The notes under the pieces: model-generated
Told to the model about the DNA's origin: nothing
Database searches by the model: none
The model's input: only the letters and a program-made list of their open reading frames with translations
NCBI RefSeq assembly: GCF_000165425.1
Contig: NW_001799007.1
Location: 125,334 to 189,333 of the forward strand
Direction: 5' to 3'
DNA from: Paramecium tetraurelia
Lineage: Eukaryota; Ciliophora; Oligohymenophorea; Peniculida; Parameciidae
Length of the DNA stretch: 64,000 nucleotides
Position numbers and translations under genes: made by a program
Shown: piece after piece, positions 1 through 64,000 of the stretch
Layout of the letters: each line of letters opens with the position of its first letter
How positions within the stretch are numbered: position 1 is the first letter of the stretch

Positions 1-1472
1 GCCTTTTAGAAGTACTCCTCTAATTAACAAAATTGATACAATTCAAATGTTGTGATTCTTTTCTCATTATTGATATCATTTTTTAGTGACTAAACTTGTT
101 TATTCTGATAAATCTTCTAAACTTCCTGAATCCTTTTCTGTAAGTGCAAATCAATTCTTTCCTTAATTAAACTATAATAATAGGACTTCCGATAATTAAC
201 ATTCTATTCAAATCTCTTAAATTGAACATAGGCTACAAGTGGTTTTTTTCTGACAAAGACCAGAAAAGTGACAAATAGTAACTGTGTTTCCTCGATTTCA
301 TTCTTTTATTCATTTAATAGTTCAATGAACATTTCAGTGATCAGATACAATCCCAATTTATAGTAATCAGACATGTTTGTGCTTTTATTACTAATCAGAG
401 CCTTTTGTTTGAATTTTGCAAACTTTTCATTGTTGATCAACTGAAAAATGAGTATATGTTGTCTGGTTATAGAGTTAGAATTAATATTGGAAATGCAAGA
501 ATACAATTCGTAGATTAGATTGAGTTGTCTAGTTTATGTGATGAGGTTGTATTGATAAAGAAAGGTGAATAAATGATTTCCTATAATTAATCCGAGACTG
601 AGAACGAACATCATGTAAATTGCTATTTACTCTTCAGGGAATGTTCTATTTTTAGATGCAACATTCAAAGTGATTAAAATTGCTAATGATTCCAGGGCAA
701 ATGAAATTTGGAAGTCCATCATATTTTTATGAGGGATGTCCGATTAAAAGTATAAGTGATTTAGGCTTTTGATTATAAAGATCATATGCAAAACAAACAA
801 ACCAATTAGATTGTATAATTTTGATTAATCATCCAATGTTAAAACAATTGCAATTAAATTTAACAATATTACTGAACTTCTTAACTTTGTAAACTTCTAT
901 TACATAGGGTGGTATGGGGTGAATGAATAAATTCTTAAAAAATACTCGCACACGAGTACATACAAAAAATACAGAATTAATGTGCACATGTTGATTATTA
1001 GTTGATTTGTCTAATTGTTGCGGTTGGCAACAATTATTTATTATATATAAAACTTATAACATGGTATTTGGAGAGTTTAAATAGAAAATAAGATTATTGA
1101 ACACAGGAGACTCGTTCTCCCTTCCTTATAATTTGCCTTCCTAATCTTAGTGTTTAATTCTAAACTGAAAAAACTCAAGTAAAATAACACGCCTAGGAGT
1201 ATTATGAGACTAAAAATTGTAAAAGGATAATAGATAAAATTATTTTGGAATTCGAAAAAGGGTGTAATAGTGAAATATGAGGTGGCTCTTTAGATAAAAA
1301 TCAAATACCCATCTTTGTATTTCCAATATTGCCATCCATGTTGAGGTGTTAGCAGAGATATGTATTGGATGTATGGTATGATGATCAATAGTTTAGAGAG
1401 CGCATCCTCTGTTGAATTTCTGTGTTGAGAATGCGCTACAATGGTTAAGTTTTCAATCAAAGTAATTCTCAT
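1..1472 (-). CDS. multi-pass membrane protein, 3' end cut by window start
   Basis: One minus-strand frame stays open (TAA/TAG as Gln, no TGA) from the ATG at 1472 to base 1, about 490 codons, and the end lies outside the window. The N-terminal 300 residues hold several hydrophobic segments of about 20 residues (for example around IFSLIILLGVLFYLSFF and LILYFLYVLVCEYF). A more polar, Lys/Gln-rich region follows, and it continues to the window edge. There are no introns in the part seen. The start is the first ATG of the frame that opens on convincing coding sequence; the stretch upstream is plain AT-rich DNA. The order of several helices then a long cytoplasmic part resembles the large ciliate family of multi-TM, PAS-like signalling proteins, but no catalytic motif is visible, so this is only a guess. 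Confidence 0.75.
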
Positions 1473-1818
1473 TGATATTTAAATTAATTATTGTAGTAAA
1501 ACAATAATTTTGTACTAATTACAAATTTTATCTCATGCTATAAACATCAATAAAGTAGCGAGATTTTGAGTTTTAATGAAAAATGTTCATACTTAAATAC
1601 TATAAAGAAACTACTAATAAAGATAATTTAATTTGTTTGTTCGTAGATATCTAAATTATAAATGATCACTTATGATGGAATAAAATTTATTAAATTAATT
1701 CAGTGATTAATAAACAATTTATTTGAACATCTCAAAAGACTAGAAGTATATACTTCTCATAGTTTAAGTATCCCAGGGTACTGATGGGGACATTGTATCA
1801 ATGGAGATTCGGAAGAAT

Positions 1819-1853
1819 TTATAAGATTTTATAAGATTTATAAGATTTTATAA
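1819..1853. repeat. short AT-rich tandem repeat
   Basis: Four imperfect copies of TTATAAGAT(TT) lie head to tail in the 570-bp gap between the divergently oriented membrane-protein gene (start 1472) and the Mei2-like gene (start 2046). The rest of the gap shows no coding pattern. The copies could be simple slippage or part of the shared promoter region; nothing in the sequence decides this. Confidence 0.6.
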
Positions 1854-2045
1854 TGTGAAATTAAACACTTTATATTTAATTAGCATAATTGGCATTCAGC
1901 TTTGTGCTGGTTTGAGGTCAAGAAGGAATGTATTTGGAGTTAGAGCCAAACTAATATGTGTTATAAATTACTTTGAAAAATCTTGAAAATATACAAATAT
2001 AGCATTCGCTGACTTGCACTACTCAAATATATTATTTATTTAATA

Positions 2046-2979
2046 ATGAAACCTATTGTATTTAGGATTGACCCAAATGTCCTTTCTCAATTCGTTAAAC
2101 CCTCAGGACAGAAGAAGGAGGCTGCATCCTAAGTGAATCAAGTTTAAGATTGCTTGAAAGTAAGATTAAGTTACTTATATAGCAATTGAACATAGACGAT
2201 GATGAGGAAGTTGAGTAATTTACGAATCAGCAACCTTCTTAGCCAGTCATAAAAAACAGATCAAGAACACTCTATTCGAATGGGTCGACTCTGCCTGAGA
2301 CGCTATCGAAGAACTCCAATCAGTAGATTCAGGAGATGAATCTCTCAATCAGTGGATCTTCCTTGGGTTGGGACGAAGTATTTAGTTCCACAATGCCAAC
2401 CTCCTTCTAAATGTTTCAATTCAAAAACAAAAGACGCTATGAACCTTAATAGCAAACAACCCAATTCCAAATTCAATTACAGAATGTAAAAATATATAAA
2501 TACTCTAAGATACCCAAAGACAACAGAACGACCCTGATGATAAAGAATATCCCAAACAAGTACTCCTAGCCTCTTCTTCTTGAGGAGATAGACTGCACTA
2601 ATAAGGATACTTACAATTTCTTTTATTTACCAATTGACTTTACAGTATAATATTAATTCATGATTATAGAACAAATGTAATGTGGGTTACGCCTTCATCA
2701 ACTTTTATGATCCCTTGGACATCCCAAAGTTTTATCTGGAATTCCACAATAGAAAGTGGAGCAAATTTAATTCAGAAAAAGTAAGTGTCTTCCTCAATAA
2801 TCCCTAGATTTGCTAGATCACCTATGCCAGAATCCAAGGAGTAGAAGAATTGTAGGGACATTTTCAATATTCAACCATAATGCATGAAAAAGTACCCTTC
2901 AATTAATATCAATCATTAGGACAGAAGACTAAAACCCATTTTCAAATAAAGTTCAGAGTAGAAACTAAAAAGAAAATGA
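2046..2979 (+). CDS. Mei2-like RNA-binding protein (C-terminal RRM)
   Basis: Five exons, with introns of 23, 25, 27 and 28 nt, give 276 residues. Residues from about 155 to 265 match the distinctive C-terminal RRM of the Mei2 family: RTTLMIKNIPNKYS (RNP2-like), then NVGYAFINFYDP (RNP1-like), FYLEFHNRKWSKFNSEK and QITYARIQG. A short basic tail DRRLKPIF corresponds to the DKRCRPILF-type motif that ends this domain in plant and fungal members. The N-terminal half is polar and low in complexity and lacks the first two RRMs of the longest family members. Mei2 proteins bind RNA and control meiosis in yeast; plants use them in development. The last intron (from about 2890) is chosen because it restores the conserved tail and places the TGA at 2977-2979. 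Confidence 0.85.
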
Positions 2980-3686
2980 TAAAAATTTGTTTCAATTAGT
3001 TATCAATGGTTATATCTCATCATTTAAATCATCTATGCTGTCCATTTTGTTTTTATGAAATCTAAACAAAACCCCATCTCCATACCTATGTGTTTCTTAG
3101 TTAACTAATTGTATCAATAAAGCTGAAATTCCTTCTTATGAAAATGCTAATCAAGTATTAATTGAAGTAAGACTGCTAGAAATCATCATACCCTTAGAAT
3201 TCAAATGATAGTAATAATCATTTAATAATGCCAAATTTTGAATGAATCTTTTTTTCAATTGAAGTGTATGTTAGCAATATCCACAAGATATACAATTTGA
3301 TATTTAATAAGATTTAGTTATTTACATTATATTTTTCTTAATTACAAGCCCCTCATATTAACGAGTATAGATTTGAATCTTAGTAAAGGTCATTGCCCCA
3401 TTCTGTAACACATATGATTGAGAAAGGGATATAATGCTGTCTTCCTATTCCTAAATACCATTTCAATTTACTTAGGGAAATCGAAACAATGTTTGTTGGG
3501 CTATTTCAGCAATTTATAAAATTAGAGTATAAATAAATAGGAATTTTGTTTCAATAAAGTGGAGAACCTTAAAATAACTATTTATTGAATGTAATTAATA
3601 GTTAATAAAATTCTCACAGTTAATAAAAGAAATTAAATGAATAATTTAAATGAATTAATATTAATATTAATTTCTATATTAATAAA
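2980..3686. other. intergenic gap with an unexplained minus-strand open frame
   Basis: Between the Mei2-like gene and the phosphatase gene, the minus strand carries a frame of about 110 codons ending at a TGA at 3151-3153. If a 21-nt intron is removed near 3460-3480 it reads with good codon texture (for example SQSYVLQNGAMTFTKIQIY). No ATG opens it on the exon side, and no family is recognised. It may be a decayed gene, an exon of an unrecognised gene, or chance, since a frame closed only by TGA is long by chance in such AT-rich DNA. Confidence 0.25.
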
Positions 3687-4771
<1,085 letters not shown>

Positions 4772-5348
4772 TTTATATATTTTGAAAGTTTTTCATATAC
4801 ATGTTATTTTTATAATCATAGTCAGCATCTCTTTAATCTCTACATTCATTTATTATGCTATTTTCACAGATCCTAAGTGGGAGTAGAATATCAGCAGTTA
4901 ATTCTTTGTTTAAGTTATTATATTAATTGTAAATAGAATTGGTAATTCAATTCAAATTAGGCTAAATAAATAATATATTATTAGAAATAGAGTCTAAATT
5001 AGACGTATAATAGGATCATCAATGGAATAAATAAAGTGCAATGTCTGTGAGAATATAAATAATTATAAATGGCTTGCAAAGTTAAGTATAAGCAAGTAAA
5101 ATCAAAGAAAAGAAAATAAAGAGAATTAGAAAGAAGATATTACAAATAAAGACTAAAAGATCATTTACTCAAGTAATACTTTGCTTTCGGTCAGCATTTT
5201 CAAAATATTGTTTTTATTGTCTATTTATATTTCATTTTATATCTACCTAGCATCACTAATGGATGAGTTGATGCTATCTATTTAATTAATCGGTTGAATT
5301 CAGAATGACTATTCATGTATTAGTGATAATTATTTATTTAAATAAAAA
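4772..5348. other. intergenic gap, possible remnant of a small zinc-finger ORF
   Basis: The gap has no complete gene that can be defended. An ATG near 5019 opens MEQIKCNVCENINNYK, which looks like the first half of a HIT-type zinc finger (CxxC then YxC). The second half (ACKVKY, then a Lys/Arg-rich helix) sits in another frame and lacks the expected cysteines. Either an intron was not recognised or this is a decayed copy. Confidence 0.2.
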
Positions 5349-6933
5349 ATGGAAATTGAAGAAAAGTATAGCTTATTGATAATTGGAGGAGGACCTGCTT
5401 CTGTAAAATTTCTATACAACTTGTTCAGGACATCGAGGTATTGGTTTTAAATTCTATAGCGGAGATTGCCTGAATATTTGAATGGATTGGGAATAGGGAT
5501 TGTCGAGAAGGGGAAATGTTTTGGTTCTGGAAATCTGGAGAGTAAAATGAATTATACCACCTATCCTGCGAGTGAACTATTGAAATTGATGTACTTCCAT
5601 AAAACCAACTAAATGATATCGATCTGTAAGGATCTGACAGATACTCAGGCTTACAAGACTCTGGTTCAGTATGGAGAGAAATGCCCTCCGAAATCATTGG
5701 CAGGATATTTCTTGAGATTGCTGGGGAGTGTGTTATTGAAACATATATACACATTAAAAAAAATGCAAATATTTCACCCTCAAAGAGAAGCAATAGCAAT
5801 CCGACTGTTGGCTGATGGATGGTTTTAGATAAGAACGCAGAGCTTATCGTAAGAGTATTAAAATAATTTGTAGAGCTGATACTTAAATCAAAGACAAGTA
5901 TAGAACGATAAAAGCAAGAGTACAATAAATGATTGATTTTTAAGCATGTATTACTTTGCACAGGAAGAGAGCAGACCCCTGCAGACATATTTTGTTAGGA
6001 ATAGGGCTTGATCGAAACTCTAAAACAGAATCCAAGACACATAGTTGGAAGTGGATAGAAAGCATTCGAGTGTGCTGAACTCTTACTAAGTGGTCCTGTC
6101 ATGTACATTAACAATGAACAAATTAATGCTTACACTTAAAAAATATACACTTGTCCCTTATGCAAATCAATGAAGTGTTCATGTTTTGGATCACTTGTAC
6201 CACAAAAATATATATGGCATTACACAGTAAGACATGATAATATAAGGATGTTGCATTGCCTGAATACAGAAAGGGAGAACTTAAAATTTATTTTGCCAAA
6301 CCTCCAAGACCGTATTTTAGCAATCATCAGAATGATTACATCACTATTCCAGAGTAGTAGATAAATAAAAAAGGAGAAGCAAATTATCTTACTGGATTGA
6401 GGGGTAAATCAAAAATCCTGTATTTGAAAATGCTTGCCACTTAAGAAGTTCGTGTAGCACTCTCTCAGGATGATCCAATTTCCAACCAATTCATCGATGG
6501 AAAGGAATGCAAGTGCAATCAAATAGAAATCAAGGACACAGATGGCAATATAGTTTAATTTCAGTATAGTTTTGGATTGTATTAATTGGATGACAAAGGC
6601 AGATTGAAGACACAAAAAGGGAGTCTAAGAAATCTATTCTGTTATGGTTCCAATTGCATAACGTAAGAGCAATTGGAGAGGGGATGCTAAGATGAGTATG
6701 GAGATTGCAGCATTGGTTTTGATGAATACGATTTATTCTTTATGAACATCAAGAATGAAATCAATAATTAATGGTTTGACAATAATGAATTTCCCTTGAC
6801 TGCACAATCTCATGTGTCCAAGGGTGGTGATTTTGATTCAGATCCAAGTGTTCATTCTGAAGTGGTGGAGACAGAAACATTTGCATTAAACTAACTATAG
6901 GAGTAATTCAAATAGAAGAAGAAAAAGAAATGA
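5349..6933 (+). CDS. FAD/NAD(P)-binding protein of unknown substrate
   Basis: The protein starts MEIEEKYSLLIIGGGPAS, a dinucleotide-binding beta strand with GxGxxx-type glycine turn. A second nucleotide-binding stretch, ARHVLLCTGREQTP, follows in the middle. The C-terminal part contains Cys-rich pieces (NLFCYGSNC and RGCQDEYGDCSIGFDEYD), which could form a small metal or disulfide module. It ends in a lysine run before TGA. Introns are read at about 5438, 5849-5873, 5920-5944 and 6227-6246. The first is ambiguous: either one 27-nt intron ending GAG, or two introns around a 9-nt exon. Both keep the frame and give 495 or 488 residues. The layout resembles flavin monooxygenase or oxidoreductase-like proteins, but the reaction cannot be named from the sequence. 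Confidence 0.75.
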
Positions 6934-7068
6934 ATTGATTGAAGAATATGAATTTTGTTATGATATAAATTGATAAATAGACATTACACAAGAATATTAA
7001 AATTATGTTCCCCTTGTGATATATAACACTCTTAAATTGAATACCAATTTCACAAATATATATATATT

Positions 7069-8532
7069 TCAAATAGATCCACTTTCCTTTTGTTTGTCTT
7101 TGCCCTCGTAAAACTTAATGTATTGACTCACCATCTCATTCACTTGAGGCTGTGTGACCACCTTACTATCCCTCTCAATCACCTTTCTGAATATGAAAAA
7201 ACCAACCAATAGGAAGAACACAACAGAAGCAGTTATTACTAAGATATATAGAGCAATCGAATCATCTATTACTGGAGGTGTATATCCTTCAACTTGTGAA
7301 CTACATTAAGAAGGAGTAGTTTGAAAACCTAGGTTAAAATGTATGATTTACTGTTGCAGATCTCTCCGAAAATTCCGCTTCCTGAGAACTATCCTCTGTA
7401 AGCCAATGAATTCACATGAACTGATGGGAACCCATTAATTCCTGCAGCCTTGTAGATGTACAATTAGTGGTCTAATCTGTAGTTGTATGCATTAGATTCG
7501 TTTCTGGTCTATTAGTTAGTTTAAACATCAAGAAATGAGGTATCGAAGCATTATTGAATCTCATTTTTAGGGATCTCCAATATGTCCATCACCTATTGAC
7601 TACACACAGAGTATGCTTGAGATTTGGTACATTTGAAATTGAATTGGTTCTAAGGTTTTAATAACATTTGTACCATATAAGCAAACCATTTCTATTGGTG
7701 CAATTCGAATATGCAAAGTTATCTTAATACTTCATAGACAACGTCTCTGCCAGTTCCAATGGCTGCTCCATCAGGATCGAATGCACAATATTTATTCTAA
7801 CAAATGCAATCAGAATTTGGTTGCTAGACACCATCGACTTCATTATTAAAACTCATAATAGAGTAGACGAGTGTATAATTAATATTTTGATCCTTCAATT
7901 GGGTGTAGTATGGTTCATATTCATCAATGATTCTGAAGGATTCTCTATCTTGAATGTTCAACCCAAATATCACTGATAGATTGTCCGATTTGACAACGTC
8001 GAATTTTAAAAGCAACATGATCTTCTCATCATTTGAATCCTCCACTCTGTTTACCTTAGCCCTCTCTCTTATCAGAGTAAAGTGTTTATTTGTAATGAAT
8101 ATGGAAGGGATTGATACCTAAAATAAAATACTCCATATTGTTCACCTAATATCCATGGCCGTCATCAGCCATAGCAAAGTCAGATTTAATGGGATCGTCA
8201 TTGTAATTCCCAATAATTGCCAATTAATACCCAGCCCTCTCAGCATTCCTAACCTTAGTTACGAATGTGCAGTCTCCTCTCTCAATCATAATAAATTGAG
8301 CTCCATAAGTAGGTGTTAGCTCATCACATCCATTTGGTGGATAAGCCAAATCCACTGCTCCCATCAAGCGATGTCCAAATGGTATAATTCTAGTTTTCGT
8401 AAATAACAAAGACTACCCAAAATTGGCTATGCTATAATCAATTTTCTCATTAATCAGGTTTGATGGCCTAATAACCTTAAGCTTGGATTGTATAACTGCG
8501 ATAATGCTTACAAGTAGGAGAATATTATACAT
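7069..8532 (-). CDS. vacuolar sorting receptor-like type I membrane protein (PA domain)
   Basis: Three exons (introns 8118-8145 and 7329-7351) give 470 residues. A signal peptide (MYNILLLVSIIAVIQS) comes first. Next is a protease-associated domain, with PPNGCDEL and FIMIERGDCTFVTKVRNAERAGYQ as its typical core. A long Cys-containing lumenal region follows; it includes NGFPSVHVNS, similar to the thioredoxin-like part of plant vacuolar sorting receptors. A single helix (IALYILVITASVVFFLLVGFFIF) and a short cytoplasmic tail close the protein. Such receptors carry soluble cargo from the Golgi to lysosome-like compartments, and ciliates have several. The tail contains a YIKFYEG piece that could act in sorting, but this is inference. 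The start is the first ATG and begins the signal peptide. Confidence 0.88.
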
Positions 8533-9021
8533 AATTTAATTAATTATGTCATTGTTTATTACTTTGTATTAGATTAATACTAAAATACTAATGTTATAAA
8601 TGTAATGAGAAATTAAAAAGAAGTGTAAAAATTGAGAGTTAGGTGGATGTATAACGGAGTACTTAATATTTTGATATGCTAACTTAAAGGAATTGTCGAT
8701 TTTCTTAGATAGAATAAATGCAATTCAGGACTATACCAAAGAATATATATCATTTGAGAATAAAGGTTATGTTGTATATTTTATATCTGAAAGTAATTTC
8801 CTTAATCATCTTATAGTTACTCTTTACATTTCTAATCATTATTACTACTACATTTAGATTGCTATAAAAATATTCATGATGCTAATGTAATTTAAATATG
8901 AGTATTTTATATTCTAATTGAAGGGATTATATATGACAACTATTGAGTTACTCACTCTGTCCAAATACTCTCTAATATTGCTATGTTTAATTGTTATCAA
9001 TATTAATTAATTACAATAAAT
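8533..9021. other. AT-rich intergenic region between divergent genes
   Basis: This 490-bp stretch separates the receptor gene (minus) from the following plus-strand gene and so must contain both promoters. No open frame with coding texture, RNA gene or clear repeat is visible. Confidence 0.5.
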
Positions 9022-10140
9022 ATGCAATTTAAATTGCTTTCTCAAAATCGAGTCCAAACACAACCCACCTACATTCATACTCTTGACAATAAGTCATTTA
9101 TCGTCAGCTATACTGATAAAACCTTCGAAGCCTACACAGAAGCGAGGAGATACAGTTTAAAACAAAATTTCCCATCAGCTCTTTGCGGGTATAATATTTC
9201 GGAAGACACGGTTTTGATGTTCAACTGTATTTTTATAGTGCCTGTTGGGATTGGAGAATGGAAATGGATTGCTTGTGCGAATCAGGAATGATCAAGCTGA
9301 TTTCAATCTATAAGAATGGCGGGAGAAACAATACAATCTGACTTTCTCAGTTGCCATTATCTTTATTGGTATCATCCATAAAATTATGAGGCAAAATAAA
9401 TTAATAATAGTACATTGCTGTCCATGAAGATGGAACACTACTTATACTCCAATAGTCGAGTGATGTTCAATTTAGTAAGATCACAAAATTAAAATACCAT
9501 TTAAATATAGGGTAGGCCTATTTCAATCAAGAGATCGGAATCATCACATCCGCCAATCTTATATTCACTTTCAATGCTAATTAAATATCCAATTACACTC
9601 ACTGGGAATTAGATAAATTCAGACAGCTGAGTGCATCTCAACTCAAATTGTTTGGCTAGACCATCAATCAATACAATGATTATTGGAAGTAGCAATGTTA
9701 AATCAATGGCACCATCTACAAGATGATCTATCACAAAACTCTAATTTACCTAATCACTGAAAAGGGATACTTTTACACATTATCTCACAAAGTCAATTCA
9801 ATTGAAATTGAAAAAATAATTGATTTGAATTACTCAAAACCACTTCAATTAAATCTTATTAATGAGGACTCTCTGCACATATCATTTCAAGGTTCCTAAT
9901 TGTTATTGTACAATCTGAAGAATAAAGTGGTCTCAACACTTTTACAGTATATTTTTAATTGGTATTCTTAGAATCAAATCAGACAAACAATTGATAGGTT
10001 CAAGAATCGAAAGAAAAGATGGCAATTTTCTGATTTTGGTTATCTATCGAAATAAGCCTTCCAACTTTTTGGAATTGTATCCACCCAAATTGTGCGATGC
10101 TCATGTCAAATTGATATCTGGTACAAATAATGTGGAATGA
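9022..10140 (+). CDS. unidentified 347-residue protein, beta-strand rich
   Basis: Four exons (introns 9211-9238, 9369-9390 and 9947-9971) join into one frame with no TGA until 10138. The product has alternating hydrophobic and polar segments with repeated short beta-like blocks (for example CLLGLENGNGLLVRI, QYIAVHEDGTLLIL and LIYLITEKGYFYTL). This texture is common in WD40-like or other beta propellers, but clear GH/WD dipeptides are missing. It has no signal peptide and no transmembrane helix. The intron choice is supported because each removal is needed to avoid a stop and keeps the length a multiple of three. The family is not recognised; a divergent propeller is the best structural guess. 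Confidence 0.7.
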
Positions 10141-10208
10141 TTTATATGAAGTGTATATATATACTGATAACTTCTGTGTTGTATTATTTAAAATATTAAG
10201 ATATCAAA

Positions 10209-10913
10209 ATGATCAAGGAATATGATTATCTGTTTAAGTTAGTGATCGTGGGCAACTCAGGAGTTGGCAAATCTTCTCTGCTCCTCAGATTTTCAGATGA
10301 CACCTTTAGTGATTCCTATTTAACTACAATCGGTGTAGATTTTAGATTTAAAACTCTCGAAATAGATGGCAAAAAAGTTAAACTCCAAATCTGGGACACT
10401 GCTGGCCAAGAGAGATTTAGAACCATCACCAGTGCGTATTACAAAGTATCCTATAACATATGAAATAAGGGTGCTGATGGTATCGTGTTGGTCTATGATG
10501 TTTGCTCCCTGGCTACCTTCGAGGATATTGACAAATTCTGGATCAATGAGGTGGATTCATATGCTGAAAAAAATGTTGAATTATTATTGCTGGGAAACAA
10601 AAGTGATATCGAGGAAAAAGTGTAATTGCCCATCTCCTCTATTATAGAGTAACTACACAAAAGGCCTTAGACTATGCTGGCATAAGGAAAATGGCACACA
10701 TGGAAGTAAGTGCCAAGACTGCTGATTAAGTGTCTAAAGCCTTCCTCTCCTTAGCTAGAAAATTGATTGCCAAAAAGGATTCTCAAGGATAAAAGGGCAC
10801 AGGGTATCAATTTTCTTAATATTCCAAGGCCTCAAAAGACTCAGCAAACACCCGGCTAGAAAATTGGATAACAGAGTGAAGAGAATAAAAAAGAAAAAGA
10901 AGGATGCTGTTGA
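10209..10913 (+). CDS. Rab1-like small GTPase
   Basis: Four exons (introns 10446-10469, 10622-10647 and 10804-10828) give 209 residues. All G motifs are present: GNSGVGKS (P-loop), [17 protein letters not shown] (switch I/effector), [22 protein letters not shown] (switch II), GNKSD (G4) and EVSAKTA (G5). The tail ends GCC, the double-cysteine site for geranylgeranylation. The last intron must be removed to reach this tail, which supports the model. The effector region is of the Rab1/Rab8 group; Rab1 acts in ER-to-Golgi transport. G4 has NKSD in place of the usual NKCD, a harmless substitution. Confidence 0.95.
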
Positions 10914-10986
10914 ATGTATAAATATATTTGAAGTATTTACTTATTTTAATAATATTTATTAATATTGAGAACACTCAAAATTCTTA

Positions 10987-11396
10987 TCTAATTTTTAAAC
11001 TCACACCAAGCAGCTAATTCTTAATTTTCAATCCAAAATATTCTCCATAGATTATGTAGGTGAGGATTTGACTCTCCATATTTTAAAATTAAGTTTTAAG
11101 TTCCCTTTATTCTAAATTTAGATCTCATAAGAACATAATGATTTCTGTTATTTCCATTGAGGTTTATCTGAATCTCTTAAAAATTGATCCCTCTTCCTAT
11201 GGTGAGTTTAAATTGGACATCAAATTAATTCTGATGATCTATTTTTGAATTTGAGGGAGATTTAAAAATAAAGCTTTCCTTATTGCCTTTCCTTATAAGT
11301 TATCATAGGGTTTGAGAAGTTAAACATTCCCATTGATGATGGAGTAGATATGACAGCACACTTTGAATTATTATTAAAAATTAAATAACTGATCAT
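10987..11396 (-). CDS. small unknown protein, 3' end uncertain
   Basis: Reading the minus strand from the ATG at 11396 and removing a 34-nt intron (11292-11325) gives a smooth frame (for example QFDVQFKLTIGRGINF, NNRNHYVLMRSKFRIKG and NPHLHNLWRIFWIENQ). A second possible intron (10988-11006) creates a TGA, giving 118 residues. Without it the frame runs on into the 3' end of the Rab gene, which converges on it. No family is recognised. The alternating beta-like pattern could be a small C2-like or other sandwich fold, but that is only texture. It shares a 100-bp divergent promoter region with the dehydratase gene at 11500. Confidence 0.5.
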
Positions 11397-11499
11397 AATA
11401 TTGCGTTTGAAAAAATAATGGTTCGCATTAATCAGGGTTTGAAAAGTGATTCAGAGTTTGAAGCAATTGTAATAATAAAAATATCTCAGCAACTTCAAC

Positions 11500-12055
11500 A
11501 TGTATAGATACATCTCCGAACTTGGATTTAGAACACCAGCCATCATTAATTCTCTGAAAATATTCATCAGAGATTTCAAAGATGTGCCATCTGTCTCAGT
11601 AACAAAATTAAATTCCGAACAAATCTACTCCGCTCTTGAGATTCATTCTCTACCCTGGAAAACATCAAGTGACTCCTCCAAGCTTACCAAAGAATTCAAA
11701 TTCAATTCATTCAAAGAAACCTTTGCTTTCATGGGATCAATTTCTACCATCGCCGATGAAATGCATCGTAATATTTTAAAATCTATTAACATTAGATTAT
11801 CCAAAATGGACACAAAAAGAAAACGTAGTTACTGTAGAGATGACAACTTCAGAATGCTCAGGTGTTTCAGTAAAGGACATTCTTTTGGCCTACGCAATGG
11901 AATAAGTAGCAACTGAAGTCTCCGCTACTAAAATCACAACTGTGTGCGACGGCCCAAAAGTTGTTGACTCATAAATACTACAAAATTGGAACTCAAATTT
12001 CTCTAAAACCGAGGAAATGCTCCAAAGTTTTTAGAAGACTACAGCATAACTTTGA
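11500..12055 (+). CDS. pterin-4a-carbinolamine dehydratase family protein
   Basis: Two exons (intron 11768-11795, 28 nt) give 175 residues. The conserved core is LPWK, then KLTKEFKFNSFKETFAFMGSISTIADEMHHYPKW, VVTVEMTTSECSGVSVKDILLA. The paired His of EMHHYPKW is formed exactly across the splice and corresponds to the catalytic HHPxW motif of the family. The enzyme dehydrates 4a-hydroxytetrahydrobiopterin so that the cofactor of aromatic amino-acid hydroxylases can be recycled; some homologues (DCoH) also act as transcription cofactors. There is an extra N-terminal part of about 45 residues, which could be an organelle targeting peptide, and a 45-residue C-terminal extension. The exact start is uncertain because the ORF is open a little upstream. 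Confidence 0.85.
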
Positions 12056-12530
12056 TTTTATATCAATATATTATAATTTCTTTACATAATTTACACAATT
12101 AATATAAGATACAATAGAAATTATTATAAAATATATAATCAGGGATTCTGTAATTATTGAAATTTTAATAATTTTATAAACAATCTCATCGACATAATAA
12201 ACGCAAAATATTATAATAAAAACAATTGTTTTGATTTCAAAGTATTTAAACTATTAAAAGGAGGATAATACCTATGCAATTAGGAGGGATAGTCACATAA
12301 ATGAGAGAAAATAAATAAAGAATTTCATGAATGAGTCTTGGAATTGTGTAATACAAATTCAATCATCAAAATTTCTTATTCCAATTAATATTTTGAATAA
12401 TTATTCATTGATTTAAGAAATACACAATCTCCTTCCTTGAATAACTATAGATTTAGTACTCTCTAAAAGGAAACTACTAATGATGGAATCTAGTTTTGGA
12501 AAGATCTGTGAATATAATTTATTAATTATA
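12056..12530. other. AT-rich gap with an ORF fragment lacking a start
   Basis: A plus-strand frame from about 12330 to the TGA at 12510 reads with coding texture (FIDLRNTQSPSLNNYRF, then QKETTNDGIQFWKDL) but no ATG opens it and no intron was found that supplies one. It is either a pseudogene piece, a 5' exon wrongly framed, or chance. The rest of the gap is very AT-rich. Confidence 0.25.
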
Positions 12531-13094
12531 ATGCTAAATTCATAAAAATTAAGTTTTAATGATTAATCTCATTTGAACGAGGAGTATGTTAGTGTGATAA
12601 AGTAAATGCATGAGATTGCTGATGAGGAAATCATCAATCGTTTGGCTTAGAAGATAACATAGAGTAAGTCATTTTTGAGGATCGCGAGGAAAGATTACGA
12701 TTTTAATTTAGTTCGATTGGGATTGTATTTGATTTTGATTTTGGGAATTTGGATTTTAAGTTATGTGAAGATAATTTGGTTGTTGACTGCAATAATATAT
12801 CCAATGAAATGCAAATTGAGCAATGAGTAGGACTAGATTCGCTAAATTTTGTACTATGTGGTTTTGGGTGTGATTCTGTTATTGGATCCTTTGCTATATG
12901 TGATAATTGAAAAGATGATTCCTTTGTATGGGATCGTGAGATTTTTGATGATTTATTGGTTGGTACACAACAAATTCTACGGGTGCGGTGTGTTATATGT
13001 GCTGATATTTAAGAAGCTGAAACAATTGGATCCTGAGAGAATCAAAGAAGATTTGTTGGATGTAGTTGATAAGATGTCTGCAAGAAACTTTTGA
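12531..13094 (+). CDS. REEP/DP1/Yop1-type ER-shaping membrane protein
   Basis: A single exon of 187 residues (MLNSQKLSFND... to KMSARNF). After a polar N-terminus come two hydrophobic blocks, LGLYLILILGIWILSYVKIIW and YVVLGVILLLDPLLYVIIEKMIPLYGIVRFLMIYWL. The motif between them, IIYPMKCKL...QILYYVVLG, matches the TB2/DP1/HVA22 domain, in which a YP pair precedes a Trp/Tyr-rich hairpin. These proteins insert hairpins into the ER membrane and bend it into tubules. A charged helix (KKLKQLDPERIKEDLLDVVDK) ends the protein. The following gene begins only 22 bp after the stop codon. Confidence 0.85.
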
Positions 13095-13116
13095 TAATAA
13101 TTAGATTTAATATTTA

Positions 13117-14758
13117 ATGAAATAAGCTACGATTTTCTTGTCTGCTGCTTGTCCTTCAACAGATGTGCACTTGGCCCGTGTGATGTCAACCATTAAGGTA
13201 GCCAAACCAGACACTGAATTCCGCTTTGTTGGAATCGGAGGTCCTTAAATGGGCCATGAGGGATTAGAAACAATTGGAGTAGATTATCACGAATTCCAAT
13301 ACAAACCATTCTTCCCCTTCAGAAATTTCTACAGATTGGCGTACACTCTATTGCTAAGTTAGTACTGAGAATGCAATGCATCCAGTCCATATGTACAAGA
13401 GATGGATCAATAAAAAGGTTTTGAATAAACTTGATAAGTAATACTTCGAAATCGTTTAACATTACCAACCATCAGCATTCTTGAATTTCGAAAATGAATT
13501 CTTCATGATTCAATTCTACAAGAAATTAAGAGACTCCTATCGTCACTTCAATCGCATTTGTCCTCCCACATTCCAATATGGTTTGACCCATAAAGATTAA
13601 CCTCAATATGGTTAAAAGTACGTAGATCATTGGTTCACCAGAACCCCATTGAGACAAGTACAATATCATAAATATCTATTCAAAGAGCAATTGGGAGAAA
13701 TTCACCTTCCCTCACACACAAGTTGGACCAGATGGACTTTATAGAGCATTCAGACATCTCCTGTCCAACAGTCCTCAATACAAGGATTTAGTCACAAATG
13801 ATACCATCTATCTCCCAGGAGGTGAATTCTTCAGATTTGATGACTTCCTTGCCGATAGAGTCAATGAATAAAGAAAGAAATATAGATAATAATAAAACAT
13901 TGGAGATCAGGAATTACTCATTTTTGTTGCAGGTGGTAATACATCCAAAGAAATACCATTCTGTCTCAAAACTGTAGCTGAGGGTATCTCAAGATTCCTC
14001 AAACTTGATGAAATGAAGAACTACCCAGCTGATCAAATCAAAATCATAGTGTCAGTCCCAGAGTTTGTTGAACACAAAGACAAAACCATCAAAGCTATCA
14101 ATTCCTTAAAATGGCCTGCCAAAGTCATCCAAGTCGAAACTGAATCTGAAAAATTCTCAGCCCTTGCTGCCTCTGATATTGGCTTAGCTTGCAATGGATA
14201 AATTGTTGCTGAATGTGCTGCATTCCAATTACCAACTGTATACATTCTATCCCTATGCATATTAGATCATCCTTGATCCAAAACCAACTATCCAAATGTA
14301 TTACACTTCCCTCTACAATAGCATCGATAATGACCTCAACATTGCATACAATGGAATCGTCTATCCGTAATACTCCTCTTTATTATAATTAGAGAATTGG
14401 TCATGTCCACAATCCCAAATAAAATTGCTTACTCTTTATTAGAACATTATTAAGATCCAAAACTCAGATATTTCTATGCAAAATAATATGCTCCAGTCTT
14501 ACAAAAGACCTTAGCCAAAAGTCAATCTGCAGTCCCCACAGAATTAGTATCTTATTCATCAAATCTTCCTAGGCAAATAGATTCAATAGTGTCTAATTAA
14601 CTGGCTACAGTTCTGCCTATCAAGTCATTGCCAATACAGTCTTGAAAGCAGCTCAAGTCTATGAACACATCCACTCCTAAAGCAATTTTACTACTTAGTA
14701 AAATGAAAACTTAAGAATTGAAGCTTTGTAAGGTTTGGGATGGGCTAAAGGATTATGA
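13117..14758 (+). CDS. LpxB-like glycosyltransferase (GT19, lipid-A-disaccharide synthase family)
   Basis: Six exons (introns 13358-13385, 13658-13685, 14238-14265, 14367-14392 and 14547-14572) give 501 residues. The N-terminus (IFLSAACPSTDVHLARVM, then FRFVGIGGPQMGHEGLE) matches the first Rossmann half of LpxB, where GIGGP-M is invariant. The C-terminal half carries LIFVAGGNTSKEIPF and ASDIGLACNGQIVAECAAFQLPTV, which correspond to the nucleotide-sugar-binding half. LpxB joins UDP-2,3-diacylglucosamine to lipid X in bacteria. Algae, plants and some protists carry organelle copies of lipid A genes, but the product in a ciliate is unknown. A roughly 150-residue insertion (about residues 85-175) is not typical of bacterial LpxB. 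No signal or transit peptide is evident. An alternative is another GT-B retaining family. Confidence 0.75.
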
Positions 14759-17700
14759 AAAAATGGTCACATTTATAAATCAAAATAATATAATATATAT
14801 TATATTTCACATTAATGTTACATAGCAATCATTTTTTAAATCTACTCTTTTATATCTGAATGATTTACTAAATTAAATAAAAGAAGTGCAGTAGTGGATT
14901 ACTTAATTACGAAAGTATTACGAATACTATCATTTATTTTCACATATTCTCACTGAATTATCTTAATTTATAAACTTTCAATCCATCTACAGATTCCACA
15001 ATCCTTTCTGTAATATAGGTAAGATTATAATATCAAATAATAATTGGAAGTCTATAAACTAAAGGTTGAAATCAGATATCCTATCAAAGATATAAATTAA
15101 TATTTAATTTCTATTTTCAAAGTTATTATAAATGAAAAACTAATGGAAAATTAAAATTCTGACTGTTTATACTCAAGATAGATAATGTTTGATATAGAAA
15201 TTATATCTTAAAAGCATGAAGCAATTCAATCAAATAACCATTTAGATAGTTATTCTTCAATATATAGTCACAAAGGTTAGATTAAAATTTATCATTGTAT
15301 TATATAATACTCATATGAATAAAAATTCTTTGGTTGCTTTTTAACTATCCACTATTACAATCCATTACTGAAATATTAACTCGATATTTTAAATCTCCTC
15401 AGGCCATAATTAAAATAAATATATCGTTTATTTTTTAGGAAGATAAAATTTCCCAATAATCTGCTTAGTAATTTACTATTAGAAAGCAGATATTTAATTT
15501 TTTAATTGCAATATATTTATATTACTTTTAATTTCTAATTCAAAAATTCAAAGCATTGCTATGCAATATTATTGATTCGATTCATGTATTGAAGAAATTC
15601 CTTATTCAATCCAAAAATATATTTATTTCTTATTATTGACTCTAACATTATAATGCAATGACCACATAACACTTATCATTTAATTAAAATGAATAAGCTT
15701 CATTTAGTTTATAAAAAAGATACAAAGGAGATTTTCAAAATATCTGTTTATATCTTATCTCTTTTAAAATGTCCAACTCATCAATCTATCTTAATTCTTA
15801 CTCATGGAGTAACAGAAATAACTTAACCATACTTACGTTTGATAAATATGTTATAAAAGACATTTAAAATACAATAGTAAAAATCAGCTTCTAATCTTTT
15901 CGAAAAAAGACTTAATCTTACGCTCACTATACCCTGTCATTAAGTCTGTTTGAGTTCCCATGTTAAATAAACAAACTGAGGGAACTTAAGCCTTCTAATA
16001 ATAATCAATTATAACTTATACCACGCATTAATGCACCACGTCATAAAGCTCATCATTGTTCACGTTAACTAAAACCAACTACCATTTTTCGGTATTCTTC
16101 TCAGCCTCTTAAATTAATTATGGATTGAGTTTGCGGCATGGGGCACACCTAAATATAATTTGTTCAACAAAATACCAATCAGCAAAAAAACTGACTACGA
16201 CAGGTCTCTAATTGTTGACTACCTATTCAAACCAATCCTTTAGTGTATTTATTTCTAAGCAATTCATTAAAATATAAAATAATGCTTTGCCTTCAAAAAA
16301 ATTAGAACCAGTTTAAAAGATTGGATAATATGTAATATGTATGATTTAATAACAAAATATTATATATTTCCATAAATCAACGTATGAAAAATTAAATATT
16401 CTATGCAAAGTTTAAATAAAAGAAAGCGCTTTCTCAAACAGTTAATAAAATAATATATTCACAAATTCAAAACCAAGAATCATTAAACTAATATTCCAAG
16501 AAAATCATTGATCACATTCCACTTTTTCATAGCTAGAATTCAATTTAATCATTGTGATTCTCATATGATAATGATTCTATATATTTTAGAAATACTTAAA
16601 ATAATTTTTTTTAAATAATAATATATAGTTTATAATATAACTACAAAATTACTATTGAAAAAATATGATTTTTAATTAGTAAATGTTTAGCAACAGTTAA
16701 AATAGCATTACAAAATGAAAAAATCCAATTCGATCACCATTCAAAAATTAACATAAGTCAAGATTTAAGATTATTTTCAATGAATCTACCTATTTTTTAT
16801 TTTTCAAGTAATCATCAAAACATAGATTAAAAATATCAATTTGTTATTTCTAAATTGTTTTAAGTTAATATAATGTAAAGTAAATCTACTAATAATGAGT
16901 CTAAATTGCAATTATATTGATATTATATGCATATTTATGAAGTTTCTTTAAAAAATCAATCTACTTTATGATCTGGACTTTATTTTAGATGGCTCTATGA
17001 AGTCTTTTTTTATAACCGTATTGAAAGCTTATTTAATGAAAAAAAATAGGATAGAAGAATGTATTGTTATCTTTAAACAGAGTAAATTAAATTAAGAATG
17101 TTTTCAAGATTTATTTAGGCGTTTTTCTATAGGATTAATTCACTTTCACAACAACTGATTTTAAGTTAAGTCTGCATTAGTTTTCATTAGCTATTTATAG
17201 ATATTCTTTAATTAGAGGGATTATTAAACTTATTATTCAAGATATATATTAGAAATTAATATTAGACGTATTAAAAAGGAAACATATATCCTATCTCTTG
17301 CAATTGCTATGTCTTTGGATATCTAACTTTTCGGTTCTTAGACTTTCCCTTTGATAAGGGTATAAAGTTAGTTTTTATGATGAAAGGAATCAGAAATACC
17401 ATCAGAAGAAATTGCTTAGTTGACGACATTTTTGAAATTCTAAATTAGAGAGAATATGAAGAATAAGTAATTTTTTATAAATCATATGATGATCTTTTGA
17501 GATGAGCTCTTGTTTGTCCGCACATTAAGATTAAAGCATTTTGTTAAGATTTAACAATATTATTGAAATATCTTTTTTTAATAAATCTGTTCTTCCAAAT
17601 AAGGCTTAGTTTAGCTTTTAGTTTTCTTAACTTATAATTTCTGTCTTTCTGTTATGAATAAATTTGATATTTATAAATAAAACGTTTTTTAATATCCAAC

Positions 17701-17856
17701 TTAGATTATACATTTCATTTATGGTGTCTTAAAAATGCTGTTTCGGCTTCCCATTATGAATTAAAGAAATGAAGCATAGAGAAGCTGAAAAGAATTAAGT
17801 GTTAGAATATTAATATTAATAAATTTAATTATTCGATCTCTAATAGAATTTGGTTC
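14759..17856. other. 3.1-kb AT-rich gene-poor region
   Basis: Apart from the interrupted frame listed at 15689-16387, no gene, RNA gene or clear repeat was found on either strand. The composition is more AT-rich than the surrounding gene clusters. It lies upstream of the OTU gene at 17857, and this much non-coding DNA is unusual for a genome whose other gaps are tens of bases. Confidence 0.5.
15689..16387 (+). pseudogene. 232-codon frame interrupted by one TGA
   Basis: From an ATG at 15689 the same frame runs 96 codons, meets a TGA at 15977 and then runs another 135 codons to the TGA at 16385. Both halves have reasonable coding texture (SILILTHGVTEITQPYL in the first, LWIEFAAWGTPKYNLFNKI in the second). 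No family is recognised. The simplest readings are a decaying gene with one stop mutation, or a missed intron around the TGA. Chance remains possible because only TGA ends a frame in this code. Confidence 0.3.
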
Positions 17857-19660
17857 ATGGAAGCATTTAGTGTAATTTTAATCGTCTTGATTGCTATTGT
17901 AATATTAGGCTTTATCATTTACCTCATAAAGATAAATATTACAAAAAAATAAAGCAATTAAAAATATCAAATTAGCGAGAAAGGTGAAAAGGGATATATT
18001 AATCCTAAAGACTAATAAACCTAAAACAAAAATAATCAAAACAAAGAAAAAAATAATTAATTAGATTACAAACATAATTCTGAGTTGAAAAAAAATGCGA
18101 ATCCAAATAATCTTTAAAATAATAGATAACAAAATAATTTATAATAAGCAGATGAATTAAAATTATAATCACAGAATATCACTCATGAATCACCAACATT
18201 AGAAAAGTTTGACTCTCAACTACCTATTTCATAAAATAATCAATAATAGAATTATCCAGAAATGCCATTAGGTAATCAAAATGATTATTAATAATAAATT
18301 AACCAGAATTCACAATTATACAATAGTAAAAATGACTAAGAATAAAATATTGAAAATGATTTATTATATAAAAATAAGGATAATTAATTACAAAATAATC
18401 TAAATGGTTATTTAATTAATGAGGATAGCTAAGAACAAAATTAAGTTAATAATTAAATATTTAGGGAAAATTAATAACCAAATAATAAGGATGCAAATAG
18501 ATCAAAAAATACTCAGGATAAAGATGAAGTAGTGATAAAAATATGGGGAGAAAGTTAAGAAAACACCGTGATCAATTAAGAGTATCATCCAAAAAAATAG
18601 ATTCAATAAGTCATATCCTAAATCATTAATGATAACTAATAAGATAACACTCTTTCAAGTTTTAAATCAAAACCTGAGCCTATACCTAAACCAGAGCCTG
18701 AGCCTATACTTTAACCCAAGCCTATACCCAAATCTAAGTATATACCCAAATCTAAGTATATACCCAAATCTAAGTATATACCTAAATCTGAGTATATACC
18801 TAAACCTGAGCCTATACCTTAACCCGAGCCGATACCTGTACCTGATCCATTAAAGCGAATAATTGCTGAGACTTCTAAAAAACGAAAAGTAGCAGTTGAA
18901 TATAAATATTATATCAGAAAATTTTAGAATAAATCAGAATTAAAAAAACATTATGGCCTAACATTAAAAGCAAGTGCAGAGTTATATAAATATTGCAATG
19001 CATTTAGAGAAGTAAGAGGAGATGGTAATTGCTTTTATACTGCTTTTGGATTTTAATTCTTATCTATTTTACTATTTAAGTATTCCTTAGACTAATTTAA
19101 TGATTTTTTTAATAAAATTAGACAAATTGAGTTGCCAATGAAAATATTTGTTCCTGGTACAAATTTAAAAATTGATGATAAAGAATTAGAAAAATAACTA
19201 TTAAATGAATTTTAACGTAGAATAACTAAACTAAAACTTATAAAAGATATAAACTAAAGAGAAGAATAATTTCGTACTGAATTTGCTGCCTATGAATAAT
19301 AATCAGATGAAATAGATGGATGTTTATATGGATTATCAACTTTATTTTTTAGAAATTATTCTAATTACGCTGTCGATTTTAGTGATGCCAAAGATGCAGT
19401 ATATGATAGAGTAAACTTATTAAATTGGGAAGTAGAATGTAATAGCAATGAAGTTGTTATTGCAGAATTAGCTAAACAATTAAATATGTACATATTTATT
19501 ATCTATTATAAGTTTTGTTTAATTAATTTATATAAAAAATAAAGAAAATGTAGTCATTAGGAATTATGGAATCAATGAACATCATAAAATTATATTATTA
19601 GAGCAGCCTGGACATTATAACATTGGTTATTTTTAATCCGAAAATAACCTGAATTAATGA
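17857..19660 (+). CDS. membrane-anchored OTU (otubain-like) cysteine protease
   Basis: Two exons (intron 19488-19512, 25 nt) give 592 residues. An N-terminal helix (FSVILIVLIAIVILGFIIYLI) should anchor the protein, followed by about 240 residues rich in Asn and Gln and a proline-rich repeat (KPEPIP/KSKYIP). The C-terminal domain starts with the OTU signature REVRGDGNCFYTAFGF, with the catalytic Cys at about residue 392 and the preceding Asp-Gly-Asn. It ends with ILLEQPGHYNIGYF, the catalytic His at about 578. This spacing and the PGHY motif fit the otubain (peptidase C65) branch, which removes ubiquitin chains. The 25-nt intron must be removed to link the two catalytic parts. Its paralogues are at 45-48 kb and 52-53 kb. 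Confidence 0.88.
18665..18850 (+). repeat. proline-rich coding repeat (about 12-aa and 8-aa units)
   Basis: Inside the OTU gene, units of the type PKPEPIP and PKSKYIP repeat between the Asn/Gln-rich linker and the protease domain. The DNA repeats are slightly diverged. The paralogue at 47.0-47.2 kb has the same region with a different set of units (LPPEPI and NPQPEP), so the repeat number and motif evolve quickly. Confidence 0.85.
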
Positions 19661-20816
19661 TTTATTAATTAAATAATTAATTAAATATTTTTTATATTAT
19701 ATTTATTTTTACTTTCTTCTTATATATATTTGTTAATTGCATATTATAATATTATTATCTGCAATATTTAAATTATGTAACTCTATAAATGTGTTTTATA
19801 GGTATAACAAAAACCTTCAGAATGGTATAATTGAAAGAAGTAAAGTTTTTTGAGAAAAGAATGTGTTGGCAGGATAACGGAATGTAAGAAATATATTTTG
19901 TTAGGTAAGAGTTCATTTTTTAAACCAAGGAATTAGGAGTAAAAATAACAATTAAATATTAGGATTCATTGTTAACATGTCTTTGAATTTAAATGATATT
20001 TTTTTATTAGTTCATTTAATTTTCTCAATTAGTGTACCTTGATATAGCTTTTAAGGTATGATTTTATTCTTTCAAGTCATACAAAATTACATTCTCATCG
20101 TACTTAGTGGTTTTTATAAGAAAAAGAGTTTAGTAGTAAATTCTTATAATTTAATATTTCATAGGAAAATATTAATAAATAAATAACTTTAGGAATAATA
20201 TTAATCATAGTAAATCTTTAAATGTATAATGTAAAAAATTATACATTATTTCTCTTAAATGAATATTATTAAAAGAGAAGTAAGATCTCTAAAAATCTTT
20301 TTAATTCAGAATTGTAGATATATTAAAAAATTAATTCTCTTTAAATGAAACTAAATATGAAAAGCCTTCAATTATATTATAATCTTCGATTTAATTAATT
20401 ATAATTAATAGTGTATTAGAATAATGAGTGACTTATTTCGAAATTGTTATTTATTAGAAATCTACAGCAATTTTTAAAAGAAATTACAACCAAAAAATTT
20501 AAAGAAAGAGAAGGATTCTATTAAATTGAATACTTCAAAGGGTATCTTATTTAATAATGTAATGTTTAAATAATATCAAAATTGATTTTTCTTTTTTAAG
20601 GTAAAAAATAATTCTATTAAAATATTTTAAGAGATAAGTCATAAAAGAGAACGGAATAATGATTAATATATGTCAAAAATTTCGAATCCACTATCTGATT
20701 GAGAATAAAAATATTATTTTTTAAGATAATTATTTAAAATAATATATATAATGATGCAAAATAGTTCATTATGTATAGACTTATCAAAGATCTCTACATT
20801 TAAGAAGGAATATAAA
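19661..20816. other. AT-rich intergenic region including duplicated OTU 3' flank
   Basis: No gene is visible. The first part, about 19790-20010, is clearly related to the reverse complement of about 44650-45030 (shared blocks around TTCAGAATGGTAT and GGATTCATTGTTAACATG). It is the 3' flank of the OTU gene, and it shows that the duplication carried non-coding DNA as well as the gene. The remainder is plain AT-rich sequence. Confidence 0.6.
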
Positions 20817-22549
20817 ATGATTCTTTCTCACTTATTTCAGTAGTACTAAAAGATATAGGACAAGCTATCGTTGAAGTATGAAAAATATCGTAAATAGAGT
20901 CCCTTATTGCAATCATTTTAAACTAGCTAAAATATTTAAAATAAGCGAGATTAATTAGGAGGATAGTTTAAAAATTGACTACTATTATGATGGTCTCAAT
21001 GGAGAATAGGTGAAAATAATAATGAAGGAGCCTGAGGGGAAACAAGATGGTTTTATCAATGACTTCAAACTTGAATAATAAGACGTGTTGATGGCAAAAT
21101 AAGTGTTACAATGTCTAATCGAAACATTTCATTGGACTGCTAATTTTGGGTATTCTATTGGATTAATTTCAGGCAGTTTTTGGATCCTACAAAGGAAAAT
21201 TTAATTTATCATAAGGAATAAGATTTCTTTTTGTTAATTCCAAACTTTAAATTGATCACCAAATATCTTCTTAAAGATAAGTTAGAGTTTAATTGGGAGA
21301 AGTTTGTGAATTACAGACTCTAAATGTATTAAAATGCGGTAATGAATGCATAATAATATGAAGACTTATAAATTTTTTTAGGAATTTTTGGACACTTTCT
21401 TAAATTTTGTGAAGGAACAAGATGATGACAAACAATTTTACAAAAAATAATTTGCGATTTTACCGAGGAATATTCAGAATATCGAAGAAATATTAGAGAT
21501 TAATGATTATTATGCTGGAGTTGATAGTTTGTATTCAGAGGATTCAGTCAAAAAGAAGTCATGGCGATATAGTTTTAAATAGAGCATGATCCTGTATTAA
21601 TTAGACTCGAACAAAGACCTTCGTGATTTATTTTTAGAGAAGAAACGAATTGATTAGGAACAATTTCGGATTGGGAAACAATAGCCTAATATTACAACTT
21701 AGACTGAGAATTTGCTTGCATTTTTAAGGGCTTTGTCAGATATAGAGTCAGAGAGTCATGATGTGTTGACTAGTTTTGCGTTGAAGATCAAATCTTATTT
21801 GGATACCAGAGAGGAATTAAGATTCAAAGAAAATCGAGTGGCTGCTGTTTTCAGACCTAATTACAAACATGTTGTGAGTAGAAATAAGATGATAGATATT
21901 GCGAAGTAATAACAACAAGACAAATCAAAAATTGATAAATAGAAAATTGATATTGAGTAAAACAATGGGAATTTTGATTTTGTATGGTAATCCGACATAA
22001 ATTCTTTGAACATCATTTCCTAATTTATTCAATCAGGTAGAAATGGAGGGGACGCTCAAAGCTCGATGAAAATGGGTGCTGATGGTAAACAATTGATTTT
22101 AAAATACAAATTCGAATTATTGGAGCAAAAGAATTGCTACATTGTGAGAACTTTGATTCCAGAAATCCTGTTTACAATAGAAACTGCAGATGACATAATG
22201 TTCTTAGTGAATGTTCTTTAGAAGGAACAAGGTTAGACGAATTTGTATGTAGATGACAACAGAAGGCTTATGCTATATTCATCCATAGTTATGGTAAATT
22301 AATGATCTATGTTAGGGGTAAAAAATAGAGATACTTAGTGCCATAGTGAAGATTATAGACATACATCAGATCTATTTTTATTTGATTCTGGAATTCTATG
22401 CTAAGAACATAGCAGTAGGTAGATGTGTCCGAGAGTTGAAATACCAACATTTTGTAAGGGAGTTGTTGCATTATGTGCAAGATTATGAGAATGATTTTGA
22501 GAGTCAGATGAAAAACATAATGAGTGATAAGATATAAATTGGATTTTGA
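20817..22549 (+). CDS. unidentified 540-residue protein
   Basis: Five exons with introns 20876-20897, 21150-21172, 21339-21381 and 22294-22315 (22, 23, 43 and 22 nt) splice into an unbroken frame of 540 codons plus TGA. The 43-nt intron is unusually long for this window, but the frame requires it. The product is mainly helical by texture, with aromatic-rich pieces (HWTANFGQFLDPT and HYVQDYENDF) and no signal peptide or obvious transmembrane helix. Long blocks such as NLLAFLRALSDIESESHDVLTSFALKI suggest an alpha-helical repeat or scaffold protein. No family is recognised. It is followed 51 bp later by the LRR gene in the same direction. Confidence 0.7.
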
Positions 22550-22600
22550 AGTTCAATACCTATTAAATAATTGAATTTTACATTATTATTATTTATAAAA

Positions 22601-23838
22601 ATGAGTCAATAGGATGAAGGGGAAGAGAAGCAGGATGTAGAGTAAGTTGAACCAGTCGAACCTGAGGAGCCAGATGTACCACAAGATGAGTACTATGCTC
22701 CAGAAGCACTATAAATTCAAAAGTTACATAATGATATCAAGGAGGGACTTAAGAGAATTGGTAAAACTGCCAATTTAAGTGGGTACACATTTGTGGAATT
22801 ACTATGTGAAAATAAAGTACAATTTTGTTAAAGCAACCTAGAAAATAGACAAGTTGTTCAATGTCATGCTGGATTATGTGAATTTGAGAAAAATTAGTTT
22901 CGCAAATAATCTTTTGCAAGATGTGAACAGTCTGTAGACTATAAAGTACTTAACGAATTTGAATTTGTCATTCAATCAAATAAATAATTTGGATTGTTTC
23001 AATGTTCCAAATACATTCGAATTCTTGGATGAGTTAAATTTGGACAATAACAAAATTACAAACTTTGGATAAATCAACGTCCCTAGATTAAAGAAGTTGT
23101 CATTGAAAAATAATTTAATTAAGAGTGCACAAGGATTTAATGGACATAATACCCTTGAAATTCTTGAGTTAAGAAACAATAAATTAGAATCATTTGAAGG
23201 GTAATATTGGATATAGATAAATATTTAGATTTTAGAATTTATTGAAGCTTAAACAGATATGGGCTGCCCAAAATGCCATCATTTCAATTTGGCATTTGGA
23301 TCAATTACCTGAATTGCACACATTGCATTTAAGAGCAAACAAAATTGTTGTCCTAACAGAAATCCCAAATTTACCAAAATTACACCATCTTAATCTTAGA
23401 GCGAATTTGATTGAAAAATTGGATGAATTTAATAATCTCAAATCTTTGGAGAGTCTTAAATCAATTACTATGCATGAAAATCCAATTGCAACTGAAATGG
23501 GAGATGGAATAAGAAAAGAAATTATTATGATTCTTCAGTAGATCGAAAGAGTCAATAAAGAGCCAGTCCCCCCAGAAGAAAAGGCAGATGCACTAGCAGA
23601 ATTAAAGGAGAGAATAGCTGCTGCCATTCAAAAGAAGAAAGAAGAAGAAGAGGAGGCCGCAAGATTAGCTGAAGAAGCAAGATAGGCTGAGGAAGCTCGA
23701 TTAGCTGAGGAGGCTGCCAAGGCTAAGGAATTAGAAGCTGAATAGGCTGCTGCTGAATAAGAGGCAGCAGATAAAGCTGCTACTGAAGGAAAGTAAAATT
23801 AACCTAAGGTGGAGTAAGAAGATGATGAGGACGCTTGA
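22601..23838 (+). CDS. leucine-rich repeat protein, LRRC23/radial-spoke-like
   Basis: Three exons (introns 22817-22841 and 23201-23228) give 394 residues. An acidic N-terminus (QVEPVEPEEPDVPQDEYY) precedes about eight leucine-rich repeats of the SDS22 style (LTNLNLSFNQINNL, LDELNLDNNKI, LEILELRNNKLE, LHTLHLRANKI and LHHLNLRANLIEKLD). These end in a cap (SITMHENPIATE). A C-terminal Ala/Glu/Lys coiled coil follows (EEEEEAARLAEEARQAEEA). This order is typical of axonemal LRR proteins; LRRC23, a radial spoke component, is the closest recalled example. It would act in ciliary beating, but the exact orthologue cannot be fixed here. The next gene starts 30 bp downstream. Confidence 0.85.
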
Positions 23839-23868
23839 TTATTAAAAATTTAAAATAAATTTCAATAA

Positions 23869-25720
23869 ATGCATCAATAATAGGATGAGCAGAAAAGATC
23901 TCTAGTGCAGGAGAAAATGTAGATGAAGTAACAAGGAATAGACAATGGGAATTTGAGGAAAATCAATGATGAGGACATCTAGAAGATCTAGGCTTATGAA
24001 TAGATGCAAATAGAGAATGCAATGAAAAACTCAACCTGGAGTACTCTAATGTTGTTAAAAAGCAAGGAGATTGTCAAATCAAAGTAAAAATGGTGTATTG
24101 ATATTTTTAGATGGAGACCAAAAAAGAAATAAAGATTGTGGGATTAATATAAAATTGATAAGATCTTGAAGAAGTATTCCATCATGATAGAAGGCAACGA
24201 TCCTCCCCCTCCAATTAAATCATTCTAAGACTTACGAGTCGATCACAGAATTTTGAAAATCCTCAGCAAAATGAAAATTAAGAAACCAACTCCAATTCAA
24301 ATGCAAGGATTACCAGCTGTGTATCCAATGTTCTTTATATATTTAAGCTTAATGGGAAGAGACATTATAGGAGTGGCACCAAGTGGTTAAGGCAAAACCT
24401 TAGTGTTTTTGTTGCCCGCTTTATTATAATGCATAGAAGAAGAAATGAAAATGCCAGTAATCAGAGGTGAAGGACCATTTGCTTTGATATTGCTCCCATC
24501 CCATGAATTGGCAATTTTAACCTATGAGTTGGCAAAACAATATTGCCAGAAATTCTAAAAGAAAGTAATGAATATATTCAATAGATAGGGATTCCCAGCT
24601 ATACATTGTCTCTTAGGAATCGGAGGTATGGATATGTCATCACAGTTGCAATCAATAAGAAATGGAGTTCACATCGTAATTGGAACTCCTGGCAGAATTA
24701 GCGACATGGTAAATAAGAAAAAAATCAATATGGATTTGTGCAGATTCATAGTTCTGGATGAAGCTGACAGAATGTTGGATTAAGTGTTTGAATTGGAAAT
24801 TAGAAATATTTTAGAGCATTTCACAGTATGATAAATTAACTGATACCTTAGTTTAGGGTCCTAGATAAACTATGTTATTCAGTGCTACTCTCCCAAAGAA
24901 AATATAAGAATTCACAAAACAAACATTAGTCGACCCATTAGTGATTAATGTAGGTAGAAGTGGTTAAATTAACTTGAATGTGATCCAGGAAATATTATAT
25001 GTTAAACAGGAAGAAAAATTACATTATTTATTAGATTGTCTCAAAAAAACTACTCCCCCTGTTGTCATATTTAGTGAGCATTAAAATGATGTTGATGACA
25101 TCAATGAATATCTCTTAATCAAAGGAGTTGAAGTAGTTGGATTGCATGGAGGAAAACAATAGGAGGATAGAACTAAGGCATTGAAGCAGTTCTTAAATGG
25201 GCAAAAAGATGTCTTGGTGGCTACTGATGTGGCTGCTAAAGGATTGGATTTTCCTGACATTAAACATGTTATCAATTATGATATGCCAAAAGATGTACTA
25301 GATTATTCTTATTTAGATCGAATCTTACATTCACAGAATTGGAAGAACTGGAAGACAAGGCAAAACAGGTAGGGCAACAACATTTGTCAATAGATAATAG
25401 GAAGAGTCCATTCTATTAGATTTAAAGTATCTACTTGTGGAATCCAAATAAAGTAATTACATATCATCATTTCTAGAAATTCCTTAATTTTTGGAGAAAC
25501 TCAAATCAGATGAGGATTTGAATGGCTCATGTGGTTATTGTGATGGAATGGGACACAGGATGGCTAATTGTCCAAAACTAGAAAAGTAGAAGATGAGAGT
25601 ATATTCATTATTCATACTTAGATTCTAACTAATCCAAACAAAGAAAGTTGTCCAGATTTCCTCAAAGGTTAAGACTATAGAGAGAGTTAAAGTGCCGAAA
25701 GATAAAATTAAATGGGATGA
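23869..25720 (+). CDS. DDX41: DDX41-type DEAD-box RNA helicase
   Basis: Six exons (introns 24321-24347, 24826-24856, 25295-25316, 25453-25476 and 25599-25621) give 574 residues. The helicase motifs are [10 protein letters not shown] (Q), APSGQGKT (I), GTPGR (Ib), DEAD (II), SAT (III), [11 protein letters not shown] (V) and HRIGRTGR (VI). Two features point to DDX41/Abstrakt: the sequence [11 protein letters not shown] before motif Q, and a single C-terminal CCHC zinc knuckle, [14 protein letters not shown], followed by PKLE. DDX41 acts in pre-mRNA splicing. Motif VI only appears after removal of the third intron, which validates it. The N-terminal coiled coil is shorter than in animals. Confidence 0.93.
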
Positions 25721-26002
25721 TCTGAATTAATGTTCAAATTCGAATTTCAGTTATAATAACTAATTTTTTCTTGGTTTCTTCTATCTCTTGCATTAAATAT
25801 TTATTAATACATTTTTAACAATATAATTCACTATAAATAATTTAAATTCAATAGTTTTTGATCATCATCGTTAGAAGTTTGATATAATTCCATATATTAA
25901 GTTAATTATTGCAGTCAGAAAATTAATTCCTTTATAAAATAATTTTTTAAATCCTAAGGAAAATTAATAAATTATGATATTATTAAATTTTGACTGAATC
26001 GT

Positions 26003-26812
26003 ATGGAAAAATATTCATTTTTGATCATCAAAGTCAGTTTCGATTTATTCTATCTTACAATTTCTTCCTCATCTGAAGATTTTTCTTAGATTGCAAAATC
26101 AAGTTAATCTGAACTTATTGTGTTTTATAGTCCTCATAAGCCTGATTACCTTAGAGAGAGAGAGACTGCCACTTGTATATTCCACTATGTTTGTTTGTTT
26201 TTAATTTAAATTATAATGTTTAATATAAAAACATCATACTCAGGGTTAGAACCTAATTCCAAATTAGTAGTTTATTTAGATTTAATTACCTTCTTTTAAG
26301 TAAAACGAATCTTCTGCCATCAAATGATTTAACATATATAAGTTCCTAAATTTATTAATCGATTTATATTCCTTAAATTCCTTTAAGTAGATCTTTACGA
26401 ATTAGATCTTAAGTTTTATTATTAATCAATTAGGTTTTCCTTTCTTTTAATTATCAATAATTCTAATGATATTTTTAATAAAACAGTTTATGCAGATGTA
26501 AATTCGAAATATGCAAATATTCTTAGAAATTTTATTTTATAAATTTCAGCCTAGCTCTAGAATAAATTCCAATAATATTTAGGATGGGCTCATCTTCAGA
26601 CAAAAGATGGCTAAATTCAAGTTTTCTTACATTATTATATAGTTATGTCCTAAGTAATAAGGTTAAGCCAAGAGCAAAACAAATTTATAATACCATCACA
26701 TGCAATTAAAAGTTACCATATATAAATATATAAGAGTCTATCAAACTAAGTTTGTATTTGCAAGTATCAGTAACTTTCATCCATGCTCCAAAGTAATTTG
26801 CTTGATTTATGA
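26003..26812 (+). CDS. solitary 269-codon ORF, function unknown
   Basis: An uninterrupted frame runs from ATG 26003 to the TGA at 26810, with TAA/TAG read as Gln. It needs no introns. The second half has better coding texture (YADVNSKYANILRNFILQI, then YLGWAHLQTKDGQIQVFLH). No signal peptide, membrane segment or known motif is seen. A frame of this length closed only by TGA is uncommon by chance in AT-rich DNA, but not excluded. It stands alone in a gene-poor stretch between the helicase and the small gene at 27.5 kb, and may be a decaying gene. Confidence 0.4.
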
Positions 26813-27521
26813 ATTTTTTTTAATTTGATCCAGTAGCATAGGTTGGTATTGATCTAAATAGTAATTAGATATTAAGCTTATACCTTTTAAATTCTGTTTA
26901 TTTGAGGCATCATAATTATTATTGATAATAACTCCAAATACACCTAAATAATCTCTGGCATATAAAATCTTTATATGGATTTTTTTTCACTTCATTATAA
27001 TCAGTTAAAATAGAGGTGATATTCAAATAATCTACAATTAATCGCTAAATATCTTTATTTTAGGAAAAAACTATTTTTTGATTAAAATATGAATAAATTA
27101 AATTATAAACTTATATAGTATATATTCACAATACTGTTGGGTTAAATATGAATCTCAATTATAAATGTTGAATTAAATTAAAGGAGTTAAATAACAACCG
27201 TTACATTTATGCTGCTCTAAAGAATATTTTATAAATTTAACAGGTAGATTGATGTAAAGTCATAGAGGTGTTTAAATTTATAAGATACTTTCAGAATGGA
27301 GTCTCATAATCTCATTCTATTTATGAACTTATTAATACATAAGCACTTAAATACTTAAAAATATAACATCTAAGTAAGTGAGAACTTAATATTTTGATTG
27401 AATGAGAGAATATAATCTAATTCATAGAGGTATTTTGTAAGATTATTGATTCTCATATTTGATATATTTAGTTTGTAAAATAAACAAATATTATAATATA
27501 ATTGCATAATTATTCAAACTG
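26813..27521. other. AT-rich intergenic region
   Basis: About 700 bp without a supported gene, RNA or repeat on either strand. Confidence 0.5.
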
Positions 27522-27970
27522 TCACTTTCCTTTTCTGCTTTGTCTTTCAGCTCTTCTTTTTTTCCACAATTAAGCACCTAGCGGAGAAGCTATTTCTTCT
27601 GGAATTTGTGGATTTTGTTAGATGAAGTCTATGACCTTTTTTGCTTCTGCATGGTTGAATTGGTAATCAAGAACTTGTTAGCACTCGTCATTAGTATCAG
27701 CTACTTGTTGTTGAATAGCTTACATTTCATATCGACATCTTTGGAGAGAAGAATGAGTTAATCCTGCAACTTGGTCTCTGTAATTCTTTTTTGATTGTAG
27801 TCATCAATAAGCTCGAAAATATACCTATCATCCAAAATGACAAGCTATGTAATGCTAGATGGGATTACTTTTTTGAGTGCTCTTCTTTCGATATCATTAA
27901 TTCTCTTATTTCTGGACAAGGCGCAAATCTCGTAATAGAGTTGTGAGGTGGGTAGATGCAAATTTTACAT
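27522..27970 (-). CDS. small basic, coiled-coil-like protein of unknown function
   Basis: Two exons (intron 27739-27770, 32 nt) give 138 residues starting MQNLHLPTSQLYYEICAL and ending LWKKRRAERQSRKGK. The middle is helical and charged (DIERRALKKVIPSSI, then RYEMQAIQQQVADTNDE), and the end (VIDFIQQNPQIPEEIASPL) is a compact helix plus proline cap. No family is recognised. The intron is needed to join the first half to a clearly coding second half. It may be a subunit of a complex, but nothing in the sequence names it. Confidence 0.65.
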
Positions 27971-28133
27971 TAATTAATAATGTATGGTTGAATGGTTGTG
28001 TTGGTTTTTTCACAAATAAAGGATAGAGTTCTGATGTTATAATATCAAAATCAGTACTTAATTGCCTTATCGAATCAATGGCAGAAAAGGGGATCGGGGA
28101 TTAAAATCCGTTTTTATTTTATAATTAAAAATT

Positions 28134-31100
28134 ATGACAAACAAAGTTGCTATCTTGCTGGTGCTTGTGGGGCTGATGAGCTGTATTTTTTGATTGTTAT
28201 CTCTAGTTGCAAGTGCCTCTTTGATAAATGTGCAATCATTAGCTCAGATCGACGTAGAGAGTTATGGATGTGACAAATCGAAGCTGTATGATGCCGAAGA
28301 AGGCCTCCAGAAACTCGGCGAGGCCCTTAATTTCGCCCAGACAGGAAAATTGGATCAAGACATAAAGGAATTGAGAGAATTACAAATGTTGGCAAGGAAA
28401 GGAATGGAAGAACAAGTGCAGGTTTCATTTGTTTAAGTTCACAATCTACAATACCTTTATATGTTGAAGCATAAATTTGATTCCTTGGCACTTATCGAAA
28501 TGCCAAACTCATTTGCTCGTCCCCATATTGACGGAATGAAATCTTAAATTAACTTAGTATTGGCAGCTACCGACACCCAAACCAGAAAAGCCTGCTGCGA
28601 AATGTTGTTCAAAATGATTGAAGTTCTACTTCTAGACCTACTCGAATTGGAAGAAGAATGCTAGAAGCCCATCACAATCAACATCGAAGGAGAAATCAGA
28701 AAAATCCAAATCATCAGAGGACATTGTGATAATACACCCACTCCAGAATAACCACCAGTCATCCCTGTTGATCCCATACCAATCAAACCCAAGGATCCAA
28801 CTCCTACCATTGTCATCCCTCCTAAACCAAGGGATCCAACTCCAACCATTGTAATCCCTCCAAAACCAAGGGATCCTACGCCCAAACCAGGAGACCCAAC
28901 TAAGCCTGAAGATCCAACTAAACCAAGAGATCCAACACCCAAACCAGGAGATCCAACACCCAAACCAGGAGATCCAACTAAACCAGGAGATCCAACTAAA
29001 CCAGGAGATCCAACTAAACCAGGAGATCCATCTAAACCAGAAGACCCAACTAAGCCAGGAGATCCAACTAAGCCAGGAGATCCTACTAAGCCAGGAGATC
29101 CTACTAAGCCAGGAGATCCAACTAAACCAGGAGATCCTACTAAACCAGGAGATCCAACTAAACCAGAAGATCCAACTAAACCTAAGGATCCAACTCCTAA
29201 GCCAAGAGACCCAACAGCTAAACCACCCCCTAAACCAAAAACACCAAGTCCAACTCCTTAAGTCGTTATCGATTGTGTCAAGGGGGCTAATGTCGTAGGT
29301 GACATGAGTGCAAGCTCAGATTAAGCCATTGCTGATTCAGTAATTGAAGGTAAAGACATTGCTGGAGCCACTGATTATGGTTATGGTTTCTGGATAAGAT
29401 GGTTGAGTAGATATCCAGATGAATTGGTCTCAGGAAGAACAAAAAACACCTATTACTTCGTATCCAGATTGACAACCAATCAAAAGTTCAATGATGCAGA
29501 AATGGGAGATAGAGTTCTGGCCATCTGGCATTATGATACTGGTTTCCATTTCACTACATTAGACAAAGCATCTCGTAATCCAAACGTAAATCAAAACATC
29601 CCAACAGGAGACATTGAAGGATTGTGGAGCTACGTCTACTATTCATATAGTGGAAGATTAAAGAGGGCTGTTGGTTTATTGAAATTTGGAGCCAGTGGAA
29701 AAGTACAATAACTCTCCTTAGATGTTACTCACGATATCCCAACATATTTGAGATTAGTTATAGGAGGTAGATAGTTTAGTTATCCTGGATTCAATGGGTA
29801 ATTCACTAATCCAGTCTTCAAGATTGGAGATGGAGCTTATGTTAATTCTGAATTGGAATTATTCGATTACAATCTTAAATGCAATCCTTATCCAAAATTA
29901 GATTGTACTGAAAGAGCTAAACAAACCTTAATCCACAAGGCTGTTAGATACAATGTTAAGACTACAAAAGTACAAACAGTTAAAACTAGTCTTGAAACAC
30001 CATTCCCTGAAGAATACTCAGTTAGTGGTTGGTTTAAATGGAAGTAAGTAGAGAATTAGGAGCCATGGCATTTGATGTTCAGAGTCTTTGCCACAAAAGA
30101 GAATAACAATGCCAAGAACTTAGGAGACAGAGATTTGGCAGCTTGGATTGGTACCGCAAATGATGGTATTGTGTTGTTGTCCACTTATTCATATAATAAC
30201 TTATTCGGAGAAGGTAACCCAAACATTATGAATCAAATCCAACACAAGAATAGAATTTAAGAATGGACATTTGTGTACTTTGGATATTCATTTAAATAAA
30301 AGACTGCTCATTCCATCGTTCACTTCAAGGAGGCTAGAGAAGAGAGAACATTTGAGAATGTCAACCATTTCTTAGTTTAAAGACTCTCAATCAATTTGGC
30401 AAAGGATGACCACTATCCTTCTTGGAACGGTATCATTGGCAAATTCAGAATTGATTTGTGTAATGGTGCTTATGATCCTAAATTCCCAAGAACTGCAACA
30501 CCAGTTCCAAGTCCATCACCATTAGGTCCAACTCCACCACCTTCAAAGACTGTTGAACCACCCCCCAAGACTCCAACCATCAAACCACCTCCTAAACCAG
30601 TCAAACCACCCACACCAGAAGTTGTAGTGTCACCACCTCCTCCCATCATCAAAACACCAGAAGTTATGCAAAAATGTATTGAAGGACAAGCTGCGATCGG
30701 AGATTCCTCTTCAGCACCAGATGTTAAGCCAGTTGCTGACATCTAAGTACCAGAAGAAGCCTTGAAGGATGTAACAGAATACGGTTATGGATTCTGGAGC
30801 AGATGGTTGACCAGACATCCAGAATAATTGTTTGAAGGAATGAGTGAACCATGGTATTTCGTATCAAGATTGACATCAAATGATCCATATGACAATATTA
30901 GAATGGGAGACAGATTGTTGGCAATCTTCTTGAGTAAAGATGGATACACATTCATCACAAATGATAAAGGAACATCTAATCCAAATCTCTATAAGTAATA
31001 ACCATACAAAGATATTGAAGGCGTTTGGACATACATTCATTTCAGTTTCAGTCCATTGAAAAAGAAGGCTGTTGCTTTTGTTCATGCCAACAAATAAACC

Positions 31101-34100
31101 TCATAAATTGAATTGGCTGGAGTCACACATGAAGCTCCAAAGAAATTAAGATTCATCTTGGGAGGTAACGATCTCAAACTCTATCCTGGATTCAATGGTT
31201 AATTCACAAGACCAGTATTGAAGATCGGTCCAGGTTCATTCATTGGTTCTCCTGAAGATGTTCAAAAGTATGCCTTATCATGCAACCCATTGCCAGAACC
31301 AGATTGCAAGAAGGGAAGAGGAGTCAGCAATTTGATTGAATCAACAAAAGAATTCAACAAGGGAAGCGAAGTCACCTTGTTTGTTGCTGATAATGAAAGA
31401 CCATTCCCAGATAATTATGCCGTTGGAGGTTGGTTCTTGTGGACACCAACAGAATAGGAAGACTGGCATTTAGCTTTCAGAGTTACAATTAATGGATAAA
31501 AACACAATAAGAATGATCAATTATTGGGAGACAGAGATCTCACAACCTTTTTTGAGCAAGTCAGGTAGTTATCACTTTGCTACCTATACCTACACTGATA
31601 ACTTCGGTAAGGGAATTCCCAACAAGTACATTAACACTGAACATTAAAACAAACACACTGAATGGCATTACATTTACATGGCATATTCAAGAGAGTAAAA
31701 GAGAGTATTGACCATTCTCTTCACAAAAGGAGATAGACAAGTCAAGTACATCGATGAAGTCAATCATTATCTTGCTCCATTGTACAAGATCTTCTTAGGA
31801 AAGGATCAATTCTACCCAGCTTATAATGGTTATTTGGCTAATGTCCAATTCTTTGCATGTGAAAGTGCATATGATCCCGATTACAAACCCCCTGGATAAC
31901 CAGAAGTACCAAAGTAACCTGAAGTTCCAGTTAAGCCACCTGAGCCATAAAAGGAACCAACATGTTTGAAGGGTGACACAACCATTGGTGATAGTGCTTT
32001 TGATTCATAAAAACCATTGGTAGATTTTGTGTTAGACAAACCAGAATAATTGTAAGATGTAAGAGAATATGGATATCAATTCTGGATGAGATACATGACT
32101 CGTCACCCTGTCCCAATGTATCAAGGTAAGAGAGCTCCTTGGTATTTCGTTGCCAGATTATCAGGCAGAAAAGACTTTGAAGATGTTGGAAAAGGTGATA
32201 GATTATTGGCAATCTATTAAGGTCAATCAGAATATACATTCGCTACTAATGATCATAAGAATAACAACTTCAATACAATTGCTGGTCGCTTTGAATTTGG
32301 AGATATTGAAGCAGTATGGACCTTTGTTCAATTCTCATATACTTCTGCAGGTAAAGTAGTTTCATGGATTTAATATGACAATAGTGAACCAAAGACTTTT
32401 TCAGTTGCTGTTACACATGACAAACCTGAATATTTGGAATTTGTATTAGGAGGTACCCAAGGCAATACCTATCCAGGATTCAATGGTCAATTCACATCTG
32501 TTGTTGTCAAAGTTGGATAAGGCTCATTCATAGAAACAGCCGAATAATTCCGTAAGTTTGCCATCAATTGCAATCCTAAACCACTCCCAGTTTGTAATAA
32601 GGCTAAGGAAGTTGTGTTGATTGAGAAGTCCAAGAGATTTGAAGCTTAAAGCAGTGAAGTTAATGAAATCACATCTCCAGAAGAGTAAGCATTCCCAGAT
32701 GAATACTTCGTTAGTGGTTGGTTCAAATGGAGATCAACAGTCATGGAACCATGGCATTTAGCTATTCGTCTTCATCAAAATAAGGGTATGGAGAATGCCA
32801 ATGCTGCCAAGTTGGGAGATAGAACCATAGGTGCATTCGTTGGAAACAATGGAAACTATGCAATCACAACCTATACATACACTAACTTGAATGGTGAAGG
32901 TGATCCAAATAAATATGTTTAAGTGCCTTATAAGGATCAATTAGCCTAATGGCATTTTGTGTTCATCGGATACAGTAGAGCTAAGAGATAAGTTGTTGGT
33001 TTCTTGTAATGGAAGGACAGAAAGGAAAATATTAACTTAGAGAACATCAATCATTATCTAACCAATTCAGTTTATGTCAATGTAGGAAAGGATAGATTTT
33101 ACCCAGCATTCAATGGACACATTGGATCATTGAAATTGTAATTATGCAGTGGAGCATTCACACCAGTATTCCCAGAAGATCCTTAACCACCTTAGGTACC
33201 ATCTACTCCACCTCCTCCCAAACCAGTTGACCCAACAAAACCAGGTGATCCTACTAAACCAAGTGATCCAACTAAACCAGGTGATCCCTCAAGACCAGAA
33301 GATCCAGTTCAACCACCCAGACCTGCAGATCCTGAAATTGTCAGAAAGTGTGTTAGTGGTTAAGTTCAAATTGGAGATATGCCTTCCAGTGGTGATAAAG
33401 TTGTTGATCTCAAGGTCACTGAGGATAAATTGGGAAGTGCAATCGAATACGGATATGGATTTTGGACCAGATGGCTCACAAGATGGCCAGATAATCTCAT
33501 TAAAGGAGCCAGTGAACCATGGTATTTCATTTCTAGATTGACAAATAATGATCCATATGACAACATTAGAATGGGAGACAGATTATTGGCTATTTGGTTA
33601 GGTTAAGCTGGTTATACATTCATCACAAATGATGTTGCTTCAGGCAATCCTAATCTTAATAAATAAATACCTTATGGAGATATTGAAGGTGTTTGGACCT
33701 ATATTCATTTCAGTTATAAATCAGGATAAGCTGTTGGTGCTATTAGAATTGGAGACAAGACTCAATTCACAGTTCTTGATGCCAAACACGACTAACCTAA
33801 ATTCTTGAGATTGATTGTCGGTGGTTCTGATCTCAAATAATATCCAGGATTCAATGGTCAAATCTCATCACCAATTCTTAAATTAGGTGCTGGTTCATTT
33901 GTAAATACTGAAGATGATTTCAATAAATTCGTGTTAGCATGTAATCCAAGACCTGAACCAGATTGCAAGGGCAAGACTGAAAGCAAATTGATTGAGGGTA
34001 TCAAGAAATATGAATCTACCCAACCAGATTTTTATGAACATGTTAGAGATGAGAAATCTCTCTTCCCAACTATGTATGGTATTGGAGGTTGGTACAAATG

Positions 34101-36190
34101 GGAACCAACAAAGTAGGAACCATGGCATTTAGCATTTAGAATTACAACAAATGATTAGAAGACCAATAAGAATGCTGAAATATTGGGAGATAGAACACTT
34201 GCAGTTTGGTTAAGTGATCAATAATTGTATGCATTTGCCACATATACTTATACAAACATGTTTGGAGCTGGATAACCAAATGCAGCCTAAGTCATTAAAC
34301 ACTAAGATAAACACACTGAATGGCATTATATTACATTCTAATACAACAGAGAGACCAGAGAAGCATATGGATCCATTGTGTTTAAGGATGGTAAATTAGA
34401 TTTGAAATTCCCCAATACAAACCATTACTTGGTTCCAGTGTTGAGAATATTGATAGGAAAGGATCAATTCTACCCAGCATTCAATGGATACATTGCTGAT
34501 GTGATATTTGTTAATTGCCAAGATCCATACAATCCACAATTCACTCCAGGAAACCCACCTGAATTACCAAAACCACCTGTTATTCCAGTTGAACCACCTT
34601 AGCCATTCCCAGAACCTAAATGCTAGATGGGTGACGAAACTGTTGTGGATTCTGCATTTGATGATTTCAAACCATTGGCTGATATTGAAGCAACTCCAGA
34701 GAATTTGAAGGACATCAGAGAATACGGATACTCATTTTGGGTTAGATATTTAAGCAGACATCCTAAACCAATGTATTAGGGCAAGAGTGAACCATGGTAT
34801 TTCATGAGTAGATTGACAGTCAATAAGGAATATTAGAATGTTGAGAAGGGAGACAGATTGTTGGCCATCTGGTAAGGTCAAGGAGCTTACACATTTATTA
34901 CCAATGATTATAAGACCAGTAATTGGAATGCAGCCAAGAACATTGAATATGGAGACATTGAAGGAGTTTGGACATATATTCATTTCAGTTACAGCAGTGT
35001 TACAAGTCAATCAGTTGGTTTTGTTAAGGTACACAGGCAAAGAACCATAATCAGTCACATTTGATGTCACTCATGATAAACCAACATTCTTAAGACTCGT
35101 CATCGGAGGATCAGATCTCAAATTGTATCCAGCCATCAATGGTCAATTAACAAGAGCTGTCTTTAAGATTGGTGCTGGTGCTCATCTTGACACTGTTGAT
35201 GAATTGAATAAGTTCGCATTGGCTTGCAATCCTCAACCTAAGGAAGTCTGCTCCAAGGCTGTTGAATAAGTCCTCATTCAAGAATCCAAGAAGTTCGAAT
35301 TAGCCAAGTCTACAGTGTTGGAAATCCCATCTGATCCTGAAGCTGCTTTCCCATCTGAATACAGTGTCTCTGGTTGGTTCAAGTGGAAGGAAACAACTAT
35401 GGAATAATGGCATTTGGCCTTCCGTCTCCACATCAACAAGGAAGAAGCAAACAAGAATGCTGAGAGATTGGGAGATAGAACATTGGCTGCCTGGGTTTCA
35501 CCAGCTCAAGATGGTATTTACGCCTTTGCCACTTACACCTATAAGAATTTGAATGGAGCTGGAGAACCAAATCTGGCCAAGGTCATCCCTCAAAAACAAC
35601 AATAAACCAATTGGCATTTCATCTTCTATGCTTACAACAGAGATACCAGAAAGGCAGAGGGATACGTTCAATTCAAGGACAGAAAGGAAACCATACTCTT
35701 TGAAAATGTCAACCACTTCTTGGTGCCGTAAGTTTACTTGAACATTGGTAAAGATCGTTTCTATCCTTCATGGAATGGTCATATTGGTAAATTCAGAATG
35801 AATCTATGCGGTGGAGCCTCCAGACCTGTTTTCCCCAATGGTATTCTATTCTTTCTATTATCCCCTTAGATATTGATGTTCCTCCTCCCGTGACCCCAAC
35901 TCCAAAACCACCTGTCTCTGAAACTAAAGAGTAATTTATATTTAATATCTTTTAGAATCTGTCTTATCAACACTAAATTGGTAGAGGTTACCAAGAACAA
36001 CGTCAAAGATGTTATCAAATAACTTGAAGCTCTTGAAAACTCAGAACCTACTGAAAAGACATGCTATTGTACTGTCCCCAAGAAGGCCTCCATGTTTATT
36101 GAGCTCTATGGAGAAGAATTATCCAATCATGTCGACAACCCAGTCATTTAAAGATTAATAGCTCAAAATCAGGTGCGTTTGAGGATATGA
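28134..36190 (+). CDS. giant secreted repeat protein: five two-module units with Pro-rich linkers; two frame changes
   Basis: The gene spans 8 kb. Introns at 28183-28206, 35841-35869 and 35931-35955 are removed. Two extra bases, in the T-run at 31548-31553 and at about 35028, must be skipped to keep homology, giving about 2,658 residues. A signal peptide (MTNKVAILLVLVGLMSFASA) and an N-terminal helical domain come first, then a KPGDPT repeat. Five units follow (from about 29.27, 30.68, 31.97, 33.33 and 34.62 kb). Each has module A (EYGYGFWxRWLTRHP, EPWYFVSRLT, MGDRLLAIW, IEGVWTYIHFS, YPGFNGQ and a CNPxPxxxC pair) and module B (FPxxYxVxGWFKW, PWHLAFR, LGDRxLAAW, WHFIFxxYSR and GKDRFYPAFNG). 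Both modules look like beta-sandwich, LamG/ConA-like repeats. A Cys-containing helical tail ends the protein. It is probably extracellular or in secretory granules. Confidence 0.85.
28770..29240 (+). repeat. KPGDPT 18-nt tandem coding repeat
   Basis: About twenty near-identical 18-bp units encode KPGDPT with variants KPEDPT, KPRDPT and PKPGDPT. They link the N-terminal domain of the giant secreted protein to its first module. A shorter version of the same repeat recurs in the linker near 33.23-33.31 kb. Repeats of this kind form extended, polyproline-like spacers and readily change copy number. Confidence 0.92.
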
Positions 36191-36206
36191 TTTATCAAAT
36201 TATGTA

Positions 36207-36848
36207 TCATTCTGCAAAAAAACATGCCTTACTCTAGTATTTCAGTTATTGGTATGTCTGATACTTCCCACCTTCATTCAGATCTGGCATAAAGCTCTAT
36301 AACAAAGGACTCGATTGTTTCTTAGGAGCACTGATATGCCTAGTGAATTCACTCTATCTTAATCTCATTGTTTAAGTCAATTATTATAATTTTGAATTAT
36401 TTGATATTAAGTACTTAACACAGTCAGGTTGTGAATATTCTCTTCCGTATTTTCGTAATTAAGCTGGAAATGCTTAATCTGGATGGTCTTTCCAACTTTT
36501 TAAAGACACTTATCCCCCATCATTAATCGTTACAAAATAATCTCGACCTTTTCCATCTCCAAAATAATGCTGAATTCTTTAATGCTAAGGCGGAAGCAAT
36601 CCTCTGCTTCGAGAACTAGGTTATTACAATTCATAGTACTTTGTTGCACTTTTTGGAAAGATCATCTTTGTGTAATCCGCCTTCGGAGACAAATCTAGTG
36701 AACTAATCATCTTCTGAGATAATAAACCGCCATTTGTATGCCTTACATACTGATCCCTTAAAATCTTATATTAATCTCACCTTCCAGTGCCGTCATTGTG
36801 ATAATGAAAATGCTTCGCGTCAATCTTTGGATACTTATATTCTTGCAT
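36207..36848 (-). CDS. GRD-motif protein, possible ciliary microtubule-associated protein
   Basis: Two exons (intron 36757-36780) give 205 residues. The motif GxGRDxYxxxNxGG occurs twice: NDGTGRDQYVRHTNGG near the N-terminus and GDGKGRDYFVTINDGG near residue 100. The remainder is basic, rich in Tyr, Pro and Gln, and contains no membrane segment. Duplicated G-x-G-R-D-x-Y motifs are seen in several small axonemal proteins that sit inside or on doublet microtubules, so a ciliary role is a reasonable guess but not proved. Its stop lies 16 bp from the stop of the converging giant gene. Confidence 0.7.
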
Positions 36849-36904
36849 AAATTATATTAATACTCTTGATACCAATAGTTATATAAATATTTATATGTAT
36901 ATAC

Positions 36905-37941
36905 TCAATAACTTAACTTGTAATGGTTATCCAAACTATCAAATTTGAAATCCGTCATGAACTGATTCTTGAATGTATATGCTGCCTAACTACTGCCCCT
37001 ATCTGTGAATCTGAATTCTTAGACTCGAATCCAACTATTCTCATTGCATTTTATGTAGAAATTGTTTTTGAATTGTTTGCTCTTTATTAACCACAATGTG
37101 CCATTCTCAGCTGCATTGAAATGCTTCAACTGCTCTATTTCTAAGTCGTTTGCTAATGTAATGTTCTCTAAGTAGAATTCCCTTTCTTAGTATTTCAATT
37201 TCAAACTATGGAAATTTGTCCCATAAATCCCTCTGTATTAGTTATATATCTTATTTGCTGTATTGTTGAAATCTGGCCTTAAATCAGCTTGAGTAATCTT
37301 TGGTGCCTTAGTTGTCTCACTAGCATTCTGACCCAATCTTTCAAATTTGTCAAGATTTGTAATGAATTCTTCTACTGAATCCGCTGTCAATTATGATAAT
37401 TTCTATGATAACTCCTTATATCTATCGACTGCAAGGATATCAATTTCTTTTCTTAACAGGATTGCACCTGCATCAAATCTCTAGATATTCATTAATTACT
37501 ACTTATTTTTTGAAATCTCAATAAATGACACACCAGTCTTCTATTCATCATTCATTATAGCCCTTTGAATCGGAGCTGCCCCTCTATACTTTGGCAATAA
37601 GGAAGGATGAATCACGTAAACTCCCTTATTAAAAATATCAATAATCTGACTTGGAATCATGTATCCATAATTACAAACTATTCCAAGATCAGGTTTCTCC
37701 TGAATTTCTTAAACAAAGTTGTTAGTCTTGTCTGACAAATTTGGTTGATAAATTTCTTTATTTTTACACTATATTTACTAAATTGCTATTAAGCAGCATA
37801 ATCTTTAATTTAATTTTTCTCCTTATGTGAATGGTTTGGCACTGTTATCAGACTCAATTTGGGATCAATTGCTGCCAACTTATGCAACCTTTAAAAGATA
37901 GGCAAGGGAAACAATCCACTCCCAAAAAATATAGTTTTCAT
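36905..37941 (-). CDS. methionyl-tRNA formyltransferase
   Basis: Two exons (intron 37756-37778) give 337 residues. The start MKTIFFGSGLFPLPIFQRL is the typical formyltransferase N-terminus. The 10-formyl-THF-binding and catalytic region reads GIVCNYGYMIPSQII, then VYVIHPSLLPKYRGAAPIQRAI, with the conserved N-x-H-P-S-L-L-P-x-x-R-G-A-x-P pattern (here VIHPS in place of NxHPS, so Asn is replaced by Val/Ile at the catalytic Asn position). TGVSFIEI and FDAGAIL follow, then a C-terminal tRNA-binding-like domain (PKITQADLR). The enzyme formylates initiator Met-tRNA in mitochondria. The change around the catalytic Asn deserves a check. A close alternative is a related formyltransferase-fold protein. 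Confidence 0.85.
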
Positions 37942-37966
37942 ATTCTTAATATACAAAAATAAATAA

Positions 37967-38782
37967 TCAAATTTCATCTGTAAATGGATCTTGGATTGGT
38001 TCAAATGTATAAGACTATAAATGGCTGCCCTTGATTCTTAAATATTCATTCAAAAACCCTCCTACACAGCCCAAAACCAAAATAAAAGGAATCAATAGCA
38101 ATTCTTCAAATAAAATCAGTCCGACTAAAATAGTTTTGTTCTCTACGTCCTAATATTGATATACCAAGTATACTTCAATATCCAGAGAACTAAATAATAG
38201 TCCCTATAAGAATCCAATTAATGAACTTATATAAATAAAAGATATGATCTAATTCGGAGTTTCAACAATAGTTCTATTCTAAACATTCTAACTAAAACTA
38301 AAAATAAAATTGATTAAGTCTATTGTCAAATAACAGATTGAGGAACTCAATGACACTCCCAAAATTATATATAAAGGAATCTTGGTGAAGTAATTCAATC
38401 CTTCATGCCTATTCTATTCTAATATTTTACCATTTTTTATCAAAGTACAAACAAAAACATATGAGTCCTGATGCAATAATAACACTTGCAAAGCAAACTA
38501 AATACTTTTATTTTAAAGTCCATTGAGTAATATGATTAGTATTCATAAATATTTTAGTTCGTATCAATATATATACTCCTGTTATGAGGAATGTGAATCC
38601 AAAATACTTCATACATAATGAAAGCAAATTACAGCGGAAAAGATTAAATTGAATCGAATCTCTATCAAAATGAAATTCCCTATTGTTGTTGATAATAGAC
38701 ATATTATTGCTCCAAAAAATGCAGACAGTAACAATCGAATATACTCCTTATTAGTAATCTTCCACCAAAACTTAGATTGCAT
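37967..38782 (-). CDS. unidentified multi-pass membrane protein
   Basis: Three exons (introns 38607-38632 and 38409-38430) give 255 residues with about six hydrophobic segments, for example IRLLLSAFFGAIICLLSTTIG, FGFTFLITGVYILI, YLVCFASVIIASGLICFCLYF, FIYISSLIGFLQGLLF and LLLIPFILVLGCVGGFL. A short acidic tail (FEPIQDPFTDEI) closes it. No signature is recognised. It starts 198 bp from nothing recognisable upstream, and its stop is 26 bp from the start of the formyltransferase gene, which runs in the same direction. Intron choice is supported by frame restoration and a length divisible by three. Confidence 0.75.
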
Positions 38783-40971
38783 TAAATTAAATAATAAAAT
38801 AACTTCTGATTTTTAAGACTAATTGATCAAAATAATAAAAATAAAGTTCATCTGTTTATCGTATCCTTCTACAGGTCTTATCTCTCAAGCTTATATAATG
38901 AATTAAAGTGCTCTTTAAATGTCAAAACTTAGATACTTAATTACATTTTCAAATCAATTTATTTATTAAAAATATTAAATTTGCTTATATTTATTTATTT
39001 GGCATGGATATCATAAATAAATAATAATATATTATTTGAATAAAGATTCCATATTTCCCTTTTTTTAATTAAAATAATTGCATGTTTTTAAACGAAAAGC
39101 TTTAAAGCAACATTTAATTATTTTTCAGTGTAGCTCTTCTAATGATATTAATTCTGCATATAGATAATTGTAATACTTTAGGATAATTCAGTAATATATA
39201 ATATTAATCATCAAATTATTATGATGCTGTGGCTTGGATTCAAAAAATCATCTCTTTAAATTTTGCATTCAGATTTTTATTTTTCCTTGGTGACTTAGGA
39301 AATTATTAAGACTGGTCTAATGATTGAGAAGAAGGATCGTGAGTTATTTGTATTTTCGAAGACAATAGCAGTTAACTGCACTGATTATCAACTTAAACTT
39401 TCTCCTCTTATATTGATTTATTTATACTTAGTTAATAGAGATTTATTTTTCAATATCAAAGTATAAATCCTCCATTTTATCATTGTCTCCCATAATATTA
39501 CAAACAAGAGGAGTAAGTTTCAATTACACGATGTATTTATGCGATGATGGTGCGATATCACTCTGGTCATTTTATTTGTCCTGATTCTGAGCTTAAATTT
39601 AACAAGTTCCCATGTTGTGTTTCTTTAGAATTATTATTAATAGTGATTAAACTTTATTCAATCCAGATAAATCCTCAATCAATTATAATCATTTGATTAA
39701 TGATATTAGAGCAAAGATGATTATAATAAAATTATTATTATTAGTTTCTATTCAGTAAAGACCTAAACCCCATTTTGGTGAGGATTTAAGTCAATTTGAA
39801 CTTAACAATCGATAAATGAATAACAATCATACAAGTTTCAATTTATATCCACATATAATTTAATTTTTCATTCCACATAAACAAAAAGTCAGCCGCATTT
39901 TAGTCGAGAAACCTTAATTTCAAACATCCATGCATCCACAACTTTAGAGATCTCTATACAATTTTAAAAAGCATACTTTATTTTGATTAAGCATTCTAAC
40001 TGATGATGTCCTAATTTTTAAAAAACAAAGTTCTATCAGTCCTCGCTTGATGATTAATTCTGATTATAGGGCTTGTTCATTGCTATCATTATTTTAGGAG
40101 ATCAAAAGTTTTATTTTAAGTTTTTAATAACCAATCTATTTTTAGATCTCCAGTTCAGCAAAGTTGATAACCCCAATCATCATTCTTAAAATTTTATATT
40201 AAGGTAGAAAAGTGGATTTATTTAATTGCCTCAACAAAAATGTAATAAGTTAAAATCAATTTTTCAATATCATTTAATGCTGAAAAAAACAAATATCAAT
40301 TTTAATATTTTAAAAATGAAATCAATATAATTTTGGAGCAATGCACAAAATATTGTAATCAAATATATATAAAATTTAATTTTTGTATAATAAAGGGCTA
40401 GATTGCATCGAGTTCTATTATATTTTGTATCAATTTTAATCTCTTAAATGATATCATCTCAGGAGAATTAATAAAAGTGCTTGGTAATGAACTTGAAAAT
40501 TTAGAAGTAAATTGACCATTTAAGCCCTTTGAATTTGTAATTACGAACTACGCTTAGAATGCAATATAGAAATAATAAGCCATTATATAAAAACCAACAC
40601 ATTCTTAAAAATTATTGTGATTCAAAAATGTGCAATATACTATCTAAATTAAATGTTATCTGTTGAAAAACAATATATATATATTTTAAAAATGGCTGAA
40701 TCAATGAAGTTATTTTATTATCAATGTGGATATTTTTATAACGAAATAATTTATACTATTATAAAAATCAAATTTCTATTTTACAATATGGAATTTAATG
40801 ATAATAGTTATTACTCAAATTTTATTTAGCCTTCAAAAAATATTCCCCAATATTATTATTTAATTGTAAAATCACATTAAAACCTTAGCTATGATATTGA
40901 ATTAATTATTATATTTAAAAATAGGAATATGTAATTTTAAGGATGATATATTATCAACTTATCATTTTCTA
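38783..40971. other. 2.2-kb AT-rich gene-poor region
   Basis: No gene, RNA gene or obvious repeat could be supported. Open frames exist only because TGA is the sole stop, and they lack coding texture. The stretch lies between the starts and ends of two minus-strand genes and may contain the promoter of the membrane-protein gene. Confidence 0.5.
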
Positions 40972-42668
40972 TACTTATTTGTTTTCTTTTAAGCTGCACT
41001 AACCTATGCAGTCGAAGCTCCACTTGATTTAAATGTGTTTACTGTTTCATTTCCTGCATTGCCTCCTTAAGTTCTGCTATGAATTTATTTCTTTTTTTTC
41101 CACTCTTTTCTTTCATGTTTAGGTAACCATCTCTCAGGGTTTGGTAATGGACCAGGATTGGTTTTGTCGAAATTTTTAGGGTATCTAATTCTCTTCTTCT
41201 TTTTCTTTAAAATCTTCTTAACTTAGACTTCCACCTTCTTTGATAATCCAATATTTTTCTCTAAATTTTCAATTTCATTCATATCAGTAATCCCATCAAA
41301 TTACAAAGAGTCAACAAATTTAGCTCCTTGTTAGAGTTATCCCTTTTCAATGCATAGCAAGGCAAGTTGACTCTTAATTTATTGATCCTAGGTCTAGTAT
41401 AGTAAAGCTTTATCCAGATTTCCTCTTTTGATATAATAACTGCAAACCAAATCTTTATGGAATTAAGCAATTAATTGAATTTGTTTTTCATATGGAGCAT
41501 CATCAGACAATTTCAGAATATGAGCCAAGATAAAAGTGCTCAAGACTTTGTTCTAATTCCAATTTTTTACATTGCATAGTTCTATTATTTTGTTTATGTT
41601 GTCATTATTAGTAGCAAATATCAGATATTGATAAGGATCTTCGATTGGTTATTCCCATTTTAATCTATTAATTGCTATCTGAACAGGTAAAGGTAAGCCT
41701 TGTTCCTTGGCTGGTCTGTTCTTTATAATTTATAAAATAGCTTTATTAATTTTCAACACATGAAGTTATTGAGGTGTAAATTTATAATCTAATGACAATG
41801 CTTCTTCAACTCTTTTTAATGAATCATGGTGTGGATGGATAAACTCTTAAAATACTGCCAAATTATTCAATATTACTGCTTATTCGGGAGCTTTCTCTAA
41901 AATTTCGTATCTATATATATTAATGAATATTTACTATTTAACTTTGCTTTTGTAATCTCCTGGGTTAATTACATCTAAAATTAATTGGGCTAAAAATAAA
42001 TCTTCATCCTACTCATTTTCAACTTTCACCATGTTTTCGAATCTGATAGTTAATTCTTTTGCTGTTTTTAGACTAATTGAATATTTTACAAAAATTACTC
42101 ATTTAATTACAAATTAAGCAAAGCATGGTTTAGTAATAACTCTCTTGCATATTAATTTTTATTCTTTTTGATGAATTCAATTATTTGCTAATTTATTTAT
42201 TTCATTTAGGTTTAGTCATTTTATTGAATTGCTGCATTTGCTATATTTGTTAAAATGTCTTGAGAGTCTTTTTGAAATTTGGTCTTAAAGATATTCGAAT
42301 ATTTATACTTCTTTAAGCAGCTTCTAAAATAATTGGATTGCTTGTTCAAACTCTCCTAACTTTAAATAAGCTTGTCCCAATAATAGCTAATCTTCCGGCA
42401 CATTTTTTCTACTTTCTGTTAAAACCTATTGATATTATCCTTCAGCATAGAGTAGATATAATCTAGTAAAAGGATAAAGTTAATGATCTTTCAGTCCTTT
42501 CAAAAGTTGCGAGGCTTCTTAAAAATTCTTATTATTTATTAAAAGGATTGACTTTGTCAATTGGATATTTGGAGTTTATTCACATTGATTCGCTACTTCT
42601 AACAATTAAGCAGGTGATCCTGTGTGTAATTCTTCCACTAACCTTTGTATTGGAGTTCTTTAGTCCAT
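40972..42668 (-). CDS. SRP72: signal recognition particle subunit SRP72
   Basis: Four exons (introns 42284-42308, 42073-42110 and 41004-41023; 25, 38 and 20 nt) give 537 residues. The N-terminal half is built of TPR-like helix pairs (NNKNFQEASQLLKGL, RLYLLYAEGQYQQVL, LLGQAYLKLGEFEQAIQLF). The C-terminal end carries a Lys-rich stretch (KKILKKKKKRIRYP) and NPGPLPNPERWLPKHERKEWKKRNK, which is the PDPERWLP-x-x-ER motif of the SRP72 RNA-binding domain. SRP72 forms a dimer with SRP68 on the 7S RNA and takes part in co-translational targeting to the ER. The protein is somewhat shorter than the human one (about 670). Its start codon lies 36 bp from that of the divergent gene at 42705. Confidence 0.9.
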
Positions 42669-42704
42669 AAACACGTGTTTACTAATATTTAATATAATAA
42701 ATAT

Positions 42705-43731
42705 ATGGGAGATGAATTAATTTTGAAAATTGTAGAAGTTAACCCTCCATCTTCAGAATCTGGCAGTAAAAATATCATCAAAGCCACTGGTGAATGGTAT
42801 ACTAGAGATAAAGAAGCTAAAATTGTGATTGATTTCGGGAATGCTTTAATATCACTAATTTCTATATGTACTTTCATTTTAATTAATTAGAATAGAGAAC
42901 TATCATGCAGATTAGGTTAATATAAGACTTAAAGGAGAAAACTCAGATGAAATTTATTATGACAAAGTAATTTGGAAAAAAAATGACGAATGGAATAAAT
43001 TATAAAGTGTTGATATTGAACCATTCTCTTAAGAAATATATAATTAAATGATTGTTGAGGTGTTAAATTACACCTAGAAGGATTATAAGGGATTAAAAAG
43101 AATTAGAGTTTATGGAGAACAAGACAAAGCAGTATATAACGAAAGGAAAAAAATTCGGAAACAACAGAAGAAAGAATAAAAAAATAAAGAGAAAGCTTCG
43201 AAAGAAACTTAAAATTAAGAAAAGAGTGACCAAAAGGATCTAGCAAAGAAAACTAAAATAGATGAATCTTCAACTAAAAAAAATGAAAATTGGGAAAAAT
43301 ACAAAAAACCTTAAAATCAACAGAATAAAGAGCCTATTTTTATAGATACTAGAGAAAAATTGAAAAATATTCACAAAGGGCTATCACCTATCAAAGAAGA
43401 AACTGAATAATTTGATTAGAAGGCTGTTCAAACTCCTAAACAACCTGAAGTATTTGAAAAACTAGGCATTAACGTAAATGAAAGAAAAATGATTAGATTC
43501 AATTTCAATTAAATTGATAAGTAATTTTTAGAGTTGCATTAGGAATGTAATTTCCCATTCATATTTTTATAGTATAACAAACTTCAGGAATCGGAAAAGA
43601 TAGGTAACTAAATTATGCTAATTTTGAAACCCACTGGCTTCAATGAATTTGAATATTTATTATATATTGATTGTTTTAAGTAATTGATATTAGATTTCTC
43701 ATACTCCTAATTCATTGAAAGATTTTACTGA
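42705..43731 (+). CDS. protein with XRCC1-N-like domain
   Basis: Two exons (one 28-nt intron, about 42872-42899) give 332 residues. The first 140 residues read like the galactose-binding-fold N-terminal domain of XRCC1: KNIIKATGEWYTRDKEAKIVI, then ISLISIQNYHADQVNIRLKG and a later KGLKRIRVYGEQDK. In XRCC1 the corresponding ENLLKAD..W, IHSVDIGN..AFVEVLVG and NRVRMFG pieces lie in the same order. The middle is a long Lys/Glu/Gln linker. The C-terminus (MIRFNFNQIDKQFLELHQECNFPFIFL) is hydrophobic and not recognised; no BRCT domain is seen. XRCC1 is a scaffold in DNA single-strand break repair. The match is by eye and only moderate. It shares a 36-bp bidirectional promoter interval with SRP72. Confidence 0.6.
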
Positions 43732-45147
43732 TTTGAAAAGTTGAGATACTTCATTAACTCTTGTAAATTCTATACAAAATGCTTGTAGCTTATATATAAT
43801 TATAGCAAACTTACTTCAGTCAGAAGATCTTTAATCACAATCGCCTTAGTTTTTAAAAAATGGCGTATAAAAATGCTGACATATTTAACTATTTTCGTTT
43901 ATGTTGATTTTTCCTATTTGATTGTATATTATAATTTACTTTAATATTATTACAATATTAAATACAATAATACACATAATATGTAACGAAATCAGGAGGT
44001 ATTTTCATAGAATAATTTATCATCGCAATTAATTCAATTGTAGCAGGAGTAACATCAATATTGATAAAAACATCCAAGTAACTTCAATTATTAAGTACAC
44101 TTACTCTTAGAAATCAGATGACTTCACATTTTTGACTAAAAAAAGGAATACTAAGTTTGCATTATTTTCTATTAAATCAGGTAATTTTTATGTAGTAAAA
44201 CCACAATTTTTTAATAAAAATTCATCATTTTATAAAAAGTCTTAAATCAACTATGCTATAAATTGTTATGTACTTTGAATTCTTGATCACTGACTTAAGT
44301 ACAACAAGCTTTCTATATAATTTCCTTTACCGAACTCAATTTATCACTGTTGATTTGAAGAGTATAATTCCATTATATATTATTAAGCATGCAATTCTCA
44401 TTCCAATAAAAATTATTTGAGTTAATGAGGGAAGGAATCGGTCTTAAGTAGTCAATTGAAAACTAATCAGAATCTAAATTAAGCTTCTTTATTTTATCCA
44501 TTAGTATAAAATGAAATATTTATTATTAAAATATATTTTAATCTATGTTTATTAGGTTATTCTACAAAAAGGTTTGAAATTCATCGGCCCTAACCTTTAA
44601 ATTCAAAGTCGAGTTGAATCTATCTAAATTCATACTGTTATGGATAATTTAGCAAATTCAAAGACATGTTAACAATGAATCCTAATATTTAAAAGTTTTA
44701 TTTTTACTCTTAGCTCCTATCAAAGAATCTGTCCATTAACAACAGCATTAATTTCAAGTAAACTTGTAATCATGAGGCATTTCCAAAATAGAAAAATTCA
44801 ATCTTTAATATTGTTTAAAGAATGTACTCTTATATTCTTCTACGATTCAATCTAAAATTAATATTGGTGCAAGTCAAATTTAATCAAAATACACTCTTAA
44901 ATTGCATTCTCCTACTTACAAATTCTTATCTCAAAAACTTTACTTCTTTCAATTATATGGATAATTAAAAAATCATAATAATACCATTCTGAAAGTTTTT
45001 GTTATACATATAAAACACACTTATTGTGTTATATAATTTAAATATTGCAGATGATAACATTATAAAATGCACTTAAAAAATATAATTAAGAAAAAGAGTC
45101 AAAATAAATATAAAAAACAAAATTTAATTAATTATTTAATAAATAAA
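43732..45147. other. AT-rich intergenic region including duplicated OTU 3' flank
   Basis: No gene is supported. About 44640-45030 is the inverted, diverged copy of the sequence downstream of the OTU gene at 19790-20010 (for example AACATGTCTTTGAATTTG and TTCAGAATGGTAT read on the minus strand). Insertions make this copy longer. The remaining DNA is AT-rich without visible structure. Confidence 0.6.
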
Positions 45148-48100
45148 TCAATATTAGTTTTCCTCTTCTTATTAATATTCTTACTTTTCTTTTAACTATT
45201 ATTAATTGTTTAGTAATAATTATTCATTTTGATTTTAAGGTTGTTAATCATTGAAATTTAAGTTATTTTCGGATTAAAAATAGCCAATGTTATAATGTCC
45301 AGGCTTAATTAATAATATAATTTTATGATTTTTATTGATTCCATACTCCCTAATTACTATATTGTTACTATTTTCTATAAAAATTAATTAAACAAAACTT
45401 ATAATAGTTAATATATATGTACGTATTTAATTGCTTAGCTAATTCTGCAATAACAACTTCATTACTATTACATTCTACTTCCCAATTTAATAAGTTTTCT
45501 CTATCATATACTGCATCTTTGGCATCACTAAAATCGACAACGTAATTAGAATAATTTCTAAAAAATATAGTTGATAATCCATATAACAATCCATCTATTT
45601 CTTCTGATTATTTTTCATAGGCAGCAAATTCAGTACGAAATTATTCTTCTCTTTAATTTATATCTTCTATTAGTTTTAGTTTAGTCATTCTACGTTAAAA
45701 TTCATTTAATAAGTATTTTTCTAATTCTTTATCATCAATTTTTAAATCTGTACCAGGAACAAATATTTTCATTGGCAACTCAATTTGTCTAATTTTATTA
45801 AAAAAATCATTAAATTAGTCTTAGGAATACTCAAATAGTAAAATAGATAAGAATTAAAATCCAAAACTAGTGTAAAAGCAATTACCATCTCCTCTTACTT
45901 CTCTAAATGCATTGCAATTTTTATATAATTCTGCACTTGTTTTTAATGTTAGGCCATAATGTTTTCTCAATTCTAATTTATCCTAAAATCTTCTGATATA
46001 ATATTTAAATTCGTCTTATATTTGTCTATTTTAAGAGGTCTCAGCAATTATATGCTTTAAAGTGTCTAATTCATTAATTCTATTCACAGGCTGAAGTATA
46101 TTGATATCATTTGAATGTTGAGGTTGGTTTATATTTTATGGTATTTCAATTTGAACTTAATTTTCTTGACTATTATCTTGTCTATTTTCTGTTTCATTTA
46201 TTTGCTAAAAATAGCCAATGTTATAATGTCCAGGCTTAATTAATAATATAATTTTATGATTTTTATTGATTCCATACTCCCTAATTACTATATTGTTACT
46301 ATTTTCTATAAAAATTAATTAAACAAAACTTATAATAGTTAATATATATGTACGTATTTAATTGCTTAGCTAATTCTGCAATAACAACTTCATTACTATT
46401 ACATTCTACTTCCCAATTTAATAAGTTTTCTCTATCATATACTGCATCTTTGGCATCACTAAAATCGACAACGTAATTAGAATAATTTCTAAAAAATATA
46501 GTTGATAATCCATATAACAATCCATCTATTTCTTTTGATTATTTTTCATAGGCAGCAAATTCAGTACGAAATTATTCTTCTCTTTAATTTGTATCTTCTA
46601 TTAGTTTTAGTTTAGTCAGTCTACGTTAAAATTCATCTAATAAGTATTTTTCTATTTCTTTATCATCAATTTTTAACTCTGTACCAGGAACAAATATTTT
46701 CATTGGCAACTCAATTTGTCTAATTTTATTAAAAAAATCATTAAATTAGTCTAAGGAATACTCAAATAGTAAAATAGATAAGAATTAAAATCCAAAACTA
46801 GTGTAAAAGCAATTACCATCTCCTCTTACTTCTCTAAATGCATTGCAATTTTTATATAATTCTGCACTTGTTTTTAATGTTAGGCCATAATGTTTTTTCA
46901 ATTCTAATTTATCCTAAAATCTTCTGATATAATATTGAAATTCATCTGCTACTTTTCGTTTTTTAGAAGTCTCAGCAATTATTCGCTGTATAAACTCTAA
47001 TGGATCAGGTACAGGTATCGTCTCGGGTTAAGGATTAGGCTCGGGTTAAGGATTAGGCTCAGGTGGAAGTATAGGCTCAGGTGGAAGTATAGGCTCAGGT
47101 GGAAGTATAGGCTCAGGTTTAGGTATAGGCTCAGATTTAGGTATAGGCTCGGGTTAAAGTATATGTTCAGGTTAAAGTATAGGCTCAGGCTCTGGTTTAG
47201 GTATAGGCTCAGGTTTTGATTTAAAACTTGAAAGAGTGTTATCTTATTAGTTATCATTAATGATTTAGGATATGACTTATTGAATCTATTTTTTATGGAT
47301 GATACTCTTAATTGATCATAGTGTTTTCTTAAATTTCTCGCCGTATTTTTATCACTATTTCATCTTTATCCTGAGTATTTATTGATCTATTTGCATCCTT
47401 ATTATTTGGTTATTAATTTTCCGTAAATATTTAATTATTATCTTAATTTTGTTCTTAGCTATCCTCATTAATTAAATAACCATTTAGATTATTTTGTAAT
47501 TGATTATCCTTATTTTTATATAATAAATCATTTTCAATATTTTATTCTTAGTCATTTTTACTATTGTATAATTGTGAATTCTGGTTAATTTATTATTAAT
47601 AATCATTTTGATTACCTAATGGCATTTCTGGATAATTCTATTATTGATTATTTTATGAAATGGGTTGAGAGTCAAACTTTTCTAATTTTGGTGATTCATG
47701 TGTGATATTCTGTGATTAATCATATATTTCAATTTTTAGTAAATTCTATTACCCTTTATCTCTTTTTTATTATACTTATTATGATTTTAATTCTTCTGGT
47801 TATTATAAATTATTTTGTTATCTATTATTTTAAAGATTATTTGGATTCACATTTATTTTTAAATCATCATGAGAATTATTTTTGTAATTAACATATTATT
47901 AATTTTCTTGACTGCTCTTCCTTAATTTGCTTTATTTTTTTCATAAGTTTGAGTTTCTTATTTTTTATCATAACAATAGATATCTAATTAATTTTTTGTT
48001 TCTTTGTTTTAGGTTTATTAAACTTTATGATTTATATCTTCCATTTCAGCTTTCTCGCCAATTAGAGGATCTTAATTGCTTTATTTTTTTGTATTACTGT

Positions 48101-48176
48101 TTTTTAAACAGTAAATGATAAAGCCTAAAACTACAATACCCACTATGATGATCAATATTATTAAAGACGGTTCCAT
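45148..48176 (-). CDS. tandem double-OTU protease gene, possibly a pseudogene
   Basis: The minus strand encodes an N-terminal membrane helix (LIILIIIVGIVVLGFIIYC), an Asn/Gln-rich linker, a proline repeat and then two OTU domains, each with GDGNCFYTSFGF and IKPGHYNIGYF. Each domain has its own copy of the 25-nt intron. The linker between them is Gln/Asn-rich, and a polar tail follows. With the two introns removed the total length is divisible by three (992 residues). However, comparison with the 17.9-kb paralogue shows two offsetting frame changes, near 47.88 kb and 47.29 kb (an extra base in the A-run of CATCCATAAAAAATAG). The second could be explained by a 34-nt intron, but the first has no good intron. 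It is either a recently damaged gene or a gene with unrecognised introns. Both OTU domains themselves are intact. Confidence 0.75.
45275..46010 (-). repeat. second OTU domain copy of the internal tandem duplication
   Basis: This block is nearly identical to 46206-46941, at an offset of exactly 931 bp. The unit includes the OTU coding region and its 25-nt intron. Since 931 minus 25 equals 906, the duplication adds 302 codons in frame only if the intron is spliced out. A 73-codon stretch is identical in both copies at the protein level, which points to a recent event or gene conversion. Confidence 0.93.
46206..46941 (-). repeat. first OTU domain copy of the internal tandem duplication
   Basis: This is the partner of 45275-46010. 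The few differences are mostly single-base substitutions (for example around 46577 and 46672), and they keep the reading frame. The copy at 52085-52830 is a third, more diverged homologue of the same block. Confidence 0.93.
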
Positions 48177-48735
48177 TAACCAAATTCTATAACAAAAAAA
48201 TTAATGATTTTAATTAAATTTATCAATTGTAATATTTGTTTTGTTTTGTTGTGCTTTTCAATATTTCATATTCTCGAATAAAGGTTTGCAATTCATAAGA
48301 TGTATCTTTCTTTTAAGGCTTCCTATTAAATGACTATTAATTCATTAAGGAAGTTCAAAACCATTTTTAGAAAAAATATTAATGAATAATAGAATTTAAT
48401 TCTAGCGCATCCAAAAACTCATTAAGAGCAATGTTACATCCATTCTTTAGCAAAGAATGGATTGTGTTTTGTATTTATTTAGTCTACAGTTTCATTATCG
48501 GTACCAAGTATTGAATTGAGGTATCATGAAAAGACCATAATAGAAGCCTATTGCACTAGTTTAAATTGGTTAAGATACGCGAGAATTAATATCGTAAGTA
48601 AATCATCCTTTATTATTATTATTTAACACATTTAAGGGAATAATACACATTAATATATCATATCATTAATTTTACTTAATCTAGTTTAATGCTAGAATTT
48701 TATATTTTTATTTCTCTCATTTTTAGATATTATTG

Positions 48736-48759
48736 TATGTGTAAGTATACTTACACATA
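48736..48759. repeat. 24-bp perfect palindrome
   Basis: The sequence reads the same on both strands over 24 bases, centred on TA: GTAAGTA is followed by TACTTAC, flanked by TATGT and ACATA. There is no spacer, so it could bind a dimeric protein or form a cruciform, but not a normal RNA hairpin. It lies about 80 bp from the stem cluster that may encode an RNA. Confidence 0.8.
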
Positions 48760-48841
48760 ATTGAAGGCGGAGTCAAAATTATTATTGTGTGAGCTAATTT
48801 TATTGAATACTTTTTCCTAAATTCTATGTGCATTACTCATG

Positions 48842-49084
48842 CTGGGACTAAGAATATTATGATTATTGTATATTTTTATATTATTTAAATTGTCCCAGAA
48901 TTTATCAGATTAATTTATCTTTATGGTGCTAAAACCCTAACACCATACAAAGAGCATTCATGCTTACAGAGATTATTATATCATCCAAAATAACTCTAGT
49001 GGTGATATCCCATGCAGATGCATAAGGCTTGGTGCACACTGGATCGAATTTTCTATGATCCAGGAAGCCATCACCCACACCAAG
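48842..49084 (+). ncRNA. candidate structured non-coding RNA
   Basis: The block has more G and C than its surroundings and is packed with complementary pairs: CTGGGAC (48842-48848) with GTCCCAG (48892-48898); TATGGTG (48922-48928) with CACCATA (48941-48947), a 12-nt loop; and an outer stem CTTGGTG (49028-49034) with CACCAAG (49078-49084), enclosing CTGGATC (49039-49045) with GATCCAG (49057-49063). The nested last hairpin with an asymmetric internal loop is reminiscent of an H/ACA-type or SRP-like hairpin, but no box, template or diagnostic motif was found. Strand is a guess, because stems look the same on both. No protein frame competes for this DNA. Confidence 0.4.
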
Positions 49085-49851
49085 AATTCAATTAAATACA
49101 AATAATAATTCATTCTTTATTAATTGCCATTAATGTGAACTCATCATTACTTATTATGATATTTTAAGGGATTTCTTCTATTTATAATCCTTGGAACAAA
49201 GTTTTCTGTTTAATCTTGAGCTAAATGATTGTAATCTTTTTATTATTTTTCTATATAGCTTGCTTGCTAAATTGGTAGTGATTGAGTATGCTAGGAAATT
49301 TATTTAAAGGTACAACTTTAACTTCTCCAAAGTTGGGGATGATTTGACTAAAATTAGTGTTCCATGAATCATTCAAATTTGATGAATTATGTTCTTAAAT
49401 ATCTGAGAATCCGATATTATAAGACATCGGTTAGTGCTTAGTTATTCTTTCATGTGCTTAAATTATTAAAAGTAATCGGCTCTAGCTTTGGGAGCGGCAA
49501 TGGGTTGTAGAATTTTAATCCTTATATTTAACCTAATATGTTTATAATATATTCCCGAACATTATTTACATCAAATATCAATTCATTTAAATCATTGACA
49601 AAACAATTCATACAAACTTGTATGCTAATTTATTAATATTATCAGAAACCTTGGCTGAAGTATGGCTATTAGCTAATTATTAATGAAACCTACAAACTTC
49701 TTGTTTATTCGTCAAAAATTCAATTTTTTTAGAGTTTATTTAAATTCCTGCAAGATTTAGTTACCATACCTAATAAATATACGATGATATAATATATCAT
49801 TATAATAGTATTTATAGGAATATTTTTAATAGTCATTGATAAGAAACACAT

Positions 49852-50166
49852 ATGCTTGAGATCTTCTTATTTTTGGCTTTGACAATTCTCATATAGTTCG
49901 ATTGCTATTTAATTTAAGAGAGTTTTTTGATTTTTCTTAATTCTTATTAAGCTCATAAGGTTTTGGTTAATATAAATTTCACAACAGTTCGATTGCTTTA
50001 TAACAAGATAAATTAGATTATAAAAAATGTAGTGAACAATATCTCTGCTTGTGAACTGCTTAAGAATACTGGGCAAAATCCTCCTCCTTATGTATTTGTT
50101 GATCTGAATTTATTAAAGAAATTATGGAAAGGACTAGATTATATTGCTTATCTTGTTTTTTGTTGA
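49852..50166 (+). CDS. short secreted-looking ORF, probably incomplete or decayed
   Basis: From ATG 49852 to the TGA at 50164 the frame gives 104 residues. It opens with a convincing signal peptide (MLEIFLFLALTILIQFDCYL) and has good coding texture after it (HKVLVNINFTTVRLLY, NISACELLKNTGQNPPPYVFVDLNLL). In the next frame, coding texture resumes at once (FVDKLCGVLLFKTLKYSGFEEDIFQML, up to about 50359), as if a larger protein had been broken by a single-base frameshift near 50140. No intron was found that joins the two halves. The family is not recognised. Read as a damaged gene for a secreted protein of at least 170 residues. Confidence 0.5.
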
Positions 50167-50359
50167 CAAATTATGTGGGGTGCTATTGTTTAAAACATTG
50201 AAGTATAGTGGTTTTGAAGAAGATATATTCCAAATGCTATATCTTCTCTTTAAGGCAACACCTTTTCCAAACTATTCTTTCATATCTGACTGCTCCTTTT
50301 TGAATTTAACATACATATATCACAAAGTTGAATCAATTTATCTTGAATTAAATTTTTAA

Positions 50360-51860
50360 TTATTTTTTTTTATTTTATCTCCTCTTTTAAATTTAAAATA
50401 AAGAAATATAATTTATGGCAATAATGTAATTTATAGAATTTTTTATCAGTAATAGAAATATTTTTCCATTGTTGTTTTTGGTTATTTAATAGTCCAATTA
50501 AATTTGATTTATAATTTTGATTCTTATTAAGATATTAATACATTAAATCTCCAAGATAAATGACTTTTATTTCATCTTTCTTATAATTAGATAATATCAA
50601 AGTTATTACTTCTAAAAATTACTATGTTTTTAGTCTTTGTATCTAGAAAGAAATCTTGAATATTTTTACTAATAATTTTATTATTGATTAAACTAATTAT
50701 TATCATTAATCCAGATAGAAATTTTAAATTAGAATTTTGATAAGTAGATTTAAGATAATAAAAGATCTTGGTACTTATCTTTTATGAAACCTATTTGTAA
50801 TTAAGAATCACATTTAAAAAATAATCAGATGATTTCTTTTTATATCTGAATTTATTGTATTTTTATTATTTTATATTTATTTCCATTTCCAAAAGTAATT
50901 ATTCAAAAAATTGTTAAACTCATACTAAAAGATCATGATCAATCAAATATTCTCAATGATTTTTTTCCTTAAATTATATCATATATACTTATAACAATTT
51001 ATTCTTTTTGTATATCATTTCATTCATTAAAAATATTTTAGGAGAATTTATAATCTAACTAAAAATAAATCATCAATTTATTAGTTTTTGATTATTGTAT
51101 AGGTATTACTATTATTTCTTTTAAAATCTATAAATTTTTGCAGCATTTAATATATTTTAATAGTCTTCGTACTTTTAATGGTATCCAATAATGATAATAC
51201 TTTTAGCTAAATTAGGGAACTATCATGAAATTTATAATTGAAAAAAAAAGTAAATATCGACATCTGTGTTCCATAACGTTATAAACTCTTCAAACCAAAT
51301 TTTGATCTACTGTAATGGATTAATTGTTTCAACATTAGGCAATTTAATATCAATATCATTAATAATTATTTACTCTTTAATTTTATAGGTGAGTGATTGT
51401 TTAAAGATTATAATTTAATAAATTTGTTTTTGTTTTGATTTTCATTCTGACATATTTTTAAGAATATATGTCTGACTATTTTCTTTAGCTAATCATGTTT
51501 CTTCATTTACTTTATTATTTGAATTATTTTTCGGTATTTACCAATTATTAACATAAGTATTAATATGACAAAATGTTTGATTGATTATTATTACAATACT
51601 AATTAATAAACATTTTGTATCTTTATTTAATATTTCCTAATATATATATATTTCTTCCTGCCTAACAATAACTTGATATTAATTTATATTTAATTCTATT
51701 AAATTTATATAAAAAAATATATATTTTAGTTGGAAGAAGCAAATGAATAAGCTTTGTGAAAAATGGAAAAGGCATAGAATAAAATTAGTATATTAATATG
51801 TTGCAATTAGATGACTTGAAGATTGGTTACTATGAAAATTAAGAAAATATTAATTATATT
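50360..51860. other. 1.5-kb very AT-rich region
   Basis: No supported gene, RNA or repeat on either strand. Composition is among the most AT-rich in the window. Confidence 0.5.
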
Positions 51861-53261
51861 TCACGTTAATGGTAATAATTAAAATCCTATTATTTTGAAA
51901 GCATCTTTTTACTTCAAAGTATTATTTTGTTTCAAAATGGCAATTTCACTATATAATTTTTCTATTTTTTCTTCTGCTTCTTGCAAAGTATTCTACTGAT
52001 TATTGCCATACTCATAATCTTTCCAATTTATCCCCTTTAGTTAATTTAAGAATTAGATATATTAATCAATGATGGTATCTTGTAGATAATATCCAATATT
52101 ATAATGTCCAGGCTTAATTAATAATATAATTTTATGAATTTTATTGATTCCATACTCCCTAATTACTATATTGTTACTATTTTCTATAAAAATTAATTAA
52201 ACAAAACTTATAATAGTTAATATATATGTACGTATTTAATTGTTTAGCTAATTCTGCAATAACAACTTCATTACTATTACATTCTTCTTCCCAATTTAAT
52301 AATTTTTCTCTATCATATACTGCATCTTTGGCATCACTAAAATCTACAACGTAATTAGAATAATTTCTAAAAAATATAGTTGATAATCCATATAAACACC
52401 CATCTATTTCTTCTGATTATTGTTCATAGGCAGCAAATTCATTACTAAATTATTCTTCTCTTTAATTTATATCTTCGATTAGTTTTAGTTTAGTCATTCT
52501 ACGTTAAAATTCATCTAATAGTTATTTTTCTATTTCTTTATCATCAATTTTTAAATTTGTATTAGGAACAAATATTTTCATTGGCAACTCAATTTGTCTA
52601 ATTTTATTAAAAAAATCATTAAATTAGTCTTAGGAATACTCAAATAGTAAAATAGATAAGAATTAAAATCCAAAAGCAGTATAAAAGCAATTACCATCTC
52701 CTCTTACTTCTCTAAATGAATTGCAATTTTTATATAATTCTGCACTTGTTTTTAATGTTAAGCCATAATTTTTTCTCAATTCTGATTTATCCTAAAATCT
52801 TCTAATATAATATTTCTAATTTTCATCAACAGCGCGTAATTTGGAAGAATAATCATAAATTTATTTAATTTTATTTACACTCTATTAAACAATTTGTTAT
52901 GATGTTTAATATATTAAGAGATTACCGCAAGATTTATGCTAATATTCTACCTGTTTTTACAGTTTTTGAAATTATTTAACAATATTTGACATTATTAACC
53001 GATTTTGATCCATCTAAACTGTACTCTAATTTTCTTGAATTGAAAGCTTCTATTCCTCATCTTATTAAAACTTATAATACATATCTTTTGATCCTCTAAC
53101 AACTTTAATTGAATACCTTCATTTTCTTTTGGTTAAATTTTCGATTGCCCACATTTTTTTCCGTAACAGAATAACAATAATAAAAATAACACAAGTATTA
53201 AAATGTACCACAATAAATAAGAAGGTTGTTCTGTCTCTTTCTCTGGCAAATCTTCGCTCAT
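51861..53261 (-). CDS. membrane-anchored single-OTU protease with C-terminal coiled coil
   Basis: Three exons (introns 53061-53080 and 52207-52231; 20 and 25 nt) give 451 residues. After a short acidic start comes a hydrophobic anchor (LLWYILILVLFLLLLFC). It differs in sequence from those of the other two OTU loci, and the Asn-rich linker and proline repeat are missing. The OTU domain is intact (VRGDGNCFYTAFGF and IKPGHYNIGYY), with the intron at the same position as in the paralogues. After the His motif the protein diverges and ends in a helical, coiled-coil-like tail (TLQEAEEKIEKLYSEIAIL). So the OTU module has been combined with different N- and C-terminal parts at each locus. Confidence 0.83.
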
Positions 53262-53383
53262 ATATTAATAAATTCTTAATAGAAATATAAATTTAGTTAA
53301 CTATTTTCAAATTAAGTGATTTATTAATATAAAGTACATAGTTAATAAAATTATAATATAAATCTCAATATATATTGATTAGT

Positions 53384-54679
53384 TCATGTTAAAGATTTTT
53401 CAAGCTGCTTTTTCCATGCAATTTCAATATCTGCTCTTGCCATTTTTAATAAGCCGAGTTCAAATATGTTTTTGAAATCAGTTTCACCTTCTCTAAATCC
53501 AATTAATTACAAAATTTATCTTCCTTCATCATATTATAAAATGTTGAGATTCAAAGTCTTATTTGATTTTTAAATTGTTCTGAATTTCTCGTCATTCGGG
53601 TATTGGATAATGTTTGTAATTAATTTTATAAATAGATTATGGGAGCTCAATAATATTTATTGAGCTTTAATCTTTTTCAACCATCTGTCATAGAGATTGA
53701 TGATTTCTTATTCCCTGCTCAGTTGTATTATTTCTTATTGCTTTTAATTTAATCTATTATTTTCTTGCTACTGTTATTACTAAATTAATTATTCAGGTGT
53801 AACTTAAAGTGATCTTAACTATTCATTATATTTTTAGATGTCTTCAGGATATATTAATAACCCTCTTGCCAAATATTATTCAATCGCCAACCTAGCAGCT
53901 TTCATACCTTAAGATTCTTTACTCGAATATATTAAAACAATATTGCTGCCCATTTATTGTAAATTTTGCAATTATGGTATCAGTTCCTTCACTAATTTTT
54001 ACTGATTTATCTATCCAGAAGGTTATTATATTAAATTATAACATAATACTTTGTATTAATTTTATCCTAATTTTTCACTAAAATTCCCTACTTGATAGAG
54101 GAAAATGAGATTTCTGATTTATAGATTTCTATTATAGAGACTGATTTAGTTCTATCGTATTAGTATTTCGAAGGCCTCCTCGCTATGAAGGTAGATTCTA
54201 AAAGTATCATCCCCTCGTTTTGTTGCATCTTAAACATCCTTGTAATCAAATAATAACAAAGGATAATAACTATTTAGGATGCTGATCTCGCCAAGCATCT
54301 AATAATGTTCAATAAAAGTATTCAGGGGTTTAGTGAAGAGATATATTTATTTGACCTTCACATTGATCTCCTTGAATATATTTAACACTTATTCTATTTC
54401 CTCTTGATTATCTCTAAATACCCAGAGATTTTTAAAATCAAATAAAAATTTATATTGCTTTTTATCTTCAATTATTTTATCAGGTCTGCTAATATCAATT
54501 GGTGTGAATCCACACTCAAATATGTCAATTTTTGCTTTTTCGGAGTATAAGTAAATACACTAATAATCCTATTCTTTTGAAACTTATTTTTGCTAATTAA
54601 CGCCCAGTCTAACAATAAAATTATACGCCATCGATTCAGTTACTTCAATGATTTTAATCTGCTCAAAAAATTTGATCAT
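53384..54679 (-). CDS. PUB-domain protein
   Basis: A single-exon frame of 431 codons. The C-terminal 120 residues carry a PUB-like pattern: LFIKLITNIIQYPNDEKFRTI, QKSNKTLNLNIL, then GRQILQLIGFREGETDF. This corresponds to the helical PUB (PNGase/UBA- or UBX-containing) domain that binds the C-terminus of the AAA ATPase p97/Cdc48. The centre is a long Gln-rich coiled coil, and the N-terminal 230 residues are helical and not recognised (one stretch is LWVFRDNQEEIEQVLNIF). A role in the p97-ubiquitin system is therefore likely, but it is inferred only from this domain. The start is the first ATG of the frame. It lies 122 bp downstream of the OTU gene at 53261, also in the minus direction. Confidence 0.75.
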
Positions 54680-55492
54680 AAATGGTAACCCTATGCCCAA
54701 CTTGGGCTTTGGCATAGGATATTAATCCAATATCACTTAGCTTGCATTTTAAGAGATGTCAGATTTCTTATTCTATTGAACATTGTTCCTTTTAGTTGCT
54801 TAACACATTCCCATTATAATTTAATTAATAATAACATTAAATCAGTATTCTCAAAAAATATAATTTTTATTCCATAAAGATTTTTCGATTGATCAACTCA
54901 TGCTTACTGTAAAAAGCAATTAAAATTAATAGGTAGCCTTAAATAGATTCCCTAAGGGATATCTATTATTATATTTAGTTAATACTGTTGCTTAATATAT
55001 TAAGGTATTTTTGGTGATTCATCGTATGTAAAATAAGTTAAGCATGATTGATTATTACTGAAGGATCTAAGTGTATGCCATTTCAAATAAGAATTTTCTA
55101 TTTTGTTATTGTAATTAATTAATTTTATTAAGCTGGAAATGTTTTAGAATCCGATTTGTTAAATTAGCAAAATGTTGAAACTAAAATCTTTAAGGATGTT
55201 TCATTTTATTGTTTATGTTTCTTTAATTTAACTCGAAATCGAATATTGAAGCCAAAAGTATTGAACCAGACATTATACCTTGTAAAACAAGATCATTAGA
55301 ATTGATTAATAATCAATAGAGGATGAATTTCTGCTAAATGATCAAATCAATTACTTTCTAAAAATGAAAAAATAGAAGTAAAGTTTACTCTTAAAATGTG
55401 AAATATAATGTAAATCCAGACTGAATTTATTTAATTTATATAAGAGTGTTGCCAAAAATCAGAAATAAAGATTATATATTATTAATAATATT
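54680..55492. other. AT-rich intergenic region between divergent genes
   Basis: About 800 bp between the start of the PUB gene and the start of the first bZIP gene. No frame with coding texture beyond a short stretch upstream of the PUB start was found; the region should contain both promoters. Confidence 0.5.
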
Positions 55493-57005
55493 ATGGATTA
55501 ACATGTGGAGATGGAAGCAGAAAAACTGCATATTTTAGGTTCTTACTTCTCAATATGAGATAGATAACTAAGAAAATGAGATGATGGGAGATGTGGAGAA
55601 ATATTTTTAATCTTCTCATGCAAATTAAAAGGATATCCCTATGATTCGAGTATATGAGGATTCTGGCTCGGATTTACCGCAATCAGATTAACCTTTTGAA
55701 AATGGGGAAGCAGTCTTGGATGATTTAGGACTTGAAAAACTGAGAATCTAATCTGTTCACAGTGATGGAAGAGCAACATCTTGGAGCCACACCGATGATA
55801 ACAATTCTTAGAACATGCAATATCTGAAAAGACCCAGAACCAGACAATAGTTAAGCAACAAAATTGTTGAAAGTAACTAGGAACTTTTTAATGTACACTA
55901 TGCTAAAAGTCTTTACACAAGCAAAATCAGTTAGTTGGTTGACAAACAGATATCAACTAACCCAAGATCTAACAGAGTTTCGTAAAATAAAGAATTTATA
56001 ATATGTTAGGAAGAGTTAATAGAAGGTTAAAAAAAAATCATCACAATAGCTTATTGAAACTTCAGATTAATCTGAATAAAATGAATAAAAGAGTTTCTTA
56101 TAATCAGGGGGTGAAATGTCAGAAGACAGATTAGCAAGGAATAGAGTTGCTGCTAGGAATTCAAGGGCTAGAAAGCGGCTGTATTTTGAGTTGTTGGAAA
56201 ACAAAGTGAAGGACCTATAAGATGAAATTGATCGGTTGAATGAGCTTTGTTAAAATTAGGCTAAATAAATATAAAAGTATAGAGAATGCAAAGAGGATGT
56301 AGAAATTTAAATATTACCTCAGTATTAGTTCAAATTGGAAACCCAGAGAAAATTAATAGAATAATTAGAGGTGTGTTAAATAAAGGAGGAAGATTCAGAA
56401 ACAACAAAAATAGTTTTAGACTAACTGAAAGAATGCTAATTAAATTCTGAAAAGAACACAGTTGGATATTAGTATATAGAAAACCTATTGGAGATTTTGT
56501 TACCCATTGAATTAAGATATATTGCTTATAGTTCTGATGAAAATAAAGACCTATTATCAGACTTTTAGGGGTATCTTTTAAAACTAGATTTTAGGTCTTT
56601 TCTTGAATGGACCAAAGAAACATATTAGCTTATGGACATTTAGAAGGAGTAATTCAGAAAGATAAGAAAACACAAGGAAAAGCTTAATTGTGTCAAAAAA
56701 AATATCACAAGGTAATCACTGATTTTGATTAATTAAGTTGTATAAATAATCTTTACACTTCAGTAGGGACGATAATTAATGAAACTTTGAAAGTAGATTC
56801 AATTTGGAAGGTAATTTATGAGAGTTTGGAGCCATTGTAGCTGAGATCCTTGCTTTTGACGATTTATTAAGTAAGTGAGTAGATTTAAGATTATAGAATA
56901 AACACAGATCGGTTTTAGATTGCAGCAATTTGTTTAGCGATTGTAAATATTTCAAATAAAACTCATAAGTATAAATTTCGAAAATTTTATATAGAGCTAA
57001 AATGA
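55493..57005 (+). CDS. bZIP transcription factor, first of a tandem pair
   Basis: Four exons (introns 55539-55563, 55982-56009 and 56712-56737) give 477 residues. An acidic, Ser-rich N-terminus precedes the basic region NRVAARNSRARKR, which fits N-x-x-A-A-x-x-S-R of bZIP proteins. A leucine-type helix follows, LYFELLENKVKDLQDEIDRLNELC, and then more coiled coil. The C-terminal 200 residues (ENLLEILLPIELRYIAY to KFYIEL) form a helical region also found in the neighbouring gene. It should bind DNA as a homo- or heterodimer in the nucleus. Most bZIP proteins lack such a long conserved C-terminal part. The intron choice is confirmed by the restored bZIP frame. Confidence 0.88.
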
Positions 57006-57097
57006 TTCAAACTGTTAACGGCCTGCAAATCTAAGATAATATGTGAAAAAAAATAATTGATTAATGATATATATATATATTTTTAAACTAATAATTT

Positions 57098-58684
57098 ATG
57101 AGTGATCCTATAATTAGCGAGCAATATTATTTCAACGAGTAATTCAACTAGGTATTTTATTTAGATCGTACGATGTGAATGCTAATTAAATTGATTTTTC
57201 TGGAATACCAGATTCATTTTTGAATAATTAGCCATAAAAGAGATAACAATTTCCAAAAATCTAAATTTTCGATGAAGCTGACAGTGGGATAAATAATTTG
57301 GAACCCAATCAGATTCAATTTGAAGAAATAAAGATGGATAGGCTTCGAATAAAGAATGACAGCTCCATAGATGCCTAGCCTAGAAGTGGGAGTGACGGGG
57401 ATAACTCAATCGATGCAAGTTTGAATAACCGAAGAAGGAGGAGGTCAAGTACTTTATTGTTCAAATATAGAAAAATATTCAAAAGAAGAATAAAAACATT
57501 TAAAAGATTCATTGTAATCTTAGATCATTTTGAATCTAGGGCAGACAAAGAGCACTTACACTAATAAAATCCAGAATTTGGTGAAAAATGAAAATAACGG
57601 GCGATTATTGATCACAACTAAAGCCAGACAATCGTATTACAATATGTTGATTCATTTTTAGAAGGAGTTAATAGAAATTGGAAAGGAAAAATGAACAGTA
57701 GCTTTAAATGAATCTTGAACATAGTGACTAGTCTTCATCTGAAAATCCAGATTCGCTTAATGATGGAAATATGGATCCTAGTCGTTTAAAACAAGTGAAG
57801 AACCGAGAATCAGCCAGGAATTCAAGAGCAAGAAAAAAAATATATTTTGAGTTATTAGAGACAAGAGTTCAAGAGTTATAGGATGAAAATGACAAACTTA
57901 GAGAATAATGTACTACTTTATCAAAATCAATTGAAAATTTCAATAAATAGCAAGATAAGGTAAATAACGTAGTAATGGATAGTTTTCTTAATTCTTAGAA
58001 TAGTAAGAGAAACTATTCGAGAGATTAGAGGATTGCATTAAATAAGGCAAAGATGCAACAGAAATCGAAATCTTGCTGGATGCATTGAAATATAGAACAT
58101 CATCTAATAAATAAGAGAGAATAGATGCTGCAAAATCCTATTCCTATTCAATCTTAGATGTTTGTTTACCCTTACAAACAAAATACTTATTTAGTATTTT
58201 AGATGACAAAGACTTCTTTTCTAAAGATTCGAGGTAAATGTGCATCTCTATTGTAGAAATTACACTGACTATTTGAGAGATGTCTTTAAGAAAATTGATA
58301 CAAAAACTGATGACTTTGGAAATAATGAAAAAATTAAATAAAAGCTAGGATCAGCAAAATAGAATATGCATGAGTAATAACTTAAATTTAAAATTAATTA
58401 GTTCGTTTAAGAAGATAAAAAAGGAGATTAAATTAATTTAGAGTGAGGCAGGAAAGGTAGATTTGTTGTGGGAGTAATTGAAAGAGAAATTATAACCTCA
58501 AATACTGGCATAGTGTTTGATAACACTGCATAAGGTATAAAGTGCATTAAGTATGTAGAATGAATTTCGAGCAGAGTTTTAGGCATCTACCTTATTTAAG
58601 AGACAAAAAGACAAAAAAGAGTAAGTAGGAATGTCAATCGAATAATAGTTATTGTAGCGAAAGTAAGTAAAAAAATGTAATTGA
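57098..58684 (+). CDS. bZIP transcription factor, second of a tandem pair
   Basis: Seven exons (introns 57139-57164, 57449-57470, 57634-57661, 57972-58003, 58234-58256 and 58374-58401) give 475 residues. The basic region NRESARNSRARKKIYFELLE is followed by a zipper helix (TRVQELQDENDKLREQC), closely matching the gene just upstream. The C-terminal region SILDVCLPLQTKYLFSIL resembles NLLEILLPIELRYIAY of the first gene. It starts only 92 bp after that gene's stop, so the two are tandem duplicates that have diverged mainly in the N-terminal half (IDFSGIPDSFLNNQ here). Two exon-size changes and more introns distinguish it. The last few residues (RKQVKKCN) are uncertain. Confidence 0.87.
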
Positions 58685-59840
58685 TTTTAATCTGTTATTA
58701 ATAATAATTAATTTTCTTTATCTTGGAAACATCTATTATTTATGGATACAGGAGTTGTAAAAGAGGAGAGCTGGTTCTGAGTGTAAACTTATAAATCTAG
58801 ACAATTATGTTAGTAAACAACTTGCAATAGATAGATTAAGAGTTTAACATTCTCAAAAAATGAAATTATGTTTGGGATTCAAATATCAGTAACAATATTA
58901 TTTTGTAACTTTGAGTATTGAGAGACTCTAATCTACTCTGCAGTTAATTAATCTATTAATATTCTGTATTGTAAGATTTCTATGGAAGGTTGCCTTTAAT
59001 ATCCAAAGTATAATTTTATGTAATACATTAATTTTAAATAAATCGATATTAAATGATATCCAATATCCAAAGTAGTAGTGCAGTGCAGTATAAACTAATC
59101 ATATTTTCACTGTGGAATAATGAAATTATATTTGAAATTAAAAAATATAAGTTTAAGAATTAATGGAATGTAGATTAAGCTGAAATGAATTTGAGAATTT
59201 GATATTAAATTATGATTAATCTACTTTTCTAAACTTTTAAAAAAAGAAAATTAGTATGAGTTTTTTCTGTAATTATTAGTAAAATTATTAAATAATATAT
59301 TTGGCACATTATTTTTATCAATAGAGTAGGAATATGTATAAGATATGTTTAATTAAGCGATTTCAATGGTTGTTACTCTAGTTCCGGTGATTGAGTGTAC
59401 TGTTTACCTCCTTAGTAAAGTTAGTTACACATTTAGCTAAATATTAATAACAAAAAGTGGGAGAACTGAATTAAATTATTATTTGGTTATTATTTGTCAC
59501 TCCAAAAATAGATAATATATGTAAGTCTTGACTTCATGCAATGCTTGTGAATTCAGTGGTAGTTCAACATTGAAAAGAAGAAGGTTTTACTTTGGATGTA
59601 TATTTAATTTTCTCCTAACTTTTAAGAAGGAGGATGAGTTTAGTTACTTTAGCTGTGCAGAAAGAACCTGGTGAGGCTTAGTAAGCAAAAGGGGAATTAT
59701 CTAGGATGTTTTGATGGAAGAATGAGTTCATAATATTTTGGAATATAATCAGTTAATATTCTGAAGAATAGTTTCACAATACGATAACTCAGCATTGTTG
59801 ATTTGTGATAATTGTGCGTGAATTAATTTAAATATATATT
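58685..59840. other. intergenic region, possible very short ORFs only
   Basis: Two short ATG frames have some coding texture (26 codons at about 59632, MSLVTLAVQKEPGEAQQAK; 51 codons at about 59518) but neither is supported by splicing, length or homology. No RNA gene is recognised. Confidence 0.4.
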
Positions 59841-60140
59841 TCATTATTTAGTTGCTTATGGTTTGCTTTTATTTTTGAGTATCGATTGTGAAGAATTTCT
59901 GGCTAGTGGAGAAGGTGATTTGAACGATTATTGCCTTTTTGAGGATCTGTCAAAAATCCACACTTGATTTTGTAAACTGAATCTAAGGGTTTTTATGGGT
60001 TTACCCTTACTTTCTTCAGTGTTCAAGATTTATCCGAGATCGTCTTTGTCAGATTCAGGGACTGGAGTATCTGAGTCGTCGCCATCAGTTTTGATGAGTT
60101 TCTCACTCACTTATTGTTGTGCCTATCCAATACAGCTCAT
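59841..60140 (-). CDS. small polar protein of unknown function
   Basis: A single-exon frame of 99 residues reads MSCIGQAQQQVSEKLIKT, an acidic patch (DGDDSDTPVPESDKDDL), then a central TLRFSLQNQVWIFDRSSK and a basic, Ser/Lys-rich tail (SFKSPSPLARNSSQSILKNK). It has no signal peptide or membrane segment. The KTLRF piece resembles an RVxF-type phosphatase-docking motif, and SP sites suggest phosphorylation, but both are short motifs that occur by chance. It is missed by standard-code ORF finding because of internal TAA/TAG. It lies between the bZIP pair and the pyrophosphatase-like gene. Confidence 0.7.
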
Positions 60141-60260
60141 GTGAGCTATTATTTTTTGATATTTATTTGATTTATATTAATGTGTAGAATTAACTACTGG
60201 ATAAGAAATTATGATAGATAACTCATTATTATTGTGTATATTGATATATTGTATATCATT

Positions 60261-62591
60261 TCATTTTTCTGCCTTTGCAAAATGTTTTTGACATGAAATT
60301 AGTAAACAGAAAACATAAATCAGATAGGGAAGCAACGGACAAGCATTGCTTTCCTCAGTGGCACAAGCATATGTGTCTCCAGACACATACATCAAATAGT
60401 GATGATCCTTCCTATTGTCCTATACTACAAACTCAATTCAAAATCATACTTTCATTATACACTCTTGAGTTTTCCAAAGTAGTTCCCTTTATCAAACCAG
60501 TGTATTAAATGAGGAATGTAGCAATGCAAGCTCCAATCATAATGGCCACACTCCCAGCATGGCCCAAAATCGATCCAAACATCAAAATCATTATTGTGAC
60601 AAACAAAATGTTATAAGCAACGTACAACATACTGTGAGTATATTTGAATTTAGTAAATTCAATAATTCTTATGTCTTTCAAGTAATTGAGTTTTCCTTCT
60701 GCTTCATTAGATGGTTAGAAAATGAACTATTTATTAATTTATCAATTACATAGCTTTTCGCAACATTTATAATTCCCCAAATGTTGATGCCTCTACATAC
60801 AAACATAATACTGAAACCAATGAACAATCCCAAAAATCCTTCATTTTTTACAAACAATGAATTCAATGCAGTTGGATATTAATAGAGTTGAGCACCAATA
60901 ATTCCAATGGATACAAGGAATGCTGTTCCTGCATTGGTGGCTTTGAGGAAGACCATGTAATTTTTGGCTTCCCAATAGATCTAAAAGATTTTGCCTTACA
61001 CATCTGATATGAAGTGAGCAAAACATGTTAATTTATAAGAATCAGAGGAGTTGCAACCTATAAAGAAAATGACTCCATAGATAATAAATAAAGAGATGTA
61101 ACCGGAAGCTGCAAATAGCAATCCAGCAAATCCTTCAATTGAATAGACTATTGATATCAATAGGAACATCAAGATAGTTGGAATAGCAGAAAACAAATCT
61201 CCCAAATAGTTTGAGTAGATCAAATTCATTGGCAATATACGATCACTTGTTGCTAATCCCTATTTGATCATAATAATTTACCATATTTCTGACATTAGGG
61301 CATCCATGAGATGTATACCACTCAAACAAACTGATATGAAGTACATTGAAGATCAATCCTAACAAATAACACCAACAAGCATGCATATCGGATTTGCCTT
61401 CAAAATCTATATCCTTTGTATTTTCGCCCTTGAGTGTAAATTTATCAATTAGAAATGAAAATGGGAATGAAACATGAATGATGAATGAAATCAAAGCAGC
61501 TATAATGACTTACCATCTCACATTAAGTGCAGCAAATGACCCAGTCTCTTGGTCTGCACACATTGTTTTTAAAAAGTAACATACAATAGATCCCAAATAT
61601 CCAATACAAACCAAATAGATGGGTCCCAAAATAAAGGCACTTCTGTTTTTGCTATCCAATACTTCAGGACTATTGATAGCAATTTATGAAACAGCACAAC
61701 ATAAGAACACCAGTACAAATCCTGTGTCTAAAAAGTTGACAATTGTGTTTCCTGCTTATTAAGATACCATGTATGCCAATCTAGTCAATTATGAGATATT
61801 GTTGTTGCCAACACTCAAATTTAAGTCAGCTCTTATTAAGCCAAACGAAGCAGTCTTCATTGATCTACACATCATCGATATGCCTTCTCTATATATAAAT
61901 CCTCCGAGTATCATTCCCATCAAGAACCCAATCATCAATATTGATACCTTCTCATATTCTTCCTTCTTCATGTCGCCTCCCCAAACAGCCACATTGAAGT
62001 AATACATTAAGACATACATTCCGAATAGTAAACTGAACAATAGACTCACAATTGCAAAGCCGCATTAATACATGTATCCAAAGCTCTCCTCCTTTGAAAA
62101 TTGTGACTTTTAAATTAGTGTAATATAATTTACTTGTATCAGTGCTCTAGTCAAGGATTTACTATTTGTTGCAGTGACATAATATGCAAATAGCATCACA
62201 ATCGTAGCGCCAATAATTGCATTGAATATAAATGAGAATGGATATTCTATGAACCAGATGTCCACAACCAAAAAGAATAGAAATAAGAGTAGAATCATAT
62301 ACAAAAATTGTGCTAACCACAATCCATTTATTGATGTTTCAATTAAATCCACAATTCCTGATAAATATTCTGGTTCTACTGTTGGCCTATAGGAACTAGG
62401 CTAAATATCGTCGACTCCCAAGAGTCCTCTAAGTTGATCACTTACAAAGTCTTATTCATCCTTATACTACACTGTAAAACCCTAATAATAATGATGTGAT
62501 TTCTTACTTGTGCTATCAGATGCACAAAGTACCAAACTATCCCCACAATGGAAGTCAAAATTATCACTACCAGAGATCCTAACCAACCCAT
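60261..62591 (-). CDS. divergent membrane-integral pyrophosphatase homologue, probably inactive
   Basis: Six exons (introns 62482-62507, 62107-62133, 61260-61281, 60702-60727 and 60425-60449) give 734 residues, the size of H+-translocating pyrophosphatases. About 14-16 hydrophobic helices are spread as in that family. Landmarks in order: GWLGSLVVIILTSIVGIVWY; RSMKTASFGLIRADLNL, where the family has the ADVGADLVGK motif; FEWYTSHGCPNVRNM for EYYTS..PVR; LKATNAGTAFLVSIG for LDAVGNTT; EGKLNYLKD for EGKAKPDY; and SGDTYACATEESNACPLLPYL for GDTVGDPFKDTSGPSLN. The acidic residues that bind Mg-pyrophosphate (the DNVGDNVGD and GDPFKDT aspartates) are mostly replaced, so pumping activity is doubtful. 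It may have a structural or regulatory role. The family assignment is by eye, and moderately sure. Confidence 0.65.
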
Positions 62592-62624
62592 TAATAAAAA
62601 CGAATAAAAATTAATTTATTATAA

Positions 62625-64000
62625 ATGAATAGTAGCTCAAGTTTGCTAACTCATCAAATTCTCGATTATCTGAACAAGTACACCTCATTCAGACCTATTA
62701 ACGATGATCTCACAACGCTTTCCAAAGAATTCTTCCAATAGTACTCGACTCGTAAATAAATGCTCCTAACCAAACTTAATGAAAGCAAGATTAAGCAGTT
62801 AGATTTATCAACCAAGATTGATCAGTCTAAGTATAAGGTCCTGACTTATCGCTCTCAATTGATACTATTGTAATAGTCACGGGAGTCTATCATTTAATAA
62901 ATTGACAATAAACAAAATGAATTAATTTAGTTGGAGAAAAGATAATCATTGAACAGGCCTCATTCTAAACAGTAGAAACTACTAGAATTAGCAGAGGGTA
63001 TGGAGATATGCGAAAACACCTTGGAAACAGTGAAAACCGAATTCAATGACAACCATAAAATAATGGATTGGGAATCTTCGCTCAATTAATAATTAAAATA
63101 AACTCATGATTAAGTATAGCATATCATATAAATCTTTAAGTTGCAAAGACAAAATGATCAAAATATTCTCAAGATCAATCAACTCAACCAGTCCATGCAA
63201 AACAACACCAAGAAAATCATTAAGCTTCTGCAATTGATATCCGATCTCCGACAGATGATAGTTCAATCAAAATCATCCAATCAAACAAACCCACTCCCTC
63301 TCCAAGTCGACGACAGCAGTAATTCAACATTCATTTATATAATAGAAATAATTAAATCTATTATCGAAAAAATCGAAAATACCAAGCTCCCAGGCAAAGA
63401 GCAATAGGAACACGAGATTCTCAACTCAGTCTCTTAATTGCTCGACCTAAGAGAATAAATTAACACAATCAAACTCACTCTACCTCTCAAATTAGATTAG
63501 AGTGACGATTTAGTAACTTGCGATCGCACATTTAGCACCCCGAGATTTCAGAGCAGTGTGAGGTTCAAGGCCAACGATATCTTGCCACAAGCTAGAATTA
63601 GGACAGAGGCTGATGATAAGTTGGACTATGGATGCGAAAAGCGAATTGCTACAGATTGTGGATTCTACGAGGAGGACGAATAAAGCAGTGACGACGACAA
63701 TCAAGTGTTGAAAGTGCCGTTTTAATCTAAGAAGAGTCTAAATTGCGAGAGAACCAAAAAGAAGAAGTAGAGTTATATTTCAGTAGCTTCATTTTCATCT
63801 TAAGCCTCCAGCGATCAAAAATACATTAATTTATAGGATGAATTAAATTATTTAGGTGAAATTAATGAATATTACTGCACTAGAAAGTTCGTTGATGATC
63901 AATTTATTGTTGCACCTTGTCAGACACCATTGGAGCAATCAATTGAACTCAATTCCAAGCCACCTATTCAGGAAGAATAACCTAAATCAACATCATTCAT
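62625..64000 (+). CDS. coiled-coil protein, 3' end cut by window end
   Basis: Two exons in the window (intron 63114-63140, 27 nt) give about 449 residues, and the frame is still open at base 64000. The N-terminal 300 residues are helical and rich in Gln, Lys and Glu with heptad-like spacing (KLNESKIKQLDLSTKIDQ, KINQLNQSMQNNTKKI, LRQMIVQSKSSN). A looser part follows, with acidic runs (EEDEQSSDDDNQV) and a repeated CEKR/CERT-like basic patch. No domain is recognised; the opening DYLNKYTSFRPINDDLTTLSKEF may be a short helical N-terminal domain. Its ATG lies 33 bp from that of the divergent pyrophosphatase-like gene, giving a very short shared promoter. Confidence 0.75.

Follow-up and report, generated by a model that had tools for sequence, protein, structure and literature searches.

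A gene on contig C54 of Paramecium tetraurelia carries two nearly identical OTU domains in tandem, and its history is probably one of otubain amplification, domain doubling, partial homogenisation and 5' decay, the full two-headed protein most likely not being made. A decaying duplicate is, in our judgement, more likely than a working two-headed enzyme. The window analysed is the 64,000-nt stretch C54:125334-189333, and searches described as genome-wide covered the 69.07-Mb assembly (231 contigs). Reading is of the ciliate type throughout the window, with TGA as the sole stop (table 6). Three loci of peptidase family C65 lie within it, namely the doubled-OTU target and two relatives, p18 and p52 (Table 1), out of at least 26 C65 domain places in the genome, a lower bound taken from a hand-typed merge of two search lists with separate OTU-family places left out. 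Elsewhere in the window, the plus strand at 28386-35893 holds large GC-richer ORFs in which domains of similar appearance are separated by KPGDPT-type tandem repeats (TRF arrays at 28784-29225 and 33220-33306), and a scan of the window with the bacterial code found no tRNA.

Two OTU domains in a direct repeat

On the minus strand, a direct repeat with a spacing of 931 bp makes up the two OTU copies, c1 and c2. Their likeness is far above chance, and the earlier description of two nearly identical domains at this distance was confirmed: over 727 bp (45275-46001) they differ at 8 positions (98.9% identity), with no difference at all in the 326 bp at the 3' end (45275-45600). Over 791 bp (45275-46065) the count is 25 (96.8% identity), of which 17 crowd into the last 64 bp (46002-46065; 73.4% identity), and past 46065 the alignment in register ends. 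A DNA search of the genome with a 149-bp query containing the linker (46062-46210) returned only the match to itself and found no origin for the linker.

Table 1. Features of the doubled-OTU locus and of its two relatives in the window (window positions).
Feature	Position	Strand	Remarks
ORF from ATG 48176, 109 codons	47847..48176	-	N-terminus like that of p18; ends at TGA
Gln/Asn-rich region	47257..47942	-	open in a frame other than those of the ATG and of domain 1
1-nt length difference from p18 (frame break)	47280..47310	-	
region of 18-bp repeats (Pro-Glu-Pro type) lying upstream of c1	47010..47223	-	
c1, OTU copy 1, upstream domain	46206..46996	-	RGDGNCFY and PGHYNIGYF motifs
putative c1 intron, 25 nt, GTA...AAG	46329..46353	-	GTACATATATATTAACTATTATAAG; same site in relatives
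linker between c1 and c2	46066..46205	-	open frame, without in-frame ATG
c2, OTU copy 2, downstream domain	45275..46065	-	5' edge (46002-46065) about 73% identical to c1
putative c2 intron, 25 nt	45398..45422	-	GTACATATATATTAACTATTATAAG; identical to that of c1
C-terminal tail to TGA	45148..45274	-	start of tail resembles that of p18
p18, intact single-OTU relative	17857..19660	+	N-terminal architecture as in the target; intron of 25 nt at the shared site; spliced product of 592 aa
p52, single-OTU relative	52084..53082	-	syntenic with C81b, a single-OTU gene on contig C81

Both copies match the Pfam model Peptidase_C65 (PF10275) above its cut-off of 24.3 bits (51.9 bits for c1, 50.1 for c2), and c2 aligns with residues 48-259 of the 264 of human OTUB2 (E=2.1e-8), including the GDGNCFY and HYNI motifs, which we take to hold the catalytic Asp-Cys and His residues. 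At both sites c1 has the same letters as c2, and the two Cys and two His sites that had been predicted thus appear, as judged from the motifs, to be kept in both copies. Human OTUB1 and OTUB2 (family C65) resemble the target in the Pfam model match and in the c2-OTUB2 alignment, but they are single-domain proteins, whereas the target has tandem domains and its relative p18 carries a Gln-rich and repeat region. After the Cys motif, c1 and c2 have a Ser in common where p18, p52, C81b and C28b have an Ala.

The putative 25-nt intron

As the original prediction had it, an identical 25-nt stretch, a putative intron, lies at the same site in each copy. Removal of both stretches yields one open frame running through c1, the linker and c2 to the TGA ending at 45148, while retention of the c1 stretch brings a TGA soon past domain 1 and loses the His motif. 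The accompanying argument, that the doubling is in frame only in spliced RNA as 931 minus 25 gives 906 nt or 302 codons, is arithmetically correct and the doubly spliced frame is open. It is also true that the arrangement works only because each copy keeps its intron, but this is not special to the doubling, since single-domain relatives reach their own His motif only with an intron at this site removed. A GTA...nAG candidate occupies the site in 13 of 21 family rows of the genome (c1 and c2 included); the site is common to the family and an intron-bearing block was copied in frame, so the 906-nt arithmetic is no special feature of the doubling.

The acceptor in these 13 rows is TAG in seven, CAG in one (C81b) and AAG in five, the last being the four C54 rows and C28b, whose stretch is a multiple of three and of uncertain intron status. 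A C28 family member (L041 / L071) has a 24-nt GTA...AAG at the intron site, and its frame is kept spliced or unspliced. The intron-site script returned no candidate in the other 8 of the 21 rows (L042, L046, L048, L053, L055, L059, L060 and L064); in five of these the His motif is absent from the stretch, and by eye only we noted a 23-nt GTA...TAG in L048 and a 25-nt GTA...TAG in L064. We discounted by eye the extra candidates that lie upstream in C54 rows, and a single one in L056.

Paramecium introns are given a size range of 20-34 nt (PMC11334263, PMC9612004). According to Table 1 of PMC9612004, GTA-nAG introns make up 91.8-94.9% and GTA-TAG introns 65.5-72.6% depending on expression class. 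Acceptors other than TAG are thus common, and non-GTA donors account for some 5-8% of annotated introns. The 25-nt length and GTA donor of the target stretches fit this pattern, while their acceptor is AAG and not the commonest, TAG; an AAG-ended 25-nt intron is plausible, though not the commonest form. A longer TAG-ended intron in its place was considered and, by eye, rejected, as the in-frame 55-nt option would delete a conserved stretch and has no in-frame counterpart in p18.

Frame break in the 5' part

The relative p18, whose frame is open from its ATG up to the intron, has an N-terminus that appears hydrophobic by eye, followed by a Gln-rich and repeat region. It differs from the target at 10 of 333 bp in the Gln-rich region, and the start of the C-terminal tail is common to p18 and c2. 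Compared with p18, the target is longer by a net 86 nt near 47.95 kb and has 1 nt inserted near 47.3 kb; any other length change is a multiple of three. Together the gain and the insertion make 87 nt, so that ATG 48176 and domain 1 share a frame overall, and this frame contains three TGAs before domain 1 (47849, 47354 and 47318). An assembly base error could mimic the 1-nt break.

None of the 44 ATGs between 49.0 and 46.98 kb reached domain 1 when up to six GTA...nAG introns were allowed in the range 18-36 nt or 15-60 nt, and a separate search with GTA donors and the acceptors AAG, CAG or TAG likewise found no ATG path into domain 1. A search of this type found the p18 start without an intron and, for C81a, a two-OTU gene described below, one path with a canonical intron. 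When any GT...nAG intron of 18-36 nt was allowed, 18 of the 44 ATGs reached domain 1, all by routes with at least one non-GTA donor: one via a 20-nt GTT...GAG, seven via a pair of GTG...GAG and GTA...TAG, and ten via a 34-nt GTC...AAG stretch, by itself or together with a second intron. The start that had been predicted, ATG 48176, is linked to domain 1 only via two non-GTA introns (a 29-nt GTG...TAG and the 34-nt GTC...AAG) and by no GTA-donor path; two consecutive non-GTA introns would be rare. The 34-nt stretch is identical, letter for letter, in p18 at 18610, where p18 reads through it and its removal would break the frame.

Probable homogenisation and age of the doubling

The uneven identity of c1 and c2 probably reflects homogenisation. 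Their longest concordant run gave p=0.0146 by permutation, whereas the same data put to a simple test of uniform placement gave P=0.059, so gene conversion between the copies is likely, though unproven. The suggestion that the copies are recent or homogenised thus finds signs of homogenisation, but not proof of conversion. At the same time, c1 and c2 are only 73% identical at the 5' edge and the linker is unique, which points to a doubling of greater age than one would read from the 100% stretch by itself. Long c1-p52 and c2-p52 runs (p=0.0004 and 0.0012) were rejected as proof of conversion because at the 15 sites it is p18 alone that has changed, and its exon 2 evolves fast. This exon (19511-19633) stands much further from its C54 counterparts than does p18 exon 1.

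The interval containing p52 (C54 167.4-178.7 kb) is syntenic with that of C81b (C81 108.3-119.1 kb), with two neighbours conserved on both contigs at 84% and 73% identity. Exon-1 dS is 0.70-0.81 between C81b and the C54 copies, 0.075-0.106 among the C54 copies and 0 between c1 and c2; exon-1 dN/dS is 0.49-0.73 in five C54 pairs (c1-c2 excepted), and exon-2 dN/dS is 1.0-1.8 for p18 against c1, c2 and p52. The domains' uneven 5' edge was excluded from all of these counts, as from those of the run tests. By these dN/dS values, constraint among the C54 copies is weak. The 195 codons compared between c1 and c2 show 9 nonsynonymous changes and no synonymous one, which is not significant (chance about 0.15, calculated by hand from the site counts).

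Other tandem OTU domains in the genome

C81a (L066 from 1808 to about 3375) would encode 504 aa in a single spliced frame that takes in two OTU domains. In the first domain the Cys and His motifs are degenerate, and the homologous site holds a canonical 25-nt GTA...TAG intron; the second is intact and lacks an intron at that site, having one elsewhere with two possible donors. Against Pfam the first domain scores 16.7 bits, below the cut-off of 24.3 (E=0.0052), and against a profile of eight family domains it gives E=1.8e-8 in a single-sequence search, with a large composition bias (21.4 bits, the score being 20.4), so its assignment as an OTU domain depends on profile and intron position jointly. 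C81a resembles the target in its two OTUs, its single spliced frame and the 25-nt intron at the same first-domain site, but differs in its degenerate first domain, in the wide divergence between its two domains and in the acceptor (TAG, where the target has AAG). Tandem OTUs are probably not confined to the target in this genome. A further OTU domain match starts about 0.25 kb downstream of C81a (at 3630), and a cluster on C40 has tandem OTU domains with a TGA after the first. We rejected C81a as the whole-genome-duplication partner of the target: the only C65 place found in the syntenic C81 interval is the single-domain C81b.

Discussion

In the history we favour, an otubain-like (C65) family member would have been copied locally on C54, and an OTU block with its ancestral intron would have doubled in tandem within one copy. 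The two blocks would then have been partly homogenised, and the 5' coding part of the doubled copy would have lost its frame, perhaps along with expression and under relaxed selection. Against decay are the stop-free spliced domains, the whole motifs and the open linker; at low divergence and with one stop codon, however, intact frames say little either way. The same features speak for the two-headed otubain of the original prediction, which would be a working enzyme if the 5' break were an assembly base error or were bridged by non-GTA introns, with c1 splicing gating domain 2. That prediction holds as far as the doubly spliced frame, open over both domains and with Cys and His motifs in each, and it gains from C81a as a second two-OTU gene and from the 18 ATGs, 48176 included, that enter domain 1 with any GT donor. 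It falters at the start of the gene, where GTA...nAG introns admit none of the 44 ATGs and where 48176 needs a 34-nt intron that p18 reads as coding, and we consider a working two-headed enzyme unlikely.

A shorter product could begin at ATG 46703, inside c1 and past the Cys motif, and would join a Cys-less half-domain to a full c2. With both introns removed, its frame stays open over 501 codons as far as the TGA at 45148, and C81a shows a like order, with a first OTU devoid of intact Cys and His motifs before an intact one; such a product would, however, require an internal transcription start, for which we found no support, and is quite improbable. That only one OTU copy is real and the other an assembly mis-join is highly improbable: although 326 identical bases might mislead short reads, the two copies show 25 differences in 791 positions, the linker is unique, and the outer flanks on both sides resemble p18. 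The idea of separate genes, one for each OTU copy, can draw on the C40 cluster as an example of split tandem OTUs, but the target has neither a stop nor an in-frame ATG from the c1 intron to the c2 Cys motif, which makes separate genes scarcely credible.

In the set of papers searched, none joins Paramecium and otubain; the sole paper joining Paramecium, OTU domain and deubiquitin concerns Wolbachia, and in a wider search ciliate otubains were absent from the titles among the matches listed. A comparable layout is that of LotA of Legionella, a single chain whose two catalytic OTU domains are reported to be cooperative (PMC10133868). LotA is bacterial and its two OTU domains differ in specificity, and we liken it to the target by domain layout only. 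An improbable but broader proposal is that two-OTU otubains arose at least twice here (target and C81a), that retention of the weak AAG intron switches between a His-less truncated domain and a two-headed enzyme, and that gene conversion keeps sites and introns identical.

If the locus is dead, as decay of the duplicate would have it, it offers a plain case in which an intron-bearing domain underwent in-frame doubling and later decay. A live locus would be a tandem otubain in a eukaryote, comparable to LotA, in a many-copy family. Either way, an in-frame domain doubling needs a check of the path from the start codon before function is inferred.
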